From contig QHUY01000014.1 of NCBI GenBank assembly GCA_003223415.1, positions 1 through 52,344 on the forward strand: a stretch of 52,344 nucleotides of DNA. Direction: 5' to 3'. This document shows, piece after piece, positions 1 to 52,344 of this stretch. The notes below the pieces were generated by a model. That model did no database searches, was not told the origin of the DNA, and was given only the letters and a program-made list of their open reading frames with translations. Source of the DNA: Gemmatimonadota bacterium. Lineage in GTDB: Bacteria > Gemmatimonadota > Gemmatimonadetes > Gemmatimonadales > GWC2-71-9. A program made the translations under genes and the position numbers. Position 1 is the first letter of the stretch, and every line of letters begins with the position of its first letter.

Positions 1-7654: not shown

Positions 7655-8322
7655 GCAACGGCGTGCGCATCGCTCCCAGCATCCTTGGCGCCGACCTGAC
7701 CCGGCTCGCCGAGCAGGTGCGCGCGGTGCTGGCCGGGGGTGCCGACTGGCTGCATGTGGATGTGATGGACGGCCGGTTCGTGCCGAACCTGACCTTCGGC
7801 GCCGCTATGGTGGCGGCGCTCCGTCGGCTCACCGATGTTCCGATCGACGTGCACCTGATGGTGGTCGAGCCGGAGCGCTACATCGAGCCGATGGCGGAGG
7901 CGGGCGCGTCGGTGCTCACCTTCCACCCCGAGGCGACGACCCACGTACAGCGGCAGCTCGCGGCGATCCGGCAGCGCGGCCTGCTCGCCGGCCTGGCGCT
8001 CAATCCCGGGTCGCCGCTCGCGCTGGCGGAAGAGGTCGTCGGCGATTTGGATCTGTTACTCGTGATGACGGTGAATCCGGGCTTCGGCGGGCAGACGTAC
8101 CTGCCGGCAGCGAACGAGAAGATCCAGCGCGCGCGGGCATTGCTGGTCGGGCGCGGCTCGCGCGGGTTCCTCGAGGTGGACGGCGGGATCACGCGGGAGA
8201 CCATCGCGGCCGCCCACGCCGCCGGCGCCGACACGTTCGTGGCCGGCAACGCCATCTTCAGCAGCCGCGACCCCGCCCGCGAAGTGAGCGAGCTGCGGCG
8301 CCGCTGCCTCGTGACCGTATGA
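7651..8322 (+). CDS. rpe: Ribulose-phosphate 3-epimerase
   Basis: A TIM-barrel metalloenzyme interconverting ribulose 5-phosphate and xylulose 5-phosphate. Motifs: IAPSILGADLTRL, WLHVDVMDGRFVPNLTFG (metal ligand His and catalytic Asp), DVHLMVVEPERYI, MTVNPGFGGQTY and the phosphate-binding EVDGGI...ADTFVAGNAIF. 223 residues, normal. The start ATG overlaps the PASTA gene stop (ATGA); the stop overlaps the thioredoxin-like gene in the same manner. Confidence 0.96.
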   Translation: MSNGVRIAPSILGADLTRLAEQVRAVLAGGADWLHVDVMDGRFVPNLTFGAAMVAALRRLTDVPIDVHLMVVEPERYIEPMAEAGASVLTFHPEATTHVQRQLAAIRQRGLLAGLALNPGSPLALAEEVVGDLDLLLVMTVNPGFGGQTYLPAANEKIQRARALLVGRGSRGFLEVDGGITRETIAAAHAAGADTFVAGNAIFSSRDPAREVSELRRRCLVTV

Positions 8323-8855
8323 CCACCCGCCAGCAATGGAGCATCGTCGCGGGGATCGCGACGACCGCCGTCTTCGGCATCGTGCTCGCCCTGAAGCTGC
8401 GCTCCGAGATCAACCTCGTCGGCGTCGGCTCGCGCGCCCCCGAGTTCCAGGCCGTCCACCTGTCCACCGGCCGGCCGGCCTCCCTGGCCGACTATCGCGG
8501 CAAGGTCCTGCTGCTCAACATCTGGGCGACCTGGTGCCCGCCCTGTCGCGTCGAGATGCCGTCCCTGGAGCGGCTGCAGCGGAAGCTCGCCGGCACCGAC
8601 TTCCGGCTCGTGTCCGTCAGCATCGACAAGGACGATTCCACGCTGGTGCGCAGGTTCGCCCAGGAGCTCGGCCTGTCCTTCGAGATCCTTCACGACCGTC
8701 CGGGGGCGATCCAGGAGGCCTATCAGACGACCGGCGTGCCGGAGAGCTTCGTGATCGACCGCGATGGGCGGATCGTCAAGAAGGTCATCGGCCCCGCCGA
8801 GTGGGACAGCCCGGTGAACGAGACCCTCATCCGGCGGCTCATCGATGGCCGGTAA
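8319..8855 (+). CDS. TlpA-like membrane-anchored thioredoxin
   Basis: 178 residues. An N-terminal hydrophobic anchor (about residues 9-26) exports a thioredoxin-fold domain with the redox motif WATWCPPCRVEMP, a YRGKVLLLNIW strand before it and the cis-Pro motif TGVPESFVIDRDG. This is the TlpA/ResA/AhpC-TSA layout, which reduces disulfides of periplasmic cytochrome c apoproteins or other exported thiol proteins. Its specific client is not shown by the context, although one c-type cytochrome fusion is encoded nearby (11680-13509). It overlaps the following YbbR gene by 11 bases. Confidence 0.9.
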   Translation: MTTRQQWSIVAGIATTAVFGIVLALKLRSEINLVGVGSRAPEFQAVHLSTGRPASLADYRGKVLLLNIWATWCPPCRVEMPSLERLQRKLAGTDFRLVSVSIDKDDSTLVRRFAQELGLSFEILHDRPGAIQEAYQTTGVPESFVIDRDGRIVKKVIGPAEWDSPVNETLIRRLIDGR

Positions 8856-9777
8856 CGTGACGCGGCTGTTCACCCGCAACTGGCCGATCAAACTGGCGGC
8901 GGTGTTCCTCGCCCTGATGCTGTACGTCGCGGTCGCCGCGCAGCAGCCGATCAGCCAGTCGTTCGACCTCAAGGTAACGGTGCTGGTGCCGCCCGGCCGG
9001 GCGCTGCTCGAGCAGCCGCCCACCGTCTCGGTAATGTTCACCGGGAAAGGCGGGGAGATCCTCAAGCTCCGGTCCCTGCGTCGGGTGATCCGCCTCGCCG
9101 TTCCCGACACGTTCTCGGGCTCGACCTACCGCGTGAGCCTGCGGCCGACGGACGTGGAGTATCCCAAGGGCACGGACCTGCAGGTGTCCGACATCTCTCC
9201 GCGGGAGATCACGCTGACGCTGGACTCCGTGGCGAGAAAAGAGGTCCGCATCGTGCCCCTGGTCACGGTGGTACCGGACTCGGGGCAAGTGCTGCGCGGT
9301 GGGCTCACCATCAGCCCCACGGTCGCGCGCATCGTCGGCTCGGACCGCGCGCTGGCGGCGATCGAGTCGGTGACCACCGTCTCCACGCGGATCTCGAGCG
9401 TCACCGGCAAGTTCACCCAGCAGGTCCCGATCGACACCTCACCGCTCGGGCCCGTGCGGATCGCCCCCAAGGTCGTCGAGGTCACGGGCGAGCTTGGCCC
9501 CGTGCACGAGCGGGTGTTCGCCGGCCTGCCGGTCGAGACCGGTGCCGGCAGGATCACCAGCTTTACGATCGTCCCGGCGCGCGTCTCAGTGACGGTGCGC
9601 GGCCCCGACGACCTCGTCCAGGGGCTGACGCGCGACAACCTCAAGGTGATCGCCCACGTCGACGGGCCGCTCGTGAACGGCGCCTGGGCACACCTCACTG
9701 TCGTCGCCCCCGCGGGCGTGAGCGCGCGCGCCGTCCCCGACTCCGTCGCCCTGCGCAAGAAGACCGGCCGTGGCTGA
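8845..9777 (+). CDS. YbbR-domain (CdaR-like) membrane protein
   Basis: 310 residues with an N-terminal transmembrane segment (KLAAVFLALMLYVAVAA, about residues 14-31) and extracytoplasmic beta-rich YbbR repeats (recurring short strands such as VTVLVPPG, RIVGSDRALAAI, VEVTGELG and VTVRGPDDLV). CdaR-type YbbR proteins regulate the diadenylate cyclase CdaA; no DAC-domain gene is in this window, so such a link is unproven here. The ATG at 8845 lies within the end of the TlpA-like gene and the stop overlaps tsaD by eight bases. Confidence 0.8.
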   Translation: MAGNVTRLFTRNWPIKLAAVFLALMLYVAVAAQQPISQSFDLKVTVLVPPGRALLEQPPTVSVMFTGKGGEILKLRSLRRVIRLAVPDTFSGSTYRVSLRPTDVEYPKGTDLQVSDISPREITLTLDSVARKEVRIVPLVTVVPDSGQVLRGGLTISPTVARIVGSDRALAAIESVTTVSTRISSVTGKFTQQVPIDTSPLGPVRIAPKVVEVTGELGPVHERVFAGLPVETGAGRITSFTIVPARVSVTVRGPDDLVQGLTRDNLKVIAHVDGPLVNGAWAHLTVVAPAGVSARAVPDSVALRKKTGRG

Positions 9778-10849
9778 CGTCGTCTTGGGCATCGAGACGT
9801 CATGCGACGAGACGTCGGCCGCCGTGCTCGTCGGCGGCGGGGCCTCCTCCGCTCCCCCCCCTCCGCCGGAGCTTGCCAGCCTGATCATCCTCTCGCAGGA
9901 CATCCACAAGGTTTTTGGCGGCGTCGTGCCCGAGCTCGCGAGCCGGGCGCACCTCGCCGCGCTGCCGGCCGTCGTGGACCGCGCCCTCGCGGAGGCGGGG
10001 ATCGCCTGGAGCGCCGTGGACGCCGTGGCCGTCACCCAGGGCCCCGGGCTCGTCGGCGCGCTGCTCGTCGGGGTTGTGTACGCCAAGGCGCTGGCGTACG
10101 CGGGGGACCGGCGGCTGATCGGGGTGCACCACCTCGAGGGGCACCTCTTCGCGCCGGCGGTGGAGGATCCCCACCTCGCCCCGCCGTTCGTGGCGCTGCT
10201 GGTCTCGGGCGGTCACACGCTGCTGCTCGACGTCCCCGCCTGGGGCCGCTATCGGCTGCTCGGCGCCACGCGCGACGACGCGGCCGGCGAGGCGTTCGAT
10301 AAGATCGCCACGCTGCTCGGCCTCGGGTATCCCGGCGGCCCCGCGATCGAGCGCTTGGCCCGGGAAGGGGAGCCGGCGCGTTTCACCTTCCCTCGCCCGA
10401 TGCGCGACGAGGGCTTCGAGTTCTCGTTCTCAGGGCTGAAGACGGCCGTGCTGCATGCCGTGCGCGCGAGCGACGACCTGGACCGCGACCGCCCGCACAT
10501 CGCCCGGGCCTTCCAGGACGCCGTTCTCGACGTCCTCGTGACCAAGCTCGAGCGGGCGGTCCGCGTCACGGGGCACCGTATCGCCGTGCTGGGCGGCGGG
10601 GTGGCCTGTAGCAGGGCCCTGGCCGAGCTGGCGGCGCAGCGGCTCGCCGGCACGGCCCGCGTGGCCGTCGCGAGCCCGCGCCTCAACGCCGACAACGCCG
10701 CGATGATCGCCCGCGCCGGCTGGTGGCGGCTCGCGCAGGGCGAGGAGAGCGACTGGACGCTCGATGCCCGTGCCGACCTGCCGCTGCCTGGGCTCGACGT
10801 CGGCGCGCCCTTTCCCCATTCCACATTCCGCACTCCGCATTCCCCATGA
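9770..10849 (+). CDS. tsaD: tRNA N6-threonylcarbamoyladenosine synthase subunit TsaD
   Basis: TsaD transfers threonylcarbamoyl to A37 of ANN-decoding tRNAs. ASKHA-fold motifs visible: LGIETSCDETSAAV (N-terminal phosphate motif), GGVVPELASRAH, the metal-binding VHHLEGHLFAP, LLVSGGHTLL, GEAFDKIA..LGYPGGPAIE, FSFSGLKTAVL and the C-terminal NADNAAMIA. 359 residues from a GTG at 9770 that overlaps the YbbR gene. After the first motif there is a Pro-rich extra loop (GGGASSAPPPPP) encoded by a run of eight C. The last residues (FPHSTFRTPHSP) are encoded by a 7-base word array that also contains the lgt start. Confidence 0.95.
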   Translation: MADVVLGIETSCDETSAAVLVGGGASSAPPPPPELASLIILSQDIHKVFGGVVPELASRAHLAALPAVVDRALAEAGIAWSAVDAVAVTQGPGLVGALLVGVVYAKALAYAGDRRLIGVHHLEGHLFAPAVEDPHLAPPFVALLVSGGHTLLLDVPAWGRYRLLGATRDDAAGEAFDKIATLLGLGYPGGPAIERLAREGEPARFTFPRPMRDEGFEFSFSGLKTAVLHAVRASDDLDRDRPHIARAFQDAVLDVLVTKLERAVRVTGHRIAVLGGGVACSRALAELAAQRLAGTARVAVASPRLNADNAAMIARAGWWRLAQGEESDWTLDARADLPLPGLDVGAPFPHSTFRTPHSP

Positions 10850-10851
10850 CC
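10817..10851 (+). repeat. 7-base word array at the tsaD/lgt junction
   Basis: Words CATTCCA, CATTCCG, CACTCCG, CATTCCC and CATGACC follow in perfect 7-base register; the fifth word contains the ATG of lgt. The reverse complement of the word (GGAATGC) differs by one transition from GGAACGC of the glcD and glcF arrays. No inverted partner lies nearby. Confidence 0.6.
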
Positions 10852-11688
10852 GTCTATCCACTCGTCTTCCACCTCGGGCCGCTCACTGTCACCGGCTACG
10901 GCCTCATGATGATGGTCGCCTTCTTGATGGCCGGTTGGGCCATCCAGCTCGACCTACGCGGCCGGGGCTGGCGCGAGGAATACGCCGCTGACATCGTGAT
11001 GGCGGCGGTGATCGGCGGGTTGGTGGGCGCCAAGTTGTGGTACGTGCTGCTCACCGGCGAATGGGACGCGTTGCTGCGGCGCGGCGGGTTCGTCTGGTAC
11101 GGCGGCTTCCTCGGCGGCGCCGCCGGCGTGCTGCTGGCCGGGTGGCTGAAGCGGGTGCCTCCCCGCTTGACCTGCGAGCTTTGCGCCGCTCCGCTCGCGC
11201 TCGGGTACGCGCTGGGACGAGTCGGCTGCTTCCTCGTGAACGACGACTACGGCATCCCGAGCTCGCTGCCCTGGGCGATGAAGTTCCCCCAGGGGCTCCC
11301 GCCGACCACGGTGGCCGACCTGACGAGTCTGCATGTGAAGTTTCCGCCCGGGACCGACCCGCTCCAGGTCGTGGCGGTGCACCCCACCCAGCTCTACGAG
11401 ACCGCCCTCATGTTCCTGGCGTTCGCGTGGCTGTGGCGGCTGCGAGGCCACGCTCACGGCACCGGCTGGCGGTTCGGGCTCTACCTGATGCTGGCGGGGG
11501 CGGAGCGCTTCCTCATCGAGATCGTTCGCGCCAAGGACGACCGGCTGCTCGGCCCATTCACGCTGGCCCAGCTGACGAGCGTGCTGCTGGTGCTGGTCGG
11601 AGCCTTCCTCACGCAACGCTGGCGGCACAAGGAAGCGTCAGCCTTCAGCCTTTCAGCCATCAGCCATCAGGCAAGCGCCTCAACCTGA
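10846..11688 (+). CDS. lgt: Prolipoprotein diacylglyceryl transferase
   Basis: Lgt attaches diacylglycerol from phosphatidylglycerol to the lipobox Cys of exported prolipoproteins, the first step of lipoprotein maturation. The 280-residue product is a multipass membrane protein with TGYGLMMMVAF at the first helix, VWYGGFLGG in the region of the essential His, GRVGCFLVNDDYG (variant of the usual GRxGNFxNGE signature) and HPTQLYE. The variant signature is also known in alternative Lgt subfamilies. The ATG overlaps the tsaD stop (ATGA). The C-terminus (ASAFSLSAISHQAS) is encoded by a word array and overlaps the end of the convergent FTR1 gene. Several lipobox proteins in this window are potential substrates. 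Confidence 0.92.
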   Translation: MTVYPLVFHLGPLTVTGYGLMMMVAFLMAGWAIQLDLRGRGWREEYAADIVMAAVIGGLVGAKLWYVLLTGEWDALLRRGGFVWYGGFLGGAAGVLLAGWLKRVPPRLTCELCAAPLALGYALGRVGCFLVNDDYGIPSSLPWAMKFPQGLPPTTVADLTSLHVKFPPGTDPLQVVAVHPTQLYETALMFLAFAWLWRLRGHAHGTGWRFGLYLMLAGAERFLIEIVRAKDDRLLGPFTLAQLTSVLLVLVGAFLTQRWRHKEASAFSLSAISHQASAST

Positions 11689-11713
11689 GGGCTGACGGCT
11701 GATGGCTGACGGC
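11637..11713. repeat. 7-base word array forming a hairpin at the convergent ends of lgt and the FTR1 gene
   Basis: The left arm 11637-11672 reads GTCAGCC, TTCAGCC, TTTCAGCC, ATCAGCC, ATCAGGC. The right arm 11684-11713 reads as its inverse (TGAGGGC, TGACGGC, TGATGGC, TGACGGC), with a loop of about 12 bases. Both genes end inside it, so it is translated on both strands and could act as a bidirectional terminator, though no long T run follows. Confidence 0.75.
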
Positions 11714-13509
11714 TTGACCACGATCCACAGGAGCGCGAAGATCGCCAGCGCCAACAGGATCCCCTGGAAGGCGAGGGACTGCACCGTCGGGTAGATGCCG
11801 AGGAACGGCACGCGCGGGGCCCCCTCCATCACCGTCGTCCCGACGTAACCGCCTTCCTGCAGCTCAGCGATCCCCTTGCCGGTGAAGACGAACGCCATGT
11901 AATAGAGCAGGGTCCCGGTGACGGCGAAGAACGGTTTCATCGGGATCCGCATTCCCCAGCGGTTGATCGCGAGGTAGAGCACGACCAGAGCGGCGGCGCC
12001 GAGCGCGATGCCACCGAGCACGGCGCCGCTATCGGTCGACCCCCCCGACGAAAGCAACGCCTTGAAGAACAGGATGGTCTCGAAGCCCTCGCGGTAGACC
12101 GCCAGAAACGCGACGGAGGCGAGCGCGAGGCCGGACCCTGCGGAGAGCGCGTCTTTCATCTTGCCGGTGAGGAACGCGTGCCACTTGTCGGCTTCGATCT
12201 TTGAAAGCAGCCAGTAGCTGACGAAGAACAGCACTCCGGCTGCGACCAGCATCGTCCCGCCCTCGAGCGCGCTGCGCTGTCCCGGGGTGGCATGGAACAG
12301 CAGCTCGATCGCCGCGGCCGTGAGGACGCTCGCGCCCACGGCGACCCACGCCCCCCAGGCGACCTCGCGCCGCCGCTGGGCCGCCCCCGCCTTGCCGAGG
12401 AAGGCCATCAGCGCTCCCACGATGAGAATCGCCTCGAATCCCTCGCGCAGCAGCAGCAGGAACGACTGGCCCAGCAAGCTCACTCCGGAGCTGCGATCGG
12501 CGATGAGCCGCTCCGCCCGCTCCAGGCCCGACAGCACCCGCCCGCGCGCCAGAGCGAGCGCGGCATCGGGCGCCCCGCTCCTCCCCCCCTGCGCCGCGAC
12601 CCGGGCGCGCAGCCTGCCGAACGCGTCCTCCAACTCGGCGGCGAGCCCGGGGTTGCGCACCCGCACCTCGGTCTCCACTTGCTCGAACGTCAGGTAGGCA
12701 TCGAACACCATCCGGTCGGAGTGTGCTGCGATCGCCGAATCGAGCTGGCGCCGCACCGCGGCGAACACCGCCGCGGATCGCGAGCCCCCGTACGGCAACG
12801 TCGCGACGTAAGCCGTGACCGCCCAGCGATCCGAGTCGGGGACCGTCTCCTCGAACGACGGCATCGCTGTGCCGGCGACGCCCAGCATGATCTTGCGGTA
12901 AATGTCAATGGGGGTGACGGCACCCAGTGCGGCGGGATCGGTGAGATCGGCGGGTGGCGGGCCCTTGAGTCGCCTGGCTTTGGGGCCGTCGCCGCGGCCG
13001 GTGTCGCCGTGACAGGCGGCGCACTGCTCGTGGAAGACCTGCGCCCCGCGCGCCAGGGATGGCGGCTGCGCCGGGATTGGGATAATCGCTCCCCTCCCCC
13101 CCACCGCAGTGGCGATGCGCTGCGCCACGAGGTCGGCGAGGTGCTGCGCCGCTGCCGGCGGGGCGGTGCGCTCGAGCAGCGCGCGGAAGGCCGCCAGGGC
13201 GCTGTCGCCGAAAGCGCGCACCGCCGCGGGCAAGAGCGGGACGTCAAAGCGGGCCTGGTCAATGAACTGCTTTGCTTCGTCGACCTCTTCGGGACGATTG
13301 ATGCGGCCCCCGGCGGCCGGCACACCGGCGGCGTACTCCTTGGCGGCGAGTGCGGCCGCGGCAACCACGCGGCGCGACGCACTCAGAGAGTCGTCCGCCT
13401 GCCCCGCGAGGCTGGGCACGAGGCAGGCGGCGAACAGTAAGCCTAGAAACAGTTTATGATAGATGAGAATGATTCTCAGAAAGAGGCCTCGAATTCTAGA
13501 GTGAATCAC
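11680..13509 (-). CDS. FTR1-family iron permease fused to an N-terminal cytochrome c domain
   Basis: About 600 residues. An N-terminal export signal (HKLFLGLLFAACLVPSLAG) precedes a helical region, then a monohaem cytochrome c domain (CAACHG haem site, later Met in GTAMPSFEE), a second helical region, and a C-terminal FTR1 permease of about seven transmembrane helices with both REGxE iron-binding motifs (LLLREGFEAILIVG and YREGFETILFFK). Such proteins import iron, with ferroxidation coupled to translocation; the fused cytochrome suggests electron removal in cis. A Fur-type palindrome and a strong promoter (13464-13521) precede it. The start is unresolved: the first canonical codon in this region, GTG 13509, lies between the -35 and -10 boxes, and no ATG/GTG/TTG follows until GTG 13419 inside the signal peptide. 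A rare ATC/ATT start around 13464-13470 is possible. Confidence 0.88.
   Translation of the reverse strand: MIHSRIRGLFLRIILIYHKLFLGLLFAACLVPSLAGQADDSLSASRRVVAAAALAAKEYAAGVPAAGGRINRPEEVDEAKQFIDQARFDVPLLPAAVRAFGDSALAAFRALLERTAPPAAAQHLADLVAQRIATAVGGRGAIIPIPAQPPSLARGAQVFHEQCAACHGDTGRGDGPKARRLKGPPPADLTDPAALGAVTPIDIYRKIMLGVAGTAMPSFEETVPDSDRWAVTAYVATLPYGGSRSAAVFAAVRRQLDSAIAAHSDRMVFDAYLTFEQVETEVRVRNPGLAAELEDAFGRLRARVAAQGGRSGAPDAALALARGRVLSGLERAERLIADRSSGVSLLGQSFLLLLREGFEAILIVGALMAFLGKAGAAQRRREVAWGAWVAVGASVLTAAAIELLFHATPGQRSALEGGTMLVAAGVLFFVSYWLLSKIEADKWHAFLTGKMKDALSAGSGLALASVAFLAVYREGFETILFFKALLSSGGSTDSGAVLGGIALGAAALVVLYLAINRWGMRIPMKPFFAVTGTLLYYMAFVFTGKGIAELQEGGYVGTTVMEGAPRVPFLGIYPTVQSLAFQGILLALAIFALLWIVVKPSAISRQPSG
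13464..13478 (-). promoter_or_regulatory. Fur-box-like palindrome upstream of the iron permease
   Basis: TGAGAATGATTCTCA is a perfect 15-base palindrome (7+1+7) matching the GATAATGATTATC-like core of ferric uptake regulator operators. It lies about 8-22 bases downstream of the predicted transcription start of the FTR1 gene, a position suited to repression under iron sufficiency. Confidence 0.75.
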
Positions 13510-13521
13510 TCGGGAATTCAA
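13493..13521 (-). promoter_or_regulatory. Sigma-70-type promoter of the FTR1-cytochrome c gene
   Basis: On the minus strand TTGAAT (13521-13516) and TAGAAT (13498-13493) are separated by exactly 17 bases, close to the consensus. The start of transcription is predicted near 13486, just before the Fur box. It lies in the 28-base gap after acpS and the unresolved FTR1 5' end. Confidence 0.7.
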
Positions 13522-13537
13522 GCCGAGGCCCCACTCC

Positions 13538-13924
13538 TCACTCTCTTGCCAGAACGGCGACTGCCACCGCCGCCTGATGCGTGTGCGACAGCGACAGCAG
13601 GACGCGCCGCACACCCATTGCCTTCGCCCGCCGCGCCGCGAGCCCCGTGAGGACAACGTCGGGCCGCCCGTCCGCCGCGCGGACGACCTCGATCTCTCGC
13701 CACCCGATGCCCCGCGCCTCGTCGCTCCCCTGGAGCGCCTTGTAGACGGCCTCCTTCGCCGCGAGCCGCACGGCAACGTGCTCGGCGGGATCGGGGCGAC
13801 TGCGACAGTAGGCCGCCTCCGGCGCGGTGAGCAGCCGGTCGAAGACATGCCCGCCCTTCTCCGTGATCATCCGGCGGACCCGCTCGACCTCGACCAGATC
13901 CACTCCCACGCCCACCGCGCTCAC
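13538..13924 (-). CDS. acpS: Holo-[acyl-carrier-protein] synthase
   Basis: AcpS transfers 4'-phosphopantetheine from CoA to acyl carrier protein. The 128-residue product begins VSAVGVGVDLVEVERV (metal-binding Asp in GVDLVE), contains RLAAKEAVYKAL (conserved Glu and Lys) and GIGWREIEV, and ends with the SLSHTHQAAVAVAVL strand typical of the family. It starts with GTG at 13924, overlapping the carboxypeptidase stop by GTGA, and is the last gene of the minus-strand run before the iron permease promoter. Confidence 0.94.
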   Translation of the reverse strand: MSAVGVGVDLVEVERVRRMITEKGGHVFDRLLTAPEAAYCRSRPDPAEHVAVRLAAKEAVYKALQGSDEARGIGWREIEVVRAADGRPDVVLTGLAARRAKAMGVRRVLLSLSHTHQAAVAVAVLARE

Positions 13925-16110
13925 GCGCCCGTCCTCGTCAAGAACAGCCGGCGACGGAACACGCGGCCGTCCACTTGGACCACGACCAGGTAGGCGCCGT
14001 TCGGCATCCGTCGTCCTCCCGCCGTCAAGTCCCACACGTACTCGTTGTTGGGCGGGGCCACGGTCGTCGCGATCAGCCGCTCGCCGGTGAAGGTGTAGAT
14101 CCCGACCCGCGCGGGCGCCGCCCCCGCCGCCCAGGAGATCACCACCTGGTCGCCCTTCACTGGATTCTCGGAGACGTCGGCGCCCCCCGCAGCGGCGATC
14201 AACTGGAACGCCGCCGTCGAGTCCGTGGCGACGCCGACGGCGTCGAGCCACCAGGGCAACCCGTGGTCGACGAACCGCACTCGCGCACCCGCCGCGCCCG
14301 CCGCCGCGGGCAGGTCCACCCGCACGGGATACCACGCCGGGGAGCTCCCCGCCAGCGCGGCGACGTCGCTCCAGGTCCGCCCGCTGTCGGGCGAGAACTG
14401 CACCTGGCCCCGCTGCTGCAGGGCGAAGCCGGAGCCCGCGTACTTGGTCCAGAGCTGCAGCCAGACGCGCGTGCGACCGCGGAGGTCCACGACCGGCGAG
14501 GTCAGCGTGTCGTTGCCCGCCTCGTACCAGGCGTAGCGGCCCACCAACGCGTCGCTCGTGCGCGTCCACCCCCCGACCCCAGTCCCCGTCCAGGCCGGTT
14601 CTCCGTCTTCGGCGCCCGCGATCGTGACCAGCTCGGCCGCGAGTCCCGCGCCGTCCACGCGGAGGGCTCGCGCCGCGTCCGTGCTGAGGTCGCTGCGCCA
14701 GGAGTTCCGCAGCCGCCCGCGCCACAACGAATCGGCCCGGGCATTGCGAGTCACCATCTGGCCTGACGCCGTGCGAACGCTGAGGGAGAAGGGCGCGGGA
14801 GCCGCGGCCGCGAGGCTGATGCGCACCTCAGGCCACACCGATTCGATCCGCGCCCCCGCGGGCCGCAGCCCCGAGGGACCCTGCGCGGTCGCCGGATCCC
14901 CCGCGGCGGCGATCACCGCCAGCGCGAGCGGGAGGTTGTCCCGGAATACGCGGTCCACCAGCGCGCTGTCGTCCGGGAAGACGAACCCGTAGTACAGCCC
15001 CGAGTCCGGCGTGCAGCACCCGCTCGTCAGCTCCGTGGTGAACGCGATAGTCCCGAACGCCCGGTAGGCCCAGTCGGTGTACTCGCCGTTCGTCGTATAC
15101 AGCGTCCAGCCGTCGCCCGGGTGATACGCCGACAGCGTCGACGCCGGCAGGCTGTCGCGCACCGCCGGCCGCAGATCGGTGCCGGCGAGCGCCTGGAACA
15201 CCGTCTGGTCGGGCGCGAGCTCCCCGTAGCGGAAGCCGTACGGGTAGAGCACGAGGCCGGTGTAGCTGTGGTAGGAGATCGCCAGCACGGGGGGGTGCGC
15301 GGCGTGGAAGGCCATGACCGCCTGCGTCTCGGGCTCGGACCCCGGGGCCGGGCCGCGGTAGATCTCGGTACCCGGCACGGGGCTCGAGCCGTCGTTGTCG
15401 ACCCCCCAGAAGGCGGGGTAGTTGCGGTTGGGGTCCACCCCGAACGTCCCGTCGCCATTCGGGCGTCGGTTCTTCCGCCATAACCGGCTGGCCGTGAAGG
15501 TGTACTGGTACCCGTCGGGGTTCTCGACGGGGATCACCCAGATGTCGCGGCTCGCCAGCAGCGGCCGCGGGAGTGAGTCTGCGAGCCAGCGAATCAGCCG
15601 CATGGCCATCTCGGTCGAAACCCATTCGCGCGCGTGGTGCGTCCCCATGAACAGCACGTTGGGACGCGCGGGAGAGTCCCCGGGGTCGCCGATCTTCACC
15701 GCGAGGATGGGGCGGCCTTCGATCGAGGCGCCGACGGAATCCACGTGGATCAGTGTGTCGGCCGCGGCCCAGGCCGCGAGGGTGGCGCGGATGCCGGTGC
15801 CCGGCTTGTCGAAGGAGCGAAAGACCTTGAAGGTGTCGGCAGCGGGTGCGGCCGGCGCGGCTTCCACAGCCGCGACCGGATAGCCACGAGCGGCGAGGAG
15901 ACGCTCGGTCTGGGTCGAAACCACGATCACGGCGGTGAGCTGTCCTGCGACGGTGCGGAGGTCGGCCACCTCGAAGCCGAGGCGAGCCAGGGAGTCGAGA
16001 CCGGCGCGCCCGCTCACGGGTACCTGTGCCAGACGCAGCTCCTGCGCGGCGACCGCCGAGCCCGCCGCAAGCAGAAGGAGCGCTAGAAGCCCAGGCGTCC
16101 GGCGAGCCAT
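13921..16110 (-). CDS. Secreted M14-family zinc carboxypeptidase with C-terminal sorting-like domain
   Basis: 729 residues. A Sec signal peptide (LLALLLLAAGSAVAAQ) is followed by a pro-region and the M14 catalytic domain: GTHHAREWVSTE supplies two zinc ligands (about residue 155), DPNRNYPAFWG the substrate-binding Arg, SYHSYTGLVLYPYG the third ligand, and FTTELTSGCC the catalytic Glu (about residue 360). Beyond residue 480 lie a beta-rich module (WLQLWTKYAG...GQVQFSPDSGRTW) and a last domain with VSENPVKGDQ, VGIYTFTGERL and PNGAYLVVV, resembling FlgD-like or type IX secretion C-terminal domains. It probably degrades extracellular protein for nutrition; the secretion route is inference. It overlaps the upstream membrane-protein gene by 28 bases. 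Confidence 0.9.
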   Translation of the reverse strand: MARRTPGLLALLLLAAGSAVAAQELRLAQVPVSGRAGLDSLARLGFEVADLRTVAGQLTAVIVVSTQTERLLAARGYPVAAVEAAPAAPAADTFKVFRSFDKPGTGIRATLAAWAAADTLIHVDSVGASIEGRPILAVKIGDPGDSPARPNVLFMGTHHAREWVSTEMAMRLIRWLADSLPRPLLASRDIWVIPVENPDGYQYTFTASRLWRKNRRPNGDGTFGVDPNRNYPAFWGVDNDGSSPVPGTEIYRGPAPGSEPETQAVMAFHAAHPPVLAISYHSYTGLVLYPYGFRYGELAPDQTVFQALAGTDLRPAVRDSLPASTLSAYHPGDGWTLYTTNGEYTDWAYRAFGTIAFTTELTSGCCTPDSGLYYGFVFPDDSALVDRVFRDNLPLALAVIAAAGDPATAQGPSGLRPAGARIESVWPEVRISLAAAAPAPFSLSVRTASGQMVTRNARADSLWRGRLRNSWRSDLSTDAARALRVDGAGLAAELVTIAGAEDGEPAWTGTGVGGWTRTSDALVGRYAWYEAGNDTLTSPVVDLRGRTRVWLQLWTKYAGSGFALQQRGQVQFSPDSGRTWSDVAALAGSSPAWYPVRVDLPAAAGAAGARVRFVDHGLPWWLDAVGVATDSTAAFQLIAAAGGADVSENPVKGDQVVISWAAGAAPARVGIYTFTGERLIATTVAPPNNEYVWDLTAGGRRMPNGAYLVVVQVDGRVFRRRLFLTRTGA

Positions 16111-16817
16111 GGGGGAGCGCTAAGGTAGCCGCCGAGCACCAGGCCGAGCCAGAGCAGCAGCGCGGTGAGCGGCACCCACAGGGCGAAGACGGGCCACAGG
16201 GCGGGTCGCCAGGCCGCGACGGCGGCGATCTCCGGCGCCCAGCGCGCGCGCTCCTCCGCTACCTCGTCCTCGAGCGCGAGCCAGGCGGCCTCCAGCCGTC
16301 GTGCGGCGGCGCGCAGCGCCTCCTGCCAGTCGGCGTGGGCGTCCTTCTCGAGCACGCTCGCCTCGTGCACCCGGGTGGCCGCGGCCTCCAGCGCGTCGAG
16401 CGCGTCCACGAACGGACCGCCGCCGGCCGCCAGCCGGGCGGCGATCGCGCGCTTCTCCGCCCCCGTGAGCAGGCGCCGCCGGCGGCGCCGCCGCGGCATC
16501 CGGACGCGGCGCGCGGCGCCCTCAAGCTCCGCGTCGATCGCCGCCGCGAGCCGCTCGGCGACCGCCCGCACCGCCGGCTCCCACGCCCCGGCCCAGGCGC
16601 GCCGGCTCACGGCCTCGAGCACCGCCTCGCGCTGCTCGCGCAGCGTCGCGGCGCGGGCCTCGCCACCCAGCTCGAGCACGCGCGTGGCGAGCCGCTCGCG
16701 GATGTCGTCCAGCGGAATCCACGGCTCGATGAGTCGTCGCGGCACGATCACCCGGCCGAGCGCCGGCCCCAGCTCCGGCACGCGGAGCGGCATCGGGATC
16801 TTGAGCGGAGCGCTCAC
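16083..16817 (-). CDS. Hypothetical protein with C-terminal transmembrane segment
   Basis: 244 residues, family not recognised. It begins MSAPLKIPMPLRVPELG, is rich in Ala, Arg and Glu with long predicted helices (about residues 45-200, possible coiled coil, including a run of basic residues MPRRRRRRR around 107-115) and has one or two hydrophobic segments near the C-terminus (LWPVFALWVPLTALLLWLGL). It may be a tail-anchored membrane protein. GTG at 16817 overlaps the CYTH gene stop (GTGA), so the two are probably coupled. No function can be assigned from the sequence. Confidence 0.7.
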   Translation of the reverse strand: MSAPLKIPMPLRVPELGPALGRVIVPRRLIEPWIPLDDIRERLATRVLELGGEARAATLREQREAVLEAVSRRAWAGAWEPAVRAVAERLAAAIDAELEGAARRVRMPRRRRRRRLLTGAEKRAIAARLAAGGGPFVDALDALEAAATRVHEASVLEKDAHADWQEALRAAARRLEAAWLALEDEVAEERARWAPEIAAVAAWRPALWPVFALWVPLTALLLWLGLVLGGYLSAPPWLAGRLGF

Positions 16818-17407
16818 GGCGTGGAGGCGTCGGCGGCGATGCGCGCGCGGCGCCCGGTGCGCGCCTCATACTCGGCGACGAAGTACGGCAGCGTCTCGGG
16901 CAGAAAGCGGTCGCGCGCGAGTCCGGTGGCGACCACGGCGCGCTCGATGGCATCCGGCGTCCCTTCGACCTCCACCAGCACGTCCATGGCGGGGTACCGC
17001 TCGATCCGCACCGTAGCGCCGCCGAGGCGATACTCGGCGATGGTCCGGTCGATCCGCATCACGATCTCGTACCCCAGCCGCTCCAGGATGGCGAGTGCCT
17101 CGTCGGGCTCGGCGACGCGCGCTTCCCGCTCCTCGCGATGCTTGTACCCGTTGCGCACGCTCACTGGACCTTTCCAGCTCAGCACGCTCGAGGCTGGGCC
17201 TCCCTCCACCCCCTCGGCGGCGGGCCGGTAGATCCGCAACCGCAGAACCTCGTCGCGTCCGGCGAGCGCCCCGCCACGGTCGTAGCGTCGGTCGATCATC
17301 GCTCCGCGGAAGGCGAGCCGGGCCCCGGCGCCGACCAGCAGGCGCTCCAGCGCCGCAGGGTCCTCCACCCGGGCTTTGAGCTCCAGCTCGTCGTGAGACC
17401 CGCTCAC
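16814..17407 (-). CDS. CYTH-domain protein (class IV adenylate cyclase / triphosphatase superfamily)
   Basis: 197 residues from GTG at 17407. The N-terminal ELELKARV is the diagnostic ExExK signature of CYTH triphosphate-tunnel enzymes; further tunnel residues are seen in DRRYD, LRLRIYR, SWKGP, RIDRTIAEYRL and DVLVEVEG. Family members hydrolyse inorganic triphosphate or thiamine triphosphate, or cyclise ATP to cAMP; the sequence alone does not decide. It is coupled by GTGA overlaps to the HAD phosphatase upstream and the membrane protein downstream. Confidence 0.85.
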   Translation of the reverse strand: MSGSHDELELKARVEDPAALERLLVGAGARLAFRGAMIDRRYDRGGALAGRDEVLRLRIYRPAAEGVEGGPASSVLSWKGPVSVRNGYKHREEREARVAEPDEALAILERLGYEIVMRIDRTIAEYRLGGATVRIERYPAMDVLVEVEGTPDAIERAVVATGLARDRFLPETLPYFVAEYEARTGRRARIAADASTP

Positions 17408-18105
17408 TCGAGAATCGCGTCGAGCACCGCAGCGGTGTCGCGCAAGTCCGCGAACACGTGCGCAGCCCCTGCGGCGCGCAGCGCGGCCACGTCGTAGAAG
17501 CCGGTGGCCACGGCCACCACGCGGGCGCCGATCGGCCCCCCGCAGGCGACGTCGTCCGGCGTGTCGCCGAGGATGACGACGTCGCGCCCGGGGATCTCCT
17601 GTCCCGTCCGTTCGGCGGCGCGTCGGGTCGCGATCGCGGGCAGATCGGGCCGGTGGTGGGAGTCGGAGCCGTAGGCGCCCACCACGAAGCGCCGCGGGTC
17701 GAGTCCGGCGGACACGAGCTTCATCGCGGCGCCACCCTGCAGGTTGCCGGTCAGCAGGCCGACGAGCGCCCGCCCGGCCGCCTCGTGCGGCTCGAGTGCT
17801 CCGAGTAGCTCGGCGACGCCCGCTAAGACCCGGGTGCGTTGGGCCGGCCGGGCGAGCTCGCCCTCCAGCAGCTCCAGGTAGCGGCGGCATACGGCCTCGA
17901 CCCGCTCGACGGCAGTGGCCTCCGGATGCCCCGCGAGCGTGAGCAAGTCGCGCACGATCTGCGGGTCGGTCTTGCCATCGAAGCGGTAGCGCTCGATCGG
18001 CCCGGTCGTGCCCGTCTCGTCCAGCAGCGCTCGGCCGATCGCCCGCCGGCCCGCGCCGTCGGTCCAGAGAATCGTGCCGTCGATGTCGAAGAGGACGAGC
18101 TTCAT
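17404..18105 (-). CDS. HAD-superfamily hydrolase (phosphoglycolate phosphatase-like)
   Basis: 233 residues with the four HAD motifs: LVLFDIDGTIL (nucleophilic Asp near the N-terminus), GLLTGN (motif II), a Lys-containing region in the middle and VILGDTPDDVACG (motif IV). A helical cap domain lies at about residues 15-90. Phosphoglycolate phosphatase is the closest general description; it would fit with the glycolate oxidase genes at 39810-43817, but substrate specificity is not visible. The ATG is preceded at six bases by TAAGTT on the minus strand, a possible -10 box, without a ribosome-binding site. Confidence 0.85.
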   Translation of the reverse strand: MKLVLFDIDGTILWTDGAGRRAIGRALLDETGTTGPIERYRFDGKTDPQIVRDLLTLAGHPEATAVERVEAVCRRYLELLEGELARPAQRTRVLAGVAELLGALEPHEAAGRALVGLLTGNLQGGAAMKLVSAGLDPRRFVVGAYGSDSHHRPDLPAIATRRAAERTGQEIPGRDVVILGDTPDDVACGGPIGARVVAVATGFYDVAALRAAGAAHVFADLRDTAAVLDAILE

Positions 18106-18111
18106 GCAGGT

Positions 18112-18117
18112 AACTTA
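18112..18117 (-). promoter_or_regulatory. -10-like TAAGTT box six bases before a start codon
   Basis: On the minus strand TAAGTT ends six bases before the ATG of the HAD hydrolase, with no Shine-Dalgarno motif between. A typical -10 to +1 distance would put transcription start at the start codon, giving a leaderless message. Confidence 0.45.
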
Positions 18118-18135
18118 ACGTCGGACCGGCGCCGG

Positions 18136-19155
18136 TCAGCCTCGGTGCTCCGGCCGGCGCACGGCCACGAGACCCTCCCGCAGCCGCCGCGCCAGCGGCG
18201 TGTCGCCGAACAGGTCGTCCCGTGCCACACCGCCGCGCGAGAGGGCCGAGTGGACGATCCGCCCTGCTCCGGCCCAGAGCGCCACGTGCGACACCCGCCC
18301 GTTCTCAGCGAAGTAGAGCAAGTCGCCCGCCTCATACCCGGCCCCGCGCGGGTCGAGCGGGATCTCGCGCCCCTGGCTCACCTGCTGGTCGCTGTCCCGG
18401 CGGAGCGGAATGCCCCGCGTCGCATACACGCTCTGCGCAAGCCCGGAGCAGTCGATGCCCCACTCGGTGCGTCCGCCCCACAGATACGGCGCGCCGTCGA
18501 ACCAGCGCAGCGCCAGCTCCGGGATGGCGAGCATGCGGGCTTCCGCCCGGACTTCCGCCTCCCGGCGCACGCTCCCCGCGACGACCGTGGCGAGGCGGCC
18601 ATCCGCCAGCTCGACCGTCCCGTCGCGACGGGGCGCCACCCGCGCTCCGATCGGCAGGCGGCGCCGGCCGCCCCCGTCCGGCACCTGCAGCTCGACGCCC
18701 AACGAGCGGGCCGCGGCCCGGGCCGTCCAATCGGCCACCCAGTCTTCGGAGCCCGTCGCGACATAGCCCTCGTGCAGCCAGCCGTGGTAGCCGTCCCCCA
18801 GCCGCACGCGCAGCCACTGGTCTCGCCGTTCCAGCACCGCCAGCGCCTCGCCGTGGAGCGCTTCGCTGACACGCGCGGCGCTGGGCTTCGGCTCCCCGAG
18901 GAGGGGGGCGATCGCCGCGGTGAGCACCGCAGCGGCCTCGCCGCCGACCGAGGCATCGGGGAGTCGCACCAGCTCCACGGCGATGCCGGTGTCCGCCGCC
19001 AGGCGGCGCAGCGCTTCGAGCGCCTCCAGGCTCGTCGTCCGTCCACCGAGTCGTCGCGGCTCGCCCTCCACCACTACCTCGAACACGCCGAGGCGGCGGT
19101 CGGGCACCCAGCGGCGCCCCACGTCGTCGATCGCGCGCTCGAGCTGGTCGATCAC
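18136..19155 (-). CDS. NlpC/P60-family cell-wall hydrolase with SH3-like domains
   Basis: 339 residues. The C-terminal papain-like NlpC/P60 domain (about residues 210-330) shows YLWGGRTEWGIDCSGLAQ (catalytic Cys), YEAGDLLYFA and GRVSHVALWAGAGRIVHS (catalytic His). The preceding part has SH3b-like strands (RDQWLRVRLGDGYHGWLHEGYV and a second region at RRRLPIGARV). These enzymes cleave gamma-D-Glu-diamino-acid bonds in peptidoglycan stem peptides. No signal peptide is seen, so it may act on imported muropeptides, as YkfC does; together with the aminopeptidase upstream this suggests peptide recycling (inference). GTG at 19155 overlaps the peptidase stop. Confidence 0.88.
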   Translation of the reverse strand: MIDQLERAIDDVGRRWVPDRRLGVFEVVVEGEPRRLGGRTTSLEALEALRRLAADTGIAVELVRLPDASVGGEAAAVLTAAIAPLLGEPKPSAARVSEALHGEALAVLERRDQWLRVRLGDGYHGWLHEGYVATGSEDWVADWTARAAARSLGVELQVPDGGGRRRLPIGARVAPRRDGTVELADGRLATVVAGSVRREAEVRAEARMLAIPELALRWFDGAPYLWGGRTEWGIDCSGLAQSVYATRGIPLRRDSDQQVSQGREIPLDPRGAGYEAGDLLYFAENGRVSHVALWAGAGRIVHSALSRGGVARDDLFGDTPLARRLREGLVAVRRPEHRG

Positions 19156-20162
19156 AGCTTCCCGTCGGCGAGTCCGGGCACTGCCGGCGTCCCTTTCGCC
19201 AGGCGCACCGCGCGCTCCAACGCCTCGGGCACCGCCTCGGCGGCGAGGGCTTCGACCTGCAACGGCGAAACGACCGGTACGCTCCCCGGGCTCACCGCGA
19301 AGGTCAGGTCGCCGTCGAACAACGTGCCGAACGGCGTGATCCGGCGGGCGAGGGCGTCGTTCGCCGCCTGCGCCAGCGCCTGCAGCTGGACGCGGTCGAC
19401 CGCCGCGTTCGTGGCGACGATCGCGAGCGTCGTGTTGCGGCGCAGCCGGCTCGCTTCGCCATCCCCTTGCTCGGCCCCTCTCCCGGCGAACGGTGCGCCG
19501 CCCTGCGCGAGGTAGCGCTGCGCGTCGAGGAATTGTCCCCGCGCGTCGCGCGCCCCAGCGAGGATGGCGCCGCGCGCATCCCGCACGTCGCCCACGGCGT
19601 TCACCACCACCAGGGCGCCGACGACCACGTCCCCCGACCGCACGGCCCAGCTGCCAAGCCCGCCTTTCATCATGCCCGTGAGCCCAGCCGCCTTGCCGAC
19701 CGTCGCGCCCGTCCCCGCGCCGACCGAGCCTTCGGCGAACGCGGTGCCCGCCGTCTCGCACGCCCGCTCCGCATCGTCCGGCGTCGGCCACTTCACCGGT
19801 TGGCCCGTATTGCCGAGATCGAAGATCACGGCGGTCGGGACGATGGGGACGACGCCAGCAGGGCCGACGGGCAGCCCGCGGCCGCGGGCGCGTAGCCAGC
19901 GCATCACGCCGTCAGCGGCGCCAAGCCCGTACGCCGAGCCACCGGTGAGGAGGATGGCGTGGATCGCGTCGACGAGGTGGCGGGGATCGAGCGCGTCGAT
20001 CTCGCGCGTCCCGGTGGCGCGCCCGCGGGCGACCGCCGCCGCGCGCATCCCGCCCTCGGGGGCGAGCACGACGGTGCAGCCGGTGGCGCCGGCAGGATCG
20101 GTCCAGTGTCCCACGGTGATGCCGGGGACGGCGGCGAGGTTGGACGGAGGGCGGTCGGGCAT
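19152..20162 (-). CDS. P1-family (DmpA/NylC-type) N-terminal-nucleophile peptidase
   Basis: 336 residues. It matches the self-cleaving P1/S58 aminopeptidase family: GITVGHWTDP at the N-terminus, LTGGSAYGLGAADGV, GSVGAGTGATVGK, and RRNTTLAIVATNA, where the Asn-Thr bond is the likely autocleavage site that frees the nucleophilic Thr, as in NylC-type members. Substrates in the family include D-amino-acid amides, beta-peptides and endopeptides. It is the first gene of a minus-strand operon with the NlpC/P60 hydrolase. On the minus strand a TAGGTT box (20173-20178) lies ten bases before the ATG. Confidence 0.87.
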   Translation of the reverse strand: MPDRPPSNLAAVPGITVGHWTDPAGATGCTVVLAPEGGMRAAAVARGRATGTREIDALDPRHLVDAIHAILLTGGSAYGLGAADGVMRWLRARGRGLPVGPAGVVPIVPTAVIFDLGNTGQPVKWPTPDDAERACETAGTAFAEGSVGAGTGATVGKAAGLTGMMKGGLGSWAVRSGDVVVGALVVVNAVGDVRDARGAILAGARDARGQFLDAQRYLAQGGAPFAGRGAEQGDGEASRLRRNTTLAIVATNAAVDRVQLQALAQAANDALARRITPFGTLFDGDLTFAVSPGSVPVVSPLQVEALAAEAVPEALERAVRLAKGTPAVPGLADGKL

Positions 20163-20172
20163 CGACCCGCGA

Positions 20173-20214
20173 AACCTACTGTTGCTTGCTCGGCTTGTGG
20201 AGTCCGCGTAGGTT
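20173..20214. promoter_or_regulatory. Divergent promoter region with mirrored TAGGTT boxes
   Basis: The 61-base space between the divergent peptidase and response-regulator genes holds TAGGTT on each strand (minus 20178-20173; plus 20209-20214), forming an AACCTAC/GTAGGTT inverted repeat. For the plus strand TTGCTC (20186-20191) lies 17 bases upstream of TAGGTT. The boxes are 10 and 9 bases from the start codons, and no ribosome-binding site is visible. Confidence 0.55.
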
Positions 20215-20223
20215 AACCGCGCC

Positions 20224-20844
20224 ATGTCGTCCAGCGACGCGCTCCTTCCTTCCGAGCCCACCACGATTCTCGTCGTGGACGACGAGGAAGGCATCCGCCA
20301 GGCGCTCGAGCGCTTCCTCACGCGCCTGGGCTACCGTGTAATCACGGCCGGGGACGCCGCCGAGGCGCTGGCCCAGGTCGCCCAGGGGGGCCCCCAGGCG
20401 ATGCTATGCGACATCCGGATGCCGAATATGACCGGCATCGAGCTGGTCCCCAAAGCGCTGGCGCAGGATGCCGACCTCGCCATTCTGATGCTCACCGCGA
20501 TTGACGAGCCCCGCACCGCTATCGAGTGCCTCAAGCTCGGCGCCTTCGATTACCTCATCAAGCCGGTGGACCTGGAGGAGCTGGAGGTGTCGCTGCAGAG
20601 CTCCTTGCGCCGCCGCCAGCTCGAGGTGGACCGCCGCGGGCTCGAGCAGTGGCTGGCCCGCGAGGTCGCCGTGCGCACGCGCGAGCTGGAGGAGCGCACC
20701 GCGGCGATCGCGGCGGTCGCCCTCGACGCGCTCGCCGCGGCGCGCGAGTGGAGCGGCGCGGAGGCCGCCTTCGAGCGACTGGCCAAGGAACTGGGGATGA
20801 CGCCGGAAGAGCTGAAGCGGGAGGTACGGTCGCAGCAGCCTTAG
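20224..20844 (+). CDS. Response regulator with helical output region
   Basis: 206 residues. The receiver domain (about residues 12-130) has the acidic pair VVDDEEG, phosphoacceptor Asp in AMLCDIRMPNMTG, conserved Thr in MLTAI and Lys in YLIKPVD. The C-terminal part (about 135-206) is highly charged and helical, with no recognisable DNA-binding fold, ending in MTPEELKREVRSQQ. It could be a single-domain-like signal relay or dimerisation module. No histidine kinase lies nearby; the NtrC-type regulator on the other strand at 21032-22372 is another possible member of the same circuit (inference). It ends four bases into the convergent zinc-ribbon gene. Confidence 0.88.
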   Translation: MSSSDALLPSEPTTILVVDDEEGIRQALERFLTRLGYRVITAGDAAEALAQVAQGGPQAMLCDIRMPNMTGIELVPKALAQDADLAILMLTAIDEPRTAIECLKLGAFDYLIKPVDLEELEVSLQSSLRRRQLEVDRRGLEQWLAREVAVRTRELEERTAAIAAVALDALAAAREWSGAEAAFERLAKELGMTPEELKREVRSQQP

Positions 20845-21023
20845 GCTTTCGGAGTTTTCGCCTTCTCCTCACAGGCCTTGCAGCGCGTGATGCCCCGGAA
20901 GCTGCAAATCAAGCAGATGAACGTTCCGCAGTCCGCGCAGGGGTAGCCTTCCGACGCGCGCTCTTCGTTCCCGCAGTAGCGGCAGACCATCGCGTCGTGC
21001 TCCTTCAGGACCGGCTTGTCCAT
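20841..21023 (-). CDS. Small zinc-ribbon protein
   Basis: 60 residues with four CxxC pairs (CRYC, CADC, CLIC, CKAC), a double zinc-ribbon pattern expected to bind two zinc ions. It lies eight bases downstream of the NtrC-type regulator gene and is probably the last cistron of that operon; its stop overlaps the end of the convergent response regulator. No catalytic motif. A role in protein-protein or nucleic-acid contact is only a guess. Confidence 0.75.
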   Translation of the reverse strand: MDKPVLKEHDAMVCRYCGNEERASEGYPCADCGTFICLICSFRGITRCKACEEKAKTPKA

Positions 21024-21031
21024 AGCGTGCC

Positions 21032-22372
21032 TCAGAGGTCTAGGGCGTAGGTCTTAATCTTATTGATCAGCGTCGCCCGCGAAATCCCGAGCTCCTGGGC
21101 GGCACGGGTGCGGTTGCCGCCGTGGTGGCGCAGCGCCCGCTCGATCTGGACCCGCTCCACCTCCTCCAGGGTGAGCGGCTGGTGGCGGCCGGCCCCCCCC
21201 CCCTTGCGGAAGTCCGCCGGCAGGTGCTCCACGCCGATGTGCGGCTGGCCCCGTGCCAGAATCATCGCCCGCTCGATCACGTTGTGCATCTCGCGAACGT
21301 TGCCCGGCCACGGCGCCGACAGGAGCCGGTCGAACGCCTCGATGGAGCACTCGGCCGGGCAACCGGGGAGCTGGGCGTGCAGCTCGCCCAGGATGCGCGT
21401 TAGCAGCGCCAGCCGGTCCTCGCGCGAGCGCTCCCGCACCGGCGGCAGGTGCAGCGGCATGACGCTCAGCCGGTAGAACAAGTCCTCCCGGAATTTCCCC
21501 GCCTTCACGTCTCCCACGAGGTCGCGGTTAGTGGCGGTCACGAGCCGCACGTCCACTTTCAGCTCCCGTGATCCGCCCAGGCGCCGGAACGTCTTGGTTT
21601 CGAGCACCTTGAGCAGCTTGGGCTGCAGCTCCGGCGCGAGGTCGCCGATCTCATCGAGGAAGATCGTGCCGCCGTCGGCCAGCTCGAACAGGCCCTGGCG
21701 GCGCTCCTTGGCATCGGTGAAGGCGCCCCGCTCGTGACCGAACAGCTCCGACTCGAGGAAGGTTGCCGAGAGTCCGGCGCAGTTGACCTCGACGAAGGGC
21801 CCCGGGGCGCGCGGGCTGAGGTGGTGCACCATGCGCGCGGCCCAGCCTTTCCCCGTGCCGCTCTCCCCCGTCAGCAGCACCGTGGTCCGGTCGCTCGCCG
21901 CCAGCAGCTGCATTTGCCGCGCCAGCTCCTGCATCGCCGGCGAGACCCCCAACGTGTCGAGGCCCTCGTCGAGGTGTTCGTGGCTGCGCAGCAGCACGTT
22001 TTGCCGGCGCAGCCGTACCTTCTCGGACACTCGCGCCGCGGCGGCGACGAGGTGGGTCATGTCCACCGGCTTCGTGAGGAAGTGCTCGGCACCGAGCTGC
22101 ATCGCCCGCACGGCCGTGTCGATGTCACCGTGGCCCGTGAGCAGGATGACCGACGCGCCCAGCGCCTTGAGGCGCTCCAGCACATCGAGTCCCCCGGCGT
22201 CCGGCAGGTGCAGGTCGAGGATTACCACGTCGGGGCGCACCCGCTCGAAGGTCTCGATCCCCGCCTGGCCGCTCGCCTCCCGGTGCACCTCAGCGCCGAT
22301 CTTCTCGAGGTAGGCGCCGATCGCCCGCAGCACGCTCTCGTCGTCGTCGATCAGCAGCACGCTGTCAGGCAT
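21032..22372 (-). CDS. NtrC-family sigma-54-dependent response regulator
   Basis: 446 residues. Receiver domain (about 1-120): LLIDDDESV, phosphoacceptor in [16 protein letters not shown] and FLTKPVD. Central AAA+ domain (about 140-380): Walker A GESGTGKG, sigma-54-contacting loop [10 protein letters not shown] (a GAFTDA variant of GAFTGA), Walker [10 protein letters not shown], and arginine-finger region [15 protein letters not shown]-terminal Fis-type helix-turn-helix: [20 protein letters not shown]. It activates transcription by sigma-54 RNA polymerase. A run of 11 G on the coding strand (21194-21204) encodes part of the KGGGAGR linker before the Fis domain. The ATG at 22372 overlaps the kinase gene stop by eight bases. 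Confidence 0.95.
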
Positions 22373-23294
22373 TGTTCCGGACCCCTCCCGGCACTGCGGC
22401 CGGATCGACCAGCACGGCGAGGGCGTGCGGGGCGAGGCTCGCCTCGAACGGCGTCCCACCTCTCACCTCGCCATCCAGCTGCACCGGCTGGGCGGCCCCG
22501 CCAACCACCTCCACGCGCACCGCGCGCCCGCGGGCAAACCACACCCGCCCGGTGCCATTGGCCGCGCGGCGCAGCAGGTCGAAGAACGCCGCCACGCTCT
22601 CGATCACTCCGTCGCTCCGCACGGCGACGATGTCCAGCCAGCCGTCGTCAGGGCGGATTCCCTCGCGCAGGCGCAGGAACGGCGGCAGCAGCTCGCCGCA
22701 GTTGGCCACGAGGACCATCGCCGCCGGCAGCTCGTGGGGTGTGCCGTCTACGGTGACCCGGTGGGCGACGCTGCGCACCTGCGGCAGCGCGGCGATGGCC
22801 TGCGCGAAGTATGCGCCCATGCGCCAGCGCCGCTTGTCCTCGCCGCGGGTACGCGCCATCAGCGCGGCGTCGAAGCCGGCGCCGCAACACACGGCGAAGT
22901 AATGCAGGCCGTCGGCGCGCTCCATCCGGCCCAGATCGAGCCGCATCGGCGTGCCGCTGAGGATGACGCGCGCCGCGGCCGCCGGCCGCCGCGGCAGCCG
23001 CAGGTTGCCGACGAGCAGGTTGCCGGTGCCCCCGGCGACGAGGCCGAGCGGGATGTCGCCGCCGACGAGGCCGGCCGCGACTTGCATCGCGGTCCCGTCG
23101 CCGCCGTAGCAGACCACGACGTCGAACGCTTCCGCGCGCGCTGTCGCGGCGAAGCGCCGAGCGTCGCCCGGCGCTGCGGTGGCGAGGACCTCCACGTCCC
23201 ACCCGCCGCCGCGCAGCGTCTCGCGGATCGCGGTGACGGCACGCGCGTCGGTGCGCGCCGCAGCGGGATTGGTGATGAGCAAGGCGCGGATCAC
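22365..23294 (-). CDS. Diacylglycerol/lipid kinase family protein
   Basis: 309 residues from GTG at 23294. N-terminal catalytic domain: RALLITNPAAAR and the nucleotide-binding VVVCYGGDGTAMQVAAGL (GGDGT motif), LVAGGTGNLL. C-terminal beta-sandwich: FAVCCGAGFDAALM, VLVANCGELLPPF and DGWLDIVAV. The family phosphorylates diacylglycerol, undecaprenol-like lipids or sphingoid bases; substrate not visible. It lies two bases after the TamB-like gene and before the NtrC-type regulator, in an envelope-biogenesis operon. Confidence 0.9.
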   Translation of the reverse strand: MIRALLITNPAAARTDARAVTAIRETLRGGGWDVEVLATAAPGDARRFAATARAEAFDVVVCYGGDGTAMQVAAGLVGGDIPLGLVAGGTGNLLVGNLRLPRRPAAAARVILSGTPMRLDLGRMERADGLHYFAVCCGAGFDAALMARTRGEDKRRWRMGAYFAQAIAALPQVRSVAHRVTVDGTPHELPAAMVLVANCGELLPPFLRLREGIRPDDGWLDIVAVRSDGVIESVAAFFDLLRRAANGTGRVWFARGRAVRVEVVGGAAQPVQLDGEVRGGTPFEASLAPHALAVLVDPAAVPGGVRNNA

Positions 23295-23296
23295 GG

Positions 23297-26200
23297 TCAG
23301 TACCGCTTCTCCCAGAAGAGATCCAGGCCCATCTGACGGAGCGAGGACCCTGGCACCGCGGTCGTGCCGCACGTCCGCACCGGTTCGAAGCTCGCTTCGG
23401 TGCGCCACTCCGGACTGATCCGGAACTGCAGGCTGGCGCCCAGCGTGTTGGCGACGTCCACACCCTGGCCGCTCTGGCCCTGGCAGAACCCGCCGTTCAG
23501 CACGAGGAACGTCTTGCGCCCGATCTGCCACCCGGCGGTGAGCCGCGCGCCGGAGAACGGGTCGGCGGGATCGTAGGGGCGGACTTCGAAGTAGTCGAGG
23601 GGGACACCGAGATCCGAGACGAACTTGCGCTCCAACTCGCCCGAGATGGCGCTGGACAGCATAGCCACTGCGTTGTTCAGCACGAGGCCCCGGCTCCCCA
23701 CGCCGCCCGGCTGACCGCCGCCGAGCTCGAAGCTGGACTGCCCGAAGAGCAGGTACGAGATGATCTCGGTCTGCGACAGGTCCTGACGCTCCACGGAGAG
23801 CGAAAGCTTGGGCACGAGCAGCGTGCCGCCGATCCTCGCCACCACGGTGAGGTCGGGCGCCGGCTTGCCGGGCGTCACCGGGTGCACGACATGCTTCGCC
23901 TCGATGTCGAGCCCTGCGTCCAGGTCCGGCGTGCCGAAGTAGCGCACCGTCCCTTGCGTCACGACGAACTCGCGCGTCACGGGCCCGATCACCAGGCGGT
24001 AGGTGCCGCGGGGCGCCTGCAGCGTGCCGGTCAAGCCGTAGGTGCGCTCCTCCTTATTGACCGTCACGGTCCCGGTCAGCTGGATATTGGCCTCGGACGA
24101 GCGCAGCCACACGTCGCTGCCCATCACGAGCTGCAGGCCGTCGATGCGCAGCCGGTCGAGGAACACGCTCTCGAACGCGGGCCCGAGCCGCTGGCGCTGG
24201 ATCAGCGCGGCGAGTGACGTGTCGATCAGCGAGGCGATCCAGGGGTCGGGCTGATCGAGGTTCACCACCCGCTTGTTCACGAGGTCGGCGAAATACAGCA
24301 CGCCGGACGTGACGGTCCCGCGCCCGCTGAGCGTGGCCCCGAACACCGGGCCCCGCAGGGCGAGCTCGCCGCTCGCCGTGAGGCTCAGGTACCCCCGGAT
24401 CTCCAGCGCCTTGAACTGGTCGGCGGTGATGTCGAGCGCGAGGATCGGATGGGTCAGCCGCTCGAGGCGCACGAAGCCGCGCACGTCGGCCCGCCCTCTG
24501 CCGCCTCGGACCGAAAGCTCCCCGACCCGGATCGTATCGCCCGTGAGCGCCAGCCGCCCCTGGATCTGCTCGTAGCGCACGTTCAGCGCGGGGATAGTCG
24601 CGGAGGCCGAGTCGATCTGCAGCGTGCCCTCGAGCCGCGGCGCGTCCCAGGTGCCTCGGATCCCGAGGTCGGCCGTAAAGCTGCCCCCAACCTGGCGCAG
24701 CAGCGGGGTCGCCGCCTCCAACACCGACAGGTCCACCTGGTTCGCCACGGCGTGTACGGAGATCGTGTCGGGCAGCTGGCGCCGTTCCACGGTCGTGAGC
24801 GCCAGATCGAGCGGCAGGTGCCCGGTGATGTTGAGGATCTGCTGGCCACTGCGCCACAGGTGCATCGTGGTCGCGAGCCGGCGGTCGCGGTACTCGACGG
24901 TGCCGTCGAGGTAGGGCGCGTGGAAGTCGCCGAACTGAGCCTCGTTGAGGGCGAACGAGCCCGTGTAGACAGGCGCCGCGCGCGTCCCGGCGAGCGCGAC
25001 CGTGGCAGTGAGCGTCCCACTCACGCCCAGGGTGTCTTGCTGCAGCAGCGCGTACGCGCCCGCGACCGGGAAGCCCTCGACCTGCAGGCTGGCGCTCGCG
25101 GGTCCGGCGGCCGGCAGCGTGCCGCGCAGGTCCAGCCGGCCGCTCGCGCTCCGCATCGTCACAGACGTGACAGCGACCGCGCTGTCGCTCGCGCGCACAA
25201 GGGCCGGCGCCTGCAGGGACCAGACGCCGCCCGGAAGCAGCAGGGCCAGCGAGTCGATCCCGACCGCCACCTCCGGGCCATGACCGGGGACAGGCCTGCG
25301 GGCGAGGCGCCCGCCGGCGAGAAACGCCCCGAGATCGCCGAGGCGCGAGCGGGCGAACCAGGTGAGCGAATCGCGGGTGCCGCGGAGCACCGCGGACGCC
25401 GCGCCGAAGCCTGCTCCCCCGTAGGCGACCGAATCGAATGAGGCGTCGAGGGCGAAAGCCGGCACCGGCCCCGGCTCGTACCGCGCGTGCGCCCGCCCCA
25501 ACGGGATGCGCACCGCCCCCGACTGCAGCCGCTCCACCGTTCCCTGAGCATCCACAGCCACCGAATCCAGCGCACCGGAAAGAGCCAGGTGCACGCGCGC
25601 CGAACCCCGCAGCGGCCCGTGCCGAAGACGCGCCCCCGCCAACCAACCGACCAACGAGTCGATCACATTGAGGCTGTCGACATCGAAGTCGACGACCAGG
25701 TCGTCTCCCGCCCCCCCCTCCCCCTGATCGGCCCGCCGCCAGCCGAGCCCACCCGAGGCGGTGGTGAGCAGGCCGGGCTGGATCACCCGGAGCGAGTCGA
25801 CGAACACCTGCCGGTGGGCGAGTCGGACCCGGGCCGCACCGCTGTCGATCGCCGCGCCGGCGAGCACCGACTGGGCGAGCGTAACGACGAGCGCTCCGGT
25901 AGGGGGGGATCCGCTGTCGGCCACGACCGACCCACGCACCGCGAACGTGAGGCGTGAGGACGGCCCATTGCCGAGCCACTGTCGCAGGTCCAGGGCTGTG
26001 CCGTGCATCGCGAGATCCCGTACCGCGAACCGCGCGCCCAGCAGGCTCAGCACGCCCTCGGCCTGGAGCCGGGCCCCGTCGGCGCCGCTCAAGTCGGTGT
26101 GCACGGTGAGCGCGGCGACCGAGCCGGTCAAGCGCACCGGTCCTGCCACGCTCCCTGCGAGCGGCAGCCCAGACACGCTGCTCCGCAGCCCGTCAAACGA

Positions 26201-27736
26201 GATCGAGTCCGCGACGACGTCGGCTGCGACCCCGAGGGTATCGGTGCGGCTGTCGAGCCGCACCGTGCCGCGGATCTGGCTCATGGGGCGGTCGCCGTCG
26301 CGGTGCGCGAGCGTGCCGCTGAACTGCGCGTCCGCGAGCGAGCCGGTGAGTGTGCCCGCCGCTGCGAGCGTCCCCCGCAACGCCACGGAGGGAACGAGCT
26401 GGCGAACGGTGCCGAGGTCCACGCTCGCCGCTTCCACCGCGAACGGTCGGAAGGCGAGCCCTGCCCGGTTGCTCTCCGAGCCGAGCACATTGACGGTGCC
26501 ACGCCCCTTCACGCGGCTCACCGGCCACCCCGGCACCAGCGAATCGCGGAACGCCCAGTCCACGTCCAGCGTCAGGGCGTCGAGCCGTCCGTCAGCTGTC
26601 GTATGACCGCTGAGATGGCCGTAAAACGGCAGGTGCGTCAGAAAGGCGTGGGGGAGCATCAGGTCGAGGTCCTCGGCCGCGAGGTCGGTCTGCCGCAGCC
26701 CCACGATGCCCGAATCCGCGACTGAGAGCGCGGTGAGCCGGCCGGTCAAGCGGCCGCCGTGGTAGGCGAGGTCGAGCGGATCGAGGCGCACCTCGAGCAC
26801 GCGGCCGTGCGTGCGCAGCGCCGCCGCCGTGCCGTGCAGCACCACGCCGTCGGGAAAGCGCGGATCGAGGAACCGCAGGTCGGCCAGGCGCGCCGAGTCG
26901 GCGTGGACGGCGAGGTCGTAGCGCACCGTATCGTGTGGCCAGCGCACCCGCCCTTTGACCGCGAGCTGTGACCGGGGCAGTCTCACGCGCTTCAGGTCGG
27001 CATCGAGGGAATCCCCGACGACGGTGACCCGTCCCACGACGTCTGTGAGTCGCACGGCGGGATCGGTGATCTCGGCCGCGAGCGCGGCAATGTCGGCGCG
27101 GATCCCCCGCTCGCGCGGCGCCGACAGCCGGAGCGCCGCGAGCCGCGCCTGCAGGTGCTCGAAGCGGCGCACGCGTCGGCGGCCGTCGTGACCGAATTGG
27201 TCAATCTCCAGCGCGCTGTCGGCTCGCTCCCCGCCCTTTCCCGGCCGGGTCTGCAGCCGCACCACCAGTGTGCCGTCCTCGATCTGCACGTTGCGGAGCA
27301 GCACCAGTGGTGGCGGCCCGTGCGCGCCGGTACTGGGGCCGCCGAGCTTCAGCAGCTCCTCCAGATTCAAGCGCCCGTTGCGGTGCTGGACCAGGTTCAG
27401 GTACGGCCGGTCCAGCGTCACTTCTCGGAGCACCATGCGTCCGGCGGCGAAGTCGAACGGGTTGTAGCTGATCTCGGCGTGGGGCAACCAGGCGACCAGC
27501 GTGGAGTCGGGGTCGTAGAGCTTCACCTCCGACAGCGTCACCCCGGTGAGCAGCGGGCCGCTCACGTCCCCAAGCTCGACCGCCCCGGCCACCGCTCGCT
27601 CCAGGGACTCCCGCGTCACGGCCGTGAGCAGGGTGCGCCCGGCCCCCGAGCCGACGAGGGCCGAGAGCGCGCCGAGCGAGCACGCCAGCAGCCCGACCAG
27701 CGACCAGAGCAAGGCGCCCAGCGAGCGGCGGACCAT
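23297..27736 (-). CDS. TamB-like translocation/assembly protein (AsmA-like, DUF490)
   Basis: 1479 residues. It starts VRRSLGALLWSLVGLLACSLGAL, an N-terminal membrane anchor, continues as a very long beta-rich repeat region (many short VxLxGxL-type strands, the bridge-like groove of AsmA-like proteins) and ends with the DUF490/TamB C-terminal domain (YGLTGTLQAPRGTYRLVIG, FEVRPYDPADPFSGARLTAGWQIG). TamB spans the periplasm and works with an Omp85-family porin in outer-membrane assembly or lipid transfer. Its ATG at 27736 shares one base with the stop of the Omp85-type gene, the classical tamA-tamB pairing. A run of eight C (25711-25718) encodes a Gly-rich insertion (QGEGGAGDD). Confidence 0.9.
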   Translation of the reverse strand: MVRRSLGALLWSLVGLLACSLGALSALVGSGAGRTLLTAVTRESLERAVAGAVELGDVSGPLLTGVTLSEVKLYDPDSTLVAWLPHAEISYNPFDFAAGRMVLREVTLDRPYLNLVQHRNGRLNLEELLKLGGPSTGAHGPPPLVLLRNVQIEDGTLVVRLQTRPGKGGERADSALEIDQFGHDGRRRVRRFEHLQARLAALRLSAPRERGIRADIAALAAEITDPAVRLTDVVGRVTVVGDSLDADLKRVRLPRSQLAVKGRVRWPHDTVRYDLAVHADSARLADLRFLDPRFPDGVVLHGTAAALRTHGRVLEVRLDPLDLAYHGGRLTGRLTALSVADSGIVGLRQTDLAAEDLDLMLPHAFLTHLPFYGHLSGHTTADGRLDALTLDVDWAFRDSLVPGWPVSRVKGRGTVNVLGSESNRAGLAFRPFAVEAASVDLGTVRQLVPSVALRGTLAAAGTLTGSLADAQFSGTLAHRDGDRPMSQIRGTVRLDSRTDTLGVAADVVADSISFDGLRSSVSGLPLAGSVAGPVRLTGSVAALTVHTDLSGADGARLQAEGVLSLLGARFAVRDLAMHGTALDLRQWLGNGPSSRLTFAVRGSVVADSGSPPTGALVVTLAQSVLAGAAIDSGAARVRLAHRQVFVDSLRVIQPGLLTTASGGLGWRRADQGEGGAGDDLVVDFDVDSLNVIDSLVGWLAGARLRHGPLRGSARVHLALSGALDSVAVDAQGTVERLQSGAVRIPLGRAHARYEPGPVPAFALDASFDSVAYGGAGFGAASAVLRGTRDSLTWFARSRLGDLGAFLAGGRLARRPVPGHGPEVAVGIDSLALLLPGGVWSLQAPALVRASDSAVAVTSVTMRSASGRLDLRGTLPAAGPASASLQVEGFPVAGAYALLQQDTLGVSGTLTATVALAGTRAAPVYTGSFALNEAQFGDFHAPYLDGTVEYRDRRLATTMHLWRSGQQILNITGHLPLDLALTTVERRQLPDTISVHAVANQVDLSVLEAATPLLRQVGGSFTADLGIRGTWDAPRLEGTLQIDSASATIPALNVRYEQIQGRLALTGDTIRVGELSVRGGRGRADVRGFVRLERLTHPILALDITADQFKALEIRGYLSLTASGELALRGPVFGATLSGRGTVTSGVLYFADLVNKRVVNLDQPDPWIASLIDTSLAALIQRQRLGPAFESVFLDRLRIDGLQLVMGSDVWLRSSEANIQLTGTVTVNKEERTYGLTGTLQAPRGTYRLVIGPVTREFVVTQGTVRYFGTPDLDAGLDIEAKHVVHPVTPGKPAPDLTVVARIGGTLLVPKLSLSVERQDLSQTEIISYLLFGQSSFELGGGQPGGVGSRGLVLNNAVAMLSSAISGELERKFVSDLGVPLDYFEVRPYDPADPFSGARLTAGWQIGRKTFLVLNGGFCQGQSGQGVDVANTLGASLQFRISPEWRTEASFEPVRTCGTTAVPGSSLRQMGLDLFWEKRY

Positions 27737-29931
27737 CAGAACGCCTGTCCCACGGCGAACTGCAGCACGAGGCGCCCCCAGAAACTGCTCGGGCGCGGAG
27801 TCCGGTAGGAGCTGCGGATTTGGGTCAGCTGGCCCGTGACGTTGTCCTGGAAAAGCAGCGGCCCCGCCCCGGCGGCGTACCCGTTGTAGGCAGCGTCCAG
27901 GCGCACGGGCCCGAGGGGGGTTGCGAAGCGCAGCCCGACGCCCGGCGTGACCCGAAGGCTCCGGGCCACCAGCTCCTGGCCCCGCTCCCATACCTGCCCG
28001 ATGTCCACGAACAATCCCACCCGCATGCGCTGGGGAAAGATCGGGGTCGCGAAGCGCAGCTCGGCGTTCAACACGACCACCGAGTTGCCGCCCGTCGGCG
28101 CCGTACGCAGGTCAGTGTAGATCGTGTCGCCACGCGCCGCCGTGGTGCTGTCGAAGTGTAGCGTGTCGGATGTGACGTAGACGTGCGGCCCGAGGTCGTT
28201 GCGCCCATAGCCGCGCACGGAGTTGGGTCCGCCGGCGTAGAAGCGCTGCTCTGGCGGGACGAAGCGGGCTCCCTGGCCCGAGAGGGTGATGCGCTGGGGG
28301 AGGATGGTGCCGCCGCGCAGCCGCCAGGCGAAGACGCCGCGACGGCCGAGCGGATAGTACTGCGCGATCTCCAGCTCCCCGCGGTTGAACTCGTAGAACG
28401 GGTCGGAGCCCACGTGGCGCGACGTGTGCATCAGGCTGAGCGACACCAGGCTGCCGTCGGTCGGGTCGAGCACGTTGTTGACGCGATCCCGCACCGCCGA
28501 ACCGGTCACGGCGGCGAACCGCCGCGCGTTGGCGAGAAAGTTCTGGTCCGCCGCGTTGCATACCCGGAACAGACTGCAGTAGACCGCAGCATCGGCGCTG
28601 GTGCGGCCTACAGAGAAGCTGTAGCCGAGGGTGATCGGGACGTTCCGCCGGGCGTTGAACGTCACCGCCAGGTTCGCCCCCACCGCTTGCCGGATGTACG
28701 CCTGGTACTCCGAGCGTCGCTCGGCGAACAGGCCGACGCTGGCGCTGTGGCGTGCATTGATGAACGCCGGTTGGGTCAACGTCGCCCCCACGCTGTAGTT
28801 CAGCGTGTCGGAGGTCTGGTCGCTCTGGAGATACTTGCAGACGTTGTCCTTGAACCCAGCATCGAAGGGATAGCCCACCCCCAGCTTCGAGACACGGCCG
28901 GTCACGTCGAGCGTGCGACCGCCCCCCAGGAAATCGTACGCCGCCCAGCCGGCTTGCACCCGGAAGCAGTCCACCGAGCCGTATCCGGCGCCGACGCGCA
29001 CGCCGTGCAGCGGCCCCTCGGCCACTCGCACCAGCACTCGGACCGGCGTGTCGCCCGCCCCCCCCGCCCCCTCCCGCGGATCACCCACTGCTGCGCTCCC
29101 TCCCCCCCCAGGGCCCCCGGGGGGGGAGGGCGGGGGAGTCGAGTCGAGAAGACTGACACTAGCCGCCCGGAACGTGCCCAGGCTATAGAGGTCCCGCTGG
29201 CTCTGGTAGAGCCGGTCCTCGTGATAGGGATCGCGCGGATGCACCGCCAGCACCCGCAGCACCGTGGTCGTGTCCACGTGTGCCACGCCGCGCACCACGA
29301 TTTCCCCGATACGTGCTGGGGGCCCCGGCACCGCTTCGAGCGATACCTGGGCCGTCAGCGTCGCGGCGTCCGCGTCGAAGTTGCGGAGCACTTCGCCCCA
29401 GGGGTAACCGCGATTACGCAACCAGCGGGCCACGGTGTCGGCCGACGCTTGGAAGAGGAAGCGGTCGAACGGGTCGCCGACCTGCAGCGGCAGCGCGCGG
29501 TGCAGCTTCCGGAGGTCGAACGCGGTCGAGTCGAGCCCCAAGAGCTCGATCTTCGTGACCCGCACCGGCTCGCCCTCGGTGATGCGGAACGTCACCCACA
29601 CATCCTTCGCCGTCCGCCGCACCAAGGTGTCTACCCCCGCGTTCAAGTAGCCACTCTGGCGGTACAGGAGCAGCAGACGGACCACGTCGCGCCGGAACCC
29701 CAGCTCGTCGAAATAGCGCTTCTCACCCAGACCGATCCACCGCAGCCACCACTTCGAGGCGAAGTCGCTCGAGTTGGTCGTGGCGATCGCCGTGCTGAGC
29801 GTGTAGTCGTCGATGGCGTGATTGCCAACGAAGGATAGCCCGCGCACCACCCGCTGCTCCTGTTGGGCGCCGAGGTGCGGGGGGACCGCCGCCGACACGG
29901 CGACGAGCGCGGAGAGAATGAGAGCACGCAA
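27736..29931 (-). CDS. Omp85-family outer-membrane protein (BamA/TamA type)
   Basis: 731 residues from TTG at 29931, giving MRALILSALVAVSAAVPPHLGAQ, a clear signal peptide. Longer alternatives (ATG 30006) would run into the divergent gene. POTRA domains occupy about residues 25-330 (VVRGLSFVGNHAIDDYTL, VRVTKIELLGLDSTAFD, RIGEIVVRGVAHVDTTT) and the C-terminal half is a 16-strand barrel with FVPPEQRFYAGGPNSVRGYGRNDLGP (the RGY-type motif of strand 16 loop 6 region) and a terminal VLQFAVGQAF. Pairing with a TamB-like gene favours TamA, but the sequence would also fit BamA. A POTRA loop is expanded by a Pro/Gly-rich insertion (29058-29140). Confidence 0.9.
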   Translation of the reverse strand: MRALILSALVAVSAAVPPHLGAQQEQRVVRGLSFVGNHAIDDYTLSTAIATTNSSDFASKWWLRWIGLGEKRYFDELGFRRDVVRLLLLYRQSGYLNAGVDTLVRRTAKDVWVTFRITEGEPVRVTKIELLGLDSTAFDLRKLHRALPLQVGDPFDRFLFQASADTVARWLRNRGYPWGEVLRNFDADAATLTAQVSLEAVPGPPARIGEIVVRGVAHVDTTTVLRVLAVHPRDPYHEDRLYQSQRDLYSLGTFRAASVSLLDSTPPPSPPGGPGGGGSAAVGDPREGAGGAGDTPVRVLVRVAEGPLHGVRVGAGYGSVDCFRVQAGWAAYDFLGGGRTLDVTGRVSKLGVGYPFDAGFKDNVCKYLQSDQTSDTLNYSVGATLTQPAFINARHSASVGLFAERRSEYQAYIRQAVGANLAVTFNARRNVPITLGYSFSVGRTSADAAVYCSLFRVCNAADQNFLANARRFAAVTGSAVRDRVNNVLDPTDGSLVSLSLMHTSRHVGSDPFYEFNRGELEIAQYYPLGRRGVFAWRLRGGTILPQRITLSGQGARFVPPEQRFYAGGPNSVRGYGRNDLGPHVYVTSDTLHFDSTTAARGDTIYTDLRTAPTGGNSVVVLNAELRFATPIFPQRMRVGLFVDIGQVWERGQELVARSLRVTPGVGLRFATPLGPVRLDAAYNGYAAGAGPLLFQDNVTGQLTQIRSSYRTPRPSSFWGRLVLQFAVGQAF
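29058..29140 (-). repeat. G/C-tract insertion in the Omp85-type gene
   Basis: Within one POTRA region are runs of eight C (29058-29065 and 29102-29109) and eight G (about 29119-29126), with a CCCCCGGGGG inverted core. They encode STPPPSPPGGPGGGGSA and a following Gly-rich stretch, residues not expected in a POTRA fold. Both strands could form G-quadruplexes or a hairpin. Confidence 0.65.
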
Positions 29932-29955
29932 TTGACTCAGTCCGGCAGCATCCGT

Positions 29956-29984
29956 ATGTTGACGGCCTTCCACCCTACTGTCAA
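29956..29984. promoter_or_regulatory. Divergent promoter region with overlapping -35-like TTGAC boxes
   Basis: In the 73-base space between the Omp85-type gene (-) and the peptide-binding lipoprotein gene (+), GTTGAC and GTCAAC form an inverted repeat. TTGACA on minus (29984-29979) and TTGACG on plus (29959-29964) are good -35 boxes facing each other. The -10 boxes are not clear (minus CAACAT at 17 bases, plus CAACCT at 17 bases). Confidence 0.4.
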
Positions 29985-30004
29985 CCTTTTCGACACCGAT
30001 CGGC

Positions 30005-31548
30005 ATGCGATTGTTTCGACTCTGTGTGGCCACCGCGCCGCTGCTCCTCGCCGCCTGCGGGTCGAAATCGGGCGGCGCCGCCTCGCTCGCCTACTACGAG
30101 ACGTACGACCCGCGCTCGCTCGACCCGGCGCTCTCGACCGACGTACCGACGGGGGAGATGGTCTCCTACGTGTTCGACGGGCTCACCGCGTTCGACGTGA
30201 ACGGCAAGCTGCTCCCCGGCCTCGCCGACCGGTGGACGATCGAGCGGAGCGGGCAGCGCTACGTCTTCCACCTGCGCCCGGGCGTCCGGTTCCATAACAG
30301 CCGGCCCTTCAAGGCGGAGGACGTCCGGGCGACCTTCCTCCGGGTGCTGGATCCGGCCTCGACCGGTGGGCGCGCCTGGCCGCTCTACCCCATCGCCGGC
30401 GCGCAGGCGTACGCCGCGCGCCAGGCGACGGATGTGCGCGGCATCCAGGTGCTCGGCGACACGGCCGTGGCGTTCGACCTCACCGAGCCGCTCGCGATCT
30501 TCCCAAAGTTCCTCGCGATGCCGGTCGTGTCGATCGTGCCTTCTCCCGCGCCGGCCGACCTCGCGGCCCACCCGATCGGCACCGGGCCGTGGCGGTTCGT
30601 CGCGTGGCAACACGACGACTACCTGCTGTTCGCGAAGAATCCCGACTATTGGGGCGGCGCGCCGCTCGCCGACACGCTCAGCGTGCGCATCATCCCCGAG
30701 CCGCTCACCCAGGCCGCCGAGCTGGAGGCCGGTCACCTCTCGGCGGTCGAGGTACCGTTCGGGGAAGGCGCGCGCTGGCGGGCGCAGCGCCCCGCCTGGC
30801 TGCAGGGGAAGCCGGCGCTGCGCGTCATGTACGTCGCGCTCAACAATCAGCGTGGGCCGCTTACGGACCTGCGCGTGCGCCAGGCAATCAATCACGCCGT
30901 CAACGTCCCCGAGATCCTGCGAACGGTGTGGGACGGGCGCGGCGTAGTGGCGCGCGGGGCCATCCCGCCGTTGCTCCCCGGCGCGGATACCGCGCGCGCG
31001 GGCTTTGGCTTCGACCCCGCCAAGGCCCGGCAGCTGCTCGCGGCCGCGGGCTACCCCGACGGCTTCGCGGTGCAGCTGTGGCGGAGCTCGAGCAACATCG
31101 TGCTGGGCCGCGTGGCGCAGGCCGTGCAGGCCGACCTCGAGAAGGTCGGCATTCGCGTGGAGCTGGTGGAGCGCGATGCCTCGAGCCAGCGGCAAGCCGC
31201 CCGCTCCGGCAAGGCCGACATGGCCCTGCTCGACTGGTGGGCCGATTACCCCGACGCCGACAACTTCCTGTTCCCGCTGTTCCACAGCGGCAACTTCGGG
31301 CCGGGCGGCAACTACGCCTTTTACCGTGATCCGATCACCGACTCGCTCATCCTCCGCGCCCGCCGCACCGCCGACGACGGCGCGCGCACCGCGCTGTACC
31401 GCCAGATCGACGAGCGCGTCTACCGCGCCGCGCCGTGGTTGTACCTCTGGTTCCCCGTCGACCTCTGGGCCAAGCACCCCAAGGTCGAAGGCTGGGAATT
31501 CCCGGTGATCTCCAACGGCCAGCGCTGGACGGGGGTGCGACGCCTCCC

Positions 31549-31552
<4 letters not shown>
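30005..31552 (+). CDS. Peptide/solute-binding lipoprotein of an ABC transporter (SBP family 5)
   Basis: 515 residues. A lipoprotein signal ends in LLLAACG, so Lgt would lipidate the Cys at about residue 19. The mature part is a family 5 (DppA/OppA-type) binding protein: YDPRSLDPALSTD, GLADRWTI, FHLRPGVRFHNSRPFKAEDV, PIGTGPWRFV, KNPDYWGG, RQAINHAVN and LLDWWADYPDADNF. Members bind peptides, nickel or glutathione. It is coupled to the permease gene by a GTGA overlap. Confidence 0.92.
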
Positions 31553-32469
<917 letters not shown>

Positions 32470-33994
32470 CGCCGGCCTGGCGGCGCAGACGCCAGCGCCG
32501 GCCGGTCGCACCAAGCCCCTGCGCGGCTCGCTCGAGCACCGCCTCACCACCCTGCTCGACCAGCCGCCGTTCGACCGGGCCACCTGGGGCGTTTTCGTAC
32601 AGGACGATCGCGGGCGGGTGCTCTACCAACGCAACGCCGACCGCTACCGCGTCCCCGCGAGCAACACCAAGCTCGTCGTGACGGCGACCGCGACGGTGCT
32701 GCTGCCCGCCGACTATCGCGTGCGCACGAGTCTCTACACCAACGGGCGCCTGCAGGACGGCGTGCTGTACGGCGACCTGGTGCTGTACGGTCGTGGGGAC
32801 CCAACCTGGTCGGAACGCTGCTACTCGGTGGACACGCTCGCGCCGGGAGCCTGCGACTCCACGTCCACCGTGGTGGACCGGCTCGCCGACTCGGTGCGCG
32901 CCCGGGGGATCCGCCGCATCACCGGGAAGGTGGTGGGCGACGGCTCGTCCTTCGAGCGGACGCTGGTGCACCCCGCGTGGAACGCGTTCGATCTCAACTG
33001 GTGGTACGCGGCGCCGGTCTCCGGGCTCGGCTTCCACGACAACAGCGTGGACTTCCACATCGCGCCGGGCGCCGCGGTGGACGAGCCGCCCACGATCACC
33101 TGGTCGCCCGACCTCGGGCTGTTCACCTTCGAGAACCGGGCGCGCACGGTGCCCGCCGATTCGGGCACGACGATCGGGGACAACTTCTTCCGTGCGCCGG
33201 GAGCGGGGGGGGGGACCTGGGACATCTGGGCCCAGGGCACGGTGGCGTTGGGGCGGCGGCCCTGGATCGAAAGCTTCGCGGTCCCGGACCCGAACCTGTA
33301 TGCGGCGCGCGCGCTGGCCGCGGCGCTCCAGCGCAAAGGGGTCAGCATCGCCGGGGGCGCAGCCGGCACCACCGATTCGCTCGCGTATCGCGCGGTGCGC
33401 TGCTGCTCGGCCCCTCCGCCGCTGGCCGAATACTTGGGGCGGCCCCTGGGCCAGCTGATCTTCCCGATTCTGAATTCCAGCCAGAACTGGTTCGCGGAAA
33501 TGCTGCTCAAGATCCTCGGGCGGGAGCTCCGTGGCGAGGGGTCGTGGGAGGCGGGGCTGGACGTGGAGCGGCGCTTCCTGATCGACTCGGTGAAGATCGA
33601 CTCCACGGCCTTCGGCCTCGAGGACGGCTCCGGGCTCGCCGCCGGGAACCTCATCACGCCGCGCGCCCTCGTGCAGCTGCTCGCTTACATGCGCGGCCAT
33701 GCCAAGAACGCCGCCTTCCTCGCCGCCTTGCCGCACTCGGCACAGCCCGGCTCGCTGCTCAAGCGTTTCGTGGGCACGCCGCTCGAGGGGCACGTCGCCG
33801 CCAAGACCGGCAGCATCGACCGCGTGAACAGCCTGTCGGGCTTCCTCGACCGGCCCGACGGCCGCACCTACTTCTTCAGCGTCCAGGCCAACGCCCACAG
33901 CGTGCCGTCCCAGCAGATGCTGGCGCGGATCGATTCGGTGGTCGTGGAGATTGGGAAGACGAAATAACGAACTACGTCGAGGGCTGACGTCGAC

Positions 33995-34010
33995 GCCGTT
34001 CCTAGACGGC
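33995..34010. terminator. Short hairpin between convergent dacB and flavoprotein genes
   Basis: GCCGT (33995-33999) and ACGGC (34006-34010) form a five-base stem with a six-base loop in the 43-base space between two convergent genes. It lacks a T run, so a terminator role is weakly supported. Confidence 0.3.
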
Positions 34011-35033
34011 TCAGTCGTCCTTCTGCCCGAACAACGCCATGTTGCTCGAGTGTCCCGGCTCGATCTTCGCGGCGGGATTGATGAAGTGCACGGCGTGGTT
34101 GACGGCGATGCACGCTTCTGCGGCACCGGTGGCGATGAGCTTCAACTTGCCCGGATAGGTGGTGATGTCCCCGGCCGCGAAGATGCCGGGGATGTTGGTC
34201 GCCATCGTCTGGGTGACCTTGATGTCGCCTTTTTCCACCTCCAGACCCCACTCGGCGATGGCCCCCAGCGACGAGATGAAGCCGAGCTGCGGCAGTACGG
34301 CATCGATCCCGACCGTTTCCTCCTCCTTCGTTTTGCTGTTGACGATGGTGACGCGCTCCACCGCGTCGGTGCCGTGGATCGCTCTCACCTCCCAGAAGGT
34401 GCGCAGCTCCATCTTCTGCTCCGCGCACAGCCGGCGCACCTGGTCTACCGTCGCCTGGTGGGCCCGGAACCCGTCGCGCCGGTGGATCATCAGGATCGAC
34501 TTGGCGATCCCCTGGAGGTTCACCGCCCAGTCGAATGCCGAATCCCCTCCCCCCACGATCATCACCCGCCGGCCTGCGAACTCCCGTGGATTCAACACCC
34601 GGTCGAACAGGCCCCGCCCCAGCCAGCGGTCGGCGCCCTGGAGCGGCAGCTTGCGTGGCGTGAACGCGCCGATCCCGCCGGCGATGAGCACCGTGCGGGA
34701 AGGATACTCGTCGTTGTCGGTCACCACGACGAAGAGCGGCTTGCCGTCCTCACCCTCGCGCTTCAGGCCGATGACCTTCTGTCCCAAGTGGACGGGCGCG
34801 CCGAACTGCAGGCCCTGCTCGGCCATGCCCTTGACCAGGTCCTTGGAGAGGATCTTCGGGAAGCCGGCGACGTCGAAGATGTACTTCTCGGGATAGAGAG
34901 CCGTGAGCTGGCCGCCCACCTGGTCGAGATTGTCGATCAGCCGGCAGGACGCGCCGCGCATCCCCGCGTAGAAGGCGCCGAACAGCCCCGTCGGGCCGGC
35001 CCCGATGATCGTGATATCTTTGACGTCCTGCAT
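34011..35033 (-). CDS. Ferredoxin/thioredoxin-reductase-like FAD-NAD(P)H oxidoreductase
   Basis: 340 residues. FAD-binding GAGPTGLFGAFYAGMRG at the N-terminus, NLDQVGGQLTALYPEKYI, the NAD(P)H-binding VMIVGGGDSAFDWA and MIHRRDGFRAH, and the C-terminal FAD motif GIFAAGDITTYPGK. There is no CxxC redox pair in the usual thioredoxin-reductase position, and the GGQL...YPEKYIFDVAGFP pattern is that of thioredoxin-reductase-like ferredoxin-NADP+ reductases, so FNR is the best call. ATG at 35033; on the minus strand TACCCT lies six bases upstream, a possible -10 box for a leaderless transcript. Confidence 0.87.
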   Translation of the reverse strand: MQDVKDITIIGAGPTGLFGAFYAGMRGASCRLIDNLDQVGGQLTALYPEKYIFDVAGFPKILSKDLVKGMAEQGLQFGAPVHLGQKVIGLKREGEDGKPLFVVVTDNDEYPSRTVLIAGGIGAFTPRKLPLQGADRWLGRGLFDRVLNPREFAGRRVMIVGGGDSAFDWAVNLQGIAKSILMIHRRDGFRAHQATVDQVRRLCAEQKMELRTFWEVRAIHGTDAVERVTIVNSKTKEEETVGIDAVLPQLGFISSLGAIAEWGLEVEKGDIKVTQTMATNIPGIFAAGDITTYPGKLKLIATGAAEACIAVNHAVHFINPAAKIEPGHSSNMALFGQKDD

Positions 35034-35055
35034 GCGGCAAGGGTAACGGGAGGCT

Positions 35056-36120
35056 ATGCGGCGAGCAAGCGCGGCCCTGGTCGTCGCCAGCCTCGCGGGC
35101 TGCGGCGGCCGCGGGCTTGGCGGCGTCGATCCGCGCGCCGCCGCACCGGCTCCGCGCGTCCTGAGCTCGAGCGCGATCAGCGGCGCCGCCATCGGATGGT
35201 CCCTCGGAGGCGAGGTCCACGTCTTCGTCGTCGACGATTCGTTCGCGCAGCAGGCCTATGCTCGATTGAGCATCGCCCGGATGCTGGTCCGGGGCTCGGA
35301 CGTGCGGGCGGCGCTGGATCAAACCCCGAGCGGCCTGATCACCATAGCCGGCCAGCAGCTGGAGGCCCCACCGCAACAGCGCGGGATTCGCACGGCGTGG
35401 ATCCTGTCGCGCGGCCGGCTGGCGGCAGGGGAGCTGACGCTCATCCGGATCCATGCCGGCAGCGCCTGCGCGCAGTCCCGGATGGTAACCGAGCTGGTGT
35501 ATCGGCTTTCCTTCGAGCAGCGGCGGTTCGCGCCGCCCGCGCAGTCTCCGGTGGTCGCCTTGTTCGGCTCATCGTCGATTCTCGCTCAGGACGTCAGCCT
35601 CCCCAGCCCGCTCCCCACGGACGCACGCGTCAGACTCCTCGGGCGTGTCGCGGCCCGCGCGGCCCACATGACGTCACGCGCTTCCCCGGAGCGAGCCCTC
35701 GCCGGGGCCCTGACCGTGGACCCGGACCGAGCGGCCGACGCCGGGGAGCTGCTGCCGACCGCCGGACGGGATCCGGAGCTCCGCTACGCGCTCGCGATTC
35801 GCGCACGCTTCCTGGAGTCCTCCGGCGACACGACGCTGGTGACGGGGGTCGCCGTCGCCGATAGCGCCGGCGCGCAGCTCCGGTGGGTGATGCGGCCGGT
35901 GCGTTTCCGTCTGCGCGTGGGGCTGGCCGAATCCGAATCCGGCATGGCGGGCGTGCGGTACGTGCTACGCGGCACGGCCCTCGCTCCGGGCGACGCCGGC
36001 GAGCTCCTGCTGATAGACGAAGTAAACGATGCTTCGCCCGCGGCGTCGCGCGCGCTGGCCGTGGACCCGTGGAGGAGACGCGTCCTCGCGGCCCAACCGC
36101 TCGCGCTCCGGTGCCGCTGA
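35056..36120 (+). CDS. Hypothetical lipoprotein
   Basis: 354 residues, family not recognised. The N-terminus MRRASAALVVASLAGCGG is a lipoprotein signal with a lipobox LAGC. The mature part contains a segment rich in Ser/Ala, a region SFAQQAYARLSIARMLVRGSDV and many beta-strand-like stretches (IRTAWILSRGRLA, VRLLGRVAARAAH, FRLRVGLAESESG), with few charged clusters. It starts 22 bases from the divergent flavoprotein gene, and the PduO-type gene follows after 15 bases. No function can be assigned. Confidence 0.7.
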   Translation: MRRASAALVVASLAGCGGRGLGGVDPRAAAPAPRVLSSSAISGAAIGWSLGGEVHVFVVDDSFAQQAYARLSIARMLVRGSDVRAALDQTPSGLITIAGQQLEAPPQQRGIRTAWILSRGRLAAGELTLIRIHAGSACAQSRMVTELVYRLSFEQRRFAPPAQSPVVALFGSSSILAQDVSLPSPLPTDARVRLLGRVAARAAHMTSRASPERALAGALTVDPDRAADAGELLPTAGRDPELRYALAIRARFLESSGDTTLVTGVAVADSAGAQLRWVMRPVRFRLRVGLAESESGMAGVRYVLRGTALAPGDAGELLLIDEVNDASPAASRALAVDPWRRRVLAAQPLALRCR

Positions 36121-36123
36121 GCG

Positions 36124-36129
36124 TAGGTT
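36124..36129 (+). promoter_or_regulatory. -10-like TAGGTT box six bases before a GTG start
   Basis: TAGGTT lies six bases upstream of the GTG of the cobalamin adenosyltransferase gene, with no Shine-Dalgarno sequence between, just after the stop codon of the preceding lipoprotein gene. It resembles the boxes before several other genes in this window. Confidence 0.45.
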
Positions 36130-36135
36130 CCGCGC

Positions 36136-36684
36136 GTGAAGATCTACACGAGAACCGGCGACGGCGGCGAGACCGGTCTGTTCGGCGGCGAGCGGGTGTC
36201 CAAGCACCACCGCCGGGTCGAGGCCTACGGCCAGGTGGACGAGCTCAATGCGGCGATCGGCCTGGCGCTGGCGCTCGAGGCGACCTCCTTCTGCCGAGAC
36301 CTGCTCCAGACCATCCAGCGCGACCTGCTGACGATCGGCGCGGAGCTCGCCACTCCCGATCCACAAAAGATCACCAAGGCACTGCGCGACCGACCGATCA
36401 TCGGTCCGCTCGAGATCACCGCCCTGGAACGGGCGATTGACCAGCAGGAGGCGACCCTGCCCCCGCTCACGCACTTCGTCCTCCCGGACGGGACACCCAA
36501 GGCAGCGGCGCTCCACCTCGCCCGCACCGTCTGTCGCCGGGCGGAGCGGGCCGCGGTCGCGCTGGCGGGCGAAGCGCAGGTCAGGCCCGTCATCCTGCAG
36601 TACCTGAATCGTCTCTCCGATCTGCTGTTCGTGCTGGCTCGTGCCGCCAACATGGCCGCCGACGTCCCCGACGTACAGTGGTGA
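36136..36684 (+). CDS. Cob(I)yrinic acid a,c-diamide adenosyltransferase, PduO type
   Basis: This enzyme transfers the adenosyl group of ATP to cob(I)alamin, making coenzyme B12. 182 residues. The N-terminal ATP-binding motif KIYTRTGDGGETGLFGG is diagnostic, followed by KHHRRVEAYGQVDELNAAIG, the conserved ARTVCRRAERA helix and LNRLSDLLFVLARAAN at the C-terminus. It starts with GTG at 36136 and overlaps aroB by seven bases. Confidence 0.94.
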   Translation: MKIYTRTGDGGETGLFGGERVSKHHRRVEAYGQVDELNAAIGLALALEATSFCRDLLQTIQRDLLTIGAELATPDPQKITKALRDRPIIGPLEITALERAIDQQEATLPPLTHFVLPDGTPKAAALHLARTVCRRAERAAVALAGEAQVRPVILQYLNRLSDLLFVLARAANMAADVPDVQW

Positions 36685-37784
36685 CGATCCGCGTCCCTAT
36701 CGCCGAGCACCGCGACGCCTCCTACGACATCCTGATCGGCCGCGGGCTGCTCGCGGAGCTCCCGACGCTGTTGCAGCGGGAGTGTCCGGCCTCCGCCTAC
36801 GCGGTGATCTCCGATTCCCACGTTGGGCCTCGCTACGGGGAGAACGTGGTGCGCGAGGTATCAGGTACCGGGTGCGGGGCAGAGCTGTTCACGTTTCCGG
36901 CGGGCGAATGGAACAAGACGCGCGAGACCTGGGCGGCGCTGTCCGATCGGATGCTCGCGGGTCAGTTCGGGCGGGATGCCGCGGTGGTGGGCCTGGGGGG
37001 CGGCGTCGTGGGTGACGTGGCCGGTTTCGTGGCCGCGACCTACCTGCGCGGCGTTCCCTACGTGCAGGTGCCGACGACCCTCCTCGCCATGATCGATTCA
37101 TCGATCGGCGGGAAGACCGGCGTCGACGTGCCGGCCGGCAAGAACCTGCTCGGCGCGTTCCATCAACCGCGGCTCGTCGTAACCGATCTCGAGGTACTCG
37201 GCACCCTCCCACCCGTCCAGCTCACCGCCGGCATGGCGGAGGCGTTGAAGCACGCGGTCATCGCCGACGCCGAGTATTTCGCGCTGCTGGAGCGGGAAGG
37301 GAGGGGGGGGAGGGGGGGGGCAGGCGGGGCAGTACGGGAGCGGGACCCAGAGTTCTTGGAGCGCGTGGTCACCCGGTCAGTGGCGATCAAGGCACAGGTG
37401 ATCGCGGCGGACGAACGGGAAGCCGGTCCCGTGGGGCACGCGATCGAGACCGTCGCCAAGTTCGCCGTGGCCCACGGCGAGGCGGTGGCGATCGGGATGG
37501 CGGCCGAGGCCCGGCTCGCCGAACGGCTAGGGGTTGCCGAACGGGGGACGGCGGAGCGGATCCACCGAGCGCTGGAAGCGTATGGCCTGCCCCTCGAGGT
37601 TCCCAGCGAAACGACTCCCGATGATCTGCTGGCCGCGATGCAGCACGACAAGAAGGTCCGCGCCGGCGCCATCCGGTTCGCGCTGCCGGCGCGGATTGGG
37701 GAGATGCACGTGGACGCGCGGACGGGGTGGACGGTGCCGGCTCCAGCGGCGGTCGTTCGGGAGGCCCTGGAGTTCAAGCGTTAG
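36678..37784 (+). CDS. aroB: 3-dehydroquinate synthase lacking the usual zinc-ligand segment
   Basis: 368 residues. AroB converts DAHP to 3-dehydroquinate. NAD-binding and substrate motifs are intact: GGGVVGDVAGFVAATYLRG, QVPTTLLAMIDSSIGGKTGVD, KNLLGAFHQP, and the zinc-ligand Glu in AGMAEALKHAVIAD. The usual DEREAGLRxxLNxGHTFGHAIE stretch reads DEREAGPVGHAIE: about nine residues are absent, including the Arg, Asn and first His (a zinc ligand) of the family. The third ligand is present in AHGEAVAIG. Two other oddities are a Gly/Arg-rich insertion GRGGRGGAGGA after ALLERE (37294-37330) and a heptamer array at 36856-36876 (VREVSGTG). Whether the enzyme is active is unclear. Confidence 0.85.
   Translation: MVTIRVPIAEHRDASYDILIGRGLLAELPTLLQRECPASAYAVISDSHVGPRYGENVVREVSGTGCGAELFTFPAGEWNKTRETWAALSDRMLAGQFGRDAAVVGLGGGVVGDVAGFVAATYLRGVPYVQVPTTLLAMIDSSIGGKTGVDVPAGKNLLGAFHQPRLVVTDLEVLGTLPPVQLTAGMAEALKHAVIADAEYFALLEREGRGGRGGAGGAVRERDPEFLERVVTRSVAIKAQVIAADEREAGPVGHAIETVAKFAVAHGEAVAIGMAAEARLAERLGVAERGTAERIHRALEAYGLPLEVPSETTPDDLLAAMQHDKKVRAGAIRFALPARIGEMHVDARTGWTVPAPAAVVREALEFKR
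36856..36876 (+). repeat. 7-base word array inside aroB
   Basis: Words AGGTATC, AGGTACC and GGGTGCG follow each other in register. They belong to the same family as the arrays in rsmB (5965-5982 and, inverted, 6188-6215). Confidence 0.45.
37294..37330 (+). repeat. G-tract insertion in aroB
   Basis: GGGAAGGGA is followed by runs of eight G (37303-37310) and nine G (37312-37320), then further G doublets and triplets. It encodes a Gly/Arg-rich loop with no counterpart in other 3-dehydroquinate synthases and is a strong G-quadruplex candidate on the coding strand. Confidence 0.7.
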
Positions 37785-37821
37785 TCACATCGCTTCAACG
37801 TCTTAGGCACATGATTCCCAC

Positions 37822-37933
37822 GTCTCCACACGTTTTCCACGCGGGCCGGTACGAACTCACTTTCCACACATCATGTGCATAGTGGACAAACGGCGGAGTC
37901 GTGAAGCCGTCCAAGCATTTGTGATGTGGATAA
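37822..37933. other. Cluster of DnaA-box-like 9-mers
   Basis: One perfect DnaA box (TGTGGATAA, 37925-37933) and five 7/9 matches (GTCTCCACA 37822, TTTTCCACG 37833, CTTTCCACA 37860, TGTGCATAG 37874, AGTGGACAA 37881) lie in 112 bases, next to a more AT-rich stretch (37914-37972). This is the 212-base gap before rpoD. It may be a DnaA-regulated promoter or an origin-like site. Confidence 0.5.
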
Positions 37934-37943
37934 CGGCAACAAT

Positions 37944-37972
37944 TTGCACCAATTGGCAGTGACTCCTATATT
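37944..37972 (+). promoter_or_regulatory. Sigma-70-type promoter of rpoD
   Basis: TTGCAC (37944-37949) and TATATT (37967-37972) are separated by 17 bases. Transcription is predicted to start near 37979, about 18 bases before the ATG at 37997. It overlaps the end of the DnaA-box cluster. Confidence 0.7.
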
Positions 37973-37996
37973 GGCGAGCGTTTCGAGTCGGTCACT

Positions 37997-38950
37997 ATGG
38001 CGGCCGCTACTCTGCCGTCTTCACACCACGTCCGCGCCCTCGTGGGAGTCCCGCGCATGGCCCGATCGACGACAGGCAAGGCGAAAGCGTTTTTTCGCGC
38101 CAACCCGTCGGGTGCATTCGACCAATACCTCCAAGACATCCAGAAGCTGCCGTTGATCAAGGACCCCGCCGAGGAGCGCCGGCTGGCGCGGCGGGTGCAG
38201 CGCGGGGACGAGAAGGCCGCCGAGCGGCTCGTCACCGCCAACCTCCGATTCGTCATCTCTTACGTCAAGAAGTACCAGGGACACGGCCTCGATCTCTCCG
38301 AGCTGGTGGCCATCGGCAACGAGGGGCTGCTGAAAGCCGTGAAGAAGTTCGATCCCGATCAGGGCGTGAAGTTCATCTCGTACGCGGTGTGGTGGGTGCG
38401 CCAGGCGGTGCTGAAGGCGCTCGCCGAGCAGACCCGCAGCGTACGCATCCCGCTGAACCAGAACTCCCAGCTCATCCGGATGAGCCGGACCGAGACGTAC
38501 CTCTCGCACGAGCTGGGCCGCGAGCCGACCGACGACGAGATCGCGCAAGCCCTCGAAGACACTGTCGAGAACGTCCGCACCGCCCGCCGCATGACGGCCG
38601 CCGAGCTGTCGCTCGACGCGCCGGTGGACCGCACTGACAAAGACGCGGCCACGCTTGGCGAGCGGTTCGCCGGCCAGGAGGGCGGCGAGATCGAGGACCG
38701 GACCGACGGTAAGCTGATGCGCGAGTTCATCGACCGCATCTTCCAGAAGTACCTCACCCCGCGCGAGCGCAAGATCCTCTACCTCTACTACGGCCTCGAG
38801 GAAGGCAGCGAGGCGATGACGCTGGAGAAGATCGGGGCGTTGATGGGCGTGACGCGGGAGCGAATCAGGCAGATCAGGGAGCGGGCGTTCGAGAAGCTCC
38901 GCGAGTCGCCTGATGGGAAGGCGCTGAAGGGATTCTGGAGAGCAGCGTAA
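37997..38950 (+). CDS. rpoD: RNA polymerase primary-type sigma factor (RpoD/SigA family)
   Basis: 317 residues; region 1.1 is absent. Region 1.2/2: FDQYLQDIQKLPLI, LVTANLRFVISYVKKYQG, DLSELVAIGNEGLLKAVKKFD and FISYAVWWVRQAVLKALAEQ (core binding and -10 recognition). Region 3: SQLIRMSRTETYLSHELG. Region 4: YYGLEEGSEAMTLEKIGALMGVTRERIRQIRERA (-35 recognition helix-turn-helix). An internal ATG at 38057 (MARSTTGKAK) with GGGAG upstream is an alternative start that would remove 20 residues. A long imperfect hairpin follows. Its short form resembles sigma factors of Gemmatimonadota and Bacteroidota; whether it is the housekeeping factor or a stress-type paralogue cannot be decided here. Confidence 0.9.
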   Translation: MAAATLPSSHHVRALVGVPRMARSTTGKAKAFFRANPSGAFDQYLQDIQKLPLIKDPAEERRLARRVQRGDEKAAERLVTANLRFVISYVKKYQGHGLDLSELVAIGNEGLLKAVKKFDPDQGVKFISYAVWWVRQAVLKALAEQTRSVRIPLNQNSQLIRMSRTETYLSHELGREPTDDEIAQALEDTVENVRTARRMTAAELSLDAPVDRTDKDAATLGERFAGQEGGEIEDRTDGKLMREFIDRIFQKYLTPRERKILYLYYGLEEGSEAMTLEKIGALMGVTRERIRQIRERAFEKLRESPDGKALKGFWRAA

Positions 38951-39079
38951 CAGGACGGGCGAAGACTAGGCGTACAGACGCACAGCGGTGAACAGAGAGC
39001 GGAGCCAGGAAGACCTTGTCCTGACTCCGCTTCGCTGTTGTCCGCTGTGCGTCTGGGCGTCTAGCCTATGCCCGTCCTG
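38951..39079 (+). terminator. Long imperfect hairpin downstream of rpoD
   Basis: Starting right after the rpoD stop, about 62 bases (CAGGACGGGC...) pair with the inverse (...GCCCGTCCTG, ending 39079) through segments such as AGACGCACAGCGG and GCGGAG, with a short loop near 39015. No T run follows. It directly abuts the TATACT box of the next gene. It may be a terminator, a processing site or a mobile miniature element. Confidence 0.6.
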
Positions 39080-39085
39080 TATACT
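39080..39085 (+). promoter_or_regulatory. -10-like TATACT box eight bases before a start codon
   Basis: TATACT lies eight bases before the ATG of the Lon-domain gene and immediately after the hairpin. There is no Shine-Dalgarno motif. A good -35 box is not visible, as the expected position falls inside the hairpin arm. Confidence 0.45.
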
Positions 39086-39093
39086 ATTACGTC

Positions 39094-39813
39094 ATGTCCC
39101 GGGAGCTGCCCATTTTCCCCCTGCCTCTGGTCCTCTTCCCCGGGACCACCCAACCTCTGCACGTCTTCGAGCCCCGCTACCGCCGCCTGCTCGCCGACTG
39201 CCTGGCCGGCGACAAGCGCTTCGGCATCGCCTATCACCGCGCGGCCGCGGGAGAGGGAGGGGAGGGGGAGGGGGGAGCGGGGGGGGGGGCGACGGAGGCG
39301 GCCCCGGTGCCCGGCGTCATCGGCTGCGTCGCGGTGATCCGGTCCACGACGGCACTGCCCGACGGCCGCGCGAACATCCTGACCGCAGGGGAACGACGTT
39401 TCACCCTGGTCGAATGGGTGCCGAGCCCCCTGCCCTACCGCGTCGCCCACGTCGAGGAGTTCGACGACGAGCCGGTGGACGAGACCGAGGCCGCCGCGTT
39501 GGCGGCCGAGGTGCGACAGGATTTCGGACGGCTCACGAGGGCCCTTGCCGTCCTGACCGACCGCGACGACCAGGAGACCGAGTTGTCGACCGAGCCGCTG
39601 CTGCTTTCCTTCCAGGTGGCCGCGGCACTGGAGCTGGAGCCCGACGCCAAGCAGGCGCTGCTCACGCTTCGGAACACCGCTGACCGGCTGCGGCGCCTGG
39701 CCGCCCTGCTGGTCCCCCTCTCCGCCGACGCCGAGCGGCGCGCCGTCGTCCGGCAGCGCGCCCGGGGCAACGGCAGGGGCGGAGCGCACCCCCAGATCGA
39801 GCCGGCCGCATGA
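39094..39813 (+). CDS. Stand-alone Lon N-terminal (LON substrate-binding) domain protein
   Basis: 239 residues matching only the N-terminal domain of Lon protease: ELPIFPLPLVLFPGTTQPLHVFEPRYRRLLADCL, FGIAYHR, GCVAVIRS and GRANILTAGERRFTLVEW. It has neither the ATPase nor the protease domain. In other bacteria such proteins are of unknown function. A G-rich insertion (39247-39292, with 11 G at 39279-39289) encodes EGGEGEGGAGGGA in the middle of the domain. Its stop overlaps glcD (ATGA). Confidence 0.85.
   Translation: MSRELPIFPLPLVLFPGTTQPLHVFEPRYRRLLADCLAGDKRFGIAYHRAAAGEGGEGEGGAGGGATEAAPVPGVIGCVAVIRSTTALPDGRANILTAGERRFTLVEWVPSPLPYRVAHVEEFDDEPVDETEAAALAAEVRQDFGRLTRALAVLTDRDDQETELSTEPLLLSFQVAAALELEPDAKQALLTLRNTADRLRRLAALLVPLSADAERRAVVRQRARGNGRGGAHPQIEPAA
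39247..39292 (+). repeat. G-tract insertion in the Lon-domain gene
   Basis: Repeated GGGAGG-type words end in a run of 11 G (39279-39289), separating parts of a conserved fold by a Gly/Glu-rich loop. It is a strong G-quadruplex and slippage candidate. Confidence 0.7.
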
Positions 39814-41333
39814 GCGCGCCGAACGGGAACGGCGGATCGTTGGCGAGGGCGCTGGCCGCCATCGTGGGGTCGGGGCACGTCCGGACCGCCCCTGCCGAGC
39901 GGGCCGCGTATGCGATGGACGGCTTACCGACGCACCGCCGTGTTCCGGGGGTCGTCGTGCTGCCGGGGACGCGGGAAGAGGTGATCGCGGTCGTGCAGCT
40001 GCTCGCCGCGCAGGGGGTGGCGTTCGTACCGCGCGGCGCGGGCACGGGGCTCTCGGGGGGCGCGCTCGCCGAGCCGGAAGCGGCGCTCCTCGTGCTGACG
40101 CGGTTGAACCGGATCCTCACGATCGATCCGGCCAACCGCAGCGCGGTGGTGGAGCCCGGCGTCGTGAACGTGAAGCTCTCGGCCGCGGCCGCCCCCCACG
40201 GCCTCCTCTACGCCCCCGACCCGTCCAGCCAGACCGCCTGCACCATCGGCGGCAACGTGGCCGAGAACTCCGGCGGCCCCCACTGTCTCAAGTACGGGGC
40301 GACCAGCAACCACATCCTCGCCCTCGAGGTGGTGCTCGCCGACGGCCGCGTCGTCACGCTCGGCAGCCCCGGCGGGGAGCCGTGGGGGCCGGACCTCGTC
40401 GGCGTGTTCGTCGGCTCGGAAGGCAACTTCGGGGTCGCCACGCGCATCACAGTCCGGCTCATCCCCGTGCCGCAGGCCGTGCGCACGCTGCTCGCGGACT
40501 TTCCATCCCTGCGAAGCGCGGGCGAGGCCGTCTCGGCGATCATCGCGAGCGGCGTAGTCCCGGCCGCGCTGGAGATGATGGACCAGTCCTGCATTCGGGC
40601 GGTCGAGGACTCGGTGTACGCGGCGGGGTACCCTCGGGATGCCGCGGCGGTGCTCCTGGTGGAGCTCGACGGCCGCAGCGACCAGGCCGTCGACGAGGAA
40701 GCCGCAGGCGTCGCGGAGTTGCTCGCGACGCACGGGGCCCGCACCGTGCGGCGCGCGGCGGACGCGCGCGAGCGGGAGCGGCTGTGGCAGGGGCGCAAGA
40801 AGGCGTTCGGCGCCATGGGTCGCCTGTCGCGGGACCTGGTGGTGCAGGACGCCGTGGTGCCGCGCTCGGCGCTGCCCGACGTCCTGGAGACCATCAGCCG
40901 CATCGCCGCCCGCCACCACATCGTGGTGAGCAATGTGTTCCACGCGGGCGACGGCAACCTGCATCCGAACATCTCGTTCGACGGCCGTGACACCGCGCAG
41001 CGCGTCCGTGTCGAGCAGGCAAGCGCCGAGATCATGGAAGCGTGCATCGCCGCCGGCGGCACGATCACGGGCGAGCACGGCGTGGGCCTGGACAAGCTCC
41101 GGTACATGCCGCTCATCTTCGATGGCGACTCGCTCGCCGCGATGCACGCCGTCCGGCGGGTATTCGACCCCGACGAGCGGGTGAACCCGGGCAAGGTGGT
41201 CCCGGTGCACGCGTGCCGGGAGTGGACGCGCGCGGGAACGCGGAACGAGGAACGCGGAACTCGGAACGATGCATCGTTTAGTTCCGCGTTCCGCCTTCCG
41301 CGTTCCGCGTTAGACCTGGAGGGCCCCCGGTGA
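39810..41333 (+). CDS. glcD: Glycolate oxidase FAD-binding subunit GlcD
   Basis: 507 residues, PCMH-type FAD oxidase. FAD-binding segment: VVVLPGTREEVIAVV, FVPRGAGTGLSGGAL, TIGGNVAENSGGPHCLKYG and SEGNFGVATRITVRL. Catalytic/C-terminal domain: SNVFHAGDGNLHPNI and GGTITGEHGVGLDK, ending VFDPDERVNPGKV. GlcD with GlcE and GlcF oxidises glycolate (or D-lactate) to the 2-oxo acid and feeds electrons to the membrane. The ATG overlaps the Lon-domain gene. The last 40 residues, encoded from 41235 to 41311, are a Arg/Asn/Thr/Ser-rich tail from a heptamer hairpin and are not part of the family fold. Confidence 0.93.
   Translation: MSAPNGNGGSLARALAAIVGSGHVRTAPAERAAYAMDGLPTHRRVPGVVVLPGTREEVIAVVQLLAAQGVAFVPRGAGTGLSGGALAEPEAALLVLTRLNRILTIDPANRSAVVEPGVVNVKLSAAAAPHGLLYAPDPSSQTACTIGGNVAENSGGPHCLKYGATSNHILALEVVLADGRVVTLGSPGGEPWGPDLVGVFVGSEGNFGVATRITVRLIPVPQAVRTLLADFPSLRSAGEAVSAIIASGVVPAALEMMDQSCIRAVEDSVYAAGYPRDAAAVLLVELDGRSDQAVDEEAAGVAELLATHGARTVRRAADARERERLWQGRKKAFGAMGRLSRDLVVQDAVVPRSALPDVLETISRIAARHHIVVSNVFHAGDGNLHPNISFDGRDTAQRVRVEQASAEIMEACIAAGGTITGEHGVGLDKLRYMPLIFDGDSLAAMHAVRRVFDPDERVNPGKVVPVHACREWTRAGTRNEERGTRNDASFSSAFRLPRSALDLEGPR
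41235..41311 (+). repeat. 7-base word array forming a hairpin in the 3' end of glcD
   Basis: Left words GGAACGC, GGAACGA, GGAACGC, GGAACTC, GGAACGA (41235-41269); right words GTTCCGC, GTTCCGC, CTTCCGC, GTTCCGC (from 41281). Between them is the palindrome AACGATGCATCGTT. The whole array is read in frame as the GlcD tail, 20 bases before the glcE start. Confidence 0.8.
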
Positions 41334-42541
41334 CCATCCTCGACAAAGTCCGCGCCCTATTGGGCGAGGGAGCACTGCTCGAAGCGGCCCGCGCCGGCGA
41401 GGTGCCCCGGGTCGCGCCGGGCTCGCCCGACGCGGTGTCACTGCTGCTGCGCACGGCCCACGAAGAGGGCTGGCGCGTGCGCGTCGAGGGCGCGGGAACC
41501 TGGTTGCCGCCCGACGCGCCCGCCGACCTGGCGCTCACCACGCGCCGGCTCGACCGCATCCTCGCGATCCAGCCGCAGGACCTCATTGCCACGGCCGAAG
41601 CCGGCATCGGCTGGGACCAGCTGCGCCAGCAGCTGGCGGACCGCGGCGCGTGGCTGGCGATCGACCCACCCGGGCTGGCCGGACGCACGCTGGGCTCCGT
41701 CGTGGCCACCGCCACGGCGGGACCGCTGCGCAGCGGGTTTGGCGCCGTGCGGGACCACCTGCTGGGCGTCACGTTCGTGACCGGCGACGGCCGCATGATC
41801 CAGAGCGGCGGCCGGGTGATGAAGAACGTGGCCGGCTACGACCTGACCCGGCTCCAGGCCGGGGCGTTCGGAGCGTTCGGGGTCATCGTGCTGGTGCACC
41901 TCCGGCTGCGGGCCCTGCCCCGCGCCGACGCCACGCTGCTGCTCGAGGGTGCGCGCGAGGACTTGGCGCGCGTGGCGGACGACATCCGCGCGGCCGGGCT
42001 CGCCCCGGCGGCGCTCGAGCTCGTTTCCCCCGCGCTCGCCCGCCGGGACCGGTGGGTGCTGGCGGCGCGGGTCGCGGGCTCCGCCGCGCTCGTCGCGTCG
42101 GAAGAAGCCGAGCTGCGCGCGGCCGCCAGCGGACGGCTCGCGGCCCTGCGCGCCGAGGAAGCGCACGCGTTCTGGATGCGGGCGGCCGAAAGCCTAGCGA
42201 CGCGGCCCGTGACGCTCCGCATCGGCGGGCTTCCCGACGGCACGGACGAGCTGCTCGACCTGCTGCAGCACCAAGTCGGTGACGAGTGGGTCTCGGCGGC
42301 CCCGGGGACCGGCTCCATCCGGTGGGCCGGCGAGGCCAGCGCCGACCGGCTCCGTCGCCTGCGGCGCGCGCTAGCGGCGCTCGAGGTCCCCCTGACCCTC
42401 GAGCGCGCACCCTGGGAACTGCGCAGCGCCGTGGGGCACTTCGGCGCCTACCGCGAAGGCGTGGGGCCGCTCGTCGCCGGGCTGCGCAAGACGTTCGATC
42501 CGCGGGGCGTCCTGGTCTCGGCGGTCGCAGGCGATGAGTGA
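41330..42541 (+). CDS. glcE: Glycolate oxidase subunit GlcE (FAD-binding)
   Basis: 403 residues, second FAD-binding PCMH-type subunit. Motifs: EGWRVRVEGAGTWL (PP-loop region), LDRILAIQPQDLIATAEAGIGWDQL, GRTLGSVVATATAGPLRSGFGAVRDHLLG and MKNVAGYDLTRLQAGAFGAFG, the typical GlcE stretch. The C-terminal region ends FDPRGVLVSAV. The GTG at 41330 overlaps the glcD stop (GTGA) and the stop lies inside glcF, so all three subunits are translationally coupled. Confidence 0.9.
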   Translation: MTILDKVRALLGEGALLEAARAGEVPRVAPGSPDAVSLLLRTAHEEGWRVRVEGAGTWLPPDAPADLALTTRRLDRILAIQPQDLIATAEAGIGWDQLRQQLADRGAWLAIDPPGLAGRTLGSVVATATAGPLRSGFGAVRDHLLGVTFVTGDGRMIQSGGRVMKNVAGYDLTRLQAGAFGAFGVIVLVHLRLRALPRADATLLLEGAREDLARVADDIRAAGLAPAALELVSPALARRDRWVLAARVAGSAALVASEEAELRAAASGRLAALRAEEAHAFWMRAAESLATRPVTLRIGGLPDGTDELLDLLQHQVGDEWVSAAPGTGSIRWAGEASADRLRRLRRALAALEVPLTLERAPWELRSAVGHFGAYREGVGPLVAGLRKTFDPRGVLVSAVAGDE

Positions 42542-43817
42542 ACGCGGCGGCTTCGCCGCGCTCGACGCCTGCGTCCACTGCGGCTTCTGCCTGCAGGCGT
42601 GCCCCACCTTCCTCGCCACTGGGGACGAAGCCGACAGCCCGCGCGGCCGCATCGAGCTGATGCGCGCACTCGAGCGCGGCGAGCTCTCCCCCGACGATAC
42701 GGCCCTCACGACGCACCTCGACCGCTGCCTCGGCTGTCGCGGGTGCGAGCCGGTCTGCCCCTCCGGCGTCGGCTACGGACACGGCCTCGAGGCGGCGCGG
42801 GCCGTGATCGCCCGGCAGCGCGGCGCGCCGGCGCTGGCGCGCCTCGCGCTACGGGCCCTGACCGGCCCGGACGTGTCGCGACTGCTCTACGGCCTGGCGC
42901 GGCTGCTGCGGGCGACGGGTGTGCCCGGCAGGCTCGCCGGCTGGGGCAGGCTCCGGTTCGCCATGGGAATGTTGGCGGCGACAAGACCGACGCGGAACGC
43001 GGAAGTTGGAACGCGGAACCGCGCAACCCCTTCGAGCCCCGCGTTCCCCGTTCCGAGTTCCGCGTTGCTCTTCAGGGGCTGCATCATGGACGGCCTCTTC
43101 TCCCATGTCCACGACGCCACCATCCGGACGCTCGCCGTGAACGGCATCGCCGTGGAGGAGGTGCGCGGGCAGGTGTGCTGCGGCGCGCTGCACGCGCACG
43201 CCGGGCTGCGCGACGAAGCGCGCCGGCTCGCGCGCGTGAACGTCGCGGCGTTCGGCGACGGGGACGAGCCGATCGTCGTCAATAGCGCGGGATGCGGGGC
43301 GATGCTGAGAGAGTACGGCCACCTGCTGGACGAGGACCTCACCCTCCCCCCGCCCTCCCGCCCCCCCTCGGGTCGCGGGGCGAGGTTCGCCGCGCGGGTG
43401 CGCGACGTCACCGAGGTGCTGGCCGCGCGCGGGCCCGTGCCGGGCGCGCCGCTCGACCGCCGCGTGGCGTACGACCCGCCGTGCCACCTCCTCCACGCCC
43501 AGCGCGTCGCCGATGCGCCGCTCGCCGTGCTGCACGCGATCCCCGTCCTCCAGCTCGTCGCGACTCCCGATGCGGCTCAGTGCTGCGGCAGCGCGGGGCT
43601 CTTCACGCTAGTCCAGCCGGAAATGTCCCGCGCGGTGCTCGCTCCCAAACTCGACCAGTTACGCGAGGCCGCGCCGCAGGCGGTCGCAACGGGCAACCCC
43701 GGCTGCATCATGCAGCTCGGCGCCGGACTCCGGGCGGCCGGCGGGCCGGCGACCCCGGTCGTTCACCCCGTGGAACTGCTCGACGCCTCCTACGCGGCCG
43801 CCGGTCTGTACGAGTGA
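42534..43817 (+). CDS. glcF: Glycolate oxidase iron-sulfur subunit GlcF
   Basis: 427 residues. Two N-terminal 4Fe-4S ferredoxin motifs: CVHCGFCLQACP and CLGCRGCEPVCP. Two CCG-type domains (heterodisulfide-reductase-like): VCCGALHAHAG, SAGCGAML, YDPPCHLLHAQ, QCCGSAGLF and GNPGCIMQ. It passes electrons from GlcD to the quinone pool. An extra segment encoded at 42994-43066 (TRNAEVGTRNRATPSSPA...) lies between the first and second halves and comes from a heptamer hairpin like that of glcD. A C-rich tract at 43343-43370 encodes PPPSRPPSG. Confidence 0.92.
   Translation: MSERGGFAALDACVHCGFCLQACPTFLATGDEADSPRGRIELMRALERGELSPDDTALTTHLDRCLGCRGCEPVCPSGVGYGHGLEAARAVIARQRGAPALARLALRALTGPDVSRLLYGLARLLRATGVPGRLAGWGRLRFAMGMLAATRPTRNAEVGTRNRATPSSPAFPVPSSALLFRGCIMDGLFSHVHDATIRTLAVNGIAVEEVRGQVCCGALHAHAGLRDEARRLARVNVAAFGDGDEPIVVNSAGCGAMLREYGHLLDEDLTLPPPSRPPSGRGARFAARVRDVTEVLAARGPVPGAPLDRRVAYDPPCHLLHAQRVADAPLAVLHAIPVLQLVATPDAAQCCGSAGLFTLVQPEMSRAVLAPKLDQLREAAPQAVATGNPGCIMQLGAGLRAAGGPATPVVHPVELLDASYAAAGLYE
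42994..43066 (+). repeat. 7-base word array forming a hairpin inside glcF
   Basis: Left words GGAACGC, GGAAGTT, GGAACGC, GGAACCG (42994-43021) and right words GCGTTCC, CCGTTCC, GAGTTCC, GCGTT (43041-43066), with a loop of about 19 bases. The word is the same as in the glcD array about 1.7 kb upstream. The frame is kept across the inserted segment. Confidence 0.8.
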
Positions 43818-44656
43818 ATACCCGCCGCCTCCGCACCGCCGATGGGGTGGAGCTCGCGCTGCACCGCCTCCGCGCCCACCGCGACGGCCGCGCGGCGGCG
43901 CTGCTCGTGCACGGCGCCTTCTCGAGTCACACCGTCTGGCTGCAGGCCGGCGGTGGCCTCGCGCACTACCTCGGCGAGCGCGGCGTCGACGTCTGGCTCG
44001 CCGACCAGCGCCACCACGGCGGCAGCGCGCGGGAACCTCGCCCCTTCACTTGGCGGTTTGAAGATTTGATCCTGGACGATGCGCCGGCGTTGGTCGCGCG
44101 CGTGATGGAAGAGACCGACGGCGCACCACTGGTCTGGCTGGGGCACTCGGCAGGCGGGGCGGTCGGCCTCGCGTGGCTCGCGCGGCTGGGTCGCGCGACG
44201 CCGCTCGCGGCCATGGTCACGTTCGGCACGCCGGGGCCGTCACACATGCGCTTGGCCCGCCGCGCGCTGGCGCTGAGCACCATCGGAATCTGCCGCGCGC
44301 TCGGGCGGTTCCCGGCCCGCGCGCTGAGGATGGGTCCCGAGGATGAGACGGCACTGGTGCTGGGCGACTGGATGGGCTGGAATACGCGGGGCCGCTGGGT
44401 AGGCCGGGACGGGTTCGACTACCTTGCGGCCCTGGCGGCGGTGCGGACACCGTATCTTGGCGTCGCCGGAGAGGGCGACCGCCTGTTCGCGCCGGCCGAC
44501 GCCTGCCGGCAGGTGCTGGGCGCCGTGGGCGCGGCTCGCAAGGCCTTCGCAGTGGTGCCGAATCTCGACCACCGCGGCATGCTGATCGACCCGCGCGCCC
44601 GCACCCACTGCTGGCCGCGGGTCACCGACTGGCTGGAGGAGACGCTCCGAACGTGA
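43814..44656 (+). CDS. Alpha/beta hydrolase fold protein
   Basis: 280 residues from GTG at 43814 overlapping the glcF stop (GTGA). Features: LLVHGAFSSHTVW (oxyanion loop HG), WLADQRHHGGSAR, VWLGHSAGGAVGLAWL (nucleophile elbow GHSAGG with Ser at about residue 113), AGEGDRLF (acid) and NLDHRGMLID (His). The substrate is unknown; esterase or lysophospholipase-like activity is a family-level guess. It is coupled to the YgfZ-like gene by GTGA. Confidence 0.87.
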   Translation: MNTRRLRTADGVELALHRLRAHRDGRAAALLVHGAFSSHTVWLQAGGGLAHYLGERGVDVWLADQRHHGGSAREPRPFTWRFEDLILDDAPALVARVMEETDGAPLVWLGHSAGGAVGLAWLARLGRATPLAAMVTFGTPGPSHMRLARRALALSTIGICRALGRFPARALRMGPEDETALVLGDWMGWNTRGRWVGRDGFDYLAALAAVRTPYLGVAGEGDRLFAPADACRQVLGAVGAARKAFAVVPNLDHRGMLIDPRARTHCWPRVTDWLEETLRT

Positions 44657-45723
44657 CCGCGCCGATCCTGCCCGAGCCGCCGCGTGTGACGCGCCTGGAC
44701 CCGGAGCAGATCACCCCCACGCTGACGCAGGCGCTCCGCGCTGGTGCCGTCCTGGCGCCGGCGGAGGTGGCCGTGCTCGCGCTCGTCGGGCCCGGCGCCG
44801 TCAGCTGCTTTCAGGGGCTGCTCACCAACGATGTGGAGAAGGCGGGAGACGGCGCCTTCGTGTACGGCGCCCTCCTCACCCCCAAGGGGATGATCGTGGT
44901 GGACGGCTGGGCGGCGCGTCAGGGTGCCGAGGTCGCGTTCACCGTGCCGGCGGTCGGGCGGGAGCGCACGGCCGGGATCTTCCAGAAGTCCGTGCCGCCC
45001 CGGCTCGCCCACCTACAGGATCGCACGGCGGATACCGTGGTGTTGCGCCTGGGGGGCATGCGCGCGCTCGCCATCGCGGAGGCGGCCCGGCTGCCCCTGC
45101 CGTCGGCGCCGGGCCGCGTGGTTCGCGCAGCGCTTGGTGCGCCCCCCGGCCCGGAGGCCATCGCCGACATCGCCCGGGCAAGCGAAGGCGCGCCGTTCGT
45201 GCTCCAGCTCGCGGCGCCACCTCCGCTCGCCGAGCGCTTGCGCGCGCGGCTGGTCTCGGCCGGGGCTGAATGGGCGGAGCCCGCTGGGCTGGAATTCACG
45301 CGCATCCTCGCCGGCTGGCCTGGGCTCGCCTCGGAGGTGGACGAGAAGACCATCCCGCAGGAGGTGCGCTTCGACGTGATCGGCGGCGTGTCCTACACGA
45401 AGGGGTGTTACACGGGCCAAGAGACGGTCAGCCGGCTGCATTTCCGCGGCCACCCCAACCGGCAGCTGCGCGGCCTGGCCTTCGAGCAACCGCCGGCCGA
45501 GGGCGGCGCCCTGCCGGTCGTGCACGCCGAGCGCGAGGTCGGCCGGGTGACGAGCGTGACCTGGTTGCCCGAAGGCGCGATCGGCGGGCCGGCGGTCGGA
45601 CGATGGATCGGCCTCGGCGTGATTCGCCGCGAGGTGGAGCCGGGCACGCTGGTCCGCGCGGCCGGCGTGGAGGCCCGCGTCACGGACCTGCCGTTCACTT
45701 TGCCCCGCATCGAACCGGCGTGA
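44653..45723 (+). CDS. YgfZ/GcvT-family folate-binding protein (Fe-S cluster related)
   Basis: 356 residues. The signature KGCYTGQETVSRLHFRG is the YgfZ motif with its conserved Cys; FQGLLTNDVEKAGDG and LLTPKGMIVVDGW are typical N-terminal GcvT-fold motifs, and IPQEVRFDVIGGVSYTKG precedes the signature. YgfZ-type proteins use tetrahydrofolate and assist assembly or repair of certain Fe-S enzymes. Its place after the Fe-S subunit gene glcF is suggestive but not proof. It starts with GTG at 44653 and is followed by the epimerase gene with a GTGA overlap. Confidence 0.88.
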   Translation: MTAPILPEPPRVTRLDPEQITPTLTQALRAGAVLAPAEVAVLALVGPGAVSCFQGLLTNDVEKAGDGAFVYGALLTPKGMIVVDGWAARQGAEVAFTVPAVGRERTAGIFQKSVPPRLAHLQDRTADTVVLRLGGMRALAIAEAARLPLPSAPGRVVRAALGAPPGPEAIADIARASEGAPFVLQLAAPPPLAERLRARLVSAGAEWAEPAGLEFTRILAGWPGLASEVDEKTIPQEVRFDVIGGVSYTKGCYTGQETVSRLHFRGHPNRQLRGLAFEQPPAEGGALPVVHAEREVGRVTSVTWLPEGAIGGPAVGRWIGLGVIRREVEPGTLVRAAGVEARVTDLPFTLPRIEPA

Positions 45724-46736
45724 CGGTCCTGGTCACCGGCGGCAGCGGCCTCGTCGGGAGCCACGTGATCGAGGCGCTGCGGTCGCAGGGGGAGCCCGTG
45801 CGCGCTTTGGTGCGATCCCCGGCCGCCCCGGCGGTCCGCGCCCTTGGCGCCGAGCCGGTGATCGGCGACATCACCGACCCCGCGTCCTGGCGGGTCGCGA
45901 GCGCCGGCGTGCGCGGCATCGTGCACGCCGCAGCATTGGTGGCCCACCGCGGCACGCTGGAGGACTTCCTCGCCGTCAATGTGGGCGGCACGCGGCAGGC
46001 CATCGTCGCCGCGCGCGCCAACGGCGCGCGGCTGGTACACATCAGCTCGGTCGCCGTCTATGGGCGCACTAGCGCCTACACCGCCGGCGCGGGCGGCGTC
46101 ACCGAAGACTTCCCCTTCGGCCCGATCGCCGGGCACGACTTCTACGCCCGCAGCAAGCGCGCGGCGGAGGAGGCGCTGTGGGAGGAGGCGGCGCGGGGCG
46201 GGCTCGCCGCCGTGGCGATCCGACCGAACGTGATCTACGGCGAGCGCGACCGGCTGTTCTCGCCACGGGTGGTACGCGCCGCGCGACAGGGCATCGTCCC
46301 GCAGGTGGGCGCAGGGACGAACCGTCTGTCGTGCGTGTACGCCGGCAACGTCGCCGCGGCCGTCGTGCTCGCGCTCGCCGCGCCGGCCGCCCCCGGTCGC
46401 GCCTACAACGCCACCACGGACGGGAAGGAGGCGCTCACCCAGCGCGGCTTCGCCGACGCGTTCGCGGCAGCGCTCGGTGTCCGCGTGCGGCGGCTCCGCC
46501 TGCCCTACGGCGTGGCGCGCCTCGCGGTGGACCTGTGGGCGCGGTGGCAGCTGTTGCGTCGTCCCGCGGACTATCCCGGCATCGGCGGAGCGGCGGTCCG
46601 TTTCCTGTCGGAAGACAACCCTTTCGTCACCGTGCGAGCCCAGCGCGAGCTCGGCTGGTCCCCCCCCGTGCCGGCGCGCGAAGCGGTGCGGCGCACGGTG
46701 CGCTGGGTGCTGGCCAACGAAAAGCCCGGGAGCTGA
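45720..46736 (+). CDS. NAD(P)-dependent epimerase/dehydratase (extended SDR)
   Basis: 338 residues from GTG at 45720. Rossmann glycine motif VTGGSGLVGSHVIEAL at the N-terminus, GDITDP (nucleotide-end Asp), HAAALVAH, HISSVAVYG (catalytic Ser region) and DFYARSKRAAE (YxxxK), then RPNVIYGERDRLFSP. This is a sugar epimerase, hydroxysteroid dehydrogenase or similar; the substrate is not decided. The C-terminal third is less conserved (RLPYGVARLAVDLWARW). The gene ends inside a terminator-like hairpin. Confidence 0.88.
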   Translation: MTVLVTGGSGLVGSHVIEALRSQGEPVRALVRSPAAPAVRALGAEPVIGDITDPASWRVASAGVRGIVHAAALVAHRGTLEDFLAVNVGGTRQAIVAARANGARLVHISSVAVYGRTSAYTAGAGGVTEDFPFGPIAGHDFYARSKRAAEEALWEEAARGGLAAVAIRPNVIYGERDRLFSPRVVRAARQGIVPQVGAGTNRLSCVYAGNVAAAVVLALAAPAAPGRAYNATTDGKEALTQRGFADAFAAALGVRVRRLRLPYGVARLAVDLWARWQLLRRPADYPGIGGAAVRFLSEDNPFVTVRAQRELGWSPPVPAREAVRRTVRWVLANEKPGS

Positions 46737-46746
46737 ACCCGGGCTT
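46722..46746. terminator. Hairpin terminator between epimerase (+) and small lipoprotein (-) genes
   Basis: AAGCCCGGG (46722-46730) and CCCGGGCTT (46738-46746) form a nine-base stem with a seven-base loop that contains the epimerase stop codon. On the minus strand the stem is followed by TTTTCGTT, a fair intrinsic terminator for the lipoprotein gene. Confidence 0.65.
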
Positions 46747-46774
46747 CGTCACCTCGTCCCTGTTGGTGTAGCGC

Positions 46775-47026
46775 TTACGGCCGCTTGGTGGGCGCCTTGG
46801 TAGGCGCCTTCTGCATCGGCCTCGCCGCCGGCGCCTTCGTCGGGGCGGGGGCGGCCATCTTCTTGGACGTGTCGGGCGCCATCATGTGCTTCGAGGTGTC
46901 GGCGCCCATCATCATATGCGACGTGTCGGGCGCCGCAGCCGCCGGCATCGCCGGCTTCTGCTCTTCCTTCTTGGTGCACGCGGCGACCGTCGCGACGAGC
47001 GCCAGTGCGATTGCGAGACGCTTCAT
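46775..47026 (-). CDS. Small Met/His-rich repeat lipoprotein
   Basis: 83 residues. The signal MKRLAIALALVATVAAC is a lipoprotein signal (lipobox VAAC) followed by TKKEEQKPA. The mature part has three degenerate copies of a PDTSxxMM-like unit (PDTSHMMMG, ADTSKHMMA, PDTSKKMAA) and a basic Ala/Pro/Lys tail (APTKAPTKRP). Clustered Met and His could bind copper or another soft metal; this is inference. The gene has AAGGAG five bases before its ATG, in contrast to the leaderless-looking neighbours. Confidence 0.75.
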   Translation of the reverse strand: MKRLAIALALVATVAACTKKEEQKPAMPAAAAPDTSHMMMGADTSKHMMAPDTSKKMAAPAPTKAPAARPMQKAPTKAPTKRP

Positions 47027-47161
47027 GCGAGCTCCTTATAGAGGAACGGTGTGTGGGGGCCCCCGGCCCCCCCCCAGACGGCCGCAAAAGCTATCATCCG
47101 GGCAGGCGCAGTCAAGAGTTGCGCAACGCTGCTTTGGGGGATCGATCGTCGCCGGGCGGCG

Positions 47162-47167
47162 TATCTT
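47162..47167 (+). promoter_or_regulatory. -10-like TATCTT box six bases before a start codon
   Basis: TATCTT ends six bases before the ATG (47174) of the Tat-exported glycosidase gene, without any ribosome-binding site. The preceding 147-base intergenic stretch (47027-47173) holds only C/G runs (GGGGGCCCCCGG and nine C at about 47067-47075) and no other clear feature. Confidence 0.45.
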
Positions 47168-47173
47168 CAGTCC

Positions 47174-50170
47174 ATGACCACGACCCGCCGCTCGTTTCTG
47201 GGGTGGCTGGCGGCGCTGCCTACCGTCGGCCGCGTGGGCCGCCCTGGGAGCGCCCCCCCACCCGGCATCGAGGTTCGCCCCAGCGCCCTCTATCAACAGC
47301 CCGACGGCCGGCGCAACCTCGTCCGCATCACCGTGGCAGGGCTCGACAGCCCGGCCGCGCGCGCCCGCGTCACCGACCGCCGCGGCGCGCTCGTCGGGAC
47401 GGCCGGCCTGCTGCCGTCCCCGGGCGAGGGAGGGGGAGGGGGAGGGGGAGGGGGGGGGGGCCTCACGCTAGCGGGGGAGGTCTGGGTGCCGCTCTCGGAG
47501 CCAGCCGATTTCGACGTCGAACTCGAGGTCGGCAAGCAGCGCGTCGCCAAGCGCCGGGTGCGGCTCGTTCCCCCGCGACGCTGGACCGTCTACTGGATCG
47601 CTTCGAATCACACCGACGTCGGCTACACGGATCTGCAGGAACGCTGCCTCGAGATTCACCGTCAGAACCTCGACGCCGCCCTCGCCCGGCTCCCGGGGCA
47701 TCCGACGTTCCGCTGGACCGCCGAGTGCGCCTTGCAGGTCATTTCCTACGTGCAGAACCGTTCTCCCGAAGCCGGGGAAGCGTTGCTGCAGGCGATCCGG
47801 GACGGCAGGGTGGGATGGTCGGTGCTGTTCGCGAACATGCTGACGGGGCTGCTCGACCATGAGACGGCGGCGCGACTGGTGTGGCCGGCGGGCCTGCTGG
47901 CACGCGAGCGGGGGCTCGCCTACGCGGCGGCCCAGACGACCGACGTGCCGGGCCAGGCGCTCACGTTTCCGATGATCCTCGCGGCCAGCGGGGTGCGCTA
48001 CCTCTCCAGCGGCGCAAACCCTGAGCGGGCGCTGCCGCTGCTCCCGGCGTCGCAGGCCCAGGAGCACCACCTCGCGGGCGGCCCGTGGACCACCTACCCG
48101 CAGCTCTTCTGGTGGGAGGCGCCCGACGGTAGCCGCGTGCTCCACTGGCGCAACTACCACTACGGCGACGGCCTGCGCTTCGGCTTCGACCAGAGCGCCG
48201 ACGAGATGGCGAGACGGCTGTCCGAGTGGCTGCTGACCAACCCGGTGTTCCTCTCTCCGGACTGGCCGTACGACGTCGCCCTGCTCTACGGCGCGCAATG
48301 GGACAACGCGCGCATGGATGAGCGACTCGTCGCCAACGGTGAGGAATTCAACCGGCGCTATGCATTCCCCCGGCTCGTGTCCGCGCGCGCCGAGGACTTC
48401 TTCGGCGAGCTGGAGCGGCGCTGGGGGGCGCGCATCCCCGTGCGACGGGGAGACACGGGGTTGTACTGGGAGGACGGCGCGGCGTCGACCGCCGCAGCCT
48501 TGGCGCAGTTCCGCACCGCCCAGCTCGCCGCGCGCGCGGCCGATCTGCTGGCGTTGTGGGACGAGCGGCTCGAACCGCACGACGACGAGGCGGCCGCGCG
48601 GGTCCGGCAGCGGGCGTCCGAGCGCCGTGCCATGTGGCATGACCTGCTGCTGTTCGGCGAGCATACCTGGGGCGCGGACGTGAGCGTCTCCGCGCCGGAC
48701 GCCCGGCAGACGGTGGCCCAGTGGGAGTACAAGCGCCGCTTCGTGGACGGCGCGGCCGCGGCCGCGAGCGGCCAGGTGGCGGACGCGCTGCTGCGGCTCG
48801 GACGCGGCACGGACGCGGGACGCGGGCGCATCGTCTTCAACGCCGCCAACTGGCTGCGATCAGATGTCGCCGTCGTGCCGGGCGCGGCCGGCAAGCGCCT
48901 GGCCTACAACGACCGCGAGCTGCCGGCTGCGGATCTCCCCGACGGGAGCGCCCTGGTGCTGTTCCGCGAGGTGCCGCCGCTGGGCTACCTGACCCTGACG
49001 GAGGCGGACGGGGTGGCGCGGCCGACCGTGGACGATGGCCCGGCGACCGACGCCGCGGCGGGCGGCGTCTCCGTGGCGCTCGATCCCGCCACCGGGGCGA
49101 TGCGCTCGTTGACCGGGCCCGACGGCAAGGAGCGCGTCCGGACGACTGCCTGGGCCGGCCTCAACCAACTCGTCTACGCCCGCGGCGGCGACCGGACGGC
49201 CCTGTGGACGGACTGGGACCGGCGGACGCTCTCGGTGCCAGGCGATCTCACGCTCGCCCAGGCGGAGCTCGTCGCCGCGCGGCGCGAGCGGTTGCCGGGG
49301 ATCGGCGTCCGGCTCGTCGCCCAGCGCCGGCTCGCGGGCTTTCCCGCCGTCACGTCCACCGTCACGCTGTACGACGATCTGCCGTGGGTGGACATCGAGA
49401 ACCGTCTCACCAAGACGGCGACGCTCGCCAAGGAGGCGCTCTACGTCGCCTTCCCGTTCGCATTCACACGGCCCACCGTCGAGCTCGAGGTGCCGCTGGG
49501 ACGGATGACGGTGGAGAAGGACCAGCAGCCGGGGAGCGGTCGCGACTGGTACTGCCACGCGCACTGGGTGTGGCTGCACGAGGGAGTCGAGGGCATGCTG
49601 TGGAGCGGTCCCGACACGCCGCTCGTAACCCTCAACGATGTGTTCCGCGGGGCCTGGCGGCGGCAGATCGATCCGGACGGCACGCTGCTGGCCTACGCGA
49701 TGAACAACTATTGGCACACGAACTACGCGGCCCGCCAGGGCGGCGACTTCACGCAACGGTTCCGGCTGTCGCTGCTCGCGCCGGGCGATCCCGCCGAGCC
49801 GGTGCGGCGCGGGTGGTCCGCCTGCGACCCGCTGTACGTGAGCGGGCCGTTCACCAACGCCGGCCGCGGGCCGTTGATCGGGCGCGACTCGGCGCTGTTT
49901 CTCGCCGACAAGGGAACGCTGGTCGTGAGCGCTAAGCCGGCGGAGGACGGTGAAGGCGTGATCGTGAAGCTGCTCGACGTCGTGGGCGCGGCGCGTCAGG
50001 TGGGGATCTGGCCGGCGGCCTACGGCTTTCAACAGGCGCGGCGTGTCGACCTCGTGGAGCGCAACGGCGACGCCATCCCGCTCGGCAGCGACCATCGGGC
50101 GGCCGTGGCCCTCAAGGCATGGGGCGTCGCCGCCGTGCGACTCTTTACACCGCGCGCGCCGACCGGTTAA
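47174..50170 (+). CDS. GH38-like glycosyl hydrolase with Tat signal
   Basis: 998 residues. The start ATG at 47174 gives MTTTRRSFLGWLAALP, a twin-arginine signal (RRSFLG). An N-terminal beta domain is followed by the catalytic barrel: WTVYWIASNHTDVGYTDLQ (metal/substrate His-Asp, about residue 145), RWTAECALQVI, YAAAQTTDVPGQALTFP (Asp nucleophile, about residue 255) and RVLHWRNYHYGDGLRFGF. The remaining half is a beta-sandwich super-domain with LYDDLPWVDIENRLTK and NNYWHTNYAARQGGDF. It fits alpha-mannosidase-like GH38 enzymes. A poly-Gly run of 11 residues (about residue 84) comes from a G-tract (47427-47460). Secreted polysaccharide or glycan degradation is inferred. Confidence 0.85.
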   Translation: MTTTRRSFLGWLAALPTVGRVGRPGSAPPPGIEVRPSALYQQPDGRRNLVRITVAGLDSPAARARVTDRRGALVGTAGLLPSPGEGGGGGGGGGGGLTLAGEVWVPLSEPADFDVELEVGKQRVAKRRVRLVPPRRWTVYWIASNHTDVGYTDLQERCLEIHRQNLDAALARLPGHPTFRWTAECALQVISYVQNRSPEAGEALLQAIRDGRVGWSVLFANMLTGLLDHETAARLVWPAGLLARERGLAYAAAQTTDVPGQALTFPMILAASGVRYLSSGANPERALPLLPASQAQEHHLAGGPWTTYPQLFWWEAPDGSRVLHWRNYHYGDGLRFGFDQSADEMARRLSEWLLTNPVFLSPDWPYDVALLYGAQWDNARMDERLVANGEEFNRRYAFPRLVSARAEDFFGELERRWGARIPVRRGDTGLYWEDGAASTAAALAQFRTAQLAARAADLLALWDERLEPHDDEAAARVRQRASERRAMWHDLLLFGEHTWGADVSVSAPDARQTVAQWEYKRRFVDGAAAAASGQVADALLRLGRGTDAGRGRIVFNAANWLRSDVAVVPGAAGKRLAYNDRELPAADLPDGSALVLFREVPPLGYLTLTEADGVARPTVDDGPATDAAAGGVSVALDPATGAMRSLTGPDGKERVRTTAWAGLNQLVYARGGDRTALWTDWDRRTLSVPGDLTLAQAELVAARRERLPGIGVRLVAQRRLAGFPAVTSTVTLYDDLPWVDIENRLTKTATLAKEALYVAFPFAFTRPTVELEVPLGRMTVEKDQQPGSGRDWYCHAHWVWLHEGVEGMLWSGPDTPLVTLNDVFRGAWRRQIDPDGTLLAYAMNNYWHTNYAARQGGDFTQRFRLSLLAPGDPAEPVRRGWSACDPLYVSGPFTNAGRGPLIGRDSALFLADKGTLVVSAKPAEDGEGVIVKLLDVVGAARQVGIWPAAYGFQQARRVDLVERNGDAIPLGSDHRAAVALKAWGVAAVRLFTPRAPTG
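47427..47460 (+). repeat. G-tract insertion in the GH38-like gene
   Basis: GGGAGG-type words repeat and end in 11 G (47450-47460), encoding Glu followed by 11 Gly in a loop of the N-terminal domain. This is the longest poly-Gly stretch in the window and a strong G-quadruplex candidate. Confidence 0.75.
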
Positions 50171-50179
50171 CGTCGAGCC

Positions 50180-51658
50180 ATGACCCTCAAGAAGCCGACG
50201 ACGCTGGGCGAGCTCAAGCAGACCGAGTGGGCGAGCCCGGCCCGCATTCACCGCACCGTCAAGGACGAGATGCGGGAGAACCTGATCTGCCTGCTCGAGA
50301 ACGGGGCGGGGCTGTTCCCCGGGATCGTGGGGTACGAAGACACGGTGGTCCCGCAGCTCATCAACGCGATCCTCTCGCGCCACAACTTCATCCTGCTGGG
50401 GCTGCGCGGGCAGGCGAAGAGCCGCATCCTGCGCCAGCTCGTCAGCCTGCTCGACGAGGAGATCCCGATCCTGGCGGGCAGCGAGGTGAACGATCACCCG
50501 TTCGCCCCGATCTCCAAGTACGGCCGGGAGCAGCTGGCCGAGCACAACGACCGCACCCCCATCGCCTGGGTGCCGCGGGAGTCGCGGTTCGTGGAAAAGC
50601 TGGCGACCCCGGACGTGACGATTGCCGACATCATCGGCGACGTGGACCCGATCAAGGCGGCGCGCGGGGGACATCTGCTCTCCGACGAGCTGACGATGCA
50701 CTTCGGGCTGCTGCCGCGTGCCCACCGCGGCATCTTCGCCATCAACGAGCTGCCGGACCTCGCCGGGAAAATCCAGGTGGGGCTGTTCAACATCATGCAG
50801 GAGGGCGACGTCCAGATCAAAGGCTACCCGGTGCGCCTCAACCTCGACGTCGCGCTCGTGTTCACGGCCAACCCCGAGGACTACACGGCCCGGGGCAAGA
50901 TCATCACGCCGCTGAAGGACCGCCTCGGCTCGGAGATCCTCACCCACTACCCCCACACCGTCGAGCTGGGCGTGGCCATCACCCGCCAAGAGGCCTGGTT
51001 GGAGCGCAACGGCCGGCCGCTGCGCGTGCCGGACTTTATGATCGACCTGATCGAGCGAATCGCCTTCGAGGCGCGGACCGACAAGCGCGTCGATAAGCGC
51101 AGCGGCGTGTCGCAGCGCCTGCCGATCAGCGTCCTCGAGAACGTGGTCTCCAACGCCGAGCGCCGCGCCACGCTGACCAAGGAAAAGGCCGTGGTGCCGC
51201 GGGTGTCGGACGTGTACGCGGCGCTCCCGGCGATCACCGGCAAGCTCGAGCTCGAGTACGAGGGCGAGCTGCAGGGCGCGGAGACGATCGCCAAGGAGCT
51301 GATCCGTCGCGCCGCGGGAGGCACCTTCGAGGCGCGCGTGGGCGGCGCCAACGTGGACGACATCGTGCAGTGGTTCGACGAGGGCGGCGCCCTGAAGATT
51401 TCCGTCGACGAGCGCGCCGAGGCGTGCCTCAAGGGCTTCAGCGTGGTGCCGGGCCTGCTCGAGCTGGTCGAGCAGGTCGCCCTGGCCGGCAAGAAGGATC
51501 CCCTGACGATGGTGGCGGCGTGCGAGCTGGTGCTGGAGGGGCTCGTCGCCGAGAAACGCATCTCCCGCAGCGAGGAGTTGGGCTACACACGCGTGCGGCC
51601 CGAGCCGAAGGGTCCGTCGTTCGGCAAGGGCGGCGCGGGACCGAACCTCTTTACCTGA
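50180..51658 (+). CDS. AAA+ ATPase of the MoxR / magnesium-chelatase ChlI type
   Basis: 492 residues. Central AAA+ domain (about residues 30-330): [21 protein letters not shown], Walker [14 protein letters not shown], a Walker B-like [11 protein letters not shown] (Asn where Asp is usual), and sensor segment [24 protein letters not shown]. The C-terminal helical part includes [18 protein letters not shown]. Family members act as chaperones for metal insertion or protein activation with VWA-domain partners; none is visible here, and the next gene is an SPFH protein. It starts 9 bases after the glycosidase stop. Confidence 0.88.
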
Positions 51659-51679
51659 TCCCTCCCCTCCCCCACCCCG

Positions 51680-51685
51680 TATCTT
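51680..51685 (+). promoter_or_regulatory. -10-like TATCTT box upstream of the SPFH gene
   Basis: TATCTT lies 15 bases before the ATG, with GGGAG (51691-51695) in between, so this gene has a short leader with a ribosome-binding site, unlike the six-base cases. Confidence 0.4.
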
Positions 51686-51700
51686 GTCCCGGGAGACCCC

Positions 51701-52344
51701 ATGGGCACGCTCGTCTTCGCTGGCATTCTCCTCCTCGCCGCGTTCTTCGTCCGCATCGCCGCCTCCGCCATCAAATCCGAGGGCGCGCGGCCCGTCGGGA
51801 TGATCCTGCGGGTCACCTCCCTGAGCCTCGTGGTCATCGCAGTCCTGGTGGTGCTCGCGGACACGACAGCGGTTATCAACCCCGGCGAGGTAGGGGTGCA
51901 GCACGCCTTCGGAAACGTGAGCCAGACGCCGCTGCTGCCGGGGATCCGCTTCGTGCCGCCGTGGGCGTCGATCGAGCGGTTCTCGACCCGCGAGGAGCAG
52001 TGGCCCGAGCGTGGGGTGAACGTCGAGGCCATCGAGGCGCTCTCGAGCGAGCAGATGGGGATGCACGTCGAGGTCTCGATCCGCTGGCAGATCGACCCGA
52101 CGCAGGCGCCCCGCATTTACACGGAGATCGGCAACGAGGACCAGATCCGCGGCGCCGTGCTGAACGCCATCCGCAAAGGCGTGCGGGACGGGATGGTGCA
52201 GTACTCGATCAACGACATCTCCAAGCGCACCCAGATCGCGCGGACCATGGAAGCGCTCACCGACTCCGCCCTCGTCACCCAACCGCGCGGGGGCGTCGGG
52301 AAGTTTCGCATCGCTACCGTCACCGCCTTCTTCCTGCGCGACCT
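51701..52344 (+). CDS. SPFH/band-7 (prohibitin-like) membrane protein, 3' end beyond the window
   Basis: About 214 residues are visible and the frame is still open at the right edge, so the C-terminus is missing. Two N-terminal hydrophobic segments (LVFAGILLLAAFFVRIAA and SLVVIAVLVVLAD) precede the SPFH domain: INPGEVGVQHAFGNVSQTPL, LPGIRFVPPWASIERFSTR, and VEVSIRWQIDPTQAPRIY. These are typical of prohibitin, stomatin and HflK/C proteins, which form membrane scaffolds and regulate proteases. It follows the AAA+ ATPase by 42 bases. Confidence 0.88.
   Translation, partial: MGTLVFAGILLLAAFFVRIAASAIKSEGARPVGMILRVTSLSLVVIAVLVVLADTTAVINPGEVGVQHAFGNVSQTPLLPGIRFVPPWASIERFSTREEQWPERGVNVEAIEALSSEQMGMHVEVSIRWQIDPTQAPRIYTEIGNEDQIRGAVLNAIRKGVRDGMVQYSINDISKRTQIARTMEALTDSALVTQPRGGVGKFRIATVTAFFLRD

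Follow-up and report, generated by a model that had tools for sequence, protein, structure and literature searches.

A nine-codon gap at the metal site of aroB in a soil Gemmatimonadota genome bin: probably an assembly error or a recently broken gene rather than a novel type of enzyme

The aroB gene of a Gemmatimonadota bacterium, encoding 3-dehydroquinate synthase (DHQS), is assembled without nine conserved codons at the metal site of the enzyme, a gap that is unique to one assembly and suggests a local error or a recently broken copy sooner than a novel type of enzyme. We consider it probable, from the assembled sequence, that the gap is a local assembly or consensus error. The 27 bases would have been dropped from the metagenome-assembled contig in a G/C-rich stretch, and the organism's normal aroB would keep them and encode a normal zinc- and NAD-dependent DHQS. 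The gene lies within a window of 52,344 nucleotides, the whole stretch of DNA analysed here (Table 1).

Table 1. Coordinates of aroB, its metal-site features and its neighbours in the window
Feature	Position	Strand	Basis and remarks
Cob(I)alamin adenosyltransferase-like gene, upstream neighbour (presumed)	36136..36684	+	Syntenic in relatives
aroB, 3-dehydroquinate synthase	36678..37784	+	368 aa, GTG start, stop at 37784; profile matches, locus synteny
Glu188 codon, retained metal ligand (A. nidulans Glu194)	37239..37241	+	Alignment to relatives and 1dqs
G-rich tract with 24-base in-frame insertion (8 aa, GGRGGAGG)	37299..37328	+	Unique to the window sequence
Gap junction GGT CCC, nine codons of relatives absent	37425..37430	+	Alignments to relatives and 1dqs
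His254 codon, retained GHAIE His (A. nidulans His275; catalytic, not a zinc ligand)	37437..37439	+	1dqs alignment; role from PMC7144000
His266 codon, retained metal ligand (A. nidulans His287)	37473..37475	+	Alignment to relatives and 1dqs
RpoD-type sigma factor, downstream neighbour (presumed)	37997..38950	+	Syntenic, ~95% identical in relatives
LON-substrate-binding-like gene (presumed)	39094..39813	+	Own 33-base G-rich insertion within 39249-39289, unique to the window sequence

The window AroB reads AADEREAG/PVGHAIE followed by AHGEAV, with DEREAG joined directly to PVGHAIE, and alignment to relatives bore out exactly the original prediction that nine residues (27 bases) are missing in frame. 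Against 29 relatives and the closest GTDB loci, the missing residues are R/L-R-A-x-L-N-F-G-H, with T changed to P at the junction. The gap aligns with residues 263–271 of Aspergillus nidulans DHQS (1dqs), and therefore removes the equivalents of Arg264, Asn268 and His271. The zinc ligands of the A. nidulans enzyme are Glu194, His271 and His287; one of the three metal-ligand positions thus falls in the gap, as do both residues of the active-site Arg/Asn pair. The Glu ligand and the last His ligand are in place (Table 1), again as predicted. A divalent metal is required by DHQS, and His275, the His of GHAIE, participates in proton transfer (PMC7144000). Judged on its sequence, AroB as assembled fails two defining features of DHQS, the third metal ligand and the Arg/Asn pair, and is otherwise AroB by every measure tested. 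Deletion between direct repeats was considered and rejected; the junction GGTC/CCGTG shows at most 1–2 bases of microhomology and reveals no mechanism.

The reading frame of aroB is intact across its 368 codons, the first 7 bases of which lie within the upstream adenosyltransferase gene. The product scores 317 bits with TIGR01357, the aroB equivalog, against a cut-off of 305, and matches both PF01761 and PF24621. AlphaFold2 predicted a confident DHQS fold (mean pLDDT 92.3) with the NAD-binding N-terminal domain and the helical C-terminal domain. In VIA-align comparisons with solved DHQS structures, the model gave Z scores of 35–48 over 302–354 residues (rmsd 1.6–2.7), the top match being 3zok (Z 47.9, rmsd 1.7, 350 residues); 1dqs matched with Z 46.9 and rmsd 1.8 over 349 residues, with Glu188, His254 and His266 kept. 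Confidence fell to pLDDT 74 at the gap junction, compared with 87–97 in the adjoining blocks, and to ~64 in the 8-residue insertion. A short helix at 243–248 in an intact relative (L032), which carries part of the missing segment, is absent from the model. The predicted fold would thus survive the gap, with a metal site lacking one ligand. A predicted fold makes no statement on activity. Relative to known AroB proteins (the DHQS domain of A. nidulans AROM, 1dqs, and Vibrio cholerae AroB, 3okf), the window protein shares whole-length homology, fold, NAD-domain motifs, the Glu and one His metal ligand, the GHAIE His, the locus and the single copy; it differs in lacking the nine residues and in carrying an 8-residue Gly/Arg-rich insertion ahead of the long helix.

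The locus is conserved as well. Close relatives share the gene order FNR-like, cobO, aroB, rpoD, LON-like, FAD-like, with aroB overlapping the preceding gene. The bin, a draft metagenome assembly of 280 contigs rated 97.5% complete with 0.5% contamination, has a single aroB copy; a search of it found neither a second aroB, nor a fragment of one, nor an archaeal-type DHQS II, but did find DAHP synthase, type II dehydroquinase (DHQase II) and chorismate synthase. The shikimate pathway thus appears to operate in the cell, which should need AroB for it. Most likely, the gene is an ordinary aroB, present once and inherited vertically by this soil-dwelling member of the Gemmatimonadota.

The shortened motif was found in none of the other sequences compared. 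We compared 109 related loci, comprising 29 full loci and 80 GTDB loci, and all but three matched the strict segment motif; in the exceptions (L076, L077 and L095) the segment has changed letters but its full length. Among 395 genomes of the phylum, a degenerate DNA pattern written for the short junction matched one, the window genome itself. The possibility that many relatives share the shortened motif, raised as a way in which the anomaly might dissolve, is thereby excluded. The segment is kept in 49 of 49 aligned relatives from several phyla, and its Arg, Leu, Asn, Gly and His are invariant in all of them, including members of the Bacillota, Planctomycetota and Nitrospirota. The closest relatives are soil Gemmatimonadetes bins (for example MNEL01000045.1, QHTT01000099.1 and MNIR01000058.1), which align at no more than 73% identity and share the cobO-aroB-rpoD order; R-x-x-LNFGHT is kept in all of them and the G-rich insertion occurs in none, whereas the window sequence shows the reverse.

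Constraint on the rest of the protein appears undiminished. The 49 aligned relatives have 48 invariant columns, from which the window AroB departs at eight. Five of these departures fall within the gap and one more at the junction, a concentration which argues that the gap is more than chance. Elsewhere, 40 of 42 invariant columns are kept, among them the other conserved active-site and cofactor residues, and the two changes (A105G and V242I) are conservative. The protein was therefore under selection as a dehydroquinate synthase until very recently. Measured against other lineages, the terminal branch of the window aroB is similar in length to those of its neighbours and no longer, so the gene is not evolving faster. 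An old pseudogene is ruled out by this constraint and branch length, and an old loss or a new function would fit the sequence poorly. Given such recent selection, three readings are left: an error in the sequence, a mutation of very recent date, or a surprising enzyme.

Among these, an assembly error is the likeliest reading because the same assembly has lost conserved codons and changed frame at G/C tracts elsewhere. Across the 245 kb read of the bin's unselected part, runs of G or C of at least 10 bases number ~94 per Mb; four close relatives have none in 218 kb, and the loci of other relatives have ~22 per Mb. Runs of at least 20 are abundant in the window genome, with 355 positions compared with none in 33 of 40 relatives. 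At poly-G/C tracts, conserved coding sequence is missing from two other genes and the reading frame shifts in at least three. In an HD-type membrane regulator (genome G000, contig C29, 52300-52326; L175 7300-7326), a 27-base G run, in frame, replaces ~21 residues conserved in relatives (LLHEVGTRDxRLLxLLSRxVTD). In a TolC-like gene (contig C29, 14269-14294; L174), a 26-base C run separates the signal peptide from the mature part, and the two are in different frames; poly-C replaces ~13 conserved residues, and the conserved VTLxEAxRRA stretch is missing. Frame also changes at C/G runs in a long SdrD-like protein (contig C29, 61981-62008; L175) and in a hybrid histidine kinase (contig C20, 35434-35450; L180). 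The assembly further contains N gaps, one adjoining a C run and another consisting of six N (contig C11, 13526-13531; L153) with AACGGACGA on both sides, an unmerged scaffold overlap.

N gaps between duplicated flanks are a known type of scaffolding error in assemblies of this kind, and local assembly errors place incorrect protein sequences in databases (PMC7111523). The damage in the regulator, the TolC-like and SdrD-like genes and the kinase, together with the N gaps, resembles these reported errors in that coding sequence is lost or changed and gaps stand despite overlapping flanks; it differs in that the published errors are usually detected by read mapping, whereas ours are read from the assembled sequence. 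On the same footing, the aroB gap probably shares its origin with the other G/C-tract damage. It lies ~95 bases downstream of the G-rich tract of aroB, whose insertion was seen in no relative aligned, in agreement with the original prediction. An assembly or consensus error explains together why the gap is unique, why the rest of the gene is constrained and why the pathway is intact. The earlier suggestion of local instability near G-rich tracts thus holds for the assembly and may or may not extend to the organism.

Several observations count against an assembly error. The gap is exactly in frame, as expected of one-third of errors, and the nearby insertion is in frame too. The gap itself is not at a homopolymer, and alignment of the relatives' ORFs to the window revealed no clear frameshift. 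The impure G-rich insertions, in frame and in variable loops, look biological. Finally, the run in PheT is a benign in-frame insertion of ~three residues in a Gly-rich linker.

If the gap is instead real and recent, the sampled population would carry a loss-of-function aroB allele, whose bearers would use aromatic compounds from the soil community or coexist with intact cells. Loss of activity would be expected from removal of the R264, N268 and H271 equivalents, the undecayed remainder of the gene is what a very recent event should leave, and the G-rich insertions of the window are likewise in frame and unique to the lineage. Such an allele explains the data nearly as well as an assembly error, but it needs a tolerant cell or population. 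Every other shikimate-pathway gene looked for was found, a null allele is no more likely to arise by an in-frame deletion than by a frameshift, and the other damage in the assembly offers a simpler source. We therefore regard the inactive allele, one of the options originally put forward, as still standing but rather unlikely, with assembly error now the likelier explanation.

Alternatively, the gap may be real and the shortened AroB may still make dehydroquinate without the R-x-x-L-N-x-G-H segment that is universal elsewhere, with the metal held by two protein ligands and water or with the GHAIE His repositioned. The kept frame, the intact signature of purifying selection over the rest of the protein, the confident fold with its match to solved DHQS and the lack of another aroB in the bin are consistent with this. 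However, the missing segment contains residues invariant in every aligned relative, the translation offers no compensating His (none lies in the G-rich insertion), the GHAIE His has a catalytic role of its own (PMC7144000), and the model loses a helix and confidence where the segment should be. From its sequence such an enzyme appears improbable. The idea that the protein binds metal differently thus gained no positive support, with no replacement His and the remaining active site under AroB constraint, and an enzyme lacking the third ligand is ranked least likely, below assembly error and then the null allele. Another function, also proposed originally, likewise gained no positive support, and a new one within the superfamily of sugar phosphate cyclases or that of iron-alcohol dehydrogenases is very improbable: a zinc-ligand change would be one route to changed chemistry, and 2-deoxy-scyllo-inosose synthase and valiolone synthase are further matches to the fold, but the gene sits in the conserved aroB locus as the only aroB of the bin, scores above the equivalog cut-off and is unshifted at its other conserved residues.

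If the enzyme were active and truly had the gap, current views of what a textbook metalloenzyme and drug target cannot do without would be overturned. For now, the case is mainly one for caution, in that a bin with such high completeness and low contamination still has damaged genes near G/C-rich tracts. Automatic annotation passes such genes as intact; the short AroB still clears the equivalog cut-off.

Other repeats were noted in the window and the bin. What had been described as a heptamer array in aroB is a G-rich tract, but an impure and irregular one, with periods of 9, 11 and 13 (Tandem Repeats Finder). A purely two-colour sequencing artefact as the source of poly-G is unsupported, given that the aroB tract is impure and some tracts are in-frame loop insertions; a literature search on this point found no papers. 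Further G-rich repeat tracts lie in the window at 39249-39289, 43342-43369, 47428-47460 and 29052-29077; the 39 kb and 47 kb tracts encode Gly-rich in-frame insertions that relatives lack, and the one at 43 kb is also in an insertion. Elsewhere in the bin, a 61-base C run (a G run on the coding strand; contig C12, 13517-13577; L154) immediately precedes the FTLVE at the start of a prepilin-like protein and fuses two pilin-like frames, through phase variation or artefact. Arrays of the 7-base units GGAACGC and GTTCCGC (window 41235-41268 and 41281-41311), mutually inverted copies, surround the end of an FAD-linked oxidase gene and could form a long hairpin. Arrays of 8-base units (GTCGGACC, GTCCGACC and GTCCGACT), partly mutually inverted, occur at 1526-1558, 1572-1602 and 4137-4170 of the window.

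Follow-up and report, generated by a model that had tools for sequence, protein, structure and literature searches.

The window, that is, the whole stretch of 52,344 nucleotides analyzed here, is one contig of a 3.53-Mb draft genome of a Gemmatimonadota bacterium in 280 contigs. It contains three adjoining genes matching the glycolate oxidase subunits D, E, and F, two of which carry, in frame, a hairpin whose arms are arrays of a degenerate heptamer (Table 1).

Table 1. Genes, hairpins, and a single-orientation array of the window
Feature	Position	Strand	Remarks
glcD-like CDS	39810..41333	+	match to NF008408/TIGR00387, under the equivalog cut-off
glcE-like CDS	41330..42541	+	match to glycolate oxidase subunit E
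glcF-like CDS	42534..43817	+	match to glycolate oxidase subunit F
Heptamer-armed hairpin, in frame, 3' end of glcD	41235..41311	+	arms 41235-41269 (left) and 41281-41311 (right)
Heptamer-armed hairpin, in frame, glcF	42983..43072	+	linker between the 4Fe-4S N-domain and the first CCG domain
Single-orientation TTCCGCA-type heptamer array	10812..10846	+	last tsaD codons, ends at the lgt start codon
Octamer-armed hairpin, word GTCGGACG, in frame in tgt	1525..1603	+	tgt, queuine tRNA-ribosyltransferase (PF01702)
Heptamer-armed hairpin, word AGCCATC	11653..11709	.	intergenic space between lgt and a converging FTR1/cytochrome c gene
Long hairpin, 49-nt arms, degenerate 8-nt periodicity, CAGACGCA type	38950..39080	.	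intergenic, between a sigma-70 gene and a LON-domain gene

Hairpins of the glc operon and of the window

The glcD hairpin lies immediately 5' of the 4-nt overlap between the glcD stop and the glcE start. Its left arm consists of the words GGAACGC (41235), GGAACGA (41242), GGAACGC (41249), GGAACTC (41256), and GGAACGA (41263), the palindrome AACGATGCATCGTT lies at 41265-41278, and inverse words begin at 41281, 41288, 41295, and 41302; the resulting 31-nt stem is 90% complementary. In glcF, the left words at 42994, 43001 (GGAAGTT), 43008, and 43015 are followed by a 19-nt loop (43022-43040) and by inverse words at 43041, 43048, 43055, and, in a degenerate form, 43062; the stem comprises 34 nt and is 82% complementary. 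The words of both hairpins contain GG only, without a GGG run. Either strand of both hairpins folds much better than shuffled sequence: the RNA folding z-scores are -8.1 and -6.4, and none of 200 shuffles was equally stable. The tsaD/lgt array forms no stem of its own in RNA folding.

These features had been described in an earlier sequence-only reading. The words, the palindrome, and the inverse words of glcD are present as claimed, with the coordinates 41235-41311 checked; the four words, loop, and four inverse words of glcF were confirmed, the last word being degenerate, as was the single orientation of the tsaD/lgt array, located at 10812-10846. The proposal that the common word and architecture of glcD and glcF exceed chance expectation was upheld by the RNA folding shuffles and by the pattern and Markov-2 controls given below. 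The two hairpins are indeed in different frames by their coordinates, but this has little meaning, since a stop-free 7-mer array yields one cyclic heptapeptide whatever the frame; thus, (GGAACGC)n is translated into GTRNAER repeats.

Further downstream, glcF contains a C-rich low-complexity stretch (CTCCCCCCGCCCTCCCGCCCCCCC, 43340-43378) encoding a proline-rich linker. A second, divergent glcF-like gene of the same genome (46% identity; G000:C151:20757-21998, locus L232) has a linker without a hairpin. The slot of the long hairpin at 38950-39080 is occupied by 8-mer-armed hairpins in the genomes G206, G145, and G110. Long hairpins with CTAGACGCACAGACGCGCAGCGGTGAACA-type arms of approximately 8-nt periodicity were seen at this position of the window, at L263:12149-12253, and at L353-L355 (G113), and thus represent two or more genera and more than a single site.

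A genome-wide class of repeat-armed hairpins

The recurrence is not confined to the glc operon: about 100 matches to GGAA/TTCC heptamer arrays are found genome-wide, and the class as a whole uses many words. A pattern search, the method used for all genome-wide counts, gave 101 matches to (TTCCNNN)x4 with at most one mismatch, versus a single match for the reversed-pattern control. Exact matches to the TTCC pattern were found in 38 of 200 sampled genomes of the phylum, most of them in the same family. Most of the named records that share these words are Gemmatimonadota MAGs, and the proteins of the genome of the window have their best matches at those loci (up to 81%), which makes a Gemmatimonadota host very probable. 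In two genomes of this family, G043 and G163, the reversed control (CCTTNNNCCTT...) itself has 36+52 and 2+23 matches, which apparently represent a CCTT-type heptamer word family.

De novo scans covered about 450 kb of the genome of the window and 800 kb of relatives. A scan against shuffled sequence, put forward in the earlier reading as a way to refute it, did not do so: 29 inverted repeats scoring at least 15 were detected in the 450 kb versus none in the Markov-2 controls. The arms are tandem repeats of period 7 or 8 in 22 of these 29 strongest stems, with words including GGAAYGC, GGGAAAC, GGGGACT, AGCCATC, CGTTATC, and GGACGGTC; for some of them (AGCCATC and CGTTATC) the C-rich arm comes first. 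Tandem stems numbered 26 in the 450 kb, 12 in 400 kb of G076, and 7 in 200 kb of G002, versus 0-1 in controls, and none was present in the 200 kb of G013 scanned. The word sets differ by relative, with mostly GGATTGC in G076 and GGGACTC, among others, in G002. The loops differ between copies, and only the arm words are common to them. A chance origin of the class is rejected by the reversed-pattern controls, the Markov-2 simulations, and the shuffled folds.

A member of the class has two oppositely oriented arrays, each with about four units of a word of 7, 8, or (in relatives) 10 nt, which flank a short loop of unique sequence. The contexts of the hairpins are approximate, as genes were called by a home-made codon-usage finder: 24 of 42 pooled tandem hairpins are intergenic, versus 7.6% of bases (p = 1e-16), and 13 lie inside genes. 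Only one of the 24 intergenic hairpins is in a spacer of divergent genes, versus 24% expected (p = 0.011), and the center of intergenic hairpins is about 55 nt past the upstream stop codon.

Convergent heptamer repeats are known for the word GGGAATC in Xanthomonas and GGGGA(C/T)T in Nostoc (Rehm et al. 2015, PMC4692102). The Xanthomonas arrays are degenerate, with a modal number of four units, and form 70-75 close convergent inverted pairs per genome; these are mostly intergenic near the upstream stop, 83% of them occupy the same slots in two species, both species use one word, few copies are in genes, and the word, which has a GGG run, was proposed to form a G-quadruplex (PMC4692102). The hairpins described here resemble this type in (i) degenerate heptamers with about four per array, (ii) convergent inverted pairs with the G-rich arm first, the C-rich words above excepted, and (iii) a mostly intergenic location close behind the upstream gene and rarely between divergent genes, apart from the copies inside genes. 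They differ from it in having many words, in-frame copies in genes, word replacement at common slots, 8-mers, and, in relatives, 10-mers. GGG is absent from the glcD and glcF words, unlike the Xanthomonas word, although the GGGAAAC and GGGGACT classes occur elsewhere in this genome.

Arrays of cyanobacterial STRR heptanucleotide repeats, the TAACTGA repeats of Beggiatoaceae, and those of Bacteroidetes are heptamer direct repeats (PMC4679880). The STRR and TAACTGA arrays are likewise lineage-specific and mainly intergenic, but they are direct repeats, usually not inverted pairs. In hairpins of Microcoleus, Tychonema, and their relatives (L047, L059, L099, and L113), the arms have different heptamers in one phase; in this group (GGGAATT)n stands opposite (TTCTTCC)n, and the arm words need not match.

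Word replacement at fixed slots

Repeat-armed hairpins occupy fixed slots at operon junctions, gene ends, and protein linkers, and these slots are common to relatives. The comparison of sister genomes, another suggestion of the earlier reading, confirmed a real class and detected both gain and loss. A search for GlcF within the family gave 30 loci. The glcF linker contains a repeat-armed hairpin in nearly all of 29 close relatives, with words, assigned by eye on the aligned slots of draft genomes as for all slots below, of period 7 (GGAACGC, GGARTGC, and GGGAGCG), period 8 (GGCGGTTA, GGCGGATA, and GGACGGTC), and period 10 (GGTCGGTGGA, GGGCGGTAAC, GGGCGGCGGA, GGCGCGAAAA, and others). The word does not define these elements: the period varies among 7, 8, and 10, and the word of a slot varies among relatives, whereas the slot itself, its phase and frame, and the architecture are retained. 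Distant relatives have plain glcF linkers, save octamer-armed hairpins in G015, G251, and G243.

The slot at the glcD end holds GGAACGC, GGARTGC, GGATTGC, or a variant peculiar to genus g2; it is empty in G178, G204, and G002, and at the glcD/glcE junction of G208 (L173), G215 (L177), and G207 (L185) a CCCCGGGC-type REP/BIME stands in place of the heptamer hairpin. The tsaD/lgt arrays are of the TTCCGCA, AATCCGC, ACTCCGC, CATCCCG, or ACCACGC type, or missing. The tgt slot carries at least five different 8-mers among its words (GTCGGACG, GGCGGTTA, GGAACGAT, GGAATGAT, GGAATGAC, CACGACGC, and GGCACGTC) and is also found empty, partial, or as one-armed in-frame remnants; in G002, G156, G113, and G216, a loss has left a single arm or a short remnant in frame. 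Comparing some 45 kb of syntenic sequence from seven genomes revealed further common slots with differing words, such as the slot upstream of tgt, which contains GGAATGC in G206, GGAACGC in G145, and GGATTGC in G110. Between the genome of the window (G000) and G076, two pairs of intergenic slots have GGAATGC/GGATTGC and GGGAAAC/GGATTGC, respectively.

The surroundings of the words are kept. Every glcF linker and every tgt insert is a multiple of three, and, with a single exception among the junctions read, the glcD stop ends 4 nt beyond the glcE start whether a hairpin is present or not. Among relatives that are not phylogenetically independent, the left arms at glcD, which comprise four word types, have the same phase in 17 of 19 genomes, the hairpin of the window being one of the two exceptions, and all seven heptamer left arms at glcF, of two word types, agree in phase as well. 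The period is tied to the slot, since tgt hairpins are nearly all octamer-armed, yet heptamers dominate genome-wide. The conservation of phase, frame, and period indicates ancestral slots within which the words were changed. A whole slot word is changed without its flanks and usually without a change of phase.

The word class departs from the GlcF tree, on which 28 labelled rows require 19 changes for the word class versus 8 for the genus; an all-group count including the unlabelled rows is 21 versus a shuffled mean of 23.2, and some clustering remains. Allele transfer via flanking recombination is rejected, as no signal was obtained within +-90 nt at glcF or +-60 nt at glcD, one suggestive pair excepted: for same-word slots of different genera versus other pairs, the near/far ratio of the flanks was 1.04 vs 1.00 at glcF and 1.14 vs 1.15 at glcD. 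The excepted pair is G076 and G216, whose glcD slots are 8% apart, with 14.5% for the flanks and 18% for the gene; judged by these sequence distances, the slot suggests a transfer between genera.

Sister genomes prefer different words. Among the matches listed for GGANNGC, the ratio of GGARTGC to GGAACGC is 33:4 in G206 and 2:20 in its sister G208 (p = 7e-10), the latter counts covering 22 of 33 matches and the p-value being optimistic, as matches at the same site are not independent. A similar replacement is known at a single site: in the P6b stem of the Nostoc tRNA-Leu (UAA) group I intron, made of 7-nt repeats, the NNTGAGT class was replaced repeatedly by TDNGATT off the phylogeny (PMC4476775). 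The likeness lies in a 7-nt-repeat stem at one slot and in a class replacement that does not follow phylogeny. However, P6b is one site in a structured intron with two word classes, whereas here the phenomenon is genome-wide, involves protein-coding slots and many words, and has periods of 7, 8, and 10.

Filled and empty slots side by side and dispersed copies with recurring word orders could point to mobile palindromes of a MITE- or REP-like type, that is, to separate insertions of small elements at hot-spot slots, each of which loses its element and gains another from the family active at the time; the true REP/BIME hairpins in the glcD slot of G208, G215, and G207 are in line with this. We nevertheless hold this explanation to be unlikely, as different words at one slot have the same phase and often the same length, the period is largely bound to the slot, and no common loop or end sequence was seen. 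Empty sites, a MITE feature, occur at glcD and tgt; in a non-systematic look, no target-site duplication was recognized. Genes of RAYT-like Y1_Tnp proteins are present in 59 of 102 genomes of the family, but none was found in the array-rich G156 and G216. At 20 Y1_Tnp loci, the flanks contain other REPs, of the CCCCGGGC and CAGGGACTTCAGTCCC types, or none, rather than repeat-armed hairpins, and a single-orientation heptamer array lies about 1 kb away at two of them. Mobilization by RAYT proteins is rejected, given the weak association by presence and the flanks, which do not fit. The CCCCGGGC-type REPs flank RAYT genes elsewhere in the family, e.g. at L305, L311, and L322, and the RAYT loci of G113 and G206 (L308 and L310) have a second REP type, GCGTCCTTCAGGACGC ... 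CAGGGACTTCAGTCCCT. The hairpins are thus like REP/BIME elements with RAYT in being dispersed and intercistronic, but they are unassociated with the RAYT genes, which carry their own REPs.

Rickettsia palindromic elements are in-frame palindromes in protein-coding genes. The families of these elements have an element-wide sequence in common and are not known to have tandem words in their arms. The hairpins in glcD, glcF, and tgt are similar in being palindromic inserts in frame in unrelated genes, absent from some orthologues, but their loops are unique and only the arm words are common to copies.

Could the stem itself be what is kept? If functional RNA hairpins were selected at operon junctions and domain boundaries, with roles in mRNA processing, differential stability of glcD and glcE, or translational pausing, any stem-forming word would serve. 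The intergenic excess, the deficit between divergent genes, the position behind the stop codon, the very stable RNA folds, the stem in the glcF slot of nearly all close relatives, and the substitution of REP/BIME stems at glcD agree with such selection. As a general explanation it appears improbable to us. Most distant relatives, and several close ones at glcD and tgt, lack the stem in the corresponding slots, no intrinsic terminator (stem with a U tract) occurs anywhere in 38500-44000, and the hairpins have no match in Rfam. Moreover, mismatches on the sense strand are more often A.C than G.T (50 vs 16 at glcF and 19 vs 9 at glcD), the opposite of what selection for a wobble-tolerant RNA stem predicts, a weak argument as the sequences are related.

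Possible evolution of the arrays in concert

Local mutation at each site, with slippage within each arm, template switching between the arms, and no contact between sites, has established components: heptamers are the commonest longer tandem unit in bacteria (PMC4679880, PMC4692102), and correction of arms by template switch is established (PMC8604942). By itself, we regard it as very unlikely, since it leaves unexplained why one word occupies dozens of dispersed sites and another does so in a sister genome, and how words change in phase and without change of length in frame-constrained slots, where a 7-nt slip breaks the frame.

The best explanation, to which we assign roughly even chances, is that the slots are ancestral and that their arrays evolve in concert, mainly through exchange among dispersed arrays, hairpins now and then being gained or lost in frame. 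Arrays of the same period would swap sequence across the genome by ectopic gene conversion or polymerase template switching, acting both between dispersed arrays and between the two arms of a hairpin; homogenization of inverted-repeat arms by template switch is established (PMC8604942, PMC7202029). Slot words would then be overwritten by whichever type is common in that genome at the time, while slippage and in-frame loss of whole hairpins would produce changes of length and scars. In a single step, such exchange would account for whole words that change in phase without their flanks, for the dominance of one word in a genome, and for a period that is bound to the slot. Purifying selection would spare hairpins where a stop-free insert of 25-35 residues or a stem past the stop codon does little harm; thus, the hairpins are probably tolerated rather than needed, with a mild role as intercistronic RNA hairpins possible. 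Against exchange, no event was caught directly, and the suggested transfer between genera in the G076/G216 pair at glcD weighs against it as well. The order of the words frequently differs between the two arms of a hairpin, which rules out rapid correction of one arm by the other. The change of period at glcF (7, 8, and 10) requires more than exchange between like arrays, and the near-universal stem at this slot in the 29 nearest relatives could reflect selection for the hairpin there.

A trans-acting factor or copying system that reads the word might drive the genome-wide in-phase replacement, reading frames included, at dozens of slots through a change of its specificity. We think this quite unlikely; if true, it would mean a concerted switch of the hairpin vocabulary between sister species.

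In a limited search of open papers, we did not find described the combination of in-frame protein slots, many words and periods, and in-place replacement across a bacterial family. The expectation for tandem repeats is independent drift at each site; these hairpins instead retain their site, phase, and reading frame although the entire word is swapped, and a single word spreads through a genome. Proteins such as GlcD, GlcF, and Tgt carry often rewritten inserts of about 25-35 residues. The slots offer a natural system in which to assay the concerted evolution of very short, dispersed bacterial DNA, and the question is general, since exact copies of the architecture, four GGAA words and then four TTCC words within 33 nt, are found in many other phyla, the words being particular to each.
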